This document shows positions 1 to 64,000 of a stretch of DNA of 64,000 nt, one piece after another. Position 1 is the stretch's first letter; each line of letters starts with the position of its first letter. The stretch comes from Balneola sp. Its GTDB lineage: Bacteria > Bacteroidota > Rhodothermia > Balneolales > Balneolaceae. The notes beneath the pieces were generated by a model. It did no database searches. It was given only the letters and a program-made list of their open reading frames with translations, and had not been told where the DNA came from. A program made the translations under genes and the position numbers. Location of the stretch: the NCBI GenBank assembly GCA_003712055.1, contig RHLJ01000007.1:1-64000 (forward strand). The letters are read 5' to 3'.

Positions 1-79
1 ACCCGTTCCCATCCCGAACACGGCCGTTAAGCCCTGCAGCGCCGATGGTACTGCTACGCGGTAGAGTAGGTCGCCGCCT
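1..79 (+). rRNA. rrf: 5S ribosomal RNA, 3' part
   Basis: The window opens inside a 5S rRNA. The conserved core CCCATCCCGAACACGG is followed by the loop-E/helix-IV segment GCGCCGATGGTACTG and the GTAGAGTAGGTCGCCGCC 3' arm. About the first 30-40 bases are missing, so the remainder of an rRNA operon should lie upstream. It is the last gene of that operon because a strong terminator follows within about 10 bases. Confidence 0.93.
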
Positions 80-90
80 CTCCCCCTTTA

Positions 91-125
91 AAAAACCCCT
101 TCCCCACAAAGAAGGGGTTTTTTTA
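91..125 (+). terminator. Rho-independent terminator of the rRNA operon
   Basis: A perfect 12-bp stem (AAAAACCCCTTC at 91-102 pairing with GAAGGGGTTTTT at 111-122) encloses an 8-base loop and is followed by a T run. It sits directly behind the 5S rRNA and ends the rRNA transcript before the next gene. Confidence 0.93.
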
Positions 126-250
126 TTGCCATTATTCTCACAATCTTTTTATTATAAATCGTTTTAAAAATCAGCAACAGCTACAAACTAGAAAAAGTTA
201 TATGGTATAAGTGCTACAATCGTTCAATAAAAGAGTGTAGTTAAACACTT

Positions 251-2575
251 ATGTATTCTATCAAAAAGCTGATTTTATTATCCCTTTTCTTTCCAGTCAC
301 AATATATGCCCAAGATATAGGAAGCTGGAATATTTATACCTCAACAAGAACGGTTACCTCGGTTTCTGCTGATGAAAATGCAAATATCTGGATTTCATCA
401 ACAGGGGGAGTCGAACACTACAACTCAGGAGACAAGCAAAGAACACTAACAACATTAGACGGATTGTCTAGGTTGGATGGGCAAACTGCGATTTACGATA
501 CAAATACATCAAAATTTTTTGTTGGCTATGTGGATGGTAGTATTGATGTAATTGATACAGATTCGTACGAAATAACCAATATTGGAGATATCGAACGGTT
601 TCCAAATTTTACAGAAAAAGGGATTAATGACTTCGCATTGTATGAGAATGAACTATATGTAGCAACAGATTTCGGAATCGTAGTTTTCGACATTGTTGGA
701 GAGTTTGTTACTAATAGCTTTAACTCATTGGGGAGCTTATCAAGAGGAATTTCAGTGGCAGATATAGAGGTAAAAAATGATTCCATTTATTGTGCAACTG
801 CGGAAGGTGTAGCAATTGGAGCTCTGGATGATGAATTAACAGTATCTACCAATTGGATCAGCTATGACGAAAGTAATGGCTTTGTTACAGATATTGTAAC
901 TGCAATCGGAGTTCAAGGTTCAAGAATTTATGCCTCCACAGGATCTGAGAATTATTTATTCGAATCAGGTAGTTGGAACACAAATGTACAATTTGGAAGC
1001 CGAATTATATCTGATTATCTATTTCTGGATAGCTTTTTTATAGCCTCTTCGGAGCAGACTATTTTCTACGGAATAGATTTAAATTCACTTAACCAGGAAA
1101 CCGTCGAAACAAATGTTAATTCGGTATTCTTCGAACCCACGAGTGATAATATTTATTTCGGAACCTTCGATAGAGGATCTGGGATATTTAATATTTCTGA
1201 CGAACAAACTCAGTTCCTTACCCCCGATGGGCCTTATCAGAACTTTTTCTCTGCGTTAAATTTTGATGGAGAAATTTTGATAGCTGCTTCTACAAATGAA
1301 AGCGCAAGAAACTCAGCTATCGATAATGGCAAGGGGTATTATATTTTTGAAAATAATGAATGGGTAAATGTGAATTCACAGAATAATACTTCATTAGGTG
1401 CTTTAGGCTATAAACAAGCATTTACGTCAACCATCACAGATGAATACTATTATTTCGGAGCATGGGGTCGTGGAGTTGCTCGTCACGCTAAAAACTCAGG
1501 AGAAGTAAGAGTATTTGATGAGACCAATTCTACGATAAGAGGCTGGGAAGATGATGATCCACTATTTCCAGTGATTTCAGGACTAGCCACAGATACCAAT
1601 GATGATGTTTGGTTAGTAAGCCGTTATGGGACAAACCCACTATACTATCAAAGTCCGGGCGATGATGATTGGGTTGCCTTCCCTAAAGTTTCAGGACTAA
1701 ATAGTCAGGATGAATACGTTGGTTTATTTATTGATTCATTCAATCAGAAATGGATCACTCTGCAAAATAGTACTGTAGACGGAACAGGGTTATTGGTAAT
1801 AGATACAGGTAACCCTTCAGATGCAAGCGATGATATTGGGGTCAAACTTATTTCGGGAGAGAGTTCAGGTAATCTTCCTGATGAGCAGGTTAATGCAATC
1901 ATTCAGGATAAAAACGAAGAAGTCTGGATTGGCACAGGAAGAGGGATAGCGCGATTTATATTCCCACAATTTATAACACAAACCTCAAATCCATCTGAAA
2001 GAAATGCTCAGTGGTTGATTAATGAAGATACTTCGGCAGTATCAAGATTTTTATTGAGAGATGTAAACGTGTCTGCTATGGCCGTTAATGGAGCGAATGA
2101 AAAATGGATAGGAAGTACAAACCAGGGAATATGGGTACTCAATGCAGAAGGTAGCAGAATCGAAAAAAGATTTACAGCAGAAAATAGCCCTTTGATTTCG
2201 AATAATATTATCTCGATTGCTGTCAATGATATTACGGGAGAAGTATTTATAGCTACTGATCTAGGCCTTGTAAGCTACCAAGACGTTTCGCAAGGGGCTT
2301 TTAGCAGTATGAAAGAGTTAAAAGTATTTCCTAATCCTTTTACATATAGTCGTCATGATCAAATTATAATTGAGGGATTAGTAGATGATACATTAGTTAG
2401 AGTTTTGGGAGTAGATGGTACTGTTGTAGCTTCGTTTAATACATCCGGAGGAAGAGTAAGTTGGAATGGTCTTGATAATAGTGGGAACCAGTTGGGTACA
2501 GGAGTTTATTTCGTTGTTTCAACCGACAATAGTGGTAGTGAGAAAGGGATTGGAAAAGTAGTCATTATAAAATGA
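251..2575 (+). CDS. PorZ-like beta-propeller protein with T9SS C-terminal domain
   Basis: The 774-residue product begins with a Sec signal peptide (about residues 1-20, ending IYA-QD). It continues with an opening segment (GSWNIYTSTRTVTSV.. ISSTGGVEHY) typical of the two-component-regulator propeller repeats found in PorZ. Further propeller-like repeats (DVWLVSRYG, EVWIGTGRGIARF, EKWIGSTNQGIWVL) run to about residue 685. The last ~85 residues are a sorting domain (KVFPNPF .. NQLGTGVYFVV .. KVVIIK). Length and architecture match PorZ, a component of the T9SS attachment complex, although a generic propeller/T9SS cargo protein is possible. The next gene, a glycosyltransferase, starts one base after the stop, so the two are probably co-transcribed. 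Confidence 0.72.
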   Translation: MYSIKKLILLSLFFPVTIYAQDIGSWNIYTSTRTVTSVSADENANIWISSTGGVEHYNSGDKQRTLTTLDGLSRLDGQTAIYDTNTSKFFVGYVDGSIDVIDTDSYEITNIGDIERFPNFTEKGINDFALYENELYVATDFGIVVFDIVGEFVTNSFNSLGSLSRGISVADIEVKNDSIYCATAEGVAIGALDDELTVSTNWISYDESNGFVTDIVTAIGVQGSRIYASTGSENYLFESGSWNTNVQFGSRIISDYLFLDSFFIASSEQTIFYGIDLNSLNQETVETNVNSVFFEPTSDNIYFGTFDRGSGIFNISDEQTQFLTPDGPYQNFFSALNFDGEILIAASTNESARNSAIDNGKGYYIFENNEWVNVNSQNNTSLGALGYKQAFTSTITDEYYYFGAWGRGVARHAKNSGEVRVFDETNSTIRGWEDDDPLFPVISGLATDTNDDVWLVSRYGTNPLYYQSPGDDDWVAFPKVSGLNSQDEYVGLFIDSFNQKWITLQNSTVDGTGLLVIDTGNPSDASDDIGVKLISGESSGNLPDEQVNAIIQDKNEEVWIGTGRGIARFIFPQFITQTSNPSERNAQWLINEDTSAVSRFLLRDVNVSAMAVNGANEKWIGSTNQGIWVLNAEGSRIEKRFTAENSPLISNNIISIAVNDITGEVFIATDLGLVSYQDVSQGAFSSMKELKVFPNPFTYSRHDQIIIEGLVDDTLVRVLGVDGTVVASFNTSGGRVSWNGLDNSGNQLGTGVYFVVSTDNSGSEKGIGKVVIIK

Positions 2576-2576
2576 T

Positions 2577-3221
2577 ATGGATCTAACCGTTGTCATAGTC
2601 AACTTTCAAACACCGGACCTGGTTAAGACAGCAATCGATTCCTTCAAGAAATTCTATCCTGATGTACCACTACTAATCATTGAAAATGGGTCAAAAGATG
2701 AGTCTCCAGATGTTATTCGGCTATTAGCTGAAAGCTATAACGAGACAAAAGTCCTTTTTTTAGAAAAAAATATATACCATGGACCTGCAATGGATTTGGC
2801 TCTTAGTACGCATATCGATACCGAGTTTGGTTTTTTTCTGGACAGTGATACCGAGACCCTAAAGGAAGGCTTTTTGGAGGAAATGGTATCCCTAGCTGGC
2901 AATGATGACCAAAATTATGGAGTAGGAGAATTCAATCGGGTAAACAAAAGAGGATTCTCTGCTAAAGATGGAGTTTTAATTCTATGGACTCCTTATATGC
3001 TACTCAGGAAAGATATTTACAAGCAACTATCTCCATTTCACCATCACGGTCAACCTACGTTAGCTAATTTTACAGATGCTGAAAGTAAGGGATATAAACT
3101 AGTAGAATTTCCTGTTTCTGAATATATAGATCACAAGTGGAGAGGGACTGCTGATCGATTTGGATATGGATTAGGATGGAGAGGGAAATTAGATTACCTG
3201 CTTAACAAACTAGGGATGTGA
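2577..3221 (+). CDS. Glycosyltransferase family 2 protein
   Basis: This 214-residue protein has the GT-A opening strand LTVVIVNFQTPDLVKTAIDSF and a later DxD-type metal/nucleotide-sugar motif (DSDTET, about residue 89). That is the minimal family-2 glycosyltransferase fold with no membrane segments. The donor and acceptor cannot be read from sequence. It lies one base downstream of the PorZ-like gene, and its TGA overlaps the ATG of the next glycosyltransferase (TGATG), so the three genes form an operon probably devoted to surface glycan assembly. Confidence 0.82.
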   Translation: MDLTVVIVNFQTPDLVKTAIDSFKKFYPDVPLLIIENGSKDESPDVIRLLAESYNETKVLFLEKNIYHGPAMDLALSTHIDTEFGFFLDSDTETLKEGFLEEMVSLAGNDDQNYGVGEFNRVNKRGFSAKDGVLILWTPYMLLRKDIYKQLSPFHHHGQPTLANFTDAESKGYKLVEFPVSEYIDHKWRGTADRFGYGLGWRGKLDYLLNKLGM

Positions 3222-5293
3222 TGCGGGAAACCCAATCTCCTGATATTACCATAGTTGTAGTCAACTATAAGGTGAAGGAATATATACTTAACCTTCTGAG
3301 CTCAATAAACAAAGCTCAGGGAAAATTAGTACTTCAAATAATTGTCGTTGATAACAACTCTCAGGACGATTCAATTGAGTTTTTGCAATCCCGCTTTCCT
3401 GATGTTACCTACATATCAAATACCGAAAATCTGGGTTTTGGAAAAGCCAATAACCAGGCCATAGAAGTAGCAGAGGGAAAATATGCGCTCATCATTAACC
3501 CGGATACACTAGTAAGTGAAGACACGCTTTCAGAATTAATAAAGCATATGGAAGCGAATCCGGATTGTGGAGCAGCGGGCTGTAAAATTCTCAACCCCGA
3601 TGGCAGCTTTGCTCCGGAGTCAAAAAGATCGGTTCCTACCATTTGGTCATCATTTACTAAAGTAACAGGATTAAGTACCCTGTTTCCGAAAAGTAAATTT
3701 TTTAGCGAGTACTACCTTGACTGGCTTGATGAAAATGAAAAGTCAAAAGTTCCGGTTCTTTCCGGGTCTTTTATGTTTTGGAGGACTGAATTACTTAAAG
3801 AGCTAGGAGGTTTTGACGAACGCTTTTTTATGTATGGAGAAGACATAGATTTGTGCTATCGGGTTCAGGATACAGAGTATCATATCGATTATCTGCCAAC
3901 AACCTCCATCATCCACTATAAAGGAGAGAGCACCAAAAAAGGAGATTTAAAATATACCTGGATCTTCAACAAGGCTCTTTACCAGTTTTTTGACAAGCAT
4001 CACAGTTCAAACTATAGTTTTCTCTTTAAGGTATTTATTTATTCTTCAATCTGGGTGAGAGGGATTTTATCACTTATTACTTCGAATCTGAAAGGCATTG
4101 GATACATTGCCTCCGATCTGCTCCTTTTTAATATATCTATAGTTCTTGGTTTCTTGATTCGATTTGAGTTTAGTTATGAGGTAGTTTCGAATCTTCAGAA
4201 TCTCCAATTTCTATGGATTAATGTTCTGGCTTCATTTATTTATGTGATTCTAGGGGCATTTTTAGATCTATTCCGTTCTAACAAAGAATCTATTTCCAAC
4301 CAGATTAAAGCAATTGGGGCTTCATACGCGGGGGTTGCGCTGGTTACTTTTTTTGTAAGAGAATATGCTTTTTCGAGGTTGGCACTTATTTATGGTCTCG
4401 CTAGTGCTTTAATTCTGATGCTAGTTGTAAAAGTAATTCAGATCAATAAGTCTAAATCAGATACAAAAGTAACAGGTAAGCTCAAACGATTAAAAGTACT
4501 AATTGTAGGAAACGAAGAAGAGACTTCTGAAATCAGAACTAAAATTCATTCCAGACCTGATTGGAATTATGAGGTAATTGGGAGAATATCACCAACCGAG
4601 ACACAGTCCGGTGCGCTGGGTACAGTATCTCAATTAAAGGATTTGATAAGAGCTTACCAGGTAGACCAGGTCTTTTTTGCACTTAAATCGATAAGCTATA
4701 AAGAAATGCTTCTCCAAATATCAGATTTGCAAAATGAGAAAGTAGTGTTCAAGCTGGTACCCGACTCTATGGACTTTATCCTTGGTAAATCAAATGTTGA
4801 GTATCTGGAGTCAATACCACTGGTTCAGGTTCAATTCGATTATTCAAAAACAATCAATCAGCTTTTAAAGAGGTTGTTTGATATCGTGTTCTCAGCACCA
4901 CTATTAGTTGTACTTCTGCTATTAACCCTTCCTTCCTTGTTATTCACAAGTTCCAAAAAGATCAAAGCTGGTTCGCTTACTTTCTATGAAAACCCTCAGA
5001 AAAATAAGTGGAAGAATAGAGTTCGGTTACTTTGGTTCGTTTTTACAGGTAGAATGAGCTTTGTAGGAAATGCGGTTTATTCAACAAGAAGCACGAGGCT
5101 AAAGCCTGGTTTTACGGGAAATGTCCAGATGAACAAACCACGTATCCAAACTACTTCGGACGAAGAGAACTATGAGCTCTATTATTTGCAGAATTATTCT
5201 ATTTGGATGGATATAGATATACTTATGAAGATGATTTTTTCCACCCATCAATTTGCTGACGATTTAGAGGCGGCAGCAAAAGAAGGTGCTTAA
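3221..5293 (+). CDS. GT2 glycosyltransferase fused to a degenerate polyprenyl sugar-phosphate transferase region
   Basis: This is a fusion protein of about 690 residues. Residues ~7-285 are a GT2 domain of the rhamnosyltransferase type (ITIVVVNYKV, VVDNNSQDDS, NPDT, GGFDERFFMYGEDIDLCYR). Residues ~290-410 hold several membrane helices, and ~425-540 a Rossmann-like CoA-binding_3-type domain. The C-terminal ~130 residues resemble the bacterial sugar transferase domain (LLKRLFDIVFSAPLL, GRMSFVGN, LKPGFTGNVQ, YYLQNYSIWMDIDIL) but lack the KFRTM block and the DE(I/L)PQL motif. The intact homologue at 6514-7923 has both. The ATG at 3221 is preferred to the GTG at 3218 because it forms a TGATG junction with the previous gene. 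Confidence 0.8.
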   Translation: MRETQSPDITIVVVNYKVKEYILNLLSSINKAQGKLVLQIIVVDNNSQDDSIEFLQSRFPDVTYISNTENLGFGKANNQAIEVAEGKYALIINPDTLVSEDTLSELIKHMEANPDCGAAGCKILNPDGSFAPESKRSVPTIWSSFTKVTGLSTLFPKSKFFSEYYLDWLDENEKSKVPVLSGSFMFWRTELLKELGGFDERFFMYGEDIDLCYRVQDTEYHIDYLPTTSIIHYKGESTKKGDLKYTWIFNKALYQFFDKHHSSNYSFLFKVFIYSSIWVRGILSLITSNLKGIGYIASDLLLFNISIVLGFLIRFEFSYEVVSNLQNLQFLWINVLASFIYVILGAFLDLFRSNKESISNQIKAIGASYAGVALVTFFVREYAFSRLALIYGLASALILMLVVKVIQINKSKSDTKVTGKLKRLKVLIVGNEEETSEIRTKIHSRPDWNYEVIGRISPTETQSGALGTVSQLKDLIRAYQVDQVFFALKSISYKEMLLQISDLQNEKVVFKLVPDSMDFILGKSNVEYLESIPLVQVQFDYSKTINQLLKRLFDIVFSAPLLVVLLLLTLPSLLFTSSKKIKAGSLTFYENPQKNKWKNRVRLLWFVFTGRMSFVGNAVYSTRSTRLKPGFTGNVQMNKPRIQTTSDEENYELYYLQNYSIWMDIDILMKMIFSTHQFADDLEAAAKEGA

Positions 5294-6417
5294 ATCCGTT
5301 CATCCACCTGTTGAGCCATTTTAGGATACCATTCCCCGAAGGTGTCATTAGCAATATGGACTCTGATCTCATTCATTAGCCACAAATAGAAGGTAAGATT
5401 GTGAACAGAGGCCAAAGCTAACCCAAATATTTCATTGGCTTTTAAAAGATGGTGAATATATGCCATCGAATATGTATTGCATAAATCTGATGGAAAGTCG
5501 GGGTCCAATAATTCATGATGATCTTTCCACTTGGAATTTCGAAGATTAACTTTGCCAAATCGAGTGAAAATCATTCCATTGCGGGCATTCCGGGTAGGCA
5601 TAACACAATCAAACATATCAATGCCTCGGGCAACAGATTCGATTAAGTTAGCTGGAGTTCCTACCCCCATTAAATACCTCGGTTTATTTTCGGGTAGGTA
5701 ATCGGTATTTAAGTCGGTCATTTCGTACATAAGCGGAATAGGTTCTCCTACGCTTAACCCTCCAATAGCTATCCCCTCAAAATCCTGATCGACCATAAAC
5801 TTGGAAGATTCAATACGAAGATCTTTATAGGTGCCACCTTGAATAATTCCGAACTGAAATTGTTTATGACCATATAGCTCTGTGGTATCAAGAAATTGTT
5901 TTCGTCCTCTTTTTGCCCAACGGTGAGTTAATTCCATGGAATTCTTGGCATATTCATAACTACTGGGATAAGGCGGGCACTCATCTAGCAACATCATGAT
6001 ATCAGAACCCAATATTCGCTGTATGTCAACTACATTTTCGGGAGTAAAGAGGTGCTTTGAGCCATCAATATGACTTTTAAAGAAAGCACCTTCCTCTTCT
6101 AGTTTTCGATTCTGAGACAAAGAAAAAATCTGATAGCCACCAGAATCGGTTAGGATAGGTCGATCCCAATTAATGAACTTGTGTAATCCTCCTGCTTTAC
6201 TCATGATATTTACACCTGGCCTCAAGTAAAGGTGGTAGGTATTACCAAGTATGATCTGTGCTTTAATTTGATGGAGAAGTTGATGTTGAGATACGGCCTT
6301 TACAGTGCCCAGTGTTCCAACAGGCATGAATATGGGTGTTTCAATTTCACCATGATCAGTTTGCAGCTTTCCAAGACGAGCTTTGGTAGTAGAACAAGAA
6401 GCTAAATGCGTATACAA
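5290..6417 (-). CDS. tgt: Queuine/preQ1 tRNA-ribosyltransferase (Tgt)
   Basis: This 375-residue enzyme exchanges guanine 34 for a queuosine precursor in GUN-anticodon tRNAs. The family signatures are in order: LTDSGGYQIFSL with catalytic Asp91, FGIIQGG, GGLSVGE, MGVGTP and FDCVMPTRNARNG with the nucleophile Asp270. The zinc site is unusual: the CxCxxC segment reads DFPSDLC, so only Cys313 and the later His339 remain of the four ligands. The gene is convergent with the glycosyltransferase fusion (stops overlap by 4 bases) and divergent from the next sugar transferase gene. Confidence 0.95.
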   Translation of the reverse strand: MYTHLASCSTTKARLGKLQTDHGEIETPIFMPVGTLGTVKAVSQHQLLHQIKAQIILGNTYHLYLRPGVNIMSKAGGLHKFINWDRPILTDSGGYQIFSLSQNRKLEEEGAFFKSHIDGSKHLFTPENVVDIQRILGSDIMMLLDECPPYPSSYEYAKNSMELTHRWAKRGRKQFLDTTELYGHKQFQFGIIQGGTYKDLRIESSKFMVDQDFEGIAIGGLSVGEPIPLMYEMTDLNTDYLPENKPRYLMGVGTPANLIESVARGIDMFDCVMPTRNARNGMIFTRFGKVNLRNSKWKDHHELLDPDFPSDLCNTYSMAYIHHLLKANEIFGLALASVHNLTFYLWLMNEIRVHIANDTFGEWYPKMAQQVDERI

Positions 6418-6465
6418 TAGAAGATTATAAGTGATTACAAAGTTATGCCGCGTGTATAAAAATGC

Positions 6466-6475
6466 TTATTTTCGG
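6466..6475 (+). promoter_or_regulatory. Candidate -10-like box (TTATTTTCGG)
   Basis: The box lies 38 bases upstream of the TTG start of the polyprenyl sugar transferase, in the gap divergent from tgt. It resembles the boxes upstream of accA and the gene at 39275. No clear -35 element is visible, so the call rests on recurrence only. Confidence 0.3.
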
Positions 6476-6513
6476 CGACTAATAAAGTAAGCAAACCATG
6501 GAATTAATTTCAT

Positions 6514-7923
6514 TTGAGTAAGCTAAAAAGATATCGTGAGGTAATATTTACCAGCTTGATGGATTTTCTGATAGTCTTGGCAAGTTGGTTCATTTTCCAC
6601 ATTTTCTTTACAGAAAGTATTGATATGTACCTGAGACATTTCAATATAGATCTCGTAACTGCAGGCGTATCTGTATGTTCATATTGGATTTTGGTTTTTG
6701 TGGTATCCGGGCTTTATAAGAAATTGTACCTGGTTTCCAGATTGGATGAGTTTTTTAAAGTATTTAAATCCACTTCTGTAGGTGCTCTGATACTCTATTT
6801 TATCTGGGATTTTGGTGATTCAGCCTCCTTTTCAGTAGATCGGAATCTCATCTTTTTTTATTGGGTATTCGTTTTTGGTTTTACGGCTATAAATCGATTT
6901 ATAATCCGTACAGTGCAAAGAGTATATGCGCAAAGAGGAAGAGGTCTTCACAGAACCATTATTGTAGGTACCGGGAGACATGCTAAAGTTGCATATGATG
7001 ATCTAATGCGTAATAAAACACTGGGTATGGAGGTGTTAGGATACATCCAGGTTAATGGAAAGTCAGTAGATCCCGAATCTGGAATTCAAAAAGAAGAAGT
7101 GATCGGGCATCTTGAGAATATTTCTAAGATCATTGAATCCCGACAGATACAGGATATCCTTGTTGCTGTTGAGCCGGAAAGGAAAAGAGATTTAGTACAG
7201 GTAATCTCACAGGTGGATCATCCCGATGTAACACTCAAACTCCTACCAGATTTCTATCAACTCGTAAGTGGTTTAAACAAGACCAACCAGATTTTTGGAA
7301 TGCCCTTGATTGAAATTTCTCCCGAACCAATGCCACTTTGGGAGAAGGCAATTAAGAGATTGTTGGATGTCACAGTTTCTGTGGTGGTACTTACTCTCGC
7401 GATTCCTTTTTGGGGTATTATTGCACTTTTGATAAAAATGGATTCTTCAGGGCCGGTAATCTATCATCAAAAAAGAGTGGGGAGAAGGGGGCGGCCATTT
7501 ACGATTTTTAAGTTTAGAACCATGTACCAGGATGCCGAATCTAAAACCGGTCCAACATGGGCAAAGGAAAATGATCCTAGGGTAACAAGAGTTGGTTATT
7601 GGTTAAGGAAATTGAGACTTGATGAAATTCCTCAGCTTTGGAATGTATTAAGAGGTACAATGAGTCTCGTTGGGCCTCGTCCCGAAAGGCCACACTTTGT
7701 AGAACAATTCAAACATCAGATACCACTCTATACCCGAAGATTGAGAGTAAGACCGGGTATTACCGGCTGGGCACAAGTAAAATGGAAGTACGATTCCTCT
7801 CTCGATGATGTAAAAGAGAAAACTAAATACGATCTCTTTTATGTAGAGAACATTTCGTTAAAAATGGATATGAAAATTCTCATTATCACTGTTCTCACAA
7901 TGATTAAAGGCAAGGGGTTCTAA
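6514..7923 (+). CDS. Exopolysaccharide polyprenyl glycosylphosphotransferase (WcaJ/WbaP-like)
   Basis: This 469-residue membrane enzyme should transfer a sugar-1-phosphate from a UDP-sugar to undecaprenyl phosphate, the first step of capsule or exopolysaccharide repeat-unit synthesis. About four N-terminal helices (residues ~10-125) precede a CoA-binding_3-like Rossmann domain (~145-260) and the catalytic domain (~275-469). The catalytic domain has KRLLDVTVS, GPVIYHQKRVGRRGRPF, KFRTM, LDEIPQLWNVLRG, MSLVGPRPERP and RPGITGWAQV. All key motifs are intact, unlike in the fusion at 3221-5293. The start is TTG: the ATG at 6498 is out of frame and stops quickly. The next gene begins immediately after the stop. 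Confidence 0.92.
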   Translation: MSKLKRYREVIFTSLMDFLIVLASWFIFHIFFTESIDMYLRHFNIDLVTAGVSVCSYWILVFVVSGLYKKLYLVSRLDEFFKVFKSTSVGALILYFIWDFGDSASFSVDRNLIFFYWVFVFGFTAINRFIIRTVQRVYAQRGRGLHRTIIVGTGRHAKVAYDDLMRNKTLGMEVLGYIQVNGKSVDPESGIQKEEVIGHLENISKIIESRQIQDILVAVEPERKRDLVQVISQVDHPDVTLKLLPDFYQLVSGLNKTNQIFGMPLIEISPEPMPLWEKAIKRLLDVTVSVVVLTLAIPFWGIIALLIKMDSSGPVIYHQKRVGRRGRPFTIFKFRTMYQDAESKTGPTWAKENDPRVTRVGYWLRKLRLDEIPQLWNVLRGTMSLVGPRPERPHFVEQFKHQIPLYTRRLRVRPGITGWAQVKWKYDSSLDDVKEKTKYDLFYVENISLKMDMKILIITVLTMIKGKGF

Positions 7924-8652
7924 ATGGAGAATAAAGCCCTTGTTGTAATCCCAACGTACAATGAATCCGGTAATATAAAGCGGATGATAGACAGACTTAT
8001 GGGTCTGGATGAAGAAGTGGATGTACTGATTGTTGATGATGGTTCACCAGATAATACCGCTGACCTGGTTCGGGAGGCTCAGCAACAATATGCCGATAGA
8101 GTATTCCTGATTGAAAGAGAAGGAAAATTAGGGCTGGGAACAGCATACGTTGCTGGGTTTAAATATGCCTTGGAGAACGGATATGAATACGTTTGTGAGA
8201 TGGATGCAGACTTTTCTCATCCCCCTGAGGATGTGCCAAAACTGATTAGGGAAGTAAGGCATGGAAATGCAGATTTGGCAATCGGATCAAGATATGTTAA
8301 CGGCATTAGTATTGTAAACTGGCCATTAAGCCGATTAATACTTTCTTATGGGGCAAATATTTATGCTCGAACCATTACCGGCCTCCCGGTTTTTGATACT
8401 ACCGCTGGGTTTAAATGTATTCATCGTCGGGTTATTGAGAATATTACACTTGATAGGATTAAGTCGAACGGGTACGCATTTCAAATTGAACTTCATTTCA
8501 GGGCTTGGAAAGCAGGTTTTACACTAAAAGAGGTTTCCATCATTTTCAAGGAGAGAGAAGAAGGAGTCTCAAAAATGTCCAAAAGAATTGTAAGAGAGGC
8601 CATGTGGAGAGTTTGGGCATTAAAAGTACGCAGCATATTTGGAGCACTTTAG
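7924..8652 (+). CDS. Polyprenol-phosphate mannosyl/glucosyltransferase, DPM1-like GT2
   Basis: The 242-residue protein closely follows the dolichol/polyprenol-phosphate mannose synthase family: ALVVIPTYNESGNI, VLIVDDGSPDNTADLV, GLGTAYVAGFKYAL, CEMDADFSHPPEDVP (DxD), AIGSRYVNG and DTTAGFKCIHRRV. It lacks the C-terminal membrane domain of the ArnC/GtrB type, so it is a soluble or peripheral enzyme. Such enzymes charge a lipid carrier with a single sugar used by membrane glycosyltransferases or in protein glycosylation. It abuts the sugar transferase gene (stop at 7921-7923, ATG at 7924), so both are translated from one mRNA. Confidence 0.9.
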   Translation: MENKALVVIPTYNESGNIKRMIDRLMGLDEEVDVLIVDDGSPDNTADLVREAQQQYADRVFLIEREGKLGLGTAYVAGFKYALENGYEYVCEMDADFSHPPEDVPKLIREVRHGNADLAIGSRYVNGISIVNWPLSRLILSYGANIYARTITGLPVFDTTAGFKCIHRRVIENITLDRIKSNGYAFQIELHFRAWKAGFTLKEVSIIFKEREEGVSKMSKRIVREAMWRVWALKVRSIFGAL

Positions 8653-8665
8653 CCAATTAGTTCCT

Positions 8666-8677
8666 TATATTCTTTCG
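8666..8677 (+). promoter_or_regulatory. Candidate -10-like box upstream of accA (TATATTCTTTCG)
   Basis: This T-rich TATATT..TTCG box lies 22 bases before the accA ATG and is similar to TATATTTTCG before the gene at 39275. It may start a separate accA transcript inside the otherwise same-strand gene run. No -35 element is assigned. Confidence 0.33.
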
Positions 8678-8699
8678 CTTAAATTAACATAAGGCATCT

Positions 8700-9653
8700 A
8701 TGCAATATCTGGATTTTGAACAGCCCATTGCCGACTTAGAAAAAAAGATTGAAGAGTTGGAAGGGTTATCATCAGTTGGAGACGGAGTTCTAAACAAAGA
8801 AATAACCAGTCTTAGAAAAAAAGTAGATAGTTTAAGAGAAAGCATCTTTAAGAATCTTACCAGATGGCAAAGAGTTCAGCTTGCCAGACACCCTGATCGC
8901 CCATACACCCTCGATTATATTGAACTAATTACCAACGATTTCATTGAGCTCCATGGAGATCGTTATCACTCCGATGATAAAGCAATTGTAGGCGGTTTTG
9001 CTAAGCTTGATGGAGATACTGTAATGGTAATAGGTCACCAAAAAGGGCGCGATACAGCTAAAAGAACATATCGGAATTTTGGAATGGCAAATCCAGAAGG
9101 CTATAGAAAAGCTTATCGATTGATGAAGCTGGCAGAAAAATTTGGAGTGCCAATTATAACTCTACTAGATACACCGGGAGCCTTCCCTGGCTTGGAAGCT
9201 GAGGAACGTGGACAGGCGGAAGCGATCGCAAAGAACCTTAAGATGATGGCGACTTTAAAGGTTCCTTTTGTAACTATTGTGATTGGCGAAGGAGCCAGTG
9301 GAGGGGCTATTGGAATTGGAATGGGAAATGAAGTCTATATGATGGAAAATACATGGTATTCGGTGATCTCGCCTGAATCATGTTCATCTATTCTTTGGAA
9401 GACCTGGGATTATAAGGAACAAGCCGCCGAAGTATTGAAATTAACTGCGTCTGATCTTCAGGAACTGAAAGTAATTGACGGGGTAATTCCTGAACCAATG
9501 GGCGGGGCTCACCGTGATCATAAAGCAGCTGCTGAAGCAGTAAAAAAACAAATTACTGAAAGCTTGGCCCGACTCAAGAAAATGAAGCCCGCTAAACTTA
9601 TAGAGCAGCGCATTGACAAATATGCTGCTATGGGAGCTTATCAAAAGGGTTAA
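8700..9653 (+). CDS. accA: Acetyl-CoA carboxylase carboxyltransferase subunit alpha
   Basis: This 317-residue subunit forms, with AccD, the carboxyltransferase that moves CO2 from biotin to acetyl-CoA in the first committed step of fatty acid synthesis. The N-terminal helical segment ([16 protein letters not shown]) and the crotonase-fold core ([34 protein letters not shown]-like block, [41 protein letters not shown]) are all present at normal length. accD is not in the window. A thioesterase gene follows after 3 bases. Confidence 0.97.
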
Positions 9654-9656
9654 TCA

Positions 9657-10091
9657 TTGAAATTTCCCAAACAAGACCCTCTTATCGAGTTTGATTACTC
9701 GTTACGGTCTCGCTATAGTGAAACCGATAAAATGGGCTATGTTTATAATGGGAGATACCTGGAGTATTTCGAGGCAGCCAGAACAGAAATGATCCGTTCA
9801 TACGGTTTATCCTACCGGAATATGGAAGATGAGGGAATAATGCTTCCGGTTATAAATGCAGAGCTAGAATATAAATCGCCTGTATTTTATGACGAGGAAA
9901 TTAACATTAAAGTATTACTCTACGAAGTTCCTGTTGCCAGATTAGTAACCTATTACAAAGTAGTAGCTAATGAAAGGCAGAAGCTTTGTGTAGAAGGGAA
10001 GGTTGTACTTTGTTTTATGGACGAGGAAACTCGCAGGCCCATCCGTGCTCCAAAGTTTTTTCTCGATTCGATACCTAATTTCTCGAAATGA
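9657..10091 (+). CDS. Acyl-CoA thioesterase, 4HBT hotdog family (YbgC/FadM type)
   Basis: This 144-residue single hotdog-fold protein contains YSETDKMGYVYNGRYLEYFEAARTE, the YbgC/FadM signature in which the usual D-x-x-G-x-V-x-x-x-x-Y pattern holds the catalytic Asp. It should hydrolyse acyl-CoA thioesters; the chain length cannot be told. The start is TTG at 9657, three bases after accA, so it is probably co-transcribed and linked to fatty acid metabolism. Its stop overlaps the region just ahead of the DUF2085 start at 10093. Confidence 0.87.
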   Translation: MKFPKQDPLIEFDYSLRSRYSETDKMGYVYNGRYLEYFEAARTEMIRSYGLSYRNMEDEGIMLPVINAELEYKSPVFYDEEINIKVLLYEVPVARLVTYYKVVANERQKLCVEGKVVLCFMDEETRRPIRAPKFFLDSIPNFSK

Positions 10092-10092
10092 G

Positions 10093-10578
10093 ATGAATGT
10101 CCAGCCACATCAACAACCGCTTTATTTTTTGCTTGCTGTGGTAAGTATCGGCTTATTTACGATTGCTCTTGGTCCTGGGCTATTCCACCAGCCTGATATG
10201 TTCGGTTATAGTTGGCAGCATAGGTTTTTTGATATAGTATGCCATCAAATGCACGACCGATCATATTCATTACATGGAGCTTCATTAGCAGTTTGTTCGA
10301 GGTGCACAGGTATTTATGGCGGTTTTGCATTAGCTGTTTTATTACTGCCTGTAGTTAGTCGTCATTTCACTGTAATAAACTCCTTTTTTTTGAAACTAAT
10401 AGTAGCATCTATCGTGGTTAATTTGCTGGATGTACTGGGAAATCATATTGGGATTTGGACGAATACTTTACATTCACGATTTTTGCTTGGTGCATGGTTT
10501 GGAGTTGCTACAGCATTATTTTTAACTACTGAATTTTTTAAACAAACTCACAAAACGGAGGAAGATTATGGAAAATGA
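10093..10578 (+). CDS. DUF2085 family membrane protein
   Basis: I set the start at the ATG at 10093, one base after the thioesterase stop. The open frame extends further upstream, but only as an overlap with the thioesterase. The 161-residue product has about three or four membrane helices and the family signature RFFDIVCHQMHDRSYSL..GASLAVCSRCTGIYGG. The conserved CHQ and CxRCTGIY suggest a metal or redox site at the membrane. The function of DUF2085 is not known to me. It overlaps the next gene by 11 bases. Confidence 0.82.
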   Translation: MNVQPHQQPLYFLLAVVSIGLFTIALGPGLFHQPDMFGYSWQHRFFDIVCHQMHDRSYSLHGASLAVCSRCTGIYGGFALAVLLLPVVSRHFTVINSFFLKLIVASIVVNLLDVLGNHIGIWTNTLHSRFLLGAWFGVATALFLTTEFFKQTHKTEEDYGK

Positions 10579-11119
10579 AGAATATCCAAGTTATTGGTCA
10601 TCGGTGTTTATTGGAGCAATCATTGTTGGTCTCATAATGTCAGTATTAGGATTGCTAAGTCAATACATGACCATTAACAGTGAACCCACAGGTGCTCCAT
10701 TTGGATTGCCCCAATTGATCGGGATCCTAGTGTGTTTAGTTGGTGCAATTGGGGGATTCTTTGGTGTACGGCACTATGCTAAAGAAAATGAGATTACTTT
10801 TCCGATTGGAAAAGGAGCACTTATAGGACTATTTGTAGGTTTAGTAGGAACCTTGATCAGTACAGTTATCTCTATAATTTGGACATATCTGATTGATCCG
10901 GATTTAGGTCAGGCAGTGTATGACTGGAGTATTGCTAACCTTGAAGCAATGGGATTAACGGATGATCAATTAGAAGCTCAAATGAGATTTATTCCCGAGC
11001 CAAACTCTACCTCAGCAATGATAACACAAACAGGTATTTGGTTAGCTGTGCTTGGAATCCTCAACTCAGTTTCCGGGTTAATTGGTGCAAAAGTCTTTGC
11101 TAGCGAAGACGAGGATTAA
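10568..11119 (+). CDS. DUF4199-like four-helix membrane protein
   Basis: This 183-residue protein has about four hydrophobic helices and the layout of DUF4199, a family common in Bacteroidota (short acidic N-terminus, a helix, the conserved mid-section IGKGALIGLFVGLVGTLISTVISIIWTYLIDP, an amphipathic loop with DDQLEAQM, and a last helix). It overlaps the DUF2085 gene and is followed after 14 bases by a CPBP protease gene. No biochemical role is known. Confidence 0.78.
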   Translation: MENEEYPSYWSSVFIGAIIVGLIMSVLGLLSQYMTINSEPTGAPFGLPQLIGILVCLVGAIGGFFGVRHYAKENEITFPIGKGALIGLFVGLVGTLISTVISIIWTYLIDPDLGQAVYDWSIANLEAMGLTDDQLEAQMRFIPEPNSTSAMITQTGIWLAVLGILNSVSGLIGAKVFASEDED

Positions 11120-11133
11120 TTTCTAAGCAATTT

Positions 11134-12117
11134 ATGGAAGAGGAAAAGTACTCTACTCAAAAAAACAACGATATTTCTTACGAACGAGTGGAGACTCCTC
11201 CTCTTCTTTCCTGTGTTGAGAAAAATGGGTTTTCGCATTGGGCTCTTGCCTTTGCTTGGATGCTATTCGGACTCATCGCATTTCAAGTCGTAGCAAATGT
11301 ACTTGCGCTTATATTTATACTCCCTCATGTTTCAGATCCTACCAATGCCGATGCATTAATGGTAGCCATACAGGAGAACCTGAATTCAACCTTTGTAGCT
11401 AATTCTATAGGTCAGTTTCTTGTGATAGGATTGGCATCATATCTAATTTCTAAAGTACATGCTCCAAAGGGAAAACATCATGAATTCCTAAGACTTAAAG
11501 GAGCTCCAAAACTTGGTCTAAATACGGGTTTATCCATCCTACTATTAGTTTCCTCATGGGGAGTAGTGAACTTTCTTGGATGGCTGAACATGGGTTTCAT
11601 AGACTGGTTAATAAGCGTTTTCCCAGCTTTGGAGCTCATTAAAGAGCTTCAGCAGCAGATGGCTGAGCTTATTACCAGTTTCATTAAAACAGAGAATTCA
11701 TTGTTCTATGGACTGATCTATATAGCTCTTGTGCCCGCTATTTTTGAGGAGATCATGTTTAGGGGATACATTCAAAGAGCTCTTGAAAAAAGCTGGGGAG
11801 TATGGGCAGCAATGATTGTATCCAGCCTCATGTTTGGGGCATACCACCTTCAAGCCGGAGCTGTTTTACCGTTGGCTTTTATCGGGTTCGTTTTAGCTTA
11901 CGTGACCTATATATCAGACAGTCTCATTCCCGCAATGGTTCTTCATTTTATTAATAATGGAAGCCAGGTAGTGTATGGATCACTAAATCCAGAGTTTTTA
12001 GAACAAACAGCTTCTTCTGATATAGGAATGCCCTGGGGAATTGTAATTCTTAGTATGATTATTTGTCCGGCATTGTTTTTATTAATGCATAAGTTGAATC
12101 CTAAACGCCAGCTATGA
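11134..12117 (+). CDS. CPBP family intramembrane glutamic endopeptidase
   Basis: This 327-residue multi-spanning protein (about eight helices) has the three CPBP/Abi motifs in order: EEIMFRGYIQ (EExxxR), FGAYHLQ (FxxxH) and HFINN (HxxxN). These form the intramembrane active site of Rce1-like proteases. In bacteria such proteins process membrane or prenylated peptides or act in immunity and bacteriocin maturation; the substrate here is unknown. Its stop overlaps the DUF2007 start by four bases (ATGA), so translation is coupled. Confidence 0.88.
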   Translation: MEEEKYSTQKNNDISYERVETPPLLSCVEKNGFSHWALAFAWMLFGLIAFQVVANVLALIFILPHVSDPTNADALMVAIQENLNSTFVANSIGQFLVIGLASYLISKVHAPKGKHHEFLRLKGAPKLGLNTGLSILLLVSSWGVVNFLGWLNMGFIDWLISVFPALELIKELQQQMAELITSFIKTENSLFYGLIYIALVPAIFEEIMFRGYIQRALEKSWGVWAAMIVSSLMFGAYHLQAGAVLPLAFIGFVLAYVTYISDSLIPAMVLHFINNGSQVVYGSLNPEFLEQTASSDIGMPWGIVILSMIICPALFLLMHKLNPKRQL

Positions 12118-12404
12118 GTTTATTTGATCATCCAAAACCCAATGAGATAGATAACTGGGTATGTGTACTTGAGGGGAGTACTAATTATGAAGTTGATTTG
12201 GCAAGGAATTATCTCTCAAACCTGAAAATCCCATCCAATATCCTATCCAAGAGAGACTCTGCACATAGTTTAGTAGTTGGAGAAATGGCTCTCATCTACT
12301 TATATGTTCCTGTTGAGTTTGAGAAGAAAGCAAGGAAAGTACTAAAGGAACTCGAGGAGGGATTATCTGATTTTGATATCAACCCCGAGGGTGAGGAAGA
12401 ATAG
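12114..12404 (+). CDS. DUF2007-type putative signal-transducing protein
   Basis: This 96-residue acidic protein resembles DUF2007: an N-terminal strand (WVCVLEGSTNYEVDLARNYL), the recognition of two conformers of a ferredoxin-like fold, and the closing YLYVPVEFEKKARKVLKEL. It overlaps the CPBP gene at the start and the cdsA GTG at the end, so it belongs to the same translational unit. No catalytic residues are apparent, and its function is unknown beyond a likely small ligand- or protein-binding role. Confidence 0.75.
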   Translation: MSLFDHPKPNEIDNWVCVLEGSTNYEVDLARNYLSNLKIPSNILSKRDSAHSLVVGEMALIYLYVPVEFEKKARKVLKELEEGLSDFDINPEGEEE

Positions 12405-13225
12405 TGAGTGAACTGGCAAAACGGATAGTCTTTGCTATTCCCGCTGCAGCCCTATTCATCTGGATTACCTGGCTTGGAGGGTGGTACTTCAAAGCGATGA
12501 TGATCGGTATTGGTTTTTTCATCCAGAGTGAAATGATCAAGATTCTTGATGGAGCGAAAAACCCGGTAGACACCTTGTTTCCCTATACCATTGGATTATG
12601 GGTTATGCTATCTCAGGAAATACCATTTAGTTTTGAGATAGGGGTTGGGATTTTTGTTCTTTTTGTAGCCGTACAAACTTTTAACAAAAGCGAATTTGAT
12701 CTGTCAGAACTTACAACCACAGTATTTGCGGGTTTGTATGCACCCATAGGTATTCTATCACTTATTATGATCTCTTCAATTGGTTCATCAGAAGTTGGTT
12801 TCACTTTGGTGATGCTATTGGCATTCATGGTATGGGGGAGTGATGTACTTGCCTATTTTGGAGGGAAAGCTTTTGGAAAACATGCTTTAGCACCTTCAAT
12901 AAGTCCAAATAAAACCTGGGAAGGATTTTTCTTTGGATATCTGGGTAGTGCGATTGGTGCTCTGGCAGTATGGTTTTTATTTCCATATCAGTCTGGGCTC
13001 ACGCTGGTGAATCTAATCCCGATGGCATTATTAGTAGCCACCTTCGGACCAATTGGTGACTTATTGGAAAGTAAGTTAAAGCGAAAAGCAGGAGTAAAAG
13101 ACTCATCAACATTACTGCCAGGTCATGGAGGTTTTTTCGATCGATTTGATGCATTAATTCTCGCTGCACCTGTAGCTTTGATTTATCTAAAGGTGTTAGT
13201 TGAGATAGGAAACGTTTCCTTCTAA
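12404..13225 (+). CDS. cdsA: Phosphatidate cytidylyltransferase
   Basis: This 273-residue integral membrane enzyme makes CDP-diacylglycerol from phosphatidate and CTP, the entry to phospholipid synthesis. About eight helices precede the C-terminal CdsA signature: SPNKTWEG, GPIGDLLESKLKRKAGVKDSS and LLPGHGGFFDRFDAL. The start is a GTG that overlaps the preceding stop codon by one base (TAGTG). Its place behind accA and a thioesterase makes this stretch a lipid-biased gene group. Confidence 0.95.
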   Translation: MSELAKRIVFAIPAAALFIWITWLGGWYFKAMMIGIGFFIQSEMIKILDGAKNPVDTLFPYTIGLWVMLSQEIPFSFEIGVGIFVLFVAVQTFNKSEFDLSELTTTVFAGLYAPIGILSLIMISSIGSSEVGFTLVMLLAFMVWGSDVLAYFGGKAFGKHALAPSISPNKTWEGFFFGYLGSAIGALAVWFLFPYQSGLTLVNLIPMALLVATFGPIGDLLESKLKRKAGVKDSSTLLPGHGGFFDRFDALILAAPVALIYLKVLVEIGNVSF

Positions 13226-13257
13226 AAAGCTATTCTCTAGAACGAAAAGGAGAACCA

Positions 13258-14160
13258 ATGAAGCATATTCTACTTACCGGGGGAACCGGATTTATTGGAC
13301 AGGAGTTGAGAACCCTTCTTCTTATGGAGGGGTATTATGTTACTGTAATAACCAGGAATCCCAAGAAGTATGCTGATGAAGCGGCAAAGAACCAGCAATT
13401 CATAAGTTGGGAGGATGATCTTACGGAAGCGGTCAACACCTCTGATGCTATTATTCATTTAGCCGGAGAAGGAATTTTTAACCAGCGCTGGAATGAAGAA
13501 GTAAAAAAAAGAATCTATGATAGCCGTATCGATTCTACTCGTGCATTAATTGAAGCCATTGAAAAAGCAGAGTCAAAACCGGAAATCTTCATTTCGGCTT
13601 CAGCATCCGGTTTTTATGGAAACCAAGGCGATACTTTTTTAGATGAGAGCTACGGGGTATCAAGCGACTTTTTAGCCCAGGTATGCAAAGATTGGGAGGA
13701 AGAATCCCAAAAAGTTTCAGGTTTAGGAGTTCGGGTGGTAAACCCTCGTATCGGAATAGTGCTTGAAAAAAATGGTGGCGCTCTAGAAAAGATGCTTACT
13801 CCTTTCAAAATAGGAGTGGGCGGTCCGGTGGGTGATGGAAAACAGTATATGAGCTGGATACATAGAATGGATCTTTGCAATGCTCTACTGTTCCCACTAA
13901 CTAATAAAGAGCTCCAAGGGCCATATAATGTGTGTGCACCAGAACCAGCAACTATGAATGAGTTTGCATCTGTGCTTGCATCGGTACTTAACCGTCCCAA
14001 TATATTCAGAGTACCAAAATTTGCTCTGGAACTAGTTTATGGTGAAGGAGCCAAGCCCATTATGGACAGCATAAGAATGCAACCTAAAGCTTTACAAGTG
14101 CAAGGTTTTGAGTTTCGTTTTGAAGATTTAGAAGAGGCTCTTGCTGATATTTTGGAGTAA
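13258..14160 (+). CDS. TIGR01777 family NAD(P)-dependent epimerase (YfcH-like)
   Basis: This 300-residue extended short-chain dehydrogenase starts with a Rossmann loop (ILLTGGTGFIGQELR). It has the family markers IIHLAGEGIFNQRWNEEVKKRIYDSRIDSTRAL, SASASGFYGNQGD (catalytic YG region), RIGIVLEKNGGAL and the SDR39U1/YfcH-type C-terminal block (MSWIHRMDL, GPYNVCAPEP). Substrates of TIGR01777 proteins are largely undefined. It is preceded by a good AAAAGGAG ribosome site ahead of the ATG. Confidence 0.9.
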   Translation: MKHILLTGGTGFIGQELRTLLLMEGYYVTVITRNPKKYADEAAKNQQFISWEDDLTEAVNTSDAIIHLAGEGIFNQRWNEEVKKRIYDSRIDSTRALIEAIEKAESKPEIFISASASGFYGNQGDTFLDESYGVSSDFLAQVCKDWEEESQKVSGLGVRVVNPRIGIVLEKNGGALEKMLTPFKIGVGGPVGDGKQYMSWIHRMDLCNALLFPLTNKELQGPYNVCAPEPATMNEFASVLASVLNRPNIFRVPKFALELVYGEGAKPIMDSIRMQPKALQVQGFEFRFEDLEEALADILE

Positions 14161-14187
14161 GTACATTATTCCGGTTATCTTCAGATT

Positions 14188-15258
14188 ATGAACAGCAAGT
14201 TGAAAGATAGAATTTTCTTTATTCTGAACACCATTGCGTTCTGGTTCCTGGCTTTTATGTTCTATGATGTATTTCGTAGAATGGGGCTTTCTGATCAACC
14301 AGGAATAGAATTACTGGAGGAGCCTTTAACACGCCTCGAGAATCTCGAATTAAATGGTAAGTTGGGTTTTTTAACCGGGCTATTCTTTAGTCTTATCGAA
14401 TTCTCTTTTGAAAGGCCGGTATTGAAACGCAGATCATTGGGAATGAGACTGCTTATTAAAAGTGGGGTGTATTTGCTGCTCATGCATATGATTTTGGCAG
14501 TGGGCCTTTTTAATTTAAATCGATTTTTAGATACCCCCCTTAGTTTCACTTACAAACAACTTCTTACTAGTGGAGCTGTATGGTCCATAACCATTTACTT
14601 CTTCGTTTGTAGTGTATTGTACAGTTTTCTTCGAATGGTAAATGAGAAGTTTGGTCCGGGGGTACTTTGGGATATGATGCGAGGGAAATACCTCAATCCA
14701 AGGGTAGAGAAGAAGATTTTCATGTTCCTGGATTTGAAATCCTCCACTGCTCTCGCCGAAAAGATGGGGTACCTGAAATATAGTACCTTGATTCAGCAAT
14801 GCTTTTATGACTTAAATGAAGTCGTTCAGCAATTTGATGGTCAAATCTATCAATATGTTGGAGATGAAGCGGTAATAGCCTGGGATTATGAAAAAGGAAT
14901 TAATGAGAATAAGTGTATCGACTGTTATTTCTCTTTCCAGAGGAAATTGTTTAAAAGAAAAGATTTCTATCAATCAGAGTTCGGATTACTTCCCGAATTT
15001 AAAGCAGGGTTACATGGCGGAGAATTGGTAGTAACCGAAGTTGGTGTGGTAAAAAAAGAGATAGCCTATCACGGAGACGTGATTAATACTACAGCAAGGA
15101 TTCAGGCCGAGTGTAATACTTATGGAGAACAACTCCTTATCTCAGAAGAGTTAGTATCGGATTTAGCACTCACGAATCATACTCCTTCATTCATTGGGGA
15201 AGTGATGTTGAAAGGCAAAGAGTTGCCCGTGAAATTACATTCGGTAAAAGTTGTATAA
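14188..15258 (+). CDS. Membrane-anchored class III adenylate/guanylate cyclase
   Basis: The 356-residue protein has four predicted membrane helices in its first ~150 residues. The cyclase catalytic domain (~175-350) contains the two metal-binding aspartates (MFLDLKSSTALAEKMG and YQYVGDEAVIAW) and a GLHGGELVVTEVG..HGDVINTTARIQ segment that forms the rest of the nucleotide site. It should make cAMP or cGMP; I cannot decide which. No cyclic-nucleotide-binding effector lies in the window. Confidence 0.85.
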   Translation: MNSKLKDRIFFILNTIAFWFLAFMFYDVFRRMGLSDQPGIELLEEPLTRLENLELNGKLGFLTGLFFSLIEFSFERPVLKRRSLGMRLLIKSGVYLLLMHMILAVGLFNLNRFLDTPLSFTYKQLLTSGAVWSITIYFFVCSVLYSFLRMVNEKFGPGVLWDMMRGKYLNPRVEKKIFMFLDLKSSTALAEKMGYLKYSTLIQQCFYDLNEVVQQFDGQIYQYVGDEAVIAWDYEKGINENKCIDCYFSFQRKLFKRKDFYQSEFGLLPEFKAGLHGGELVVTEVGVVKKEIAYHGDVINTTARIQAECNTYGEQLLISEELVSDLALTNHTPSFIGEVMLKGKELPVKLHSVKVV

Positions 15259-15317
15259 ATCACTTAGTCCCTTGAAATGCATAAAACTCTCCGTACTTTT
15301 AAGTTTATTCCTTCGAA

Positions 15318-15381
15318 GTCATCCTGAGTGCAGCGAAGGATCAACAGGAATTGCTGATCCTTCGGCAAGTCTCAGAATGAC
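15318..15381. repeat. Dispersed hairpin repeat, copy 1 (GTCATCCTGAG family)
   Basis: This 64-bp imperfect palindrome has an outer 11-base arm (GTCATCCTGAG / CTCAGAATGAC, one mismatch) and a perfect inner 9-bp arm (CGAAGGATC / GATCCTTCG). Three related copies lie at 22931, 24610 and 26946. The loop differs from the others. It fills most of the gap between the cyclase and ettA. Confidence 0.85.
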
Positions 15382-15406
15382 CAAAAACTAAACAAACTAT
15401 AGTCTC

Positions 15407-17077
15407 TTGAGCGATCAAAAAATAATTTTTTCCATGGTTGGGGTAAGCAAGGTGCACAAACCCAACAAAACCGTACTAAAAAATATTTATCTGTCCTTCT
15501 TTTATGGAGCCAAAATAGGAGTCCTAGGGCTCAATGGAGCAGGTAAATCCACCCTGCTTCGAATTATAGCCGGAGAAGACAAAGATTATCTAGGAGACAT
15601 AAGTGTGCAGAAAGGCATTACTTTTGGTTACTTGCCTCAGGAACCACATCTTGATCCGGAAAAAACGGTAAAAGAGATCGTAGAAGAAGGAGTTCAGGAG
15701 ACGGTTGATTTACTCAAAGAGTATGAAGATATAAATGCCGCCTTTGCTGATCCCGATGCAGACTTTGATGCACTAATAGAAAAACAGGCCAAGCTTCAGG
15801 AGAAAATTGATCATTTGGATGCTTGGGATTTAGATTCAAAACTTAACCAGGCAATGGACGCACTTCGCTGTCCTCCCGGAGAAACCCCCGTTACTGTGCT
15901 CTCAGGTGGAGAAGCCCGGCGCGTTGCACTCTGCCGATTACTTCTAAAAAAGCCAGATGTACTCCTACTTGATGAACCCACCAACCATTTAGATGCTGAA
16001 TCGGTAAGTTGGTTAGAACAACATCTTGACCGATATGAAGGGACGGTAATTGCAGTAACTCACGACCGGTATTTCCTTGATAATGTAGCGGGTTGGATTT
16101 TGGAACTGGATCGAGGAGAAGGGATTCCTTTCAAAGGAAATTATACTTCCTGGCTGGAACAGAAATCAGATAGACTTAAGCAGGAAGAAAAGCAAGAATC
16201 CAATCGCCAAAAAACCTTACAACAGGAACTGGAATGGATTCGGCAGAACCCTAAAGGGCGTAGAGCGAAGAGTAAAGCCAGGATTAGTGCTTATGAAGAA
16301 CTTCTTGCCCAGGAGACTGAAAAGCGAAACGATGATATGCAGATATCAATCCCAGCAGGTCCCAGATTGGGTAATAAAGTGATAGAAGCTCATGGAGTTT
16401 CAAAAGGCTATGATGACAAATTACTTTACGAGAATATGGAATTTCAACTTCCGCCAGGAGGTATTGTTGGGGTTATTGGAGCGAATGGTGCGGGTAAAAC
16501 CACACTGTTTAGGATGATCATTGGAGAAGAAACTCCTGATAAAGGACAATTAGAACTAGGAGAAACAGTGAAGCTTGGTTATATCGATCAGAAAAGGCCT
16601 CTGGATCCATCCAAGACTATCTGGGAAGAAATATCGGGCGGATATGATATTATTCAGCTTGGAAATCGTGAGATAAACTCAAGAGCTTACGTTGGTAAAT
16701 TCAATTTTGCAGGGAGTGACCAACAAAAGAAAACGGATCAACTTTCGGGAGGAGAGCGAAACAGAGTTCATTTAGCCAAGATGCTTAAAGAAGGAGCAAA
16801 TGTGCTTCTACTTGATGAGCCTACCAATGATCTGGATGTGAACACTCTCCGTGCCCTGGAAGAGGCTTTACTAACATTTGCTGGTTGCGCAGTGGTTATC
16901 TCGCACGATCGTTGGTTCCTGGATAGAGTAGCTACTCATATCCTGGCTTTTGAAGGAGATAGTCAGGTGTATTGGTTCGAAGGTAATTACCAGGAATATG
17001 AAGAGAACCGAAAAGAACGTTTAGGGATTACGGACGACCAACCGCGAAGAATTGCCTATAAGAAGTTGATGCGCTAA
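15407..17077 (+). CDS. ettA: Energy-dependent translational throttle protein EttA (ABC-F)
   Basis: This 556-residue soluble ABC-F ATPase has two nucleotide-binding domains: GLNGAGKST, LSGGEARRVALC, LLLDEPTNHLD in the first, and GANGAGKTT, LSGGERNRVHLAKML, LLLDEPTNDLD in the second. A charged linker (SDRLKQEEKQESNRQKTL..GRRAKSKARISAYEELL) between them inserts into the ribosomal E site. Length and linker match EttA, which gates the first elongation steps according to the ADP/ATP ratio. The start is TTG, 26 bases after the hairpin repeat. Confidence 0.95.
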   Translation: MSDQKIIFSMVGVSKVHKPNKTVLKNIYLSFFYGAKIGVLGLNGAGKSTLLRIIAGEDKDYLGDISVQKGITFGYLPQEPHLDPEKTVKEIVEEGVQETVDLLKEYEDINAAFADPDADFDALIEKQAKLQEKIDHLDAWDLDSKLNQAMDALRCPPGETPVTVLSGGEARRVALCRLLLKKPDVLLLDEPTNHLDAESVSWLEQHLDRYEGTVIAVTHDRYFLDNVAGWILELDRGEGIPFKGNYTSWLEQKSDRLKQEEKQESNRQKTLQQELEWIRQNPKGRRAKSKARISAYEELLAQETEKRNDDMQISIPAGPRLGNKVIEAHGVSKGYDDKLLYENMEFQLPPGGIVGVIGANGAGKTTLFRMIIGEETPDKGQLELGETVKLGYIDQKRPLDPSKTIWEEISGGYDIIQLGNREINSRAYVGKFNFAGSDQQKKTDQLSGGERNRVHLAKMLKEGANVLLLDEPTNDLDVNTLRALEEALLTFAGCAVVISHDRWFLDRVATHILAFEGDSQVYWFEGNYQEYEENRKERLGITDDQPRRIAYKKLMR

Positions 17078-17112
17078 GAAGGAAATGTCAATCGGAGGAA
17101 TTATATAAAGAA

Positions 17113-19260
17113 TTAATTCTCCAGAGAATTATTCAGTCGCTCAGCAAAGTTAAAGGTAATTTCAAAAAGACCATCTGAGTTCATAGAGTATTCAGCATCC
17201 AATTGTTGAAGAAGTGATTCGATGATCTTCATCCCAAGACCAGATTTAATTCCATCAAGTCCCATATTGAAACCGGGGCCGTTATCCCTGTAGGTAACAT
17301 GCACATTGTTATCCACTCTTTTAATCTCCAGAAAAATAACACCCGGCTTGGTACTGTCACCAAAAGCATATTTATAGGAATTGGTAGCTAATTCATTAAT
17401 AAGAAGTCCAAGAGGAATAGCTTGGTTCATGTTCAGTGAATGAATGCTAATAGCCAGATCCTGTTTAATGTTTGTATGATTGAGCTGCATATTATTGCTA
17501 ATCTGCCTAAACAATTCGTTGTAATACTCATCCAGCTTTACAGAATTGAAATCTTCTGATTTATAAAGCAATTCATGAACCATAGAGATAGAAATAATTC
17601 TATTCTGTGCCTCTAATAAACTGTTTTTTTCCTTTGCATTTTCTGAACGAAATACCTGAAGTTGAAGTAAGCTTACCACGATAGCGAGGTTATTTTTTAC
17701 CCTATGATGGATTTCTTGAAGTAATGTTTCCTTTTCGTCGAGTGATTTTTGAAGGCGCTTCCTGTTTCTCTCTAGTTCGGTTACATCTGATACGGTTACT
17801 ATGATCTCAGAAATCTTACTGTTCTCATCATAGATGCATCCACCAGTTATGTCAGTTATTACTGAGGTTCCACTACGATCTTTCCTATGAATTCTTTTAT
17901 TAAAAGCTCCATTTTTAACAGCATTTTCAAGCATTTCCATGAATTCCTGTTGCTGATCCATATATACATGGGGCAAAAACTTTCCAATAACTTCTTCCCG
18001 TGTCCAGCCAAATAATTCTTCAGCTGCAGGATTCCAGAAATCGCGTACTACTCCATCAACAGTGATTGAGTAAATAGCAACGGGAGATGCATTTATTAAA
18101 GCTTTGAGCCTGGTATTAGAAATAGATAAAGACTCTTCAGCTTTTACTCTTTTGTCGATATCCGTTGCTATTCCAGTCCAGGCTTCTATTTCATTAAGCT
18201 CATTTTTTTGTGGGACTATCAGTACTTGAAACCATTTATACTCTCCATCCCTTGCCTTAAGTCTATTAATCCCTGAAAGGAATTGTTGTTCTTCCAGTGC
18301 TTTAAACCATTGTTGGTCGGCTTCTCTTATTTCATTAGGGTGAATAAAATTTTTCCAACGCCATTCTTCAAGAGTAGTTCCTTCTTTTCCGAAGTAATCT
18401 AACCCATACCTGTTCATATAATTCAAATAGCCTTCGTGGTTAGCCGTCCAAATTATGCTGGGAAGAGATTCAGTCAAGGTTCGATATTTACGCTCCTTGT
18501 CATAGGTTTCAAGCTCAGTGAGTTTTTGCTGGGTAATATCTCTTGAGTAACCGAAAATCCAATTCCCTTTGCCCTTCTCTCTATGACAAATAATATGTAG
18601 GTATTTCTGGCGATTTCCCTCAAAGTTCAGACATAGTTCAAAGTCTGCGTCTTTTCCAGAATTAGAATTAAGTACATTTTTATATTGCTTAGCGTCTTCT
18701 TCAGAAAGGAGGGTCACTTGTTGAGATATGGAAGGTATTCCATTTTGAGGATCTAGTTCGAATAAGGAAAACATCCCCTCCGACCATATTAATTGCTCAA
18801 TATCCGGATTATACTTAAAACTACCACTCTTAGAAATTCCCTCTGTTCTATTTAATAATTGTTGAGTCTCAAGCAATCTTTCTCTTAGCTCAGTAAGCGG
18901 GGTTACATTAAGAGCAATGGTGAGTATATATGTCTTTTTTCCAATCTTGATCTTTGAATTCTCTACAGAAGCATGAATGTGCGAGCCATCTTTATGAGAA
19001 AAAATCCAGTTACTCCTGTTGTTGTACCCATTTCCAAGGAAGAAGAAAAACTCTTGCCACGCCTCTTTAATGAGACTTGGAGCGAGAAACTTTGTAACTG
19101 ATTTGTTGAGAATATCTTGTTCAGTATAACCCGTAATGTTATAGAACGTGTCATTTACGTAAGCGAACTTAAGCTTTGTATCTATTAAAGCTACTGCGAG
19201 TTTTTTACTACGTATTAAAGGTAAACCTAAGGTATTCTCTATATTAAGCTCTGAAAGCAT
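17113..19260 (-). CDS. Multi-PAS sensor histidine kinase, HisKA_2 type
   Basis: This 715-residue protein has no signal peptide or membrane helix, so it is a soluble sensor. Four PAS modules lie at about residues 15-125, 135-245, 257-375 and 380-495. A HisKA_2 dimerisation domain follows, with LLQEIHHRVKNNLAIVVSLLQLQ-type phospho-acceptor sequence (His518/519). The HATPase_c domain at the end has INELATNSYKYAFG (N box) and YRDNGPGFN and SGLGMKIIESLL (G boxes). No response regulator is adjacent, so it is an orphan; partners in this class are often stand-alone receivers or PhyR-like regulators. The signal is unknown. Confidence 0.88.
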   Translation of the reverse strand: MLSELNIENTLGLPLIRSKKLAVALIDTKLKFAYVNDTFYNITGYTEQDILNKSVTKFLAPSLIKEAWQEFFFFLGNGYNNRSNWIFSHKDGSHIHASVENSKIKIGKKTYILTIALNVTPLTELRERLLETQQLLNRTEGISKSGSFKYNPDIEQLIWSEGMFSLFELDPQNGIPSISQQVTLLSEEDAKQYKNVLNSNSGKDADFELCLNFEGNRQKYLHIICHREKGKGNWIFGYSRDITQQKLTELETYDKERKYRTLTESLPSIIWTANHEGYLNYMNRYGLDYFGKEGTTLEEWRWKNFIHPNEIREADQQWFKALEEQQFLSGINRLKARDGEYKWFQVLIVPQKNELNEIEAWTGIATDIDKRVKAEESLSISNTRLKALINASPVAIYSITVDGVVRDFWNPAAEELFGWTREEVIGKFLPHVYMDQQQEFMEMLENAVKNGAFNKRIHRKDRSGTSVITDITGGCIYDENSKISEIIVTVSDVTELERNRKRLQKSLDEKETLLQEIHHRVKNNLAIVVSLLQLQVFRSENAKEKNSLLEAQNRIISISMVHELLYKSEDFNSVKLDEYYNELFRQISNNMQLNHTNIKQDLAISIHSLNMNQAIPLGLLINELATNSYKYAFGDSTKPGVIFLEIKRVDNNVHVTYRDNGPGFNMGLDGIKSGLGMKIIESLLQQLDAEYSMNSDGLFEITFNFAERLNNSLEN

Positions 19261-19449
19261 TTCCTGAATAAAGACAACATTTACTTGAATAAAAGAAGAT
19301 GTGAAAGAAAAAACTACAAGATAATCACATTAAAAAGTCAAGAGCGAAGGTCTTTGTACTCAAAAGTTTTACAACATACCTTCTTTTTTTTAGCCAGATT
19401 CCCCACTGATAAATGATTATCGGTACAATATTAATTAATAAGGGAACAC

Positions 19450-22400
19450 ATGGTTAAAAAGTCGCTATGTACAATGCTTGTGGTATGCGGGCTACTGTTC
19501 TTGATGCCAGAAGTAGTAGCACAGGAAGAGGAAAAGTCAGACAGCACCAAAATTGAAAAAAAGAATAAGGATCTGCCTATGGATCCTGAGCGGTTGCTGG
19601 AGTTTAATACTACGGAAGGAACGTGGATGTCGGTGGATGTAAGCCCTGATGGTCAAACCATAGCTTTTGATATGATGGGAGATATCTACACTATTCCAAT
19701 CACCGGTGGTAAGGCTACAAAAATTACTGAAGGTATGGCCTTCGATTCTCATCCGAAATACAGCCCGGATGGTGAACATCTGCTGTTTATTTCTGATCGC
19801 AGCGGATCACAAAATGCCTGGTACCTAAACCTGGAAACTATGGAAGAAACCCAGGTTACCAAAGCTAGCAACGAAGAAATGGTGAACGGTGAATGGTCAC
19901 CTGACGGAGATTACATCGTAGTTTCCAGAGGTAGAAGGAATTTTAAATTACATCTACATCATAAAGATGGTGGTCGTGGAGTCAAGATTATTGATTCCCC
20001 AAACAACATAAAAGCAATCGACCCATCTTTCAGTGCAGATGGCCGTTATATCTATTTCTCTCGAAGGTTTAATTCCTGGAACTATAATGCTCAATTCCCA
20101 CAGTATACCGTTGGGATGTATGATCGCGAAACGGGAGAAACCGGAGTATACCTATCGCGACAAGGTTCAGCATTCACTCCTACCATGTCTCCCGATGGAA
20201 AATACATGGTATATGGAACTCGCTTTGAAACAGAAACCGGGTTAATTCTTCGGGATATGGAAACCGGGGAAGAGCGATGGCTGGCTTATCCTGTTCAGCG
20301 AGATGATCAGGAATCACAAGCAAGTCTGGGTGTCCTTCCGGCTATGAGTTTTACCGCTGATAGTGAAAGCCTCATACTTTTTTATGGTGGAAAGCTACAT
20401 AACCTCAATATTGTTGATGGTAGTACAACAGAAATTCCATTTGAGGTTGATGTTAAATTAGAACTTGGGCCACTATTGGCATTCAAATATCCAATTTCGG
20501 ATGATAAAGAAGCCCTAGCTACTCAGATCAGAGACGCTGTTCCATCACCGGATGGTTCTCAGCTTGCGTTTACGGCACTTCAAAAATTATATGTGATGGA
20601 TATGCCGGATGGTACCCCTCAGAGAGTAACCAATTCTGAAATGACAGAAGCACATCCAAGTTGGTCACCTGATGGAAAGTACCTGGTATACGTTACCTGG
20701 GATCAGGAAAATGGTGGAGATGTTTGGAAAGTGGAGCCTAATGCCCGTCGGCCAAGACCACAAAAACTCACTAACCAATCCGATTTCTATATAAACCCAG
20801 CCTGGTCTTACAATAGCGATCGTATTGTATTTGTCAAAGGCAGCAAGTACGATTATGCTACAACCAGCAGCTCATTTGGGATTTTCTCCATACCAGATGA
20901 ACTCGTTTGGGTTTCTACTGATGGTGGTGATATTAATTTTATTGATAACCGGAGTGGGAGGGGCAATCCTCATTTTGTTAAAAGTAATGACCGAATCTAT
21001 TTAACTGATAATGATGGGCAGCTTGTTTCCATACGTTGGGATGGAACTGACCAAAAAGAGCACATTCGGATTACAGGTATTTCTACCTACGGTACTACCG
21101 ATCCGGTTTCTCCAAGTGAAGCAAGTGTATTATATATGGCTCCGGAAGGGGATCAGGCGCTCGCTCAAATAAACAATGAAATATATACTGCAACCGTACC
21201 TCAAACCGGGAAAACAATTACGATCTCGTTAGCGAACCCAAGTGGAGCTTTATTTCCGGCTAAAAAACTCACTGTTATAGGTGGTGAGTTTCCAAGATGG
21301 TCTGGTGACTCAGATAAAATACACTGGTCACTTGGTAAAGGGCACTTCGTATATAGTCTCAGTGATGCAGAGGCTTTTGCTGATAGTTTAGAAGCGGCAA
21401 AGAAAGCTAAAGAGGAGGCCGAGAAAGAAGAAGCAGAATCTGATGAAGAAGGCCATGAAGAGGAAGAAGGAGAGGATCATGATGAAGATGAAGACCAAGA
21501 AGATGAGAAAGAAGAGGACAAAGGTCCCAAAGAATATCAGGCCGAAGAATACCGAATAGAGGTTACATATGAGCGCGATATTCCGGAAGGAAGCATTCTT
21601 CTTCAAAACGCTCGAATCATTACCATGAATGGAGATGAGATTATTGAACGAGGGGATATCCTGGTTGAAAATAATCGAATCAAAGCTGTTGGAAGGGCTG
21701 GAAGTATTACCGCTCCATCCGGCGCTGAAACCTTAGACCTTTCTGGTAAAACGGTAGTTCCTGGATTTGTTGATACCCATGCTCACCTCCGTTCAACAAG
21801 AGGTGTTCACAAAACACAAGAATGGAGTTATGCTGCGAATTTAGCTTATGGTGTAACTACTACCCGCGACCCTCAAACTGGTACCACCGATGTGTTGAGC
21901 TATGGTGATATGGTAGATGCAGGTCTAATGGTTGGGCCTCGTATTTACTCAACGGGTCCAGGTGTTGGTTTCTGGGGCTATAAGCTGAAGAGTCTTGAGC
22001 ATACCAAAGAAGTGCTACGCCAATACAGTGAGTATTTTGATACCAAAACCATCAAGATGTACAGAGTAGGTAACCGTACGCACCGTCAATGGATTATCAT
22101 GGCTTCGAAAGAACAAAAACTGATGCCTACTACTGAGGGAAGTTTGAATATCCGTCTAAATTATACTCAATTGATTGATGGGTATCCGGGGCATGAGCAC
22201 AATATCCCGATCTTCCCGATTTACAAAGATCTTGTAAAATCAGTAGCAGATGCTAAGATGGCAGTAACTCAAACTCAATTAGTGAACTATGGTAGTCCAT
22301 GGGCTGAAAACTATTTTTATGCTACAGAAGATGCCTATAATGATGAAAAACTAGCCAGCTTTGTCCCTAATGACGTACTTTCCGGAAGCACCCGACGAAG

Positions 22401-22860
22401 AGGATTCTGGGGGATGGATGAAGAGTACAGTTTCGACCGTCATGCAATTAAGGGCAAGCAAATTGTAGATGCCGGTGGTATAATCGGAGTAGGCAGTCAT
22501 GGTCAGCTCCAAGGGCTTGGATATCATTGGGAACTTTGGGCAGTTGGAGCAGGAGGAGATGAAGGACTTACTCCTCACCAATCGCTTAAAGTGGCTACTC
22601 TTTTAGGCGCCGAAGCTATCGGACTCGATGAGGATCTCGGCTCTATTGAAGTAGGAAAACTTGCTGATTTGGTTATTCTGGAACGCAACCCACTGGAGAA
22701 CCTGAGAAATACAAACACAGTAAGTCATGTGATGATGAATGGGCGTTTATATGAAGCAGATACGTTAAATGAAATCTATCCCCTGCAAAAACCATTCGGA
22801 ACTAAGATTTGGAAACAAAGTGTTCCTAATGCTTCAGCATTACCAGGAGTGGATAAATAG
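19450..22860 (+). CDS. Exported PD40 beta-propeller/amidohydrolase fusion
   Basis: This 1136-residue protein has a Sec signal peptide (cleavage near VVA-QE). A TolB/PD40 propeller covers ~50-630 (repeats such as SVDVSPDGQTIAF, HPKYSPDGEHLLFISDRSG, HPSWSPDGKYLVYVTW). A strongly acidic Glu/Asp linker (~648-695) leads to an amidohydrolase barrel (~700-1110). Metal-site features are FVDTHAHLRS (HxH), TIKMY (candidate carboxylated Lys) and GYPGHEHNI. The usual barrel-end Asp (GTD/GSD) is read as GVGSHGQ. LGSIEVGKLADLVIL closes the family signature. A periplasmic or surface hydrolase of cyclic amides or peptides is likely; the substrate is unknown. A terminator follows within 22 bases. Confidence 0.87.
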   Translation: MVKKSLCTMLVVCGLLFLMPEVVAQEEEKSDSTKIEKKNKDLPMDPERLLEFNTTEGTWMSVDVSPDGQTIAFDMMGDIYTIPITGGKATKITEGMAFDSHPKYSPDGEHLLFISDRSGSQNAWYLNLETMEETQVTKASNEEMVNGEWSPDGDYIVVSRGRRNFKLHLHHKDGGRGVKIIDSPNNIKAIDPSFSADGRYIYFSRRFNSWNYNAQFPQYTVGMYDRETGETGVYLSRQGSAFTPTMSPDGKYMVYGTRFETETGLILRDMETGEERWLAYPVQRDDQESQASLGVLPAMSFTADSESLILFYGGKLHNLNIVDGSTTEIPFEVDVKLELGPLLAFKYPISDDKEALATQIRDAVPSPDGSQLAFTALQKLYVMDMPDGTPQRVTNSEMTEAHPSWSPDGKYLVYVTWDQENGGDVWKVEPNARRPRPQKLTNQSDFYINPAWSYNSDRIVFVKGSKYDYATTSSSFGIFSIPDELVWVSTDGGDINFIDNRSGRGNPHFVKSNDRIYLTDNDGQLVSIRWDGTDQKEHIRITGISTYGTTDPVSPSEASVLYMAPEGDQALAQINNEIYTATVPQTGKTITISLANPSGALFPAKKLTVIGGEFPRWSGDSDKIHWSLGKGHFVYSLSDAEAFADSLEAAKKAKEEAEKEEAESDEEGHEEEEGEDHDEDEDQEDEKEEDKGPKEYQAEEYRIEVTYERDIPEGSILLQNARIITMNGDEIIERGDILVENNRIKAVGRAGSITAPSGAETLDLSGKTVVPGFVDTHAHLRSTRGVHKTQEWSYAANLAYGVTTTRDPQTGTTDVLSYGDMVDAGLMVGPRIYSTGPGVGFWGYKLKSLEHTKEVLRQYSEYFDTKTIKMYRVGNRTHRQWIIMASKEQKLMPTTEGSLNIRLNYTQLIDGYPGHEHNIPIFPIYKDLVKSVADAKMAVTQTQLVNYGSPWAENYFYATEDAYNDEKLASFVPNDVLSGSTRRRGFWGMDEEYSFDRHAIKGKQIVDAGGIIGVGSHGQLQGLGYHWELWAVGAGGDEGLTPHQSLKVATLLGAEAIGLDEDLGSIEVGKLADLVILERNPLENLRNTNTVSHVMMNGRLYEADTLNEIYPLQKPFGTKIWKQSVPNASALPGVDK

Positions 22861-22881
22861 AATACTTTTAAAGTATTGGTT

Positions 22882-22924
22882 AAGAAGCGTATCCGATTAT
22901 TTCGGGTACGCTTCTTTGTTTTTT
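22882..22924 (+). terminator. Rho-independent terminator after the PD40-amidohydrolase
   Basis: A perfect 10-bp stem AAGAAGCGTA (22882-22891) / TACGCTTCTT (22907-22916) with a 15-base loop is followed by TGTTTTTTAT. It lies just after the stop codon at 22860. Confidence 0.9.
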
Positions 22925-22930
22925 ATAGCA

Positions 22931-23004
22931 GTCATCCTGAGGCTACTGCCGAAGGATCTTATTGGGTATCCGACTAGATCCTTCGCAGGTATGCTCAGGA
23001 TGAC
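22931..23004. repeat. Dispersed hairpin repeat, copy 2
   Basis: This is a 74-bp palindrome with a perfect outer 11-bp arm (GTCATCCTGAG / CTCAGGATGAC) and a perfect inner 9-bp arm (CGAAGGATC / GATCCTTCG). The centre GGGTATCCG is shared with copy 4. It lies between two convergent genes, beyond the terminator at 22882. Confidence 0.9.
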
Positions 23005-23028
23005 GTATGGTTTTTTCTGTGCACTTAT

Positions 23029-23061
23029 AAAAAAAGCACATCGTTTCAGGATGTGCTTTTT
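23029..23061. terminator. Bidirectional terminator between convergent genes
   Basis: The stem AAAAAGCACA (23031-23040) pairs with TGTGCTTTTT (23052-23061) around an 11-base loop, with A/T runs on both sides, so it can work on either strand. It lies about 50 bases after the stop of the minus-strand permease gene (stop at 23112) and is probably the end of the ABC operon transcript. Confidence 0.82.
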
Positions 23062-23078
23062 GTTCAACTCTATCCACT

Positions 23079-23098
23079 ATCCCGGCTGCTGCCGGGAT
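23079..23098. other. GC-rich hairpin
   Basis: A perfect 8-bp stem (ATCCCGGC / GCCGGGAT) with a TGCT loop has no T tract. It sits 14 bases from the stop of the minus-strand permease gene, and may stabilise that transcript's 3' end or be a remnant of a dispersed palindrome. Confidence 0.6.
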
Positions 23099-23111
23099 TG
23101 AGAATTAATTT

Positions 23112-24578
23112 TTATCTCATGTCATATCTCAAAAAGGCGAAGAAGCTTCCTCCAAAAGTCATCATGATAAATAAGATGAGAAGCCCGAAGTCCAGGATAC
23201 TATTCTGAAATCCCACTCCTGCAGTAACAGTTGGAGGGGTATACTGTGGCATTTCACTCATGTCAAGGCCCTGGTCGTTTCTTCCGAAATCAATTTTAAG
23301 CCCGGAATTAGAATCAAATTCAATTCTCATTCCCCCATGCTCCCCGCCTTCGGCCTGCTTTTTCTCCACAAATTCAGTGAAGTCATCTTTATAGAGACGC
23401 ATACTTTCTTCGTACCTGGTTTTAAGACCTATATCAGTGGTAGCCAGATTCATGGCTGCTAGTCTAAATGAGGAAACTGGAGATACTCTTGAAAGATTGA
23501 AAGCTAGCAACTGCTGTCCTTCCTTCTTGTTTTGAGCTTCTTCCATCAGTTTTCTGTTATTATCAACTATATCTGACTGTACCAATTTTCTCGAAGCGTC
23601 ATCTTCTTCCAGCCATTCCCATTCCTTTTCATCACGGTAAGCTTGTCGTTCATTTTCGTCCATGCCTTCCATTTCCTGGGATCGGTTTTGCCAAACTTCA
23701 GATAATTCCGAAGAGTACTGTTCCCATCTCGCCCTTTGAAAAGCTTCTTGTTTAGCTTCTAACTGGGCTACCGATTCTACGGGCGTGATTTGTCCGGCTG
23801 TCATAACTCCAATTCTAGGTAGGATGAGCACTCCACTAATCCAGATCACTAATAGAAGTAGGAATGAGAGAGAGGATTTTCTTGTGATCGAAGAGATCAA
23901 TAAGCCAATACCGATGAAAAAAGTAATGTACAATATGGATAAGGCTATCAGGCTGATAATGCTTTGCCACTCTGATCCAGTAACCGGGACACCCATGGTA
24001 ATAACAAGCAGTAGTCCTAAAAGAATGGGTACGAGTAGCGGAACAATAAGTCCTAGCCATGTACCCGTGAATTTCGCTATAAGATATTGAACACGAGAAA
24101 CAGAGTTGGCAAAAGCTAGTTTTAAAGTTCCGTTTTCTCTTTCACCATTTATCGCATCATAGGTGAAAAGTATGGCAAATAAAGAGAGTATTACCTGAAC
24201 GATAAAAGCAAAGTCGATAAATCTGAATATCGCAAACAGAGTTTCATCCGAATACGGACTTCGTGTAAGTTTAACATCGTTAAAGTTTGAGATACCTGAT
24301 AACCTGCCAACATCGAAATGTAATCCTGAAACAAATATCTGCATCGGAGTAGGGGCTCGATGGGCAATGTTTCTTACCGACATCCAATTGCTAGCCTGGG
24401 TAATATCCTGCTGAGCAATCTGCTGATTGGTTTCATATTGCTTAACTGAGTTTTTATACTCATTTATGCCGATAAAAATGCTGATTAGTATCAGGATTGA
24501 GCAAACCAGAAAAGTGGAAAAGAACTTCGGGCTCAACAAAATGTGCTTAAGCTCTTTTTGTATTAATAGTGATAGCAT
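23112..24578 (-). CDS. ABC-2 type transporter permease (DUF3526/NosY-like), second paralogue
   Basis: This is a 488-residue permease. Its first helix (~20-40) is followed by an extracytoplasmic loop of ~85 residues, then about five helices between ~125 and 260 with the conserved TYDAINGERENGTLKL motif. A long, charged external domain (~265-455, including coiled-coil-like EEAQNKKEGQQLLAFNLSRVSPVSSF) and a last helix ending AFLRYDMR complete it. It is a paralogue of the gene at 24692, sharing the NSILDFGLL..GGSFFAFLRYD ending. It would form the membrane half of an exporter with the ATPase at 26125. A hairpin repeat separates it from the first permease. Confidence 0.85.
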   Translation of the reverse strand: MLSLLIQKELKHILLSPKFFSTFLVCSILILISIFIGINEYKNSVKQYETNQQIAQQDITQASNWMSVRNIAHRAPTPMQIFVSGLHFDVGRLSGISNFNDVKLTRSPYSDETLFAIFRFIDFAFIVQVILSLFAILFTYDAINGERENGTLKLAFANSVSRVQYLIAKFTGTWLGLIVPLLVPILLGLLLVITMGVPVTGSEWQSIISLIALSILYITFFIGIGLLISSITRKSSLSFLLLLVIWISGVLILPRIGVMTAGQITPVESVAQLEAKQEAFQRARWEQYSSELSEVWQNRSQEMEGMDENERQAYRDEKEWEWLEEDDASRKLVQSDIVDNNRKLMEEAQNKKEGQQLLAFNLSRVSPVSSFRLAAMNLATTDIGLKTRYEESMRLYKDDFTEFVEKKQAEGGEHGGMRIEFDSNSGLKIDFGRNDQGLDMSEMPQYTPPTVTAGVGFQNSILDFGLLILFIMMTFGGSFFAFLRYDMR

Positions 24579-24609
24579 TGTTCTTTAGTTAAAATGTGAT
24601 TGTTTTAAA

Positions 24610-24681
24610 GTCATTCTGAGGATACTTCCGAAGAATCTTTCCGGATATCCATTTAGATTCTTCGCTTCAGCTCAGAATGAC
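24610..24681. repeat. Dispersed hairpin repeat, copy 3
   Basis: This 72-bp palindrome has perfect arms GTCATTCTGAG / CTCAGAATGAC and CGAAGAATC / GATTCTTCG. Both arms differ from copy 2, yet each change is matched by its partner base, so the stems are preserved. It lies in the 113-base spacer between the two permease genes, inside the operon. Confidence 0.9.
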
Positions 24682-24691
24682 TGGTAGAATT

Positions 24692-26104
24692 TTATCTGAG
24701 GTCATATCTCAAAAAGGCGGCAAAGGCACCTCCGAAAAAGAGAATGTTAAACAGTAGCAATAACCCAAAGTCCAGTATGCTGTTACCAGCGGCTTCAGCT
24801 ACGGTAGCCTTGTTAAATTCAAATTGAGGCATCTCGTTTGGGTCAAGGCGTTCCGGTTCTTCCTGATCGTCATCGGTAGTCACCATTATCATTCGAAATC
24901 CGCCCTGATTTTGTCCCGTCTTTTCCCTCATAAAGTTCCCGTATACATTTTGATACTCATTGGCTGATTCCATGAATCGGTTTTGTAATCCGAGGGAGGT
25001 TCCAGCCAGTTCTGTAGATGTAAGGGTAAACACTGAAGTAGGAGAGACCCTGGAAAGGTTCAATGCAAGAGCTTCTTGTTCTTTCCTTTTGTTCACAAAT
25101 TCTTCATTCAGTCGTTCGTTAAAAGCATCGATCTTTTTTTGTCGCTCGGCAGCAAGTTCTCCCATATATGCGCTGAATTGAGTCATCATATCCTGAGGTT
25201 CTGTTCCTTCAGGTGCAGTAAATTCAGCCATTTTAGGTCGGTCTTCTTCGAATAATTGAACCCGGTAGTTGTTTTTCTGAGAAGTGATGTCATCCACATT
25301 AGGGACTTCAACCATACGCCCGGAAATAAGAACAGAGGCTCGCGGAACAATCAGTACAGCAAAAATCCAGACTACCAATCCTATTAGAAAAGAGTTGGAA
25401 GGCTTAGAGGTAATCGCTGAAATGCCCATAGCCAATGCAAGAAATAATCCGAAATATGCTAATCCGGATAGTAGGATTAATCCCAGGCGGGTCCATTCAT
25501 CACTTGAGAGTTGAATGCCAAGAAGTGGAAGTAACGCACACCCAATAAGTAAAGGGATCATCAAGGCCAGACTTAACCCTACAAATGATCCGGCGAGCTT
25601 ACCGCCTATAAATGAAGCTCTTGAAATGGGGTTAGCGAAACACAGTTTGAGGGTCCCACTTACTTTTTCTCCATTTATAGCATCATAGGCAAAGATGATG
25701 GCAAACAAGGAAAGGACGATTCCAAAGATAAACTCCAGGTCCATAAATCGGAAGATGGCGAAAATGGGTTCATCGCCAAAGCGAGTGTTTTCAGCTCTTA
25801 ATTCACCGCGGCCTCTCATAGAAATATTGCGGCCTATATCATTGGAAATACCGTTTACCAATGCCATTAATGGTTGTGGGGGAAGCATGATCGAATGTTC
25901 AACCATTATCCATTCGGTATTGGACGCAATTTGATTTCTGTTTTCCTGAACCGCTGCTTCGTATTGCTCCTGGCTGGCCAGGTAATTTTGTGCTCCCATA
26001 AAAAAGGCGAGAATGATGAGCACCGAACATACAGCAAAGCTAACCGTGAAACGGCTGCTTTGGATGATCTCCTTAAGTTCTTTTGTAAATATTAGCTTGA
26101 ACAT
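24692..26104 (-). CDS. ABC-2 type transporter permease (DUF3526/NosY-like), first paralogue
   Basis: This 470-residue permease has the same plan as its neighbour. An N-terminal helix after KELKEIIQSSRF is followed by an external loop with paired GISNDIGRNISMRGRG, then a helix group with FAYDAINGEKVSGTLKLCFANPISR. A second external domain (~265-440) with ALNLSRVSPTSVFTLTSTELAGTSLG and a final helix ending AFLRYDLR follow. The ATPase gene ends 20 bases upstream, so the two are translated from one mRNA. The two permeases probably form a heterodimer; the exported substrate is unknown. Confidence 0.87.
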   Translation of the reverse strand: MFKLIFTKELKEIIQSSRFTVSFAVCSVLIILAFFMGAQNYLASQEQYEAAVQENRNQIASNTEWIMVEHSIMLPPQPLMALVNGISNDIGRNISMRGRGELRAENTRFGDEPIFAIFRFMDLEFIFGIVLSLFAIIFAYDAINGEKVSGTLKLCFANPISRASFIGGKLAGSFVGLSLALMIPLLIGCALLPLLGIQLSSDEWTRLGLILLSGLAYFGLFLALAMGISAITSKPSNSFLIGLVVWIFAVLIVPRASVLISGRMVEVPNVDDITSQKNNYRVQLFEEDRPKMAEFTAPEGTEPQDMMTQFSAYMGELAAERQKKIDAFNERLNEEFVNKRKEQEALALNLSRVSPTSVFTLTSTELAGTSLGLQNRFMESANEYQNVYGNFMREKTGQNQGGFRMIMVTTDDDQEEPERLDPNEMPQFEFNKATVAEAAGNSILDFGLLLLFNILFFGGAFAAFLRYDLR

Positions 26105-26124
26105 GGTATTGATGATTTTCAGTT

Positions 26125-26910
26125 TCAGTTGAGATCGTTTACTAAAGTCCCGGCTGATTCCATTTCATCCATATAGCCAGCCATATATTCCACGTACATT
26201 TCTTCAAGGTTTACCCCTCGAAGCTCTGCGTTGGTTCTCTGAGTAACCAGTACACCATTATTGAGAATGCCAACATGATCAGAGATTTCTTTTGCTCTAA
26301 AGATGTCATGCGTACTCATTAGAATTGCTTTTCCTTCGTCACGTAATTCTCCAAGTAATCGGGTGAATTCCTTTCCGGCTTTAGGGTCCAGTCCAGAGGT
26401 AGGCTCATCAAGAAGGATCGCTGGAGCATCTTTAAGAATGGCGATGGCAATGCCGCACTTCTGTCGCATTCCCTTTGAAAAGTCTTTTAACTTCTTATCA
26501 AACGCATTCTTCTGAAGCCCCACACGGATAAGTGCTGCCTCATAGTCTTTGCGTTTATAATGACTTTTCCCCCCCAGTCGAACGAAGAAATCTACATTCT
26601 GGATGGCAGTGAAATTCGGATACAACTGAACATTCTCAGAAACGAAAGCCACATTCTTTTTTGCTTCAATAGGATCTTCATTTGCATCAATGCTATTGAT
26701 GAACGCATTCCCACTTGAAGGTTGAATAAAGTCGAGAAAGATATTGATTGTAGTAGTTTTGCCTGCTCCGTTCCCTCCCAGCATAGCGTAAATCTCACAA
26801 GGCATTACTTTTAACTGAAGATTGTCCAGAGCTTTTACTCCGTCTTCATACACTTTTGTTAGGTTTTGAGCCTCCAATAAAGGGGCTTGAGCTATGATTT
26901 CATTTTGCAT
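26125..26910 (-). CDS. ABC transporter ATP-binding protein
   Basis: This 261-residue ATPase carries Walker A (GGNGAGKTTT), a Q-loop region (VSENVQLYPNFTAIQNVDF), an ABC signature variant (FSKGMRQKCGIAIAIL), Walker B (AILLDEPTSGLDP) and the switch His (STHDIFRA). It belongs to the COG1131 group that drives ABC-2 exporters. The signature reads FSKGM rather than LSGGQ, which is common in this group. It is the energy subunit for the two permeases downstream. A hairpin repeat lies between it and the upstream membrane-protein gene. Confidence 0.92.
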   Translation of the reverse strand: MQNEIIAQAPLLEAQNLTKVYEDGVKALDNLQLKVMPCEIYAMLGGNGAGKTTTINIFLDFIQPSSGNAFINSIDANEDPIEAKKNVAFVSENVQLYPNFTAIQNVDFFVRLGGKSHYKRKDYEAALIRVGLQKNAFDKKLKDFSKGMRQKCGIAIAILKDAPAILLDEPTSGLDPKAGKEFTRLLGELRDEGKAILMSTHDIFRAKEISDHVGILNNGVLVTQRTNAELRGVNLEEMYVEYMAGYMDEMESAGTLVNDLN

Positions 26911-26945
26911 GTTCTTGTTGTTTAGTTTTTAAATTTTTTTAGAAA

Positions 26946-27017
26946 GTCATCCTGAGGACACTTCCGAAGGATCTCATCGGGTATCCGTTCAGATTCTTCG
27001 CTTTCGTTCAGAATGAC
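26946..27017. repeat. Dispersed hairpin repeat, copy 4
   Basis: This 72-bp palindrome has GTCATCCTGAG / TTCAGAATGAC (two mismatches) as its outer arm and CGAAGGATC / GATTCTTCG (one G-T wobble) as its inner arm, with the GGGTATCCG centre seen in copy 2. It lies in the 137-base spacer between the COG1470-like gene and the ATPase. Confidence 0.87.
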
Positions 27018-27047
27018 TTGAGGGGTAATTTGATTAAGGGTAATCGA

Positions 27048-28547
27048 TCATTTTTTTGAAAGCTTTATTCCGAAGAAGACTAGTCCACCTACCAGTCCAA
27101 TGATTAGTAAAAGGATGATTGCTGTGCCAAATACATTCGCCTTTGCAGCTATTTGAACCGTAAATGTTTTGTCTTCGGCATTTACAGGTTGGCTATCACT
27201 TAGTCCGGTAGATCTCATTCGCGTTTCGTACCTGCCCACACTTATGTCGGAAGGAGGAGTGAGGTACATCTTAACCGTTTGTTCTTCTCTGATATCCAGC
27301 GTAGGGATAATGGCAGGTTCAATTCGTTTTTCCCATTCAAAGGGAGCGTCCAACTCAAACTCGACATTATCAAGTCTTCGAGATCCCTCATTCACTACCT
27401 GGAAAGTAAACTCAACAGGGTTCTCACCATCTCCTTCATTGTATAATTGAGGAGCTTTGATTACCAACTGCCCAACGCCTTTTGGAATCATCTCTAATCG
27501 CACATAGCCAACATTAAGTGCTTCTATCTCTTCCTCTGTCCATTCGTTATTCAGCCTCGAATTAACTTCATTCAACCTATCGATTGGAACAGCTACCGCA
27601 TAAAACGTTACGGGCTCATCCATAGGAAGATCGTTGGTTGGGCGATCGGGAAGAGAGATATTCAGGTTCGCTGAAATGTTATTTTTGCTTTCAGTGAATT
27701 TGATTTGACTAATTCTGCCTGTTGCTCCTTGTTCCGAGAAAGATTTAGTAACTGACGATGGGAGGTTGAGCACCTCTAATTTATAAGTATCATCCGTACC
27801 ACTAAATAATTCTAAGCCTAATCCATAAGTAGCATTATCACCCAGCTCGATTTCCTGTGAAAAACGCTCAGACTGAATAAGAACCCGATTTGCTGAAGCA
27901 TCCTTTTCGAGAAATACTTTTGGACTTCTGGACGCACCGTTACCATAAATTATGTTAACGGTTACTTCATCCAGATCCTGAAGCAAGTCGAACTCTACTG
28001 TTTTTGGATTCCCACTTCTGAGTTCTTCAAGCTTAATCTCATAAGGGGAGCTTATGATTGCACCATCATCATTACTTAATGAGACATAAATATTGTTAAT
28101 GATGTCTGGCTGAAGGGAGCGAAAGAGTTCGTCTTCCATATTCACAATTTGAGAAAACTCTGCAGTGGCACTGGAAGTATTTTCTAGAGTGACCTGTACT
28201 CTCTTTTTTGAATTTTCATCCTGAGATTTAACCGCTCGCTTTATACTTACAAATTGTTGCTCAAAAAGGAGTACAAGGAGAGACTGTTGGTAATTAACCT
28301 CTGCATCTTCATAAGTATTCAGTGCACTTTCATACTGCTCAGAAGAAATGAGTTCCTTATTGTAAAGCTCTTTTTGGCGATCAAGTTCACTTTTAGCTCT
28401 GTCATAAGAACTCTTGGCTCGTTTAAGTCCCAAAAGCGGGTAACTGTCATCTCGCGCATTTGGAAAAGGGCTTTGGGCCTGCGCTGAACTTCCAATCAAT
28501 ACAGCGATTAGGAAGGATGTAATTAATGCTCGAATAAAAGTCGTCAT
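27048..28547 (-). CDS. Exported COG1470/NEW3-like membrane-anchored protein
   Basis: I place the start at the ATG at 28547, one base after the PDZ gene's stop, because it begins a good signal peptide (TTFIRALITSFLIAVLIGSSAQA). The open frame extends 43 codons further upstream, but only by overlapping that gene. The 499-residue product has a short coiled-coil-like region (~35-80: LKRAKSSYDRAKSELDRQKELYNKEL), then Ig-like beta domains resembling the NEW3/CARDB type (VEFTFQVVNEGSRRLDNVEFELDAPFEWE). One C-terminal helix (GTAIILLLIIGLVGGLVFFGIKLSKK) anchors it. It is probably a periplasmic partner of the ABC-2 exporter, linked by position only. Confidence 0.78.
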   Translation of the reverse strand: MTTFIRALITSFLIAVLIGSSAQAQSPFPNARDDSYPLLGLKRAKSSYDRAKSELDRQKELYNKELISSEQYESALNTYEDAEVNYQQSLLVLLFEQQFVSIKRAVKSQDENSKKRVQVTLENTSSATAEFSQIVNMEDELFRSLQPDIINNIYVSLSNDDGAIISSPYEIKLEELRSGNPKTVEFDLLQDLDEVTVNIIYGNGASRSPKVFLEKDASANRVLIQSERFSQEIELGDNATYGLGLELFSGTDDTYKLEVLNLPSSVTKSFSEQGATGRISQIKFTESKNNISANLNISLPDRPTNDLPMDEPVTFYAVAVPIDRLNEVNSRLNNEWTEEEIEALNVGYVRLEMIPKGVGQLVIKAPQLYNEGDGENPVEFTFQVVNEGSRRLDNVEFELDAPFEWEKRIEPAIIPTLDIREEQTVKMYLTPPSDISVGRYETRMRSTGLSDSQPVNAEDKTFTVQIAAKANVFGTAIILLLIIGLVGGLVFFGIKLSKK

Positions 28548-28548
28548 A

Positions 28549-29280
28549 TTAGTTTCCTGTTGAGATAGAGAAATTTCCTCTTGGTTCAGCTTTGCTGAAA
28601 GTGATCGATTTTTCATCTCCGTCTTTTTCAAGCTCCAAACTGATTTCATCTCCCACTTCAATTTCAGAAAGGGCATTTACCAGGTCTTGAGCTGATTCAT
28701 AGGTGTTTCCATTCAAGGATGTAATGAAGTAGCCCTGGATGTTTTCCGACTTTAAGGCATCTGGCAAAAGAGGTTCAAGAATTCTTTCAATGGCTATCTT
28801 TTCTTCTCTGTCAAGCAATACACTTCCTAATTCAGGAGCCATAACAGGAGCAACACCTTCTACATCAGTCTCAAAGCTCATTACCTGTCTATTCCCATGC
28901 CCCTCCGGAACATCACCTTTTTTTGCGCTCATTATAAATCGCTCTTCTCCTCTTCGAACTCCAATTTTTATCTCCTCACTATCTTCAATACCCTCATAAA
29001 TACTTCTAAGAGTTTCAATATCGGTGGCTCGTTTGCCATTCATCATCAGGATTACATCTCCGGTTTCGAGACGATCCTCTCCCGATTCATTATCAGAACG
29101 GGACATTTGTAGTCTTACTCGTATCTCATCTTCTTCTATAGCAAGAAGAGCAGTAAACTCTTGGAGGATTAAACTGGTGCTTGCATCAAAAGTCATTGTT
29201 TGGGCCTGGCGTGCTTCAAGTATGTGAGGCACAAGTATTAAAACTGAGGCAAGCAGAATGGAAAGTTTTTGAAGTTTCAT
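28549..29280 (-). CDS. Exported PDZ-domain protein
   Basis: I choose the ATG at 29280, which starts a signal peptide (KLQKLSILLASVLILVPHILEARQA); the frame is open for 25 more codons upstream without a signal. The 243-residue product contains a PDZ-like unit (DRLETGDVILMMNGKRATDIETLRSIYEG..IKIGVRRGEERF) and a second, more divergent one (IQGYFITSLNGNTYESAQDLVNALSEIEVGDEISLELEKDGDE). There is no protease domain, so it is an adaptor rather than a DegP-type enzyme. It is the first gene of the ABC operon and is divergent from the kinase gene. Confidence 0.77.
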   Translation of the reverse strand: MKLQKLSILLASVLILVPHILEARQAQTMTFDASTSLILQEFTALLAIEEDEIRVRLQMSRSDNESGEDRLETGDVILMMNGKRATDIETLRSIYEGIEDSEEIKIGVRRGEERFIMSAKKGDVPEGHGNRQVMSFETDVEGVAPVMAPELGSVLLDREEKIAIERILEPLLPDALKSENIQGYFITSLNGNTYESAQDLVNALSEIEVGDEISLELEKDGDEKSITFSKAEPRGNFSISTGN

Positions 29281-29414
29281 CTTGGTTATATTGTGATTAA
29301 TTGATTTGCGCCAAATATTTAAAAGCAGTTTGTAAGGGTTGTTAATAGCTCGCAAAAACTTTGTTAAGGATGTTAAATCGAGGCTAAAACTTTTTTAATA
29401 GCCCAAAAACCGAC

Positions 29415-29422
29415 TAATTTTG
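29415..29422 (+). promoter_or_regulatory. Candidate Bacteroidota -7 box (TAATTTTG)
   Basis: The octamer fits the TAnnTTTG -7 consensus of Bacteroidota housekeeping promoters. It ends only four bases before the GTG of the histidine kinase, which would leave the mRNA almost leaderless. No TTG -33 element is at the expected distance, so support is weak. Confidence 0.28.
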
Positions 29423-29426
29423 CACT

Positions 29427-31361
29427 GTGAAAAAGGTTTGGATCACATATGGTTTTTTAGGATTAATGCTGGTTGCATTAGTTACTCTTGCAGTATTGCA
29501 GTATCACTGGTTGGGAAGTGTGAGTGATGCAGAAAAGGAACGCCTGGAAGAAAACTTGTCGGCCGCATCTGAAAATTTTGTAGCTGATTTTAATCAGGTC
29601 TTTTCCCAGACCGCTCAGAGCTTTAGAATTCAGGTTACCAACCCAGCTCCTGAGTTGGAATCTTTAATTAATACGTTGTATCTCGATTGGATCACAAATT
29701 CAAACTATGCAGATATAGTTGATTCAATATTTGTTGTAAGACCAATGGAATCAGGAGATGAAGGAGTATTCTTTTTTACCTCAGACCCGGCATCCTTAGA
29801 CCTCATTGAGCCTGACGTACATCTTTCCGAATGGCTGGATGAGAGCTATAATAAATCCGGATCAGTAAAAAGAGTTTCGATTGGTGGTCACCCGGAGTTT
29901 GGGGTTAAAACTTATATGCCGGTTCCCATTCAGTTTTTGGATATGATCCAAATCCGAAACGAAAGTTTGAACCAAGATATAGCACTTAGCCTCAGCGTCG
30001 ATCAATTAGATGATGTGTTACTTTTACAGTTAGACAATGATCTTATAAAGGAAGAATTAATTCCCAATATAGCACGAAGATATTTTTCGAATTCCTTTGA
30101 TGACCAGTACCTGTTGGAGATTGTGAAGGAAGATCCTGAATCCGAACTCTATTACACTTCTGATGAAGATCTTTCAGTTGAAGCACCGGATTTCAAAACC
30201 TCATTGCACGAGTTTGATATCTCGAATGTGTTGATTTTTCAAGCTGCTGGTACTCAATTTCCACATAGCCAATTAAATAAGATTGAGGAATTCTCCGACC
30301 TGGAGAGACATGGTTTGAGGATTGACCGAAGTGATTCACCAGTAGATAGTATATCAGAAGAAATAGCAGTTAGAGGGCGCTTCTTTTCGGAAAGTTTTTC
30401 GTCTGTTACGGTAAACTCTTCATCAGATTCGCTTAGAACGGTTCGAAGAGATACTGTTATTTCCTCTTCCTTTGCAGGGGCTCTTGGAGCATCCGGTTGG
30501 GAGCTTTGGTTAAGTTTTAAGGAAGGTTCGTTAGATGCTTTTGTAAATAAAACACGGTTTAGAAACCTGGGTATTAGTTTCGGAATTCTTGGTATCCTGG
30601 GAATAAGCGTTGCGATGATTGTAGTTTTTTCTCAACGATCACGAGATTTAGCTGACCAGCAAATGCTTTTCGTCGCAGGAGTTTCTCATGAGCTACGAAC
30701 CCCGATATCTGTAATAAGATCTGCTGCTGAAAATCTAAATGAAGGAGTAGTGAATACAGAAGAGAGAAAGAAAGAATATGCTAAGCTGATGATTGCAGAA
30801 AGTCGGCGCTTAAGTGATATGGTAGATCAGATTATGGAATTCTCAGGGATTCAGGGGGGGAAAAGAATCTATCATTATATGAATGTAGAAATTGAGCCTC
30901 TTATTTCTGTTATCCAGGAAGAAAGTCGGCACCTGCTCGAAGAGAAAGGGGTGCAGATGCAACATTCCGTTAATACCAGCCACCAGCATATCACCGCTGA
31001 TAAAGATGCGCTTTTTCTGGTAGTGATGAATTTGATAAGTAATGCCATCAAGTTTAGCGACTCAAGCAAGAAAATTATTTTAAGAGTAGACGATGTTCAA
31101 CTTCGAGGGAAGCCAGCGTTACAAATTTCAGTACAAGATTTTGGAATAGGCATTCCTGCTGACGAGCAAGAAAAAATATTCCAGCCATTTTTTAGAGGTA
31201 CTAAGCCGGTTGATAATCAAATTAAAGGAAATGGGATAGGATTGAGCCTTGTTGAAAAAGTTATCAGGGCGCATAAAGGAGAAATAAGTCTGAAGACAAA
31301 GGAAAACGAAGGGACAACATTCTTCGCAACGATTCCTGTGGAGAGAGATAATGTCGGATAG
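29427..31361 (+). CDS. Membrane sensor histidine kinase
   Basis: The 644-residue kinase has an N-terminal helix (~7-27), a large periplasmic sensor region (~30-378) with no domain I recognise, and a second helix (~381-402). A HisKA domain with phospho-acceptor His421 (GVSHELRTPISVI) and an HATPase domain (NLISNAIKFS, DFGIGIPADEQEKIF, GNGIGLSLVEKVI) follow. The start is GTG. It overlaps the response regulator gene by 11 bases and is divergent from the PDZ/ABC operon 146 bases away, so it probably senses an envelope condition and controls that operon. Confidence 0.9.
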   Translation: MKKVWITYGFLGLMLVALVTLAVLQYHWLGSVSDAEKERLEENLSAASENFVADFNQVFSQTAQSFRIQVTNPAPELESLINTLYLDWITNSNYADIVDSIFVVRPMESGDEGVFFFTSDPASLDLIEPDVHLSEWLDESYNKSGSVKRVSIGGHPEFGVKTYMPVPIQFLDMIQIRNESLNQDIALSLSVDQLDDVLLLQLDNDLIKEELIPNIARRYFSNSFDDQYLLEIVKEDPESELYYTSDEDLSVEAPDFKTSLHEFDISNVLIFQAAGTQFPHSQLNKIEEFSDLERHGLRIDRSDSPVDSISEEIAVRGRFFSESFSSVTVNSSSDSLRTVRRDTVISSSFAGALGASGWELWLSFKEGSLDAFVNKTRFRNLGISFGILGILGISVAMIVVFSQRSRDLADQQMLFVAGVSHELRTPISVIRSAAENLNEGVVNTEERKKEYAKLMIAESRRLSDMVDQIMEFSGIQGGKRIYHYMNVEIEPLISVIQEESRHLLEEKGVQMQHSVNTSHQHITADKDALFLVVMNLISNAIKFSDSSKKIILRVDDVQLRGKPALQISVQDFGIGIPADEQEKIFQPFFRGTKPVDNQIKGNGIGLSLVEKVIRAHKGEISLKTKENEGTTFFATIPVERDNVG

Positions 31362-32046
31362 AGCCAGGATTTTATTAGTGGAAGATGAGAAAGGCCTGGT
31401 CCTTACTATTCGTGACCGCCTGGAGGAAGAGGGATATGTTGTTGATGTAGCGAATGATGGAGAGGAGGGTTATAAAAAAGCTCTATCTAACACGCAGTCT
31501 TTGATCATACTTGACTTGATGCTTCCTAAAAAAGGAGGCCTGGACGTTTGCCGTGATTTGAGACAAAAGGGAATTGAAACCCCCATTCTTATGCTTACTG
31601 CAAAAGGGCAGGTAATCGATAAAGTTTTAGGCTTAAAACTTGGAGCAGATGATTACATGCAAAAACCCTTTGATATGATGGAATTACTTGCCAGGGTTGA
31701 AGTGCAGCTTAGAAAACGAAATAGAACAGAGAGCAAGGAAGCCAAAGAAATCTATTCATTTGCGGATGTCGACATTGATTTCAGGAAAATGAATATTGAA
31801 AAAGCTGGACAAGAAGTCACTTTATCAGCGAAAGAATTTCAATTACTGCGATTTTTAGTAGAGAATGAAGATGCCATCTTGTCGAGAGATCAACTTTTAA
31901 ACGAGGTGTGGGGGTATGATTCAGTTCCTTCAACACGTACTGTTGATGTTCATATCGCCTGGTTACGGCAAAAATTGGAGGAAGACAGCCGATATCCTAA
32001 GCATATCCTAACTATACATGGCTTTGGATATAAATTTGTTGGCTAG
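31351..32046 (+). CDS. OmpR/PhoB-family response regulator
   Basis: The 231-residue protein has a receiver domain with acidic pocket (LVEDEK), phospho-acceptor Asp55 (LIILDLMLPKKGG), Thr/Ala switch region (MLTAKGQ) and Lys (QKPFD). It continues into a winged-helix DNA-binding domain (LSAKEFQLLRFLVENED, SRDQLLNEVWGYD, TVDVHIAWLRQKLEED, ILTIHGFGYKFVG). It is translated in overlap with the kinase gene and is its cognate regulator. Its stop is two bases from the convergent outer-membrane-protein gene. Confidence 0.95.
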   Translation: MSDRARILLVEDEKGLVLTIRDRLEEEGYVVDVANDGEEGYKKALSNTQSLIILDLMLPKKGGLDVCRDLRQKGIETPILMLTAKGQVIDKVLGLKLGADDYMQKPFDMMELLARVEVQLRKRNRTESKEAKEIYSFADVDIDFRKMNIEKAGQEVTLSAKEFQLLRFLVENEDAILSRDQLLNEVWGYDSVPSTRTVDVHIAWLRQKLEEDSRYPKHILTIHGFGYKFVG

Positions 32047-32047
32047 T

Positions 32048-32614
32048 TTAAAGCGAAACGGTACCTGAGAAAGTTAATCCAGCAGCGGTTGCCGAAAACG
32101 TATTCCCAAACTCATCAGTGTAATCCATGATTACTACACTGAGTCCGAAACCTCGATAAGCTACTTCGAAGATAGTACCTGAAGCAGGGTCAAAGTCCAG
32201 ATCCGGACCAACTCCATCAGCTTTGAACCTAATATTTTGATGAGTTACTAAGCCAGCTCCAATTCTGAGGTCATCAATGATGTAATAGTTTGCGGTAAAT
32301 TGAAAAGGTATCCTTGTTAATCGGATATGAGCATTATCAGCTGCTGTTGTAACATATTTGAATCCCAGCGAAGCTCTAAAAGCAAGTTGTTGCAAACTCG
32401 GAATAGTGAATTCACCACCTACATATCCAGAGATCCCCTGGCCTGATCTTACTGTTTGAGAACCCCCATCTTCAAAAAGAATTTCTGCAATTTCTTCCCC
32501 ACCAACTTCTAGTGCTCCTCCAAGTAGTAATTGAACGGGTGATTTTTGAGCAAAAACAGATGATGTGATTCCAAGAATCAGGATTAGTGAAACAGAAAGC
32601 CCCTTATAATTCAT
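32048..32614 (-). CDS. Outer-membrane beta-barrel-like protein
   Basis: The 188-residue protein has a Sec signal peptide (SVSLILILGITSSVFA-QK). Alternating-hydrophobicity strands follow (SGYVGGEFTIPSLQQLAFRASLGFKYV, TRIPFQFTANYYIIDDLRIGAGLVTHQNI, VAYRGFGLSVVIMDYT), typical of small eight-stranded outer-membrane barrels. No named family is evident. It is convergent with the response regulator gene. Confidence 0.68.
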   Translation of the reverse strand: MNYKGLSVSLILILGITSSVFAQKSPVQLLLGGALEVGGEEIAEILFEDGGSQTVRSGQGISGYVGGEFTIPSLQQLAFRASLGFKYVTTAADNAHIRLTRIPFQFTANYYIIDDLRIGAGLVTHQNIRFKADGVGPDLDFDPASGTIFEVAYRGFGLSVVIMDYTDEFGNTFSATAAGLTFSGTVSL

Positions 32615-32783
32615 AAAAACTAATGATGAAAATTTTGACGCGAAGATACGCTGATAAACAAAAAATTCAACTAATGGAATAGAGAATTAGTTGGTAAGGA
32701 GGTCTTTAGAACTTCTTTAAGTTCTTTGATCTCTCCTTTCACTCCCCGATATTCATGAGTCTTTTTTTGAATTAACCTTTTTG

Positions 32784-34067
32784 ATGACAAACCCCCAAAA
32801 ACCTTCTAAAGGTCTATTTTCCTGGGCATTATACGATTGGGCCAATAGCTCCTACTTTGTAATTATTCAGACATTTGTTTTTGCGGCTTATTTCAGTGAA
32901 ACCATAGCCGAAAATGTGGAAATAGGTACTGCTCAATGGGGAAACATGATTGGTTTTGCGGGTATTTTTATTGCCTTAACAGCTCCCTTTTTTGGAGCAA
33001 TCGCAGATCAGGCAGGTAAAAGAAAACCATGGATCGCTTTCTTTACTATCGTTTGTGTAATTGGGAGTGGGCTACTTTGGTTCGCTGAGCCTGATCCGAG
33101 TTCACTTTGGTTAGCACTTTCTCTTGGTTTTATTTCAACCATAGCTGCGGAGTTGGTATACATTTTCTACAATGCTATGCTGCCCGATCTTGTTCACCCC
33201 TCAAAAATCGGTCGCTGGAGTGGCTGGGGTTGGGGAATGGGGTATGCAGGGGGCTTAGCATGTTTATTGGTTGCTCTATATGTGTTTATTGAAACTGATG
33301 GTTTATGGCTGGGATTAAATGTAGAAGAAGCTGAGCCTGTAAGGGCGACATTTATACTGACCGCAGCCTGGTATGCTTTGTTTAGTTTGCCTCTCTTTTT
33401 GAGAACACCCGATGCTCCATCAAAAAACAAACCAATTAACGTAGCTGTAAAAGATGGAGTTAAGCAGCTAAAATCTTCCTTAAAGGAAGTCAAAAAGTAC
33501 AAGCATATTGTCCGGTTTTTAATTGCCCGGATGTTTTATAATGACGCAATAGTGACTATCTACGCGATGGGTGGTATTTATGCTGTGGGCTCATTTGGTA
33601 TGGAGCAATCAGAGATATTAATTTTTGGCGTAGGTTTAAATATAACGGCTGGACTGGGAGCCGCTCTTTTTGCCTGGTTGGATGATAAATCTGGTAGCAA
33701 GTTTACAATCCTTGTTTCGCTAGTTGGAGTTGCTGTTCCAATAATTGCGGTATTGTTTACCAAGAGTTCTATGTGGTTTATTATTTGGGGACTATTCCTA
33801 GGGCTATTCTTTGGGCCGAATCAGTCTTCTTCTCGATCTTTTATGGCCAGAATTGCACCTCCGGAGTTATCAACGCAAATGTTTGGGCTATTGGCACTAT
33901 CAGGTAAAGCAACTGCCTGGGCAGGTACTATTTTATTTGGAGCGTTTACTCTTTTATTTGGTACTCAAAAAGCGGGAATGGTTGTGGTATTAGTACTGCT
34001 CTTAATCGGATTCTTGATTATGCTTACCGTAAATGAGGAAGAAGCAATCAAATCACAAAAGGAATAA
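32784..34067 (+). CDS. MFS transporter, UMF1/Atg22-like family
   Basis: This is a roughly 427-residue, 12-helix protein with the UMF1 hallmark KGLFSWALYDWANSSYFVIIQTFVFAAYF at the N-terminus. FGAIADQAGKRKPW is the loop 2-3 motif A, and GLFFGPNQSSSRSFMARIAPPE lies in the C-terminal half. The family is a bacterial relative of the yeast vacuolar amino-acid effluxer Atg22; the substrate here is unknown. I use the ATG at 32784; the TTG at 32781 is directly before it. Confidence 0.88.
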   Translation: MTNPQKPSKGLFSWALYDWANSSYFVIIQTFVFAAYFSETIAENVEIGTAQWGNMIGFAGIFIALTAPFFGAIADQAGKRKPWIAFFTIVCVIGSGLLWFAEPDPSSLWLALSLGFISTIAAELVYIFYNAMLPDLVHPSKIGRWSGWGWGMGYAGGLACLLVALYVFIETDGLWLGLNVEEAEPVRATFILTAAWYALFSLPLFLRTPDAPSKNKPINVAVKDGVKQLKSSLKEVKKYKHIVRFLIARMFYNDAIVTIYAMGGIYAVGSFGMEQSEILIFGVGLNITAGLGAALFAWLDDKSGSKFTILVSLVGVAVPIIAVLFTKSSMWFIIWGLFLGLFFGPNQSSSRSFMARIAPPELSTQMFGLLALSGKATAWAGTILFGAFTLLFGTQKAGMVVVLVLLLIGFLIMLTVNEEEAIKSQKE

Positions 34068-34068
34068 G

Positions 34069-34554
34069 TTGGAACAGCTGGAACTACCTCTAACTCGGAT
34101 AGATAGAAATGCTATAAAAGCTTGGAGGATTACAGGTTTCTTTACCGGATTACTTCTTTATCTCATTCCTGGGTTTACTTCGATCTTTTATTTTAAGGAA
34201 GATTCACCACTTTGGATTACTCTGGTTGCAATCGTACTTGCTTTGAGTATACATATTCTCCTTACCGTTGTATTTCCTAAGGTAAGGTGGAACAGGTGGA
34301 GTTATGATGTATCTGAGCAGGCAGTAGACTTACACAGAGGTATCATAATTCAAACCAGAACGGTCGTTCCAATAAATAGAATCCAGCATGTGGATACAAA
34401 AAAAGGCCCGATATATCGAAGGTTCGGATTGTCATCAATCAGTATTTCTACTGCTGCTACCACTCACGAAATACCTGCACTAGATGATAATACAGCATCC
34501 GAAATGAGAACCTTGATTTCGGAGTTAGTTCGAAAGGTAAAAGAAGATGTCTGA
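34069..34554 (+). CDS. Bacterial PH-domain membrane protein (YdbS-like)
   Basis: This small protein has two N-terminal helices (~16-65) followed by a bPH_2 domain (WSYDVSEQAVDLHRGIIIQTRTVVPINRIQHVDTKKGPIYRRFGLSSISISTA). The TTG at 34069 is preferred because AAAAGGA stands at a good distance before it; an in-frame ATG at 34033 overlaps the transporter gene and lacks such a site. Together with the next gene it matches the YdbS/YdbT pair, which has been linked to membrane stress and antimicrobial-peptide tolerance in Bacillus. The overlap with the next gene is eight bases. Confidence 0.8.
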   Translation: MEQLELPLTRIDRNAIKAWRITGFFTGLLLYLIPGFTSIFYFKEDSPLWITLVAIVLALSIHILLTVVFPKVRWNRWSYDVSEQAVDLHRGIIIQTRTVVPINRIQHVDTKKGPIYRRFGLSSISISTAATTHEIPALDDNTASEMRTLISELVRKVKEDV

Positions 34555-35959
34555 GTTCAGGAGGCAACATCCTGTTGCTGCTATTACTCAGTTTTTAGCA
34601 GTGCTTAGGCAGAACCTGGTTCCGATAGTTATTTTCGTTGTTGTTGGTTCCAGGAATACTGATCAATACTTCTTTTATTTTTTTGCACTCGCTATTATTT
34701 CTACGCTAATCTTGGGAATTGTGGGCTGGTTTCGTTTCTCTTTTCGTGTTGATGGAAATGAATTACAAATAAGGAAAGGGGTATTTGTAAGGAAAGAGTT
34801 GTTTCTAACTAATGACCGAATCCAGGTAATAGATATTACGGAAGGCTTGTTACAGCGTTTATTTGGATTGGTAAAAGTAGAAGTTAAATCAGCGGGGAGC
34901 GGAACGGAAAGCGCCACAATTAGTGCAATTACAAGAGAAGAAGCAGAAGAGTTAAGAAGGTTATTAAGGAGCAATGGCGTTGTTCAGTTAGAAGATCAAG
35001 ATGCACAAGAAGTTAGAATCGAAGTAGAAAACCTCAGCTGGAAATTATCTAATAGAGATCTGTTTCTTGCTGCGCTTACTTCAGGAAATTTTGGATTGAT
35101 TGCATCTATTCTGGGGGCAACTTCCGGGCAACTTGATCAATTTATAAATGAGGAAAACCTGGAATATGTTTTTGGGCTAATTCCGGGTCTGGGGAATATT
35201 TCCTTTTTCCTGGGTATTGCAATCCTGATACTTGTTGTGTCTTACATTTTTTCATTCTTAGGGGTAATTCTTCAATACTACGGTTTTGAAGTAGAGAAAA
35301 AGGAAACGGAGCTGGTTATAACCAGTGGATTACTAGAGCGAAAGCAAACAACGGTACCATTTAACCGGATACAGGCGCTTAGGTTTATGGAAGGCATTTT
35401 CAGAGAACCCTTTGGTTATGGAATGCTATTCGTAGAAAGCGCTGGGTTTGAGCAAAAAGGTTCGGAGAAATCCATCGTATTACTGCCATTCTTTAAAAAG
35501 GAAAATTTAGAGACATTTCTGGCTGAATTTATTGAGCCAGTTCAGGATCATAAAAAGAATATCTCTCCTCCTGAGCGTGCTTTTTTCCGTTATTTGAGAC
35601 GTCCATCATATCTGATAGCTCTGTCTACTCCTGTTATCTGGTTTTTTTGGGATTTTGGATGGATTTTCTTTTGGTTTTTAGTACCCGCAGTTTTTCTGGG
35701 ATGGTTACGGTATAAAGACGCAAAACTGTTTTATAATGATGAAGAACTCAAATTACAATACAGGGTATTGGCCAAGCGTACAGCATACATAAAGAAAAAG
35801 AGAGTTCAGGTAAGCGAATATTCCATTAACCCTTTACAAAGAAGAAAAAAGCTCTCTACACTCGTTGTTACAGTAGCTTCCGGAGCAGGTGGAAGGGCAT
35901 TTAATATCTCCGATTTGGACCAGCAAGAATCTGAGAGGTTTATTTTAGATAAGGCTTGA
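34547..35959 (+). CDS. Large PH-domain membrane protein (YdbT-like)
   Basis: The 470-residue partner of the preceding gene carries repeated bPH_2 domains: GNELQIRKGVFVRKELFLTNDRIQVIDITEGLLQRLFGLVKVEV, then a second with ETELVITSGLLERKQTTVPFNRIQALRF, and a third weaker one near the C-terminus (EELKLQYRVLAKRTAYIKKKRVQV). They are interspersed with about six membrane helices. This is the YdbT plan. The two proteins probably act as a complex in the cytoplasmic membrane; the molecular role is not established. Confidence 0.82.
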   Translation: MSEFRRQHPVAAITQFLAVLRQNLVPIVIFVVVGSRNTDQYFFYFFALAIISTLILGIVGWFRFSFRVDGNELQIRKGVFVRKELFLTNDRIQVIDITEGLLQRLFGLVKVEVKSAGSGTESATISAITREEAEELRRLLRSNGVVQLEDQDAQEVRIEVENLSWKLSNRDLFLAALTSGNFGLIASILGATSGQLDQFINEENLEYVFGLIPGLGNISFFLGIAILILVVSYIFSFLGVILQYYGFEVEKKETELVITSGLLERKQTTVPFNRIQALRFMEGIFREPFGYGMLFVESAGFEQKGSEKSIVLLPFFKKENLETFLAEFIEPVQDHKKNISPPERAFFRYLRRPSYLIALSTPVIWFFWDFGWIFFWFLVPAVFLGWLRYKDAKLFYNDEELKLQYRVLAKRTAYIKKKRVQVSEYSINPLQRRKKLSTLVVTVASGAGGRAFNISDLDQQESERFILDKA

Positions 35960-35988
35960 TGATCTAATCATTCTCTAAAACAATCATT

Positions 35989-36450
35989 TTAATCCGATTT
36001 TTTTTCCAATACTATTTCCTTGATAACCCTTTTGGTTTCAGTTGTATACTCATCTCTTAAAATCAGACTAGACCCTTGGTAATCTATAAAAAAACCTCTC
36101 TCGTTAGGGCCAATGAATAAATAATCTCTCTCTATATTCCAGGCCGATTGCCCCATATGAAATGTCTGACCTTGGTAAACCATTGATTCAGTTTCACCAG
36201 AAACAGTTGTTTCCATATATAAATCAAAGCTCCCCGTACTTGTCATCAAATTACCATCAAAAATAATTACTACTCCATAATTGGAGCTCGTACCAGTTTC
36301 GACAAAAGAATCATCAAAGCTATAACCCAAATGGGTATAGTCAGTTAGAATCCAGGTTCCTTCTATGCTTGACGAATTATTTTCACATGAGAAGAACAGA
36401 AATAGAGAAAGTAAAAGAGTTGTATAAACTGCTATTTTTTTTAGCGCCAC
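35989..36450 (-). CDS. Lipocalin-like lipoprotein
   Basis: The 153-residue protein has a lipoprotein signal peptide with lipobox LFFSC (Cys22). A compact beta-rich domain opens with SIEGTWILTDYT, the GxW start typical of lipocalin-like domains in Bacteroidota lipoproteins. It stands alone on the minus strand between the PH-domain genes and the ars cluster. Function is unknown. Confidence 0.65.
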   Translation of the reverse strand: MALKKIAVYTTLLLSLFLFFSCENNSSSIEGTWILTDYTHLGYSFDDSFVETGTSSNYGVVIIFDGNLMTSTGSFDLYMETTVSGETESMVYQGQTFHMGQSAWNIERDYLFIGPNERGFFIDYQGSSLILRDEYTTETKRVIKEIVLEKKSD

Positions 36451-36565
36451 GTATTTAACCTTAAGCTGGAATAATGGTAAGGAAAAACTACGAGCAAGAA
36501 TTTTATGTAGATTCCTAGTAGCCCCCTACAAAAGATATTCAAGTATACTTTTTGAGGATTGATTA

Positions 36566-36991
36566 ATGATTAATACGAGCTCAATAAAAGACTTAAAAAG
36601 CATTAAGCAGCTCTTGAAACAGAATAACCTTCCTTTTGAAGATGTTGGCGTTTCGGAGATTCGATTTCTAACCATTAAAAGGGATCAGGAAATTATTGCA
36701 TGCGGTGGGTTGGAGTTTTTCGAAGAAATAGCATTGCTTAGATCCGTTTCAGTAAGAGAAGGCTATAAAAATGAGGGACTAGGATCGAAGCTTACACAAA
36801 TGCTTATGGATGAAGCCGAAAGAATGGGTGCTAAAACCGTTTATTTACTAACAACTACAGCGCTTGAGTATTTTAAAAGAAAAGGATTTGTAGTTGTCAC
36901 AAGAGAGGAAGCTCCAGTAGAAATACAGACAAGTGTTGAATTCTCCAAGCTTTGTCCTGACAGTGCAGCCCTCATGAGAAAAAAAATTTAG
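36566..36991 (+). CDS. arsN2: Arsenic-resistance GNAT acetyltransferase ArsN2
   Basis: This 141-residue GNAT protein has the acetyl-CoA-binding region REGYKNEGLGSKLTQMLMDEA. It also has the markers of the ars-linked ArsN2 group: IACGGLEFF, ALLRSVSV, YLLTTTALEYFKRKGF and a C-terminal SVEFSKLCPDSAALM. Related ArsN enzymes detoxify organoarsenicals by N-acetylation; for ArsN2 the substrate is inferred from genome context. It precedes arsR by 38 bases, which hold an operator-like palindrome. Confidence 0.85.
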   Translation: MINTSSIKDLKSIKQLLKQNNLPFEDVGVSEIRFLTIKRDQEIIACGGLEFFEEIALLRSVSVREGYKNEGLGSKLTQMLMDEAERMGAKTVYLLTTTALEYFKRKGFVVVTREEAPVEIQTSVEFSKLCPDSAALMRKKI

Positions 36992-37013
36992 CTCTTTCAT
37001 TGAAGTAATATTA

Positions 37014-37029
37014 ATCGTAATATTGCGAT
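37014..37029. promoter_or_regulatory. ArsR operator-like palindrome O1
   Basis: The sequence ATCGTAAT-ATTGCGAT is an inverted repeat with seven of eight pairs matching. It ends at the base directly before the arsR ATG (37030). A related palindrome sits in the same place before the third gene of the cluster, which argues for ArsR autoregulation. Confidence 0.72.
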
Positions 37030-37356
37030 ATGGGAAAAACAAAGTCATCAAACTTCACAATTGCTCAAAATAGATTAGCTACTACGGCTAAGGCTTTAGG
37101 TCATCCCGCTCGAATAGCAATTCTTGAGTATCTGGCTCAACAAAAAAGCTGTATCTGTGGAGATATAGTTGATGAATTACCACTTTCCCAATCCACGGTT
37201 TCCCAGCACCTTAAAGAGTTAAAAGCAGCAGGACTTATTAAAGGAGATGTGGATGGAGCAAGTATATGCTACTGCATAGATGAGAATGGTTGGAATGAGT
37301 TCACTCAACAACTCAGTAAGTTCATGCAAATACCGAACAGTAAAAGCTGCTGCTAA
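37030..37356 (+). CDS. arsR: ArsR/SmtB-family arsenic-responsive repressor
   Basis: The 108-residue winged-helix repressor contains [24 protein letters not shown] (the CxC in this helix, Cys41 and Cys43, is the typical As(III) site) and the recognition helix [20 protein letters not shown] wing with ICYC (Cys80, Cys82) and a vicinal Cys pair at the very end (SKSCC) are also present. Binding of arsenite should release it from the two palindromes at 37014 and 37374. It is followed by a DUF6428 gene. Confidence 0.93.
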
Positions 37357-37373
37357 TTTTTTTTAATCAATTA

Positions 37374-37389
37374 ATCGCAAAATTACGAT
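37374..37389. promoter_or_regulatory. ArsR operator-like palindrome O2
   Basis: ATCGCAAA-ATTACGAT is an inverted repeat with six of eight pairs, sharing the ATCG.A..ATT.CGAT frame of O1. It ends one base before the ATG of the DUF6428 gene (37391). A second ArsR-controlled promoter inside the cluster is the simplest reading. Confidence 0.65.
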
Positions 37390-37390
37390 A

Positions 37391-37825
37391 ATGAAATTGC
37401 CAGATTTAATTAAAACACTAGAAGAAAATCCGAACCAAGAAATAATATTTCGTCTGAATGACGGAAGAGAATTGGGAGGAGATTTACATATCACTGAAGT
37501 GAAAAATGCGATCATCGAATCCGTAGATTGTGGATCAAATGCACATCAGTTTAAAGAAACAATTATCCAACTCTGGATAAATGAAGATTCAGACATTGTA
37601 GCAAAGTGGAGCGCCGGAAAAGCACTGAGGATCTTAAAGAAAACAATAAGAACAGATTATAAAGGCAGTAACTCCGAGGTTTACTTCGAATTTGGAGATT
37701 CAATCACCCCGGTTTCTAAATATTCATTTACAATAGCAGTAAATCCGGATCGAATCATATTTGATATGTTTGTGGAAGCGACAGCATGTAAGCCTAGATT
37801 GAATAAAGAGCTTGCTTGCTGTTAA
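37391..37825 (+). CDS. DUF6428 family protein of arsenic clusters
   Basis: The 144-residue protein matches the small soluble family often found beside arsR and arsC in Bacteroidota: GDLHITEVKNAIIESVDCGSNAHQFKETIIQLW is the conserved core. It has Cys47, Cys133 and a terminal vicinal pair (Cys143, Cys144). No catalytic motif is recognisable. The cysteines suggest binding of arsenite or a chaperone role, which is inference. It is followed after 65 bases by arsC. Confidence 0.82.
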   Translation: MKLPDLIKTLEENPNQEIIFRLNDGRELGGDLHITEVKNAIIESVDCGSNAHQFKETIIQLWINEDSDIVAKWSAGKALRILKKTIRTDYKGSNSEVYFEFGDSITPVSKYSFTIAVNPDRIIFDMFVEATACKPRLNKELACC

Positions 37826-37890
37826 TTTTGAGACTTCACATTTGGGTAATACTAGCCTTGTATTTTGTATCTAAAATTTAGGATAACGAG

Positions 37891-38307
37891 ATGGATAAAA
37901 TACTGGTTTTGTGTACCGGAAATAGTTGCCGTAGCCAAATGATGGAAGGATGGATTCGACATTTCGCTGGCGATAGCATAGAAGTAAAAAGTGCAGGAGT
38001 TGAAACTCATGGAGTAAATCCCAGAGCTATAAAAGTAATGGGAGAATCTAATGTAGATATATCAGGTCATACCTCTAACCATGTAGATGAATATATGGGA
38101 GAAGAGTTTGACTTGATTATTACAGTATGCGATAGTGCAAAAGAACGTTGCCCCGTTTTCCCTTCTAAATCAGAAAAAAGACATCACAATTTTCCAGATC
38201 CTGCGAAAGCGACGGGAACGGAAGAAGAGATTCTTTCAGATTTCAGATCGGTAAGAGATCAAATTCGGGATTACGCGGAAAATCTGGTTAGCGAATTTAG
38301 TTCTTAA
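37891..38307 (+). CDS. arsC: Arsenate reductase, thioredoxin-coupled LMW-phosphatase type
   Basis: The 138-residue enzyme reduces arsenate to arsenite. The P-loop CTGNSCR (Cys8, Arg14) and the redox pair Cys80/Cys87 ([14 protein letters not shown]) define the thioredoxin-dependent ArsC class, as does FPDPAKATG with its general-acid Asp. All catalytic residues are present. It overlaps the convergent ZIP transporter gene by four bases at the stops. No acr3 or arsB pump follows. Confidence 0.95.
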
Positions 38308-39131
38308 CCTAAAGCTACATCCAGGACCATCATAACTGCAAAACCGATCATGGTACCCAAGGTGGCTATATCGGTGTTTCCATGTTGTTGGCTTTCAGGA
38401 ATTAATTCTTCAACTACTACATAGATCATTGCACCTGCTGCAAAAGCTAGTGCATAAGGTAGAATAGGCTGAATAAGTATAACGGCTGCCGCGCCTATTA
38501 CAGCTGAGACTGGTTCTACTACTCCGGATAGTTGTCCATACCAGAAACTCTTTCCAACTCCTACACCATCTCTTCTTAAAGGCATAGACACCGCCATACC
38601 TTCAGGGAAGTTTTGGATTCCGATACCTAAAGCGAGTGCAATTGCTGCTGCTATAGTAGCAGTACCGGTAGGGTCAACACCAGATGCAGCTGCTCCGAAT
38701 AACACTCCTACTGCAAGGCCTTCAGGGATATTATGAAGGGTAATGGCGAGTACCAAAAGGGTAGAACGTCTCCAGCTAGTAGGAACACCTTCAGCTTCCG
38801 ATTTAGGAAGTCCTAAATGGAGATGTGGGAGGTATTGATCACAGATCCTTAAAAAGACACCACCACTTAAAAAGCCGATTACAGCGGGAAGCCATGAAAT
38901 TTTACCCTGTGCTTCTGCCATATCGATAGCCGGTATAATAAGTGACCATACACTCGCAGCAATCATAACACCTGCAGCAAAGCCCAACATGCTATCCAGA
39001 AGAGCGTAGTTCACTTTTTTTGTAAAGAAGACAAGACTCGCTCCCAGGGCGGTTAAACCCCAGGTAAAAAGACCTCCCAAAAGAGCCTGAATAATAGGAT
39101 TGAGTGATAGAAACCAATCAGGAATAATCAT
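38304..39131 (-). CDS. ZIP family metal transporter (ZupT/GufA-like)
   Basis: The 275-residue protein has about eight helices and the two ZIP metal-path motifs [15 protein letters not shown] and [15 protein letters not shown], with the variable region lacking a His-rich loop. It should import Zn(II) or related divalent metals. It faces the ars cluster and is not part of its transcript, although the two share a 3' end. Confidence 0.9.
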
Positions 39132-39244
39132 AATAAATTTTTTGACGAAGATAAGATTTGGCTTAGCAAAAATGAAATTTAGTCCAGGCTAAATTTAAGA
39201 GGATTTTCATTAATGATTTCTCACGGGCATAAAAGTGAGAAATC

Positions 39245-39254
39245 TATATTTTCG
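39245..39254 (+). promoter_or_regulatory. Candidate -10-like box (TATATTTTCG)
   Basis: The box lies 20 bases upstream of the ATG at 39275 and is the clearest member of a motif set seen also before 8700 and 6514. The region between the divergent ZIP gene and this gene is otherwise A/T-rich without recognisable sites. Confidence 0.38.
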
Positions 39255-39274
39255 TATAAAAGTTTTAGGTAGTT

Positions 39275-40003
39275 ATGGTAGATAAAGGTGATGCATTCGG
39301 GCAACCAATTGGGGAAGGAAGAGCCCGTATACTGGTGCGGTTGCAGCATATTAAATGCGAAGTTGAAAATAATGCCCCGGATTTTATCAGCGTAGATAAA
39401 GATAGCGTTTATTTAAAGGTTGATTTTCCTGATGATGCTAAGGTATCAAGTGCAACCTTAACTTCAAGTTTTAAGCTTAATTTGGCGAAATTTAAGCCGG
39501 GTGAAAACGAAGCTATTTATAATTTAGAACAAGAGTACATCTGGTTTGATATTAACATTGAAGAGGTTAAAGACGTTTGGGTAGCTGATTTATACTTTTC
39601 TCTTGAAAGCCAAAATCCCAGATATCTAGCTTATTACATCAAGGAACTTGACCACCAGTTTGAATGGCTTCAGCCAGATATCAAAACTGGTGAGATCAAA
39701 ACAATGAGCATCACTAAAAAGAAGTATAAGGTTCCGAAATTTTCCGGGAAGGAATCATTTTCTGCTACCGAAGTATTGAGATGCGCTGATATGATCAATC
39801 GTTCAATACGGAAAATTGACCTTCGTACAGGTGGTGCCTACGTAAAATTCAACACCGATAAAGGAAAGCTTGAACCACTAATTATCGGAATTGCTGAGAA
39901 GCTGGGATATGAAGTCGAGCCTCTGGAAAGAAATGTGATTTTAGATATGGAATCGAGCGGCGAAAAAGTAAGCCACTCGATTTATATCAAAGGAAAAGTT
40001 TGA
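39275..40003 (+). CDS. Uncharacterised 242-residue soluble protein
   Basis: I do not recognise this protein. It has no signal peptide or membrane helix. The N-terminal ~110 residues look like beta strands (ARILVRLQHIKCEVE, SVYLKVDFPDD, EYIWFDINIEEVKDVWVADLYFSLE). The C-terminal ~75 residues alternate helix and strand (ATEVLRCADMINRSIRKIDLRTGGAYVKFNTDKGKLEPLIIGIAEKLGYEVEPL..). Codon use resembles its neighbours and the frame is open throughout, so it is a real gene. It is monocistronic, with a candidate promoter box 20 bases upstream. Confidence 0.75.
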   Translation: MVDKGDAFGQPIGEGRARILVRLQHIKCEVENNAPDFISVDKDSVYLKVDFPDDAKVSSATLTSSFKLNLAKFKPGENEAIYNLEQEYIWFDINIEEVKDVWVADLYFSLESQNPRYLAYYIKELDHQFEWLQPDIKTGEIKTMSITKKKYKVPKFSGKESFSATEVLRCADMINRSIRKIDLRTGGAYVKFNTDKGKLEPLIIGIAEKLGYEVEPLERNVILDMESSGEKVSHSIYIKGKV

Positions 40004-40084
40004 GCAAGTATGAATAACGCTCCGGTGCCATAAGTGAGCAGAATGTGAACCAAGCTTAAAATCTAATAGCACTTATATAATTAA

Positions 40085-41206
40085 CTAACCTTCCTGTTTC
40101 CAAAAGTAGATACCACCGGCTTGTTTCCCGGTTTCTACATAATCGACCAAAACATTGGTTTCCAGATTAATAATATCCACTGAGCCTGGTTCACCTCCAA
40201 TTCCTTCTACCGAAACAAAGGCATATTTATTATCCGGGGAAATGGAGACCCCATGGCTTACCTTTCGGGTATTTACAATTTTTGCAAGTTCTTCACCTGA
40301 TTCTAAATCCCACACTCCGGTAGAACCCTCACTTTTATAACTTACAACCAAGAGCCTTCCATCAGGGCTAACTTCCAGGTTATAAGGCCCTCTGCCGGAT
40401 TTAAATCTTCGGGTTACTTCCCAGTTCTCAGCATCAATTTCGAGAACCTCATCAGAACCATTTCCGGCAACATATATCAAAGGTTTGGTAGGATGTGGAT
40501 CTGCCCACGTTGGCTTTTCGACAGGTTTATGTTTCATATCTCCATGATTCATAGAGGAATGATCCATAGCTGAGTGATCCATGTTACCCATTCCCATCTT
40601 TTCGGAAAGCTTAAGTCGTCGTGTTACTTCCATTGAAGCAGTACTAACCTCGATTAGCTCATCGGTCATCATCGACACATGGTACATATGTTTGCCAGAT
40701 GGACTTATCCTTGAACCGTGAGGCATAATGCCTGTATCAATATCGGTTAAACGGATCATCATATCAGGTTCAACTACCGATACCGTACTTGGCTTCATTT
40801 CGCCATGCAGGTTGAAGTTTACCACGTATAGTAGTCCTGTTTCTGGCGAGATTTCCATTGTTGCCGGGAACATCCCAAGCTCGGTAGTACCGATCAATTC
40901 ATCGGTACCGGTTTTGTATTTCGCAAGCATTCCGTAGGGATTCCCGTGTGCTATAGAAACAAACCAATATTCACCATCAGGAGAGACAGAAATGCCATGG
41001 GGGCCATCAATCTCGGTTGGGTAACGCCCCACATTAATGGTTTTTGCAATAGAGGCTTCTTCTGTTCCACCATCAAAATGAACGAGATGTACTTCATCCT
41101 CTGATTCGGCTGCTACATATAGGTAGTAATCCTGGGAAAAAGTAGTTCCTGATAGCATTATAACTATCAGGAGTGGTAAAGAAAACGACCTTAGTAATAC
41201 TGTCAT
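40085..41206 (-). CDS. Exported YncE/YVTN beta-propeller protein with Met/His-rich loop
   Basis: The 373-residue protein has a signal peptide (LPLLIVIMLSGTTFS-QD) and a seven-bladed YncE-type propeller (GPHGISVSPDGEYWFVSI, PHGSRISPSGKHMYHVSM, PYNLEVSPDGRLLVVSY, SHGVSISPDNKYAFVSV). A loop at residues 204-226 is rich in Met and His (MDHSAMDHSSMNHGDMKH). It resembles the MDHS-type copper-binding repeats of PcoA/CopA-like proteins. It lies 10 bases after the LVIVD gene, so the two are co-transcribed. A periplasmic metal-binding role is inferred from the loop only. Confidence 0.8.
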   Translation of the reverse strand: MTVLLRSFSLPLLIVIMLSGTTFSQDYYLYVAAESEDEVHLVHFDGGTEEASIAKTINVGRYPTEIDGPHGISVSPDGEYWFVSIAHGNPYGMLAKYKTGTDELIGTTELGMFPATMEISPETGLLYVVNFNLHGEMKPSTVSVVEPDMMIRLTDIDTGIMPHGSRISPSGKHMYHVSMMTDELIEVSTASMEVTRRLKLSEKMGMGNMDHSAMDHSSMNHGDMKHKPVEKPTWADPHPTKPLIYVAGNGSDEVLEIDAENWEVTRRFKSGRGPYNLEVSPDGRLLVVSYKSEGSTGVWDLESGEELAKIVNTRKVSHGVSISPDNKYAFVSVEGIGGEPGSVDIINLETNVLVDYVETGKQAGGIYFWKQEG

Positions 41207-41216
41207 CGAATCATAA

Positions 41217-43226
41217 TTAGTTAGTTCCAGCGGTTGGATCTTCTCCTACTCTTATTGCCCAAAGCCCTGAATTCCAATCCGAAAGGAAAACAAGTCCCTT
41301 GTATGGCTGTGGTCCCCAGGTAAAAGGCGCATTAGGAATCGCCGCGTCTTTATCTCTAGGTAAGAACATGCCGATTTCACGACCTTGCTGGTATAAATCG
41401 CCCATCAACTCTCCGGAGATATCTACTATTCTAAGTCCGCCATTATAAAATGCAGCATAAAGAATATCCCCTTCAATCCAGTAGTTATGAGATCCTGCTT
41501 CAGGAACTTGATATCGGGCAACTTCTTCAGAATTTTCCCAGCCATCAAGTTTTATAAAGTGTACCCATCCAGCTGCTCTGTTTGGTCCCTGAACATCAAG
41601 ACCATATGGGAAAGCTTCATCACCGGCTACGATATAGAAATCTCCGGTCGATTGACTTTTGAAAGGAAATGCGGCATGATTCCAACCACTTGGGTATGTG
41701 TAGCTTCCCAGTTTTACAGGATTAGATGGCGAACCGCCCGCTCCAGGTAAGTCGGCGCTTTGGTTACTACCAATATCAACGGCAACAACGCCATCAGACC
41801 AGTTTGACGAATAAGCAATCCCATCCTGAATCCACACATCGTGGATCGCATGTCCGGGCGTATCAAGCTCGAACTGAGTAACTGTGTATGGATTTCTTGG
41901 ATCCTCAATATTGATGATATCATATTTACGACCATTATTTACTGCATAAACATGATCCTCATAAATGAAGGAATTATGGACGCCACCAGTTAAATCTTCT
42001 GTATACTCAGATAAGATTTTAACATCTCTTGGGTTTGTTACATCGAGGATAATAATTCCATTGCGTCTATTTGAGGCTCCTTCTCGTGTTATTACAGCAA
42101 TGGTTCCATCTTCTGATACTTTCACATCATTCACAATACGAGCATCAACCTGAACCGTATCGATAGTGTGGATATTTGTGGGATCGGTCACATCCCAGAA
42201 GAACGCTTCTCCACGAGCTCCCCAGGTTCCCGTAACCGCATAATCACGTCCGTCAACTCCTTCCCAAACCCATAGATCAGAAGTTTTAACATCTGGCACA
42301 ATTCCTTTTCCAACTACTTCGATAGAGCGTTGAACATTTCTTTGAACTACACGGAATGTTGCTTCCGAAAAATGATTCCCAGAACGAGCCATTACAGTGT
42401 ATTTACCAGGATGGTTTGCAACAAACCTGCCATCTTGCTCAATCAAAGCTGAAGAGCCTTGTCCAAGGTTGTCATCAGGCGACGCAATAAAAGAATAGGA
42501 TACCGGTGCGTCAGCAACTTCATTTCCTCGACGATCAACAGGAGAGGCAACGAATCGAATTACATCACCAGTTCTGATCTCTTTATCCTCATAATTATGA
42601 GTCATGCTCACAGATGTTGTTGGATTCTCTTTTACTCTAATTTCCCAACTGGCCGTTTCATTTTCAGCTTTTGCTGTAATGGTGACTCTACCATTCTTCA
42701 TTACTTTCAGATAATCAAAAGAGTCAACCATTGCGATGTCTTCATTGGAGCTTGTGAACTCAACATCAACATTGTCTCTTTCGGCTCCGGATGCATCAAC
42801 TATTGTATAGTTAAGAAGGAGGGAAGTACCTTCGTACACATTATCAGGTAAACCCATAAACTCGATAGAAGTAACAGGAGGGTATGCTACAGTTACCGGA
42901 ATACTTTTCCGAACCGTAGTCTGTCCTAAGACTAAAGCCAAAATTGAAAAAGAACCTGGCTTTAACGCTTTTATTTCACCCTCCCGAGTTACCTGAAGAG
43001 ATCTTCTACTTCGGGAAAAGAATATGACTGTATCTGGGAGAACGTTGCCTTCAGCATCCTCAACATGAGCAGAAATTGAGGTTTCCTCATTTAGGCTAAG
43101 CTCAAGTGACTCAACGCTAACTACAATATTTTTTTGTTCTTCTTGCGCAGCTAGTACTGAGACATTAGCTACTACAATTCCCAATGAAAGAGCAATAATG
43201 GGAATGATAGGATTCAAATTTTTCAT
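41217..43226 (-). CDS. Exported Ig-like/LVIVD-repeat protein
   Basis: The 669-residue protein has a signal peptide (IIPIIALSLGIVVANVSVLAAQ). Three bacterial Ig-like (Big2-type) domains cover ~30-295 (VSVESLELSLNEETSISAHVEDAEGN, TSIEFMGLPDNVYEGTSLLLNY, SVSMTHNYEDKEIRTGDVIRF). A C-terminal propeller of LVIVD-type repeats follows (FFWDVTDPTNIHTID, IIILDVTNPRDVKIL, DIINIEDPRNPYTV, GLRIVDISGELMGD). No sorting domain or lipobox is visible, so it is probably periplasmic. It is the first gene of a pair with the YncE-like protein. Confidence 0.82.
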   Translation of the reverse strand: MKNLNPIIPIIALSLGIVVANVSVLAAQEEQKNIVVSVESLELSLNEETSISAHVEDAEGNVLPDTVIFFSRSRRSLQVTREGEIKALKPGSFSILALVLGQTTVRKSIPVTVAYPPVTSIEFMGLPDNVYEGTSLLLNYTIVDASGAERDNVDVEFTSSNEDIAMVDSFDYLKVMKNGRVTITAKAENETASWEIRVKENPTTSVSMTHNYEDKEIRTGDVIRFVASPVDRRGNEVADAPVSYSFIASPDDNLGQGSSALIEQDGRFVANHPGKYTVMARSGNHFSEATFRVVQRNVQRSIEVVGKGIVPDVKTSDLWVWEGVDGRDYAVTGTWGARGEAFFWDVTDPTNIHTIDTVQVDARIVNDVKVSEDGTIAVITREGASNRRNGIIILDVTNPRDVKILSEYTEDLTGGVHNSFIYEDHVYAVNNGRKYDIINIEDPRNPYTVTQFELDTPGHAIHDVWIQDGIAYSSNWSDGVVAVDIGSNQSADLPGAGGSPSNPVKLGSYTYPSGWNHAAFPFKSQSTGDFYIVAGDEAFPYGLDVQGPNRAAGWVHFIKLDGWENSEEVARYQVPEAGSHNYWIEGDILYAAFYNGGLRIVDISGELMGDLYQQGREIGMFLPRDKDAAIPNAPFTWGPQPYKGLVFLSDWNSGLWAIRVGEDPTAGTN

Positions 43227-43508
43227 GTTTCTTTTATTGATTAAAAATTACTTCGCAATGCATTCTGCCTTGGGTGAAATGATTGAAAAGTTAAATTGGA
43301 TAAAGTTTTTGTACAGGTTTGAAAAAGCGATGTTAAATAAATCAAAAAATTGCGAGAATTACATCTGGGCGGATACTTTTTTACGCTTATTTAAATCTGA
43401 TTTTACGTAATTTCTAATGCTTTTTTGGAACGTGAATAAGCATAATTTGTTGAATACACATATTCCAATCCACTCATATTAGTAAATCTAATTTCAGGAA
43501 ATATTTTA

Positions 43509-46403
43509 ATGAGTATACACTTCGAGAAAGAGCAGTTTGCTTCCCGCCATAATGGATCAAATATCTCTGCGACCAGCGAAATGCTTGAAACTGTTAAAGC
43601 CGATAATCTTGATCAGTTAATTGATGAAACCATACCAAAAGAGATTCGCTTAAGTCAGGGCTTAGATCTTCCCGAAGCACTTAGTGAAGTAGAATTTCTT
43701 GAAGAATTCAAAAAATTGGCTTCAAAAAACCGGGTCTTCAAATCATTTATTGGGATGGGTTACTATGATACTCATGTTCCAAATGTGATTAAGCGAAATA
43801 TTCTTGAAAATCCCGCATGGTATACAGCTTATACTCCATATCAGGCCGAAATAGCTCAGGGAAGGCTCGAAGCTTTGATCAACTTTCAAACTATGGTAAG
43901 TGATTTAACAGGAATGGAACTTGCCAATGCGTCACTTCTTGATGAAGGTACAGCGGCTGCTGAAGCAATGAGTATGTTGCTGGGAGTTCGGAAAGGAGCG
44001 AAGAGAAAGGAAGCACATGACTTCTTCGTAAGCGAGCATTGCCACCCTCAAACTATCGAAGTACTCCAGACTCGTGCAGAGCCTATTGGAGTAAATATAA
44101 TTGTAGGGGATCATAATGAACTGGATGTTACCAATCCGGCTTTATATGGAATATTGCTTCAATATCCTGCAAGTAACGGAAGTGTAGAAGATTATTCGAA
44201 CCTGATAACTGCTGCTCATGAAAATCAGGTTCGCGTAGTAGTTGCGGCTGATTTATTGAGCCTTACCTTATTAACCCCTCCAGGAGAAATGGGAGCGGAT
44301 ATTGTGGTGGGAACTACACAACGATTTGGGGTACCAATGGGATTTGGAGGTCCTCATGCAGCGTATTACGCAACTAAAGAAGAGTTCAAGCGCCAGATAC
44401 CGGGCCGTATTATAGGAGTAACGCAGGATGCGGAAGGAAAGCCTGCTTATAGAATGGCTCTTCAAACAAGAGAACAGCATATAAGAAGAGAAAAGGCTAC
44501 CTCAAATATTTGTACCGCTCAGGTTTTACTAGGAGTAATGGCAGGGATGTACGGGGTATATCATGGAGCTGAAGGATTAACAAGAATAGCTTCAAAAGTC
44601 TATGGATTAACCAAATTAACTAAAGCAGGCTTACAAGCCCTTGATGTAGAAGTAGAAACAGCAGCGTTTTTTGATACGATAACTGTAAAAGCCAACGAAA
44701 AGAGAATCCGGAAAGTCGCGGAAGCTAATGAAGTAAACTTTAGATATTTCGGAGACGGCAGAGTTGGAATTTCTTTTGATGAAGCAAAAGAGATAGAGGA
44801 TGTTGAGCTGGTTCTTTCAATTTTTGCTGAGGCAGAAGGAAGAGTTCAAAACTTTGATGTCAGAGCTCACTCCGAAAGTGTTTCAATCTCTTTACCAGCT
44901 ACATTGACTCGTACTTCAGAGTTTATGACGCACCCGGTATTTAGTTTGTACCAAACGGAGCATGAAATGCTTCGCTATATGAAACGCCTCGAGAATAAAG
45001 ATCTGAGTTTGGTTCACTCTATGATTTCCCTTGGCTCATGCACAATGAAACTGAATGCAACGGCAGAGATGATTCCGGTAACCTGGCCTGAATTTGGACA
45101 ACTGCATCCATTCGCTCCAAAAAATCAGGCGGGTGGCTACTACCAGCTATTCGACGAGCTGGTTGAGTGGTTGAGCGAAATCACTGGTTTTGATTCCGTT
45201 TCTTTACAACCAAATTCCGGCGCTCAGGGAGAGTACGCTGGACTTATGACTATCCGGGCCTATCATAAGAGTAGAGGAGAAGGACACAGGAACATCGCTT
45301 TGATACCTTCTTCAGCACATGGTACTAATCCTGCAAGTGCCGTAATGGCTGGAATGGATGTAGTAGTGGTGGCAACTGATAAATATGGAAACATCTCCAC
45401 TGAAGATCTTGCAGAAAAGGCGGAAAAGTATAGTGATCGTTTAGCTGCTTTAATGATTACTTATCCATCAACACATGGTGTATTTGAGCACAAAGTGAAA
45501 GAATTTTGCGAAATCATACATCAGCATGGCGGGCAAGTATATATGGATGGAGCCAATATGAATGCCCAGGTCGGATTGACTAGTCCCGGCGAAATTGGGG
45601 CAGATGTTTGTCATCTGAACCTTCATAAGACTTTCTGTATTCCCCATGGAGGTGGTGGACCCGGAATGGGACCAATTGGTGTAGCAAAACATTTAACTCC
45701 GTTTCTTTCTGGTCATTCGGTCATTGAAACAGGTGGAAATCAGGGAATCACAGCTATATCTGCAGCTCCCTTTGGAAGTGCCAGTATTTTAACCATTTCA
45801 TATGCGTACATCAGAATGATGGGTGCAAATGGGTTAACGGATGCTACCAGATATGCGATTTTAAATGCCAATTACATTAAAGATCGGTTGAAAGACCATT
45901 TCCCAATTTTATATACAGGAAAGTCTGGTCGTTCAGCACATGAGTTTATCGTTGATTTAAGACCATTCAAACAAACTGCAGGAATAGAAGCTGTGGATGT
46001 AGCGAAGCGCCTTATGGATTATGGTTTTCATGCACCTACTATGAGTTTCCCGGTTGCAGGTACCTTAATGATTGAACCGACTGAAAGCGAAAGCAAGGAA
46101 GAGCTTGATCGGTTTTGTGAAGCGATGATTAACATAAGGCATGAGATCCGTGAAATTGAAGATGGAATAGCTGACCAGGAAAGTAATGTACTTAAACATG
46201 CTCCTCACACAATGAGAGTGGTTATGGCAGAATCTTGGGAAAGAAGTTATTCTCGTGAAAAAGGAGCCTTTCCCATAGAGGAGCTTCGGTTCAATAAATT
46301 CTGGCCAAGTGTTTCCAGAGTAGACGACGCGTATGGCGATCGTAATTTAATATGCTCTTGCATTCCAATCGATGCGTATGAGATGGAGGAAGTAGAGGGT
46401 TAA
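43509..46403 (+). CDS. gcvP: Glycine dehydrogenase (decarboxylating), P-protein
   Basis: The 964-residue single-chain P-protein decarboxylates glycine in the glycine cleavage system. Both homologous halves are present: N-terminal [34 protein letters not shown], and the C-terminal catalytic half with [29 protein letters not shown] and the PLP lysine Lys707 ([18 protein letters not shown]). gcvT and gcvH are not in the window. The 282-base upstream gap shows no glycine riboswitch that I can recognise. Confidence 0.97.
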
Positions 46404-46524
46404 GAGGTTATTCTCACTTTTTGTAACGGTTATAACTTCGTAGAAACAAGCTTTTACTAAATACTTCTTGCTCATTCGGTTTTTAGTGAATTTATTAGGC
46501 ATCCAATCCTAACTACAATTCACT

Positions 46525-48975
46525 ATGATGAAGAATAAAGCTTTGCTACTAACTTTCTCTATTGCTCTTCTATTCTCCTTACAAGGATTTGGGCAATATG
46601 GGTATATGGAGCCTTCTCAGGCTATGATTGATTTGGTGGAAAATGATGCCACACCCTTCTTTTCAATAGCTCCAAATGGAGAAACCATGGCATTACTTCA
46701 CAGACCCGGAAGGCCGTCTATTGAAGAAGTATCCCAGCCAGAGCTCCGATTAGCGGGTATAAGAATAAATCCAAGAATATCCGGTCCTTCTCGTACCAAT
46801 ACAATGAATGGAATTACAATCCGGAATATGGAAAATGGTAAAGATGTTGAAGTTACCGGCCTTCCTGAATCTCCAAAAATAACCGATGTCTCATGGTCTC
46901 CTGATAGCAAGCATATTGCTTTTTTAGTTATTCAAAGCAACAGAATTGAGTTATGGAAAGCGGAGGTAAAAAACGGAAAAGCTTCTCGAATTTCTGATAT
47001 CGAAGTTAACGATACCTATGGCACTCCGATGACGTGGAGTCGTGATTCTAAGTCTGTATTAGTTCAAATGATATCGAAAGATCGTGGTTCAGTACCTGAA
47101 GAAAGTCTCGTGCCAACAGGTCCGACTATAGAACAAAGCACCGGCAATGCTACTCCTGCAAGAACATACCAGGATTTACTTCAAAACAAGTATGATGAAG
47201 ATTTGTTCGATCATTACTTTACTTCTGTTATTGCTGAAGTAACTTTAGACGGTAAAGTTACAGAGCTAACTGAGCCTGGTATATACACCACAATTCGAAT
47301 AAGCCCTGATAACGATTACATACTTATGACGGAGATTAAAAGGCCGTATTCATACAGGGTTCCGGCATTCCGTTTTCCAAATGAGTCTAAAGTATTAGAT
47401 CGTGATGGTGAACTGGTAACTATGGTCGCTGACCTTCCGCTTAGAGATCAAATTCCTATTGGTTTCTCATCCACTTATGAAGGACCACGTTCTATTAACT
47501 GGAGAGCTGATCAGCCAGCTACTCTGGTTTGGGTTGAAGCATTAGATGGTGGAGATCAACGAAGGGAAGTAGAAAAAAGAGATAGAGTATTAATGCAGGA
47601 AGTTCCATTTCGGGGCGAGGCCACCAAATTGGTAGATCTTGAGTTTAGATATTCAGGTATTTCATGGAGTGAAGAAGGTTTTGCATTAGCTAATGAATAT
47701 TGGAGATCATCTCGCCAGGGAAGAACCTGGATGGTTAATCCTGACAAAGGTGAAGTAGAACTGGTATTTGACAGAAATACCGAAGATAGATATACAGATC
47801 CGGGATCTCCGGAGTTCAAAAGATCTAAGTACGGAACCTATGTACTTCATACAACCGATCGAGGTGCAAAAGTCTTAATGAGTGGACAAGGGTACTCACC
47901 TGAAGGAAACCAACCATTCCTTAATTCTTTCGATCTCAAGTCCGGTGAAACGGAGGAACTATGGCGTTCCGAAGCTCCTTATTATGAATATTTGGTAGCT
48001 GTACTGGATAAAGATGGTTCTGAGATCATTACGCGCAGGGAATCTGTTACCGAGCAGCCTAATTACTACATGAGGGATGTTGAGAAAGATGAGATGAAAC
48101 AAATTACTTTTTTCGAACATCCAACACCTGATCTAAAAGGAGTAACAAAAGAGTTTATTACTTATGAGCGAGAAGACGGTGTAAATCTATCGGCCACGGT
48201 ATTTCTTCCACCGGGATATGATAAAGAGCGTGATGGCAAACTACCTTCTTTGGTATGGGCATATCCTCGAGAGTTCAAAAGTGCGAACGCGGCAAGTCAG
48301 GTAACAACGTCTCCATATCGGTTTACAAGTATCAGTTATTGGGGGCCTCACTTCATGCTTACTGAAGGCTATGCCGTAGTTCAGGGTGCTGCCATGCCTA
48401 TTATCGGAGAAGGTGACGACCAACCTAATGATACATTTGTAGAACAGTTAGTGGCAAACGGCCAGGCCATTGTAGATGAACTTGACCGAATGGGAGTTGG
48501 CGATCCTCAACGAGTAGGAGTTGGCGGGCACAGTTATGGTGCTTTCATGACTGCTAACCTTCTTGCTCATTCTGATATTTTCAGAGCTGGGATTGCACGA
48601 AGTGGTGCCTATAATCGTTCTCTTACACCATTTGGATTCCAAGCTGAGCCTCGCACATTCTGGGAGGCACCTGAGATCTATTTTGAGATGTCTCCGTTTA
48701 TGAACGCGGAGAAGATTAATGAACCACTTCTTCTAATTCATGGCGAGGTAGACAATAATTCAGGAACATTTCCAATTCAAAGCCAGCGAATGTACGGTGC
48801 AGTGAGTGGTTTGGGCGGTACGGTTAAATTGGTGATGCTCCCACATGAAAGTCATGGTTATGTTGCCCGGGAATCACTGCTCCATATGTTATATGAGCAA
48901 ACGGAGTGGATGAATACATACGTTCGGGATGCACAACCAAGAGAATTGGAAAGGGTTACCCCAGAGGTTGACTAA
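46525..48975 (+). CDS. Exported S9 family peptidase (prolyl oligopeptidase fold)
   Basis: The 816-residue protein has a signal peptide (ALLLTFSIALLFSLQGFG-QY), an N-terminal propeller (~45-540) and a C-terminal alpha/beta-hydrolase. The triad is visible as Ser670 (GVGGHSYGAF), Asp743 (HGEVDNNSG) and His777 (MLPHESHGY). The Gly-rich block and TPFGFQAEPRTFWEAPE resemble glutamyl endopeptidase-type S9 enzymes. It should degrade short peptides in the periplasm. It is monocistronic, with a terminator directly after the stop. Confidence 0.92.
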   Translation: MMKNKALLLTFSIALLFSLQGFGQYGYMEPSQAMIDLVENDATPFFSIAPNGETMALLHRPGRPSIEEVSQPELRLAGIRINPRISGPSRTNTMNGITIRNMENGKDVEVTGLPESPKITDVSWSPDSKHIAFLVIQSNRIELWKAEVKNGKASRISDIEVNDTYGTPMTWSRDSKSVLVQMISKDRGSVPEESLVPTGPTIEQSTGNATPARTYQDLLQNKYDEDLFDHYFTSVIAEVTLDGKVTELTEPGIYTTIRISPDNDYILMTEIKRPYSYRVPAFRFPNESKVLDRDGELVTMVADLPLRDQIPIGFSSTYEGPRSINWRADQPATLVWVEALDGGDQRREVEKRDRVLMQEVPFRGEATKLVDLEFRYSGISWSEEGFALANEYWRSSRQGRTWMVNPDKGEVELVFDRNTEDRYTDPGSPEFKRSKYGTYVLHTTDRGAKVLMSGQGYSPEGNQPFLNSFDLKSGETEELWRSEAPYYEYLVAVLDKDGSEIITRRESVTEQPNYYMRDVEKDEMKQITFFEHPTPDLKGVTKEFITYEREDGVNLSATVFLPPGYDKERDGKLPSLVWAYPREFKSANAASQVTTSPYRFTSISYWGPHFMLTEGYAVVQGAAMPIIGEGDDQPNDTFVEQLVANGQAIVDELDRMGVGDPQRVGVGGHSYGAFMTANLLAHSDIFRAGIARSGAYNRSLTPFGFQAEPRTFWEAPEIYFEMSPFMNAEKINEPLLLIHGEVDNNSGTFPIQSQRMYGAVSGLGGTVKLVMLPHESHGYVARESLLHMLYEQTEWMNTYVRDAQPRELERVTPEVD

Positions 48976-48981
48976 AAGCTT

Positions 48982-49008
48982 AAAAGCCTTCTTTGGAAGG
49001 CTTTTTTT
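48982..49008. terminator. Terminator shared by convergent genes
   Basis: A perfect 10-bp stem AAAAGCCTTC / GAAGGCTTTT with a TTTG loop is followed by T7. It stands 7 bases after the S9 peptidase stop and touches the stop codon of the minus-strand HAD gene. Confidence 0.92.
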
Positions 49009-49855
49009 ATTTCATTATAGAATGGCAAATAAAATCCGGGATAATACCTGTTGACTGAATATTCAATGGGGCTTTTTCTTCGCGTGTATTTCCTGAAAGA
49101 ACGAGCATAGTTTTTACTCCGAATTTATTTCCCCCAAGAATATCGGTTTCAAGGGTGTCGCCCACCATCAGGATATCGCTTTTATCAATTTCTCCTAATT
49201 CATCGGTTAGTCGCTCGTAAGCATACATGAACATTTGGGAATCTGGTTTTCCAAAATGGATGAATTTCCGGTGCAACATAGATTCTACCAATTTTGCGAT
49301 TCCCCCCGTAGCTACGGCAACATCATGTTTGGCAACGGGGTAGAATTTGTCGGAATTAGCAAGAATTACAGGCATGGTTTTTTTGCGAAGTATATTCACT
49401 GTTTTATTGATGTCTGTATTCCAATCAAATCCCTCATCATCAAGGAAGACAAAAGCAGAGATATCATCCAGGTTGTTTAGGTTAATATCAGAAACAGCTA
49501 TATGCTCAAGCCCCGATTGAAGAATGTATTCAGCTGAATTCTCCGTTCCGAGGTAGGCAATCTTTCCGTCTTTTATCTTTTGTTTGAGGAAGTTTTTTGC
49601 CATCATACCAGAAGTCACAATTTCATGTAACTCGATGTTATCCAAACCAATTTTTGCTAAACTTTCCTTTTGTTGTTTTCTGCTCCGCGATGCATCATTC
49701 GTTAAAATCCGAAACGTTTTTCCCTGATCTTTAATCCACTGAATGGTGTTATTTGCTCCTTCAATTTGTCCCTGGTGATTTTTGATTACTCCGTAGGAGT
49801 CGAGCATGATCACTTTGAAGTCTTTAGCAATGTCAAAAAAAGAAGGATAACTCAT
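49007..49855 (-). CDS. HAD-IIA family hydrolase (NagD/TIGR01459-like)
   Basis: The 282-residue HAD protein has motif I as MLDSYGVI (nucleophile Asp19), motif II as FRILTNDASRS, a C2 cap region, and the Lys/Asp motifs in HFGKPDSQMFMYA and MVGDTLETDILGGNKFGVKTMLVLSG. The residue two after the nucleophile is Tyr21, not the usual Asp general acid. Such changes occur in some HAD-IIA subgroups and may alter or weaken phosphatase activity. It is the last gene of an operon with a kinase (gap 2 bases) and a glutamine-synthetase-like ligase, so its substrate may be the phosphorylated product of that pathway. Confidence 0.87.
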   Translation of the reverse strand: MSYPSFFDIAKDFKVIMLDSYGVIKNHQGQIEGANNTIQWIKDQGKTFRILTNDASRSRKQQKESLAKIGLDNIELHEIVTSGMMAKNFLKQKIKDGKIAYLGTENSAEYILQSGLEHIAVSDINLNNLDDISAFVFLDDEGFDWNTDINKTVNILRKKTMPVILANSDKFYPVAKHDVAVATGGIAKLVESMLHRKFIHFGKPDSQMFMYAYERLTDELGEIDKSDILMVGDTLETDILGGNKFGVKTMLVLSGNTREEKAPLNIQSTGIIPDFICHSIMK

Positions 49856-49857
49856 AG

Positions 49858-50901
49858 TTATAGATTTAATGCTTTTAGTAGTGGATAGGGATCAAATTTT
49901 TGTTCAATGGAAGGAAGGTGAGTATCGAATGCTTCTTTTTGAAGTTTAGTAGCAAATACTTCATGATAAAAGTACCTGCCATATTTAACTACATAAGTAA
50001 GGAGAAAGAATCGATAACACTCTTTTAAAAAAAGAATTTCCTGCTCTGATAGAGGGAAAATTTTATGGTATTCAGTTAGGAACAGCAGGAATCGTTCTTC
50101 CATCAACACATCTATGTTGTAGGTGAACACGGTTCTGTCCCCTATGTCAGAAACTACCCGGCTAAAAAAGTAAAAGTCCATCATTCTGGTACTCATCCTA
50201 AACCAATCGTAATCCCATCTCGAGAAAAACTCAAAATCTTTGTTCACTGAAAAGTTGCCGATATTCCAATCCACAAAAACAGGAATGATATCCAACTCAT
50301 TAGCTCCTAGTTTTTTATACTCTTTCTTAAACTCGAGACACTGGGATTCAATCAAATCCAGATACATATGATGTTGAAGATGCCCTTCATCGGATTTTAA
50401 CACATCCAAAAGCCCATCAATGTCTACTTTCATTGTTTTGGAAGAAAAGGGTAAAGTACCCTTTACGCTATCACAAGCCTTATGAAATTTTGCGGTTTCG
50501 TGTGCTAAGCCACGGATTTGATCTTCATTTAATCTCCTGGGCAGCTTTTGTTGAATTCTTATCGGGCGGTAGAAAACAACCCAGACATCAATGATCTCCG
50601 CGTGATATCGATACACAAACAACTCATTACCTTTCATTAGAGATCTGGCAAGGAAGTTCTCAAAAGGGTGAGGCAGGTTGTTAGAGAGGGAATTGATGAT
50701 GCTATGATCTTCAACAAAATGATCAAATTCACCGAAATAGGAGAGCTTAGCTACAATAAGATTATGATCTCTAAGGGTGATCGAGTACACATGGTTGGTT
50801 GATACCTTGGCACTTATATCTTCAATTCTAAAAATTTCTCTGGAGCTATCATACGCGTTCCAGGCTTCTCGCACTATATCATTAAAGTCTATAAAGGACA
50901 T
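49858..50901 (-). CDS. APH-fold small-molecule kinase
   Basis: The 347-residue protein follows the aminoglycoside/choline kinase fold. It has an N-lobe lysine (LIVAKLSYFGE, Lys52), the Brenner motif as FVDWNIGNF (Asp211, Asn216, with the usual preceding His replaced by Phe209) and a metal Asp in SRWDYDWFRM (Asp230/232). It is not a recognisable resistance enzyme. It lies 8 bases downstream of the glutamine-synthetase-like gene and 2 bases before the HAD gene, so it probably phosphorylates a metabolite of that pathway. Confidence 0.8.
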   Translation of the reverse strand: MSFIDFNDIVREAWNAYDSSREIFRIEDISAKVSTNHVYSITLRDHNLIVAKLSYFGEFDHFVEDHSIINSLSNNLPHPFENFLARSLMKGNELFVYRYHAEIIDVWVVFYRPIRIQQKLPRRLNEDQIRGLAHETAKFHKACDSVKGTLPFSSKTMKVDIDGLLDVLKSDEGHLQHHMYLDLIESQCLEFKKEYKKLGANELDIIPVFVDWNIGNFSVNKDFEFFSRWDYDWFRMSTRMMDFYFFSRVVSDIGDRTVFTYNIDVLMEERFLLFLTEYHKIFPLSEQEILFLKECYRFFLLTYVVKYGRYFYHEVFATKLQKEAFDTHLPSIEQKFDPYPLLKALNL

Positions 50902-50909
50902 GCCGGATA

Positions 50910-52262
50910 TTAAATAATTTCAAAGTATCTCTTTAACTCCCAATTCGATTTATTTGGATCGTATTGGTGACACTCCCATTCTCTTGTTTTTATAAAGTGA
51001 TCCACAAACTCCTTTCCAAAAAGTTCTACAGGTATTTCAGAATCCTTCATAGCCTCTATAGCTGTTTTCAAATCCTGCGGTAGTCTTTTTTGCTCCGTCA
51101 ATTCGTATTGGTTTCCGGAAGTAGCAGGGATATTGAGTTCCAGGTTATTGTTGATCCCGTACAGACCTGAGGCCAGGCTCCCAGCCATCGCTAAATAAGG
51201 ATTTATATCTGCGCCAGGAACTCGGTTTTCTATTCTCATTGATTTTTTTCCATGCGGAATAACCCGAAGAGTAGTGGTTCGGTTTTCAACTCCCCAACTA
51301 GCAGAGGTAGGGGCCCATGATCCTTCCACATAGCGCTTATAGCTGTTTATTGTTGGAGCATACATCGGCATAATATATGGGAGGCAATGAAGTACCCCTG
51401 CTATATATTGTTGGGCTAGTTCAGTGAGGTTTTTCTCTCGCTTATCATCATAAAAGAGATTATTACCCTCAGCATCCCACAAACTTTGATGGATATGCGC
51501 ACTGCATCCGGGAAGTCGGTCAGTCCATTTCGACATGAATGAAGCCGTTAATCCATATTGAGAAGCAATTTCTTTAACTGCAGTTTTGAACAGCGTAGCT
51601 CTATCTGCAGCTTCAACAACACTGGTGTAAGCAATTGCTGCTTCATAAACCCCATCTCCGGTTTCGGTATGTAAGCCTTCAATCGGTACTCCAAAATTTG
51701 ATAACGATTCGAATAAATCGTTCACATACTCTGAATTTTGCGAAGCCCGAAGAATAGAATAGCCAAACATACCAGGTGTAAGTGGAGTCGGATTGGTGTA
51801 ATCTTTTTCTTGTAGGGAATGTGGAGTCTCAAGGAAATTAAACCATTCAAATTCAGCTGAAAATTTTGAGGTATATCCAAGCTCAGAAAGTTGTTGCTCA
51901 ACTTTCTTGAGAACTGACCGTGGGCAAACGCCACTTAGGTCATTCGATTCAGAGAAGTCAGCGAGGAAAAAAAGTTTTCCTTCTTCCCAGGGTATATTCC
52001 TTATAGTAGAAGGGTCAATAAGTGCAAATGAGTCGGGATATCCGGTATGCCATCCGCTTACCTCAGAATTGTCATAAACCTCATCATTCATATCCCAACC
52101 AAATATTACATTGCAAAAGCCCACTCCTTTATCCAGGGCATTAAGGAATTTCTCTTTGCTGATTAGCTTACCTCTTAACACTCCATCAATATCTGTTACA
52201 GCAAATTTTACACTTTGATGACTACTATTTTCTAATAACTGTTCAATTTGCTGTTTGGTCAT
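50910..52262 (-). CDS. Glutamine synthetase family gamma-glutamyl ligase
   Basis: The 450-residue protein carries the GS catalytic plan: FAVTDIDGVLRGKLIS start, SAEFEWFNFLET (metal Glu), HTETGDGVYEAAI, GCSAHIHQSLWD (HxH), SWGVENRTTTLRV and RIENRVPGADINPYLAMA. The N-terminus and substrate segments are of the PuuA/FluG-like (gamma-glutamylpolyamine or other amine ligase) type rather than GlnA type I. It probably joins glutamate to an amine other than ammonia. It is the first gene of the three-gene operon and divergent from the DUF1800 gene (116-base gap). Confidence 0.88.
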   Translation of the reverse strand: MTKQQIEQLLENSSHQSVKFAVTDIDGVLRGKLISKEKFLNALDKGVGFCNVIFGWDMNDEVYDNSEVSGWHTGYPDSFALIDPSTIRNIPWEEGKLFFLADFSESNDLSGVCPRSVLKKVEQQLSELGYTSKFSAEFEWFNFLETPHSLQEKDYTNPTPLTPGMFGYSILRASQNSEYVNDLFESLSNFGVPIEGLHTETGDGVYEAAIAYTSVVEAADRATLFKTAVKEIASQYGLTASFMSKWTDRLPGCSAHIHQSLWDAEGNNLFYDDKREKNLTELAQQYIAGVLHCLPYIMPMYAPTINSYKRYVEGSWAPTSASWGVENRTTTLRVIPHGKKSMRIENRVPGADINPYLAMAGSLASGLYGINNNLELNIPATSGNQYELTEQKRLPQDLKTAIEAMKDSEIPVELFGKEFVDHFIKTREWECHQYDPNKSNWELKRYFEII

Positions 52263-52378
52263 AGCTATTTGCCTGGGTAGAATGATGAAATATTAAATTA
52301 TTGAGAAATAGTAGCATTTCTAAGCTGTTCTGCTGTTATTTAGTGAATATTTCTGAATTACTCTAATGGAGTAGAAGT

Positions 52379-53884
52379 ATGTTTAAAGAAAAACTTGACC
52401 ATGAAAAGGTCAAAGCTATTCATCAACCAAGAGAAAAGACCAGGGAAAAACTTGATAATCCCAAGGCAAAAGGTCTTTCTACTACTCTTAATGAGTTTAT
52501 TCCAACTGCTGAAAAACCTTGGGATAAAAAAAGGGCAGCCCACGTAATTCGAAGATTGTCTTTCGGGCTTCATTATAATGATTTGGATACTGCTCTTTTA
52601 ATGACGCCTTCCCAATTCATCGATTCTATGATTGATGCAGCTCTAAATGCAGAAATGCCTGCTGCCCCGGAATGGGAAAACAAATACCCTCCCGGGTGGG
52701 GCGCCTCTGATGAAGAAGTAATTCAATACTTTTCGGAAAATTTTGATCTGTACATTGAATATCAAACGGAATGGACAGCCCTCATGAAAGCGCATCCTTT
52801 TCGAGAAAAGATGGTTCTTTTTTGGCATAATCATTTTGTTACAGAGATTGGAAAATATGAGTTAGCTCCCTATGCCTATCGACATTTTTCGATACTTAGA
52901 AATAATGCACTGGGAAACGTTAAGGACTTTGTGAGGGAAATAGGCCTGGATCAAGCAATGCTCATTTACCTCGATGGGGTTGAAAACAGAGCAGAGAGCC
53001 CAAATGAAAATTATGCGAGAGAGCTGTTGGAGCTTTTCACTATGGGGATTGGTAACTACACCCAAACCGATATTGAGGAGATAGCAAGGGCATTAACAGG
53101 TTACTGGGTAAACTACTTTGATTTTTCTGTTAATTTTGCGGCTGAAATTCATGATGCAGGGGAAAAGACTTTTTTCGGGAGGACAGGGAACTACGATTAT
53201 AACGACGTAATCGATATCATTTTTGAAGAAAGAGAACAGGAAATAGCGGAATACATCTGCACAAAGATCTATAAGTTTTTTGTGTACGAAACACCAAATG
53301 AGGCTATCGTTTCAGAGCTTGCACAATTACTTATCAACGAGAATTTTGAAATTGAACCAGTTGTTCGGACGCTTCTGAAAAGCGAGCATTTTTTTGATGA
53401 TGAGATTATGGGTGCAATGATTAAAAGCCCAATCGAATTAATGTTAGGTTTACAGATTGAGGTTGGGGAAGGTCTTAACGAGGATTTATTAAGCTGGCAG
53501 CCATGGCAATTGTTGAACTTGGGGCAATTCCTGTTCAGTCCGGTAAATGTGGCTGGCTGGCCCGGTCATAGAGCCTGGATCTCGACTACAACGCTTCCTT
53601 TTAGATGGCAGTATTCAGCTATACACGCCTATGCCGCAAGTATTGATCCGGTTTCAATTGCAAAGGCGATGAGTAACCCAAATGATCCATATCAATTGGT
53701 GGAAGACTTAGCCGAGTATATGCTGGCTGTAGATTTGCCGCAAGCTGATAAAGATGCACTGCCTGGAGTATTACTTGGTGGTATCCCCGATTATGAATGG
53801 AGTGTAGATGCAGGTGGAGCCAAATGGCGAATCCTGAGTTTGATGTCCCATATCCGTCAACTTCCAGCGTACCAGCTAAAGTAG
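52379..53884 (+). CDS. DUF1800 family protein
   Basis: The 501-residue protein has the DUF1800 hallmarks: AAHVIRRLSFG near the N-terminus, ENYARELLELFTMGIGNYTQTDIEEIARALTGY, and SPIELMLGLQIE with NLGQFLFSPVNVAGWPGHRAWI. No signal peptide is visible: the N-terminus is long and highly charged. It is followed after 10 bases by a DUF1501 gene with a Tat signal, the common DUF1800-DUF1501 pair of Bacteroidota, Planctomycetota and others, whose function is unsettled. Confidence 0.9.
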   Translation: MFKEKLDHEKVKAIHQPREKTREKLDNPKAKGLSTTLNEFIPTAEKPWDKKRAAHVIRRLSFGLHYNDLDTALLMTPSQFIDSMIDAALNAEMPAAPEWENKYPPGWGASDEEVIQYFSENFDLYIEYQTEWTALMKAHPFREKMVLFWHNHFVTEIGKYELAPYAYRHFSILRNNALGNVKDFVREIGLDQAMLIYLDGVENRAESPNENYARELLELFTMGIGNYTQTDIEEIARALTGYWVNYFDFSVNFAAEIHDAGEKTFFGRTGNYDYNDVIDIIFEEREQEIAEYICTKIYKFFVYETPNEAIVSELAQLLINENFEIEPVVRTLLKSEHFFDDEIMGAMIKSPIELMLGLQIEVGEGLNEDLLSWQPWQLLNLGQFLFSPVNVAGWPGHRAWISTTTLPFRWQYSAIHAYAASIDPVSIAKAMSNPNDPYQLVEDLAEYMLAVDLPQADKDALPGVLLGGIPDYEWSVDAGGAKWRILSLMSHIRQLPAYQLK

Positions 53885-53894
53885 GAGAGAACAA

Positions 53895-55505
53895 ATGAAA
53901 CGAATAAAAGGAAGTGCATTATCAGACGGAATTCATCATCATGAGCACCATGACTTATGTAGTCGTCGAGATTTTATTAGAAAATTAGGATTGTTCACAG
54001 CGGGTAGTTCATTTGTATTAGGTAGTACTCCCGTTCAGGCTCTTCAAAGCTCCTCTTTATTTAGAAAACTGGCAGGTCTGGAAACCAATAGGGTACTTGT
54101 TTTAATCCAGTTGGATGGTGGTAATGATGGATTAAATACCATTGTGCCCATCGAAAACGATATTTACTACAATGCACGTGAAGATCTGGCTATTTCAAAA
54201 AATAGCACGGTAACCCTTACTGATACGGCAGGTATGCACCCTTCGATGTCTCCTCTTGAGAGTCTATGGAATGAAGGAAAAATGGGGGTCATACAGAACG
54301 TAGGTTATCCTAGTGGCGACTTATCTCATTTCAGATCAACTGATATCTGGCTTACAGGAAGTAGCCATGATGAATATTTAGAAACAGGCTGGATGGGAAG
54401 GCATCTGGATCAGCAATTCCCGGATTTCCAGGAAAATCCAACGGAGTATCCTCTGGCGGTACAGATAGGCGGTGCTTCTTCTTTATTATTTAAAGGCTCT
54501 TCATTGGATATGGGTATGACTCTGAATGATGTAGAAGTTTTGGAATATTTGTTAGAAAATGGAGAAATCTATCCAACCGAAGGAATGCCTGACACTATTT
54601 ATGGTGATGAAATGAGGTATATGCGCATAATGGCGAATAACTCATTTAGGTATGCTGATACTATTAAAACTGCCTATGACTCAACTTCTAATCAGGTTGA
54701 GTTTAATGATCAGGAGTTAGGAAGAAGTCTCTCTATTGTTTCTCGATTAATTAAGGGCAATTTAGGGAGTAAAATTTTTCTTGTAAGCCTTGGAGGTTTT
54801 GATACCCATGCCAATCAATTAGAAGATCATTCAAATCTTTTATCAGAATTAAGTAATGCCATTAAGGATTTTTATGATGATCTAAATGCCGATGGACGTT
54901 CGGAAGAGGTCTTAATTGCTACATTTTCTGAGTTTGGAAGAAGAGTTCACAAGAACGGAGCTGCGGGAACGGATCATGGTACAGCTGCTCCACTATTAGT
55001 GTTCGGGGATAATATTGAAGGAGGAATCATTGGATCTGATCCTAAACTTAACAACTCTGACTTAGATGAATTCGGAAATATGGTTCATGAGTACGATTTC
55101 CGTCAGGTATATGCCACATTACTTAATGATTGGTTTCAATTAGAGGAATCCCAAACAGAAGAAACCATGGGAGATAGTTTTGAAAGGGTTCCTTTTCTAA
55201 AAACAGGTAATTCAGTTAATAACGAAAGTGGTTTATCTCCATTCAAATTTCAGCTTCAGCAAAATTACCCCAACCCTTTTAATCCGAAAACCACCATTTC
55301 GTTTACACTTCAAAGTACTCAGCCAGTAAAGCTAGAGGTATATGATATTCAGGGGCGTGTGGTGCAAACTCTTGTTGAAGGAACAATTTCTGCGGGAGAA
55401 CACAGGGTGCGCTTTGATGCTTCAAATCTTTCCAGCGGAACCTACTTGTACCGCCTGTATGCAGGGAATGAAATACAAACCAAAAGTATGACACTTATCA
55501 AGTGA
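53895..55505 (+). CDS. DUF1501 family protein with Tat signal and T9SS sorting domain
   Basis: The 536-residue protein starts with a His-rich stretch and a twin-arginine motif (CSRRDFIRKLGLF, about residues 22-34) before a hydrophobic stretch (TAGSSFVLGSTPVQA). The DUF1501 core covers ~50-430 (LIQLDGGNDGLNTIVPI, GDLSHFRSTDIWLTGS, LGGFDTHANQ, FSEFGRRVHKNGAAGTDHGTAAP), which is related to sulfatase-fold enzymes. The last ~85 residues are a T9SS type A sorting domain (QNYPNPFNPKTTISF..SGTYLYRL). Tat export of a T9SS cargo is unusual. It is paired with DUF1800. Confidence 0.9.
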   Translation: MKRIKGSALSDGIHHHEHHDLCSRRDFIRKLGLFTAGSSFVLGSTPVQALQSSSLFRKLAGLETNRVLVLIQLDGGNDGLNTIVPIENDIYYNAREDLAISKNSTVTLTDTAGMHPSMSPLESLWNEGKMGVIQNVGYPSGDLSHFRSTDIWLTGSSHDEYLETGWMGRHLDQQFPDFQENPTEYPLAVQIGGASSLLFKGSSLDMGMTLNDVEVLEYLLENGEIYPTEGMPDTIYGDEMRYMRIMANNSFRYADTIKTAYDSTSNQVEFNDQELGRSLSIVSRLIKGNLGSKIFLVSLGGFDTHANQLEDHSNLLSELSNAIKDFYDDLNADGRSEEVLIATFSEFGRRVHKNGAAGTDHGTAAPLLVFGDNIEGGIIGSDPKLNNSDLDEFGNMVHEYDFRQVYATLLNDWFQLEESQTEETMGDSFERVPFLKTGNSVNNESGLSPFKFQLQQNYPNPFNPKTTISFTLQSTQPVKLEVYDIQGRVVQTLVEGTISAGEHRVRFDASNLSSGTYLYRLYAGNEIQTKSMTLIK

Positions 55506-55510
55506 GAAGG

Positions 55511-55843
55511 CTATTCAGTGGTATCGTCCCCTTCATCAACCATGCTCCATCCTAATTCTTCAGCTTCATCCAGGAACTGCTTGTTGATTAGCGCCTGGTA
55601 TACGATTCCGGTAGGACATGAGCAAGCTAAACAAACCCCATGTACAACTTCCCTGGAATCGAGAACTGGGATTTGATTCTCTTCTAGCTGAACAACAGCT
55701 TCCTTTAGGGATGCAAAATCGGGAAAGATACACTGCCTTTCAGCACTAGCTATTCCGATCCAGATACTTTCCTCCAGCTCCTGTTCATTTAAAAAACCAG
55801 AACAACTTGAGAGGAATAATAGCATGAAAAAGAAATATCTCAT
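55511..55843 (-). CDS. Small Cys-rich lipoprotein
   Basis: I do not recognise this 110-residue protein. It has a lipoprotein signal with lipobox LSSC (Cys14) and a mature domain containing Cys38 and the close group CLACSCPTG. These cysteines could bind a metal or form disulfides. The C-terminus is very acidic. It is convergent with DUF1501 with only five bases between the stops and has its own upstream region. Confidence 0.6.
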   Translation of the reverse strand: MRYFFFMLLFLSSCSGFLNEQELEESIWIGIASAERQCIFPDFASLKEAVVQLEENQIPVLDSREVVHGVCLACSCPTGIVYQALINKQFLDEAEELGWSMVDEGDDTTE

Positions 55844-56001
55844 GAGCGATTTAAATAAATGGCACTAAGTTATTATATAATAATTGGGAAAGTGACTTAC
55901 CAATAACCATTAACAAATAACTATCATGTTAGTGAATAACCAATGGGCTGTAATTTATTGTACTCTATGTATTCGTTGCACCTAACGATGTGGCTAACAC
56001 A

Positions 56002-56454
56002 TTATTTGCTGTCAATAGTACTTTCTATTCTTACATCATTTAAAAGCGTACGATGTACCGGACATTTTTTTGAGATTTCCAACAATTTGTCTAGTTGTTT
56101 ATCATCAAGCTCGCCTTTAATAATCAGTTCTTTTTCAATCACGTCTATTTTTGAAGAAGGGTCTTCACAGCTCTTGCAATCATCAACATGACTCTTATTG
56201 TGTCTAAGTTCTACATACATATCTCCCAGTTCCCAGCCTTTTCTTTGAGCATACATTTTAACGGTCATTACTGTGCACGTTCCTAACGACATAAGTAAAA
56301 GATCATAGGGGTCCGGACCAAGATTTTGCCCGCCATCTACTTCTACAGGTTCATCAGAGATAAGCTCATGCTTTCCAGCTGTTAACGTTGTTTTAAAGGG
56401 TTCGTCTTTAGGCAAATAAACGTGGACAATTTTTTTTGAATCCTGATCTGTCAT
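56002..56454 (-). CDS. OsmC/Ohr family peroxiredoxin-like protein
   Basis: The 150-residue protein has the OsmC core: DPYDLLLMSLGTCTVMTVKMYAQRKGWEL with the first redox Cys, and LEISKKCPVHRTL with the second. Members reduce organic hydroperoxides as homodimers, with cysteines meeting at the interface. The conserved Arg/Glu pair is less clear from sequence alone. It is transcribed by itself; a 175-base gap upstream separates it from the divergent LpxH-like gene. Confidence 0.9.
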   Translation of the reverse strand: MTDQDSKKIVHVYLPKDEPFKTTLTAGKHELISDEPVEVDGGQNLGPDPYDLLLMSLGTCTVMTVKMYAQRKGWELGDMYVELRHNKSHVDDCKSCEDPSSKIDVIEKELIIKGELDDKQLDKLLEISKKCPVHRTLLNDVRIESTIDSK

Positions 56455-56628
56455 AATTGATAAGGTTGGTTACTAAGACAAAGTACTTCAAAATCTGTAA
56501 AGAGAAAGGAGTGATTACAGTACCCAGGTTACAATCCCGTAACCTTTTCATTACCTAAAGGTAATACGCAAGCTATTCTATGGTAACAAGAAAACAAGAT
56601 TTTAATCGATAAATCATCTTTACAGGCT

Positions 56629-57444
56629 ATGAAAAGATCCCTAGATACGGTAGTAATCTCGGACGTTCATCTGGGTACTGTTGGCTGTCATGCTGTTGAA
56701 CTTGTCCAATATCTCAATTCAATTGAACCAAAACGGATAATCCTCAATGGGGATTTTATTGATATGTGGCAGTTCAAAAAGTATTACTGGCCGGAAGCCC
56801 ACATGCACGTAATCCGTACTTTAATAACCATGATGACTAACGGAGTAGATATCTATTATCTCACCGGAAATCATGATGAAACCCTTCGCAAAGTATCCAG
56901 CCTTCAGTTAGGTCCTTTGTTCATTCTCGATAAACTTGTTCTTGAGCTAAATGGGGAAAAGGTATGGTTCTTCCATGGTGACATTTTCGACGTGACTATG
57001 AAGTACTCAAAATGGCTAGCTAAATTAGGGGGCAAAGGGTACGAGCTATTGATTCTCCTAAACCGATGGGTGAATAAAATCTCCCAGAAATTGGGGTATG
57101 GTAAGTTATCTCTCTCTAAAAAAATTAAAGACAGCGTTAAAACAGCAGTTAACTTTATTGATGATTTTGAAGTAACTGCTATGGAGCTCGCGATAGATGA
57201 AGGATATGATTATGTGGTTTGTGGTCATATACATCAACCAAAAATACGCGGTTATGAGAATGAGAAAGGTTCTGTGATTTATTTGAATTCAGGAGACTGG
57301 ATCGAAAATCTAACCTGTCTTGAATATGATGGCCATGAATGGAGCCTTTACCGATATGAGGAAGACACGGTACTACAGGAAAGCCCAAGGGTAACACAAC
57401 TTATCCAGCGCCATACGAATGATGCTAAAGTTATGATAGGATGA
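56629..57444 (+). CDS. LpxH-like UDP-2,3-diacylglucosamine diphosphatase family metallophosphoesterase
   Basis: The 271-residue enzyme has all five metallophosphoesterase motifs: VVISDVHLGTVG, ILNGDFIDMW, YLTGNHDETL, WFFHGDIFD and CGHIHQPKI. Length and the helical insert at ~130-180 fit the LpxH-related UDP-2,3-diacylglucosamine diphosphatase family. The exact substrate may differ, since its partner gene is a glycosyltransferase and not lpxB. The ends overlap by 4 bases, so the two form one unit. Confidence 0.87.
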   Translation: MKRSLDTVVISDVHLGTVGCHAVELVQYLNSIEPKRIILNGDFIDMWQFKKYYWPEAHMHVIRTLITMMTNGVDIYYLTGNHDETLRKVSSLQLGPLFILDKLVLELNGEKVWFFHGDIFDVTMKYSKWLAKLGGKGYELLILLNRWVNKISQKLGYGKLSLSKKIKDSVKTAVNFIDDFEVTAMELAIDEGYDYVVCGHIHQPKIRGYENEKGSVIYLNSGDWIENLTCLEYDGHEWSLYRYEEDTVLQESPRVTQLIQRHTNDAKVMIG

Positions 57445-58448
57445 GAATACTATACGGAGTACAAGGAACCGGACATGGTCATATAAGTCGGGCCAGAGTT
57501 GTGCTTCCAAAGCTGCGGGAGTATGCAGAGGTAGATGTACTTATAAGCGGATATAACTTCCACATGGACCTCGATGGAGAGATAGCTTATAAAGCCCGGG
57601 GAATTAGCCTTACCTACGACAGCAAGGGTAGTGTGGATTTTTTAGAGACGGCACTCAATTTAAAACCGGTAAAATTCATACAGGATATTCAATCTGTTCC
57701 CCTGGAGGAATACGATTTTGTCGTAAATGATTTCGAGCCAGTCACAGCCTGGGCTGCTCAAACAGCTGGAGTTAATTGTGTAGGTATCAGTCATCAAGCG
57801 GCCTTTATGTCTCCAAATGTACCTAGGCCTCAAAAAAAGTCGCTAATGGCAGAAGGAGTGATGAAACATTTTGCTCCTTTTTCGGTTCCCGTGGGTTCTC
57901 ATTATTTACGCTACGATGATTTTATTGAACCTCCAATTATCAGAAAGCAAATCAAGGAACTGAATCCTTTTCAGGGAGATCACATCACGGTTTACCTTCC
58001 TGCATTCGATCATGAAACTCTCAGTTCTGTGTTTAATCAGGTAAAGCAGGTGCAATGGCATATTTTTTCTCCCACTTGTGATGAGCCTTACGAAAAAGGG
58101 AATGTATATATTCGCCCAATTGGAAAGGATAGTTTCCTAAAGAGCTTCGAAAGCTGTTTAGGTGTAGTTTCATCTACTGGATTTGAAACCACTTCGGAAT
58201 CAATGTTTTTGGGCAAAAGACTACTGACCATTCCTATCAGAAACCAATATGAACAATTATGTAATGCAGCCGCACTTGAGAAGTTAGGCGGGAGTGTTAT
58301 TTATAACATTGATGGCTCTTTCAAAACTAAAGTAAGCGACTGGATTCTAAATGGGGAAGCATTGGAGCTCCCTGAAATATCTGACGAAGATGTGCTCGTC
58401 AATAAGATCCTTACTGCAGGAATAGGGGAAGAGGTGGAGCTTTCTTGA
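57441..58448 (+). CDS. GT-B glycosyltransferase (MurG/MJ1255-like)
   Basis: The 335-residue protein starts with a GT-B glycine-rich loop (ILYGVQGTGHGHISRARVVLPKL). The C-terminal half has the UDP-sugar region, VVSSTGFETTSESMFLGKRLLTIPIRNQYEQLCNAAAL, matching the nucleotide-diphosphate-sugar site of GT28/MurG-like enzymes. It overlaps the phosphoesterase gene by 4 bases. The pair may add sugar to, and trim, a lipid-linked glycolipid, but this is inference. Confidence 0.83.
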   Translation: MRILYGVQGTGHGHISRARVVLPKLREYAEVDVLISGYNFHMDLDGEIAYKARGISLTYDSKGSVDFLETALNLKPVKFIQDIQSVPLEEYDFVVNDFEPVTAWAAQTAGVNCVGISHQAAFMSPNVPRPQKKSLMAEGVMKHFAPFSVPVGSHYLRYDDFIEPPIIRKQIKELNPFQGDHITVYLPAFDHETLSSVFNQVKQVQWHIFSPTCDEPYEKGNVYIRPIGKDSFLKSFESCLGVVSSTGFETTSESMFLGKRLLTIPIRNQYEQLCNAAALEKLGGSVIYNIDGSFKTKVSDWILNGEALELPEISDEDVLVNKILTAGIGEEVELS

Positions 58449-58455
58449 ACTAAAC

Positions 58456-58497
58456 ATTGAACATAGAACTTCGAAGTTCATTTGTTCAAAGTTCAAT
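58456..58497. terminator. Nested inverted repeat between convergent genes (candidate terminator)
   Basis: Outer arms ATTGAAC / GTTCAAT enclose a perfect 14-base palindrome GAACTTCGAAGTTC (58466-58479). The element fills the 58-base gap between the convergent glycosyltransferase and DinB-like genes. There is no long T tract, so termination is inferred from place and fold. Confidence 0.55.
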
Positions 58498-58506
58498 TCC
58501 TTCTTC

Positions 58507-59031
58507 CTAAAGGTATCTCTCGTTCATAATTGAAACGTGGTGGGCAACATGACCTACAATAATGAAAGCCAATGCTCTTACAGTAACATCCATACCGCTC
58601 GCATTTCCTTGACGCGAGATCATTTCCTTAGTCATGCTGTCAAATAAGTGGATAGTGGAAACCCTTACTGCCAGGAATTCATTGGCAAGATTACTTAATT
58701 CTCTACTGTTATAATTGTTCTCAGCCATGTATATGTCCTGATCCATTCCAGGTAAGGCTTGTTCATCTCCTCTGCTTATGGCAAAGGCTCTATAGCTAAA
58801 CAAACGCTCTGCTTCAATCATATGTCCAAATACTTCTTTGATAGTCCACTTATCAGGAGCATATTTGAAATACGCCTTATCTCCAGGTATAGAATTAGCT
58901 AAAGTAAATAAGTTGTGCATTTGTTTATTGAGAGTATGAATAACATTCCCTTTTTTTACATGACTCACATAAGTAGAATAAAAGTGCGCGTATTCTGAAG
59001 AATCAGGATACTCATCTTCCCAAATTTCCAT
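58507..59031 (-). CDS. DinB-like (DinB_2) family protein
   Basis: The 174-residue protein has the DinB/YfiT four-helix-bundle layout: DKWTIKEVFGHMIEAERLFSYRAFAISRG with the first metal His, and AFIIVGHVAHHVSIMNERY with the other two. Members bind a divalent metal and include thiol-dependent S-transferases (bacillithiol or mycothiol types), but the substrate here is unknown. It is monocistronic. Confidence 0.86.
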   Translation of the reverse strand: MEIWEDEYPDSSEYAHFYSTYVSHVKKGNVIHTLNKQMHNLFTLANSIPGDKAYFKYAPDKWTIKEVFGHMIEAERLFSYRAFAISRGDEQALPGMDQDIYMAENNYNSRELSNLANEFLAVRVSTIHLFDSMTKEMISRQGNASGMDVTVRALAFIIVGHVAHHVSIMNERYL

Positions 59032-59201
59032 GGTGTACTTGGTTTAAATTGAGATTCTTTTCAATGTATATAAGCTTAATTGAAGAACCAATATTTGATT
59101 CAAGACTAGAGTTCATAAAAAGTAAAATGCACAGGTTTTCGTATCTTTATACGCTATCCATTTAGGGGCATTAAACCTACAGATTTGTAAAACGAAGTAA
59201 T

Positions 59202-60617
59202 ATGTTTTTTGAACAAGTATTTGAAGAGAAACTGGCACAATATGCATATGTAATTGGATGCCAAAAAACCGGCGAAGCTATTGTTATAGATCCTATGCGG
59301 GATATTGATCGATATGAGAAACTTGCATCAAAGCATGGTCTTAGCATTGTTGCAGCTGGTGAGACTCATATTCATGCCGATTACCTTTCCGGATTGAGAG
59401 AGTATACTGAAAGAGGAGTGAAAGTTTATGCTTCGGATGAAGGAGACCAGGATTGGAAATATGAATGGTTGATTGGAAGCCAATATGATTACCAATTACT
59501 TAAAGATGGTGATCAGTTCAGTATTGGGAATATCCGCTTTGATGTACTTTACACCCCGGGCCATACTCCTGAACACATCAGTTTTTTAGTTACGGATGGT
59601 GCTGCTACAGATGAGCCAATGGGCATTCTGTCTGGTGATTTTGTTTTTGTAGGAGATGTAGGTCGTCCGGACTTATTAGAAACCGCTGCAGGTCTTGAAG
59701 GATCTATGGAAACTTCTGCGAAGACTTTATATAAATCCATTGAAAAGTTTAAAACCATGCCAGACTATCTTCAATTATGGCCAGGTCATGGTGCTGGAAG
59801 TGCATGTGGGAAGGCTTTGGGAGCAGTTCCTAAATCGACAATTGGCTATGAGCAACGGTTCAACACTTCGATAAAATCGGCGATTACAGAAAAGGATTTT
59901 GTGGATTACATCCTGGATGGGCAACCAGAACCCCCGCTCTATTTTGCGAGAATGAAGAGGGATAACAAGAAAGGTCCAAAGGTTCTTGGGCAACTTCCTA
60001 ATCCAAAGAGATTATCTATCGAAGAAATTGTAAAGAGTACCGCTACAGATTCAGCAGTTGTACTAGATACCAGAAATCGTACTGAGTTTATGGCTGGTCA
60101 TCTTAAAAATTCCTTGTTGGCTACACTAAAAAAAGACTTTAATACCATCGCGGGTTCTTACATAACGGAACATCAGGATATATACTTAATTGCTGATGAG
60201 TCACAAATTGAAGAGGCCGTAACCGATCTAATACGTGTAGGGTTAGATAACATCAAAGGATATGCAACTCCCGAGGATATAATTAAATCAGGTGTTGAGC
60301 TGGTTTCTACGGAAACGATTGACTTTGAAGATGTGGACAGTCTAATGGCCCAGGGAGAGGCAACATTATTAGATGCTCGAAAAAAATCTGAATTTGATCT
60401 AGGTCATCATCCTGATGCAATTAATATTTCTCATACCAGATTGCTTGATCGATTTGAAGAGATTCCAACAGAAAAGCCAGTCCTCATTCATTGTAAATCC
60501 GGAAACAGAGCTTCATTCGCATCTGCTTTGCTAGAGTCAAAAGGGTATGAAGTGAAGTATGTAGATGACAACGTAGAGCCCTGGCTGGAAAAGAATAACC
60601 TGATGATCGAGGCGTAA
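59202..60617 (+). CDS. CstB-like persulfide dioxygenase with two rhodanese domains
   Basis: The 471-residue protein joins an MBL-fold dioxygenase domain (~1-245; GETHIHADYLSG, TPGHTPEHISF, SGDFVFVGDVGRPDLL, LWPGHGAGS) to two rhodanese domains. The first (~275-365) lacks the active-site Cys and is a pseudo-rhodanese. The second (~375-470) has the active loop HCKSGNRAS. This MBL / pseudo-rhodanese / rhodanese order is that of CstB, which oxidises persulfides to thiosulfate with non-haem iron. The gene is one base upstream of a TauE exporter gene, consistent with sulfide detoxification. No cstR or sqr is visible. Confidence 0.9.
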   Translation: MFFEQVFEEKLAQYAYVIGCQKTGEAIVIDPMRDIDRYEKLASKHGLSIVAAGETHIHADYLSGLREYTERGVKVYASDEGDQDWKYEWLIGSQYDYQLLKDGDQFSIGNIRFDVLYTPGHTPEHISFLVTDGAATDEPMGILSGDFVFVGDVGRPDLLETAAGLEGSMETSAKTLYKSIEKFKTMPDYLQLWPGHGAGSACGKALGAVPKSTIGYEQRFNTSIKSAITEKDFVDYILDGQPEPPLYFARMKRDNKKGPKVLGQLPNPKRLSIEEIVKSTATDSAVVLDTRNRTEFMAGHLKNSLLATLKKDFNTIAGSYITEHQDIYLIADESQIEEAVTDLIRVGLDNIKGYATPEDIIKSGVELVSTETIDFEDVDSLMAQGEATLLDARKKSEFDLGHHPDAINISHTRLLDRFEEIPTEKPVLIHCKSGNRASFASALLESKGYEVKYVDDNVEPWLEKNNLMIEA

Positions 60618-60618
60618 C

Positions 60619-61389
60619 ATGTTTTGGGCCTGGTTGGGAGCATTAGTAATTGGGTTATCTCTTGGACTATTAGGATCAGGGGGCTCGATTCTTACAGTAC
60701 CAGTACTTATTTATCTGGTTGACCAGCCTGAAAAAGTGGCTATAGCTGAATCACTTGGGATCGTTGCTTCCATTAGTTTATTTGGGGCTATCCCTTATGC
60801 ATGGCGCAAGGAAATAGATTGGAAAAGCGTGCTATGGTTTGGTGTTCCGGGAATGGTAGGAACTTATTATGGGGCGACACTCTCTCAGTTTCTTTCAGGG
60901 AATTCCCAATTAATCATTTTTGCGATAGTAATGCTTTTAGCTGCTTTTTTAATGGTGAAGGATAATCCGCGCCTGAAAAAGGAGAAAGGGTATTCTGCTC
61001 CTCGATATATACTCATCCTGGAAGGTGCTATCGTCGGGATAGTTACCGGATTAGTAGGAGTAGGTGGAGGATTCTTGATCATACCGGCGCTGGTTTTATT
61101 CGGTGGATTAAAAATGAGGATCGCTGTTGGAACAAGCCTTACTATTATCGCAGCAAAGAGTTTTATCGGTTTCTATAAATATCTGGATGTGCTCCGAGTT
61201 GAGAAGCTGAATATTGATTGGGAACTACTGGCAATTTTCACCGCCATAGGAATTATCGGTAGTATGGTTGGTGGAAGACTAAGTAAAAAGGTACCTCAGA
61301 AATCACTAAAGAAGGGATTTGGAGTATTCTTGATTGGCATGGGTGCTTTTATCCTCTGGAGTAATCTGTCTAAGACCTTTATGGTTTAG
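60619..61389 (+). CDS. TauE/SafE family sulfite/sulfur-anion exporter
   Basis: The 256-residue protein has about eight membrane helices and the two TauE inverted-repeat signatures: LGSGGSILTVPVLIYLV near the start and GLVGVGGGFLIIPALVLFGG in the second half. It probably exports sulfite or thiosulfate made by the upstream enzyme, as tauE does in staphylococcal cst loci. It starts one base after the CstB-like stop. Confidence 0.9.
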   Translation: MFWAWLGALVIGLSLGLLGSGGSILTVPVLIYLVDQPEKVAIAESLGIVASISLFGAIPYAWRKEIDWKSVLWFGVPGMVGTYYGATLSQFLSGNSQLIIFAIVMLLAAFLMVKDNPRLKKEKGYSAPRYILILEGAIVGIVTGLVGVGGGFLIIPALVLFGGLKMRIAVGTSLTIIAAKSFIGFYKYLDVLRVEKLNIDWELLAIFTAIGIIGSMVGGRLSKKVPQKSLKKGFGVFLIGMGAFILWSNLSKTFMV

Positions 61390-61398
61390 TTTTTTTAG

Positions 61399-61423
61399 GT
61401 CATCCCGGACTTGATCCGGGATC
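61399..61423. repeat. Short hairpin repeat GTCATCCCGGACTTGATCCG type
   Basis: The stem ATCCCGGA (61402-61409) / TCCGGGAT (61415-61422) has a CTTGA loop. It shares only the GTCATCC start with the four-copy hairpin family and looks like a second type of dispersed palindrome common in bacterial intergenic gaps. It lies after the TauE gene, before the convergent permease. Confidence 0.7.
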
Positions 61424-61475
61424 TGTGAAGCCGGATTCTTTGACTAAAGAGAAGGAGAAATTACAATCGGGCTCC

Positions 61476-62768
61476 CTAGTCCCTAACCTGCTTCCTACCA
61501 ATCCAATACAAAATTGAACCTACCGCGATAAAAAGAGCAGTCATCCAAATGTTCTTCAGGCTCACCTGGAACATCAGCCAAAGGCAGGCTAAAATCCCAA
61601 GAACGGGTATAGTATAACCTCCTTTTAGAGTAAAGGTATTCTCACCTTTAAACTTCGGGCGGAGTTTTGGTACAGCTGCACAAGTGATGATATAGAAGAA
61701 CACCCGAGAAAGAACGGTCATGGCCGCCAATGCAGTAAAAGAACCCAAAGCAGCACCGATAAAAGAAAAAACCCCAAAGAAAATCACTGAATTTGAGGGT
61801 GTTAGGAATTTGGAATGAACTTTTCCAAACCAGTTAGGGAGTGATTTATCAAGAGAAAGGGCATAGGTAAGCCGGGGAGTAGAGAACATATTACTAACCA
61901 GGTTTCCGGTCACAGAAGTTGCTACTCCAATCATAAGTATCACAGCACCTATTTCTCCAAATAAGGCCGAAGATGCATCCAGTAGTGGAGAAGTTGAAGA
62001 AGCTAAATCAGGGACTGCTGCCTCTGCTACAAGCTGGATAAGCATATAGAGAATTACAATAGAACCTAAACCAAGAATCAGTGCTCTGGGCATATCTCGT
62101 TCAGGATTCTTGGTTTCACCGGCAGGGACAACACCTCCTTCAAAACCTACGAAAGCATATATAAGCAGAAGGGTAGCAGCCCCAAGGTTTTCAGTAATTG
62201 GTTGCTGTGATTCGAAAGAAGGCAGAATTTCACCACCAAGCATCACCAACCCACCAAATACCAGCATGATGAGTACAGAAAATTTTAAGACAGTAAAGGC
62301 AGCAAGTGAACGAATTGATTCAACGGAGCCAAGCACATTGACAAAGGTAAGTGCTCCACAAATAATAGCCAGAGAGATAATACGTCCAATACCTTCACCA
62401 GCAGGAGCATAAAAATATCCTATACTTTCGACCAGGAGAACGGAATTAGCAGCAAAGGAAATCATCCGAGCCATGTAGTACAGCCATCCACTTTGGAATC
62501 CGATGAAAGGGCCGAAAGCTTCTGTACCATATCTAACAGGGCCACCTGTACCTCTGAAGTAGCTACCCAATTCAGCAAAGCTGAGAATTACAGGCAAGAT
62601 AAGAATAGCACAGAAGGCATAAATCCATACGCTGTAAGATCCTGCCAGGGCATTTGCTCCACTAGGAAGTCCAAAAATACCCGCCCCGATTAACCCATTT
62701 ACAACAAGAAGCCAAATTCCCCAGGTTCCAAGTTTTCGGGGTAGTTTTTCTTTGGTGGATGTATTCAT
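61476..62768 (-). CDS. APC family amino-acid permease
   Basis: The 430-residue protein has about twelve helices and the APC markers LGTWGIWLLVVNGLIGAGIFGLPSG (helix 1 with the GxG substrate break), GGPVRYGTEAFGPFIGFQSGWLYY and FVGFEGGVVPAGETKNPERDMPRA (helix 6). It imports or exchanges amino acids or polyamines; the substrate cannot be set. It is transcribed alone, and the 580-base region upstream of its start holds the structured element described below. Confidence 0.9.
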   Translation of the reverse strand: MNTSTKEKLPRKLGTWGIWLLVVNGLIGAGIFGLPSGANALAGSYSVWIYAFCAILILPVILSFAELGSYFRGTGGPVRYGTEAFGPFIGFQSGWLYYMARMISFAANSVLLVESIGYFYAPAGEGIGRIISLAIICGALTFVNVLGSVESIRSLAAFTVLKFSVLIMLVFGGLVMLGGEILPSFESQQPITENLGAATLLLIYAFVGFEGGVVPAGETKNPERDMPRALILGLGSIVILYMLIQLVAEAAVPDLASSTSPLLDASSALFGEIGAVILMIGVATSVTGNLVSNMFSTPRLTYALSLDKSLPNWFGKVHSKFLTPSNSVIFFGVFSFIGAALGSFTALAAMTVLSRVFFYIITCAAVPKLRPKFKGENTFTLKGGYTIPVLGILACLWLMFQVSLKNIWMTALFIAVGSILYWIGRKQVRD

Positions 62769-62861
62769 GGCCAGAAGTTAATCGATTACACTCATAAAAC
62801 TAGAAATGATTTATCGTTCTTTTGGACCGCTAAAAGTACATGGCCATCAAAACGGTTCTTT

Positions 62862-63231
62862 CTACTTTTGTACCGACAAAAGTAGCAAAAACTCCCGGCT
62901 ATGATTGCTTCCGGACATATAATCCTGCTCGTTCTACATAAAACCAAACGCTCGCAAGCGAGCAGGTTTTATGGTTTGAACTCACGATATGGATTATATG
63001 CTACCCCTCCATCAATCTAAGGCCGGATTATTAACGGCCTTTGAATTATAGGCGGAACAAGTGAGCTCATTTTTGAGCGTGACCAAAGGTCGAATAATTC
63101 CACACAGGCTCGATTAGAAAATATGTACGAATAGAATGAAGACCATTGGAATTATTCAGCGAGGAAATGGTGAACCCGCCTAGAATTCATAGCCTTGATT
63201 TTTTGGTACTTTTGCATCAAGGCAAAAGTAC
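62862..63231. other. Gene-free 370-bp element made of nested stem-loops with hairpin ends
   Basis: This stretch lacks a credible protein gene but is dense in exact inverted repeats. The left end is CTACTTTTGT / ACAAAAGTAG (62862-62885) and the right end is GTACTTTTGC / GCAAAAGTAC (63206-63231), two similar 10-bp hairpins. Between them lie CATATAATCC / GGATTATATG (62916-63000) around CATAAAACC / GGTTTTATG (62937-62973) and GCTCGC / GCGAGC. Further along are AAGGCCG / CGGCCTT (63019-63041), GCTCA / TGAGC (63065-63078), GACC / GGTC (63081-63091) and GAATAATTCCA / TGGAATTATTC (63092-63157). TAGGCGG / CCGCCTA encloses this last group. It may be a MITE-like element or a structured RNA. Confidence 0.7.
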
Positions 63232-63350
63232 AACACCCATCAACTGGTAGTTATAGTGGCTTCCAATCAACCATACATAATTTTACCTCATGGATTTATT
63301 AGGTCTCCTATTTTTGTTAGCGCTTTGTTTATACATACTAACTACTGATT

Positions 63351-64000
63351 TTGAAAAGAACTCGATCAATACTAATACTCTGTGGGGCATTACTTTTTAG
63401 TCAAAACCTAGCTGCATTTCAGGCTGTTGATGAGGTACAGAAAACCATCCAATCAACTCGATTGACCGCAGAAGAGAAAGCTGCATTTCGATTCGATGGA
63501 AATTTAAAAGAATCTTTTTGGCAATCTATTCCCTCTGCTTCTGGATTTACCCAACAATCACCGGTTGAAGGTGATCCGGCTACCGAGAGAACCGAAGTAA
63601 AAATAGCTTACGACGATAAGTATATGTACATAGGAGTTATTCTATATGATAGCGATCCGTCCCAAATCAAAGCATTTCAGAAACGAAGAGACCAGCGTAT
63701 TGTATCCGATGAACGTTTTGTCTGGATCTTTGACACGTTCAACGATCAACGGAATGCCTATTTCATGGAGATCAACCCAAATGGAATGAGAACCGATGGT
63801 TTGGTGAGTTCTGGTCAGGGTGGGGGCATCAATCTAAATTGGGACGGCATTTGGGATGCCCGGACTTATATCGGTGAATTCGGTTGGTCTGCGGAGATAA
63901 AAATCCCATTCGGTACCCTCAACTTTGATGAAAATAGCGATCACTGGGGGGTAAATTTTATGCGGGTGATCCGACGAAAAAATGAGACTGCTCTTTGGAC
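63351..64000 (+). CDS. CBM9/DUF5916-type exported protein, N-terminal part
   Basis: The frame is open from a TTG at 63351 to the window edge (at least 216 residues). An in-frame stop at 63339 limits the start, and no ATG occurs before the middle of the first domain, so TTG is chosen. A signal peptide (RSILILCGALLFSQNLAAFQA) precedes a carbohydrate-binding-family-9-like domain (FDGNLKESFWQSIP, TEVKIAYDDKYMYIGVILYDSDP, DERFVWIFDTFNDQRNAYFMEINPNG, WSAEIKIPFGTLNF). In Bacteroidota this opening usually leads to a DUF5916 outer-membrane barrel. The 3' end lies beyond the window. Confidence 0.83.
   Translation, partial: MKRTRSILILCGALLFSQNLAAFQAVDEVQKTIQSTRLTAEEKAAFRFDGNLKESFWQSIPSASGFTQQSPVEGDPATERTEVKIAYDDKYMYIGVILYDSDPSQIKAFQKRRDQRIVSDERFVWIFDTFNDQRNAYFMEINPNGMRTDGLVSSGQGGGINLNWDGIWDARTYIGEFGWSAEIKIPFGTLNFDENSDHWGVNFMRVIRRKNETALW

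Follow-up and report, generated by a model that had tools for sequence, protein, structure and literature searches.

MITEs and the folding bacterial repeats ERIC, Correia/NEMIS and RPE are non-autonomous elements with inverted ends and no gene. The attC sites of integrons are conserved in structure rather than in letters and are accompanied by a linked integrase, and the HEARO/OMEGA RNAs of IS200/IS605-type elements comprise a folded non-coding part of about 200 nt that often occurs without a protein of its own. According to the available part of PMC6006769, RAYT genes of subclass 2.6 have atypical structures of unspecified form alongside them, and the available part of PMC12306157 tabulates thousands of short REPs for two Flavobacterium genomes; both are compared with the present repeats by description only. 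No account of the repeat family described here was found in the literature searched, which included the available parts of PMC6006769, PMC3733652 and PMC12306157, with subscription papers lying outside the search.

The window, a stretch of 64,000 nucleotides of Balneola sp. DNA analysed as a whole, holds at positions 62862 to 63231 an element made of two units of one such family placed tail to tail (Table 1). The family plan is a non-coding repeat of about 80-250 nt in which a 5′ hairpin, CTTTTG-loop-CAAAAG, pairs through its loop with a downstream site to form a pseudoknot, and in which the pseudoknot site and A-run are followed by nested stems that form a rod, closed by G(G/A)C...G(T/C)C, the window units ending in AAGGCC. 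The pairing between loop and downstream site is CCG/CGG in type A, weaker than the CTTGAT/ATCAAG of type B. R1, a 42-position model of the 5′ module, scores unit A at 56.5 bits and unit B at 64.8 bits, and R2, a covariance model built from 21 Chryseobacterium-type units (18 from named Flavobacteriales and three from genome G176), matches both units end to end with the expected ends, at 46.6 bits (E 2.5e-9) and 53.8 bits (E 4.2e-11), respectively, part of these full-length scores being due to the 5′ module. Units of both types also stand alone (type A at loci L020, L022 and L027, type B at L019, L021 and L024), and the two halves of the element are found singly in relatives, the right half for example at G001:C2:551704-551900 and the left at G002:C1:3289647-3289800. 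The degenerate hairpin outside the element is possibly the remnant of a third unit placed head to head, an arrangement found elsewhere at L109 (genome G028) and L110 (genome G001). The upstream neighbour is an amino-acid permease gene on the minus strand (61476-62768, by Pfam) and the downstream neighbour starts at 63351 on the plus strand, so that both are transcribed away from the element; at the far end of the window, positions 1-82 are a 5S rRNA clipped by the window start.

Table 1. Coordinates of the two repeat units and their parts in the window.
Feature	Position	Strand	Description
Unit A	62861..63024	+	5′ hairpin followed by A-run, CTCCCGGC and nested stems as a rod-like body; 3′ end AAGGCCG
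Unit B	63036..63232	-	5′ hairpin (loop CCTTGAT) followed by A-run, ATCAAGGC and a rod body; 3′ end AAGGCC
Unit A 5′ hairpin, 10-bp stem	62862..62885 (arms 62862-62871/62876-62885)	+	Fold
Unit B 5′ hairpin, 10-bp stem	63206..63231 (arms 63206-63215/63222-63231)	-	Fold
Unit B pseudoknot	63194..63221	-	Loop CTTGAT (63216-63221) pairs with ATCAAG (63194-63199)
Unit A stems	62903..63017	+	62903-62907/63013-63017, 62916-62925/62991-63000, 62937-62945/62965-62973; DNA fold
Unit B stems	63042..63189	-	63042-63047/63184-63189, 63049-63055/63176-63182, 63093-63102/63147-63156; DNA fold, the same helices covary in A4
Tail-to-tail junction AAGGCCG-gattattaa-CGGCCTT	63019..63041	.	One letter changed in the 93% copy
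Degenerate extra hairpin outside the element	62816..62839	+	R1 partial match, 15.1 bits, E 0.012; weak

The preliminary description had recognised two 10-bp hairpins at the ends of the element, both of which are present where it placed them, and had read them as lying in the same orientation. They are in fact inverted, R1 matching 62861-62900 on the plus strand and 63191-63232 on the minus strand; as a perfect hairpin reads alike on both strands, its orientation must be taken from asymmetric neighbours, in this case the A-run and the loop partner. The further stems described between the end hairpins are real and appear in the DNA fold, with arms of 10, 10, 9, 7, 7, 6, 6, 5, 5 and 5 bp and several of 4 bp, and a repeat search of the window picks up the hairpin at the left end and one of the inner pairs. 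Folding of 386 bases under DNA parameters gives -70.8 kcal/mol against -37.9 +/- 4.1 kcal/mol for shuffled sequences (z -8.05, none of 100 shuffles equal), and under RNA parameters the z-scores are -7.78 for the plus strand, again with none of 100 shuffles equal, and -7.10 for the minus strand. The window contains two matches to the pattern TACTTTTG-N2-12-CAAAAGTA, and 100 shuffles contain none. Protein coding does not account for the element, as had been stated, since no ORF of at least 60 aa overlaps it in the region 58000-64000.

The earlier suggestion of a non-autonomous mobile element gains support from dispersed copies with unrelated flanks, an empty site in a relative and tens of copies in some other genomes. 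The genome of origin holds three dispersed copies (100, 93 and 79%) in unrelated surroundings. The 93% copy (C2:265278-265643) is alike over window positions 62865-63230, from hairpin to hairpin, and the likeness stops there; in the 79% copy (C2:270627-270985) the left half remains similar while the right half has diverged, and a further related unit lies at C5:204600. The recurrent sequence of these copies does not extend past the unit ends and no target-site duplication was seen at them; recurrent tails past the unit end do occur in genome G037 and perhaps in G010. In G011, which belongs to another genus, the transporter (83% identity) and the divergently transcribed neighbour (78% over 215 aa) are retained around an intergenic gap of 192 bp that lacks the element, compared with 582 bp in the window, the flanks being too diverged to fix the exact insertion point. 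The units are mostly intergenic, with 4 within an ORF and 126 between ORFs. Some units keep the same locus across several Chryseobacterium species, tandem copies included, which is unlike a fast mover. A single-copy region whose stems fail in relatives, which the preliminary description had named as the contrary outcome, is not what is found: the element is multicopy in its own and related genomes, and its stems hold in relatives through compensatory changes. An autonomous version with a gene between inverted ends was sought and rejected, as the pairs in G037, G025, L280, L246 and L267 enclose ordinary-looking genes. A phage or plasmid origin was likewise set aside, the window element having no phage match and one short plasmid match and the Chryseobacterium unit having neither; among viral contigs 16 stretches match, and some place units between phage genes, as in the provirus contigs L322 and L324, where the neighbouring genes are phage-like.

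The structure is conserved well beyond Balneola. Chryseobacterium-type units of about 203 nt have the same 5′ module and closing pairs together with two internal loops, CTAAAA/TTTTCTTAACG, and the smallest units, in Parabacteroides, retain within about 80 nt the hairpin, its loop partner and one stem. Over 90 loci (88 of the 120 named loci among the matches listed, plus two arrays), R2 has 96 matches with an E-value of 1e-8 or below. In A4, which comprises 8 of the 16 type-B units of set A2 picked for alignable bodies, 91.9% of cells are paired and 20 of 59 pairs show double changes; in A5, the 21 of 44 candidate units that are about 203 nt long, the corresponding values are 95.8% and 24 of 54. 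None of 500 shuffles is as high in either set, and sliding the structure along the alignment lowers pairing to 30-48% in A4 and 38-51% in A5. A6, counted on the best 66 of 96 rows and reduced to 41 non-redundant rows, has double changes in 39 of 49 pairs (479 double-changed cells). In the pseudoknot helix, 95.8% (A4) and 97.6% (A5) of cells are paired, but double changes are confined to one of the six pairs in each set. The stems are maintained by Watson-Crick replacements while the letters change, although perfect stems could also arise through hairpin-templated DNA repair with no need for selection. Taken together, these data settle that the units form a multicopy, phylum-wide family conserved in structure and represented in the window by an A/B composite.

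The family is widely distributed. By blastn, copies are present in 36 of 97 relatives, and the 5′ module (R1) is found in 43 of 58 family genomes, with up to 49 copies per genome, and at E 1e-4 or better in 112 of 392 phylum-sample genomes and 51 of 178 genera; the blastn count and both R1 genome counts include the genome of origin, the latter under strict filters. A pattern scan finds at least 120 stretches in named genomes of Balneolaceae, Flavobacteriales, Sphingobacteriaceae, Chitinophagales, Saprospiraceae, Cyclobacteriaceae and Bacteroidales. Among the matches listed, the Flavobacteriales include Chryseobacterium, Flavobacterium, Capnocytophaga and Elizabethkingia, and there are a few outliers, e.g., Propionigenium, Neomarinimicrobiota and a Patescibacteria MAG. 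Units stand alone, form tail-to-tail or head-to-head pairs, or follow one another in tandem. For annotation purposes, the family accounts for many of the repeats found between genes in Chryseobacterium, Flavobacterium, Balneola and their relatives.

In Balneola, units also travel as passengers. In Balneola sp. EhC07 (G057) and in genomes G018 and G028, many copies lie inside an element of 520-580 bp with inverted ends TGTAGATGTTAGATAATTC, usually in the order A(-), spacer, B(+). The same ends also bound an ORF of 97 aa of the GIY-YIG type (L312, L313, L315 and L317 by eye, with Pfam run on L317), and an empty form of 147 bp without cargo is present at L319. As this element holds a GIY-YIG gene, units or nothing, the units within it are cargo carried by another element, and the TGTAGATGTTAGATAATTC-bounded copies were rejected as the true mobile unit; the 5-bp repeat CCGTT at the ends of the L139 copy belongs to the larger element. 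By coordinates, Y1 genes lie about 1.5 kb from copies of the TGTAGATGTTAGATAATTC element in four genomes, a link that was dropped because three ordinary-looking genes intervene in the two cases read (L078, L079). In L006, from the genome of origin, and in several G057 copies, a GGCGCC/GGAGCC-type insert with a hairpin replaces one arm of the 5′ hairpin, a recurrent swap.

The neighbourhoods of the units yield several observations in their own right. Among 525 neighbouring ORFs, the 15 largest clusters contain no linked mobile gene save a recombinase group at 3 loci; by eye, ABC proteins form the largest, at 11 loci, followed by a sugar-nucleotide enzyme and a Chryseobacterium gene at 5 each, and the others are host-like groups together with one group of four ORFs that overlap the units themselves. 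At L019, positions 1823-1879 match the Rfam whalefall-1 RNA (54.6 bits) about 120 nt outside a unit. RAYTs of the YIHYNPVKAGF type (L052 at 6928-7461, L083, L084, L088, L090, L092, L093, L096 and L097) have in their flanks a double hairpin of another kind (CTCGTTCCG.AGCTC...CGGAA-like plus GGAGC...GCTCC-like), which is probably the atypical REP of subclass 2.6. Y1_Tnp matches also fall within open frames of 767-1219 aa that are possibly fusions to another protein (G011:C33:94827, G036:C10:273572, G018:C21:83598). In Flavobacterium petrolei (L263), units in one orientation lie between the genes of a polysaccharide-like locus.

The interpretation to which we lean, at close to an even chance, is a REP/MITE-like non-autonomous repeat that folds as a single strand or cruciform and is moved by an enzyme acting in trans. 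Such an enzyme would recognise the folded single strand (or cruciform), the pseudoknotted hairpin would serve as the recognition end, and the two inverted ends would make the window composite a mobile unit of about 366 bp. More tentatively, constraint may act on the strand complementary to the hairpin-first one, and copies may be retained preferentially downstream of genes, where the complement is transcribed and might help to end transcripts. A candidate source of the enzyme is a Y1/HUH transposase, either a RAYT or an IS200-like TnpA, that nicks folded lagging-strand DNA at the hairpins of a REP-type repeat (Quentin et al. 2018, PMC6006769, in its available part), and the joint occurrence of Y1_Tnp genes and units across 58 genomes (both in 38, units only in 5, Y1 only in 2, neither in 13) is in line with it. 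This co-occurrence may, however, reflect genome size, with small genomes lacking both, and genomes G007 and G041 hold 4 and 5 units with no Y1 match. Movement by a RAYT, as proposed in the preliminary description, finds no support: by eye, the flanks of 16 subclass-2.6-type RAYT loci (about 380 nt upstream and 330 nt downstream) hold no unit, and about 10 of them carry a different double hairpin, CTCGTTCCG...CGGAA-like. Only 3 of 206 unit-bearing loci, some of which overlap, contain a RAYT (at 0.4, 2 and 5 kb); the RAYT at L093 has a unit pair about 0.8 kb away. A regular expression matches 3 of 32 Y1 loci, and of these only L072 is unit-like, about 440 bp off. A short hairpin with a conserved 5′ foot tetranucleotide of the GTAG/GGAG type is absent from the units by eye, the letters 5′ of the hairpin being variable, and orientation relative to replication is even, with 37 of 67 clusters on the leading and 30 on the lagging strand (57:41 of all 98 matches) in nine one-contig genomes, the origin being taken at dnaA and rounded lengths being used for six of the nine. 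A Y1/HUH enzyme therefore seems quite improbable to us. Recombination as folded single strands in the manner of attC sites, with units ending exchangeable gene cassettes, draws on an uncultured Parabacteroides contig (L223, 1047-7400) in which six minimal units, all pointing one way, are interspersed with small genes, among which Pfam identifies nucleotidyltransferases, HepT-like and AAA-ATPase/PDDEXK proteins and, below the cut-off, a nucleotidyltransferase substrate-binding-like protein. By this annotation the gene set resembles toxin-antitoxin or defence cassettes; a SIR2 label given by eye to one of the genes was withdrawn, as no Pfam family matched. Units in one orientation also lie between polysaccharide-like genes, on the same strand as the genes, in G383:C5 and G154:C19 (L302-L304). 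Across the family, however, 100 of the 120 named loci among the matches listed hold a single unit, only 3 of 149 loci have a tyrosine-recombinase-like gene 2.5 kb or less away (two confirmed by Pfam) and most neighbours resemble ordinary host genes, which makes an attC-like role very unlikely.

Whether the folded molecule is DNA or RNA bears on the two remaining explanations, and the mismatches within the stems are informative in this respect. Covariation is usually read as a sign of RNA, and here strong covariation is accompanied by little wobble: in A6 (41 rows, 49 pairs, 1887 cells), 91.4% of cells are Watson-Crick, 1.3% G-U (24), 2.0% A-C (38) and 5.4% other. When all mismatches are treated alike, in family units found by regular expression and thinned to 34 from Balneolaceae and 94 others, the hairpin-first strand shows 25 G-U against 61 A-C, made up of 7 and 15 in Balneolaceae (p 0.13) and 18 and 46 in the others (p 6e-4); A5 shows 7 and 16, and the recent G057 copies, with small numbers of distinct one-side changes, 2 and 6. 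Folds made under RNA rules reverse the ratio in Balneolaceae sets, with G-U/A-C cells of 24/9 in G057, 38/7 in G037 and 16/1 in G010, and in A4 under an RNA-rule fold there are 21 G-U and 11 A-C, 16 of the 21 falling in three columns in which G-U is commonest. The excess of A-C suggests that the hairpin-first strand lacks the G-U preference expected of a conserved RNA, whereas the same excess reads as G-U in the complement and fits a fold there, as single-stranded DNA or as RNA; it weakens the DNA reading and strengthens that of an RNA from the complementary strand at the 3′ ends of genes. We nevertheless lean towards DNA, by reason solely of the low total wobble in the sequences. The combination of strong covariation, little wobble and a residue of wobble that points to the complement of the obvious strand makes the question directly testable. 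The large structured RNA offered as the second option in the preliminary description thus retains its conserved structure, and any such RNA would be the complement. An RNA gene read from the hairpin-first strand has in its favour the strong covariation, the internal-loop letters, which when conserved are typical of RNA motifs, and the tandem copies that several Chryseobacterium species have at corresponding loci; the mismatch counts given above for A5, A6 and the mismatch-neutral set speak against it, as do the lack of any Rfam match to the element or units at gathering scores (one chance-level match, E 0.99) and a gene context that is not fixed, and we regard it as highly improbable, the least probable of the explanations considered. 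A 3′-end element or terminator, in which an RNA made from the complement downstream of genes takes up the fold and spread is incidental or tolerated, accommodates the wobble polarity, the T-rich complement of the A-run, which follows the rod (in Parabacteroides, directly the 10-bp stem), and the gene context. In the 149 loci, with the count restricted to units flanked on each side by an ORF of 100 aa or more, the 3′-side gene points towards the unit in 84 of 126 cases, the strand pairs being (-,-) 50, (+,-) 34, (+,+) 25 and (-,+) 17. Against it, a terminator scan of the window flags none at the unit ends, both genes next to the element point away from it, the units of G383 and G154 lie on the gene strand, the rods are long and branched, the median distance from hairpin to facing gene is 387 nt, and the wobble polarity possibly stems from strand-biased mutation; it appears quite unlikely, if a shade less so than a Y1/HUH enzyme. 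The favoured interpretation, a trans-mobilised folded repeat, could have a broader form, doubtful but conceivable, in which the units are phylum-wide folded-DNA elements whose pseudoknotted single-stranded hairpin is read by a trans-acting enzyme unknown to date, with structure rather than sequence being inherited, and which punctuate arrays of exchangeable genes in some lineages. If an enzyme reads the fold, a mobility or recombination system with no known enzyme would extend across much of the phylum.

Compared with described systems, the units resemble HEARO/OMEGA RNAs in having a folded non-coding part of about 200 nt in a mobile context, and differ in having no Rfam match and no recurrent nuclease gene nearby. 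With attC sites they share conservation of structure over letters and, in some arrays, a fixed orientation, but most loci lack a linked integrase, the copies are mostly single and the architecture is another. The window composite is like MITEs, ERIC, Correia/NEMIS and RPE in being non-autonomous, in having terminal inverted repeats, a property of the composite only, and in carrying no gene; unlike MITEs, the units show no autonomous partner or target-site duplication, and their body is conserved as a paired structure throughout the phylum. REP/BIME repeats and their RAYTs, represented in Bacteroidetes by subclass 2.6, are alike in being non-coding, intergenic, multicopy and folded and in occurring both as singles and as inverted pairs, according to the available part of PMC6006769. 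REPs flank RAYT genes in the REPtron arrangement, where the units are not found, and a REP as characterised in that part is a hairpin of 21-65 nt with a foot tetranucleotide, whereas the present units extend over 80-250 nt and combine a pseudoknotted end with a branched rod.
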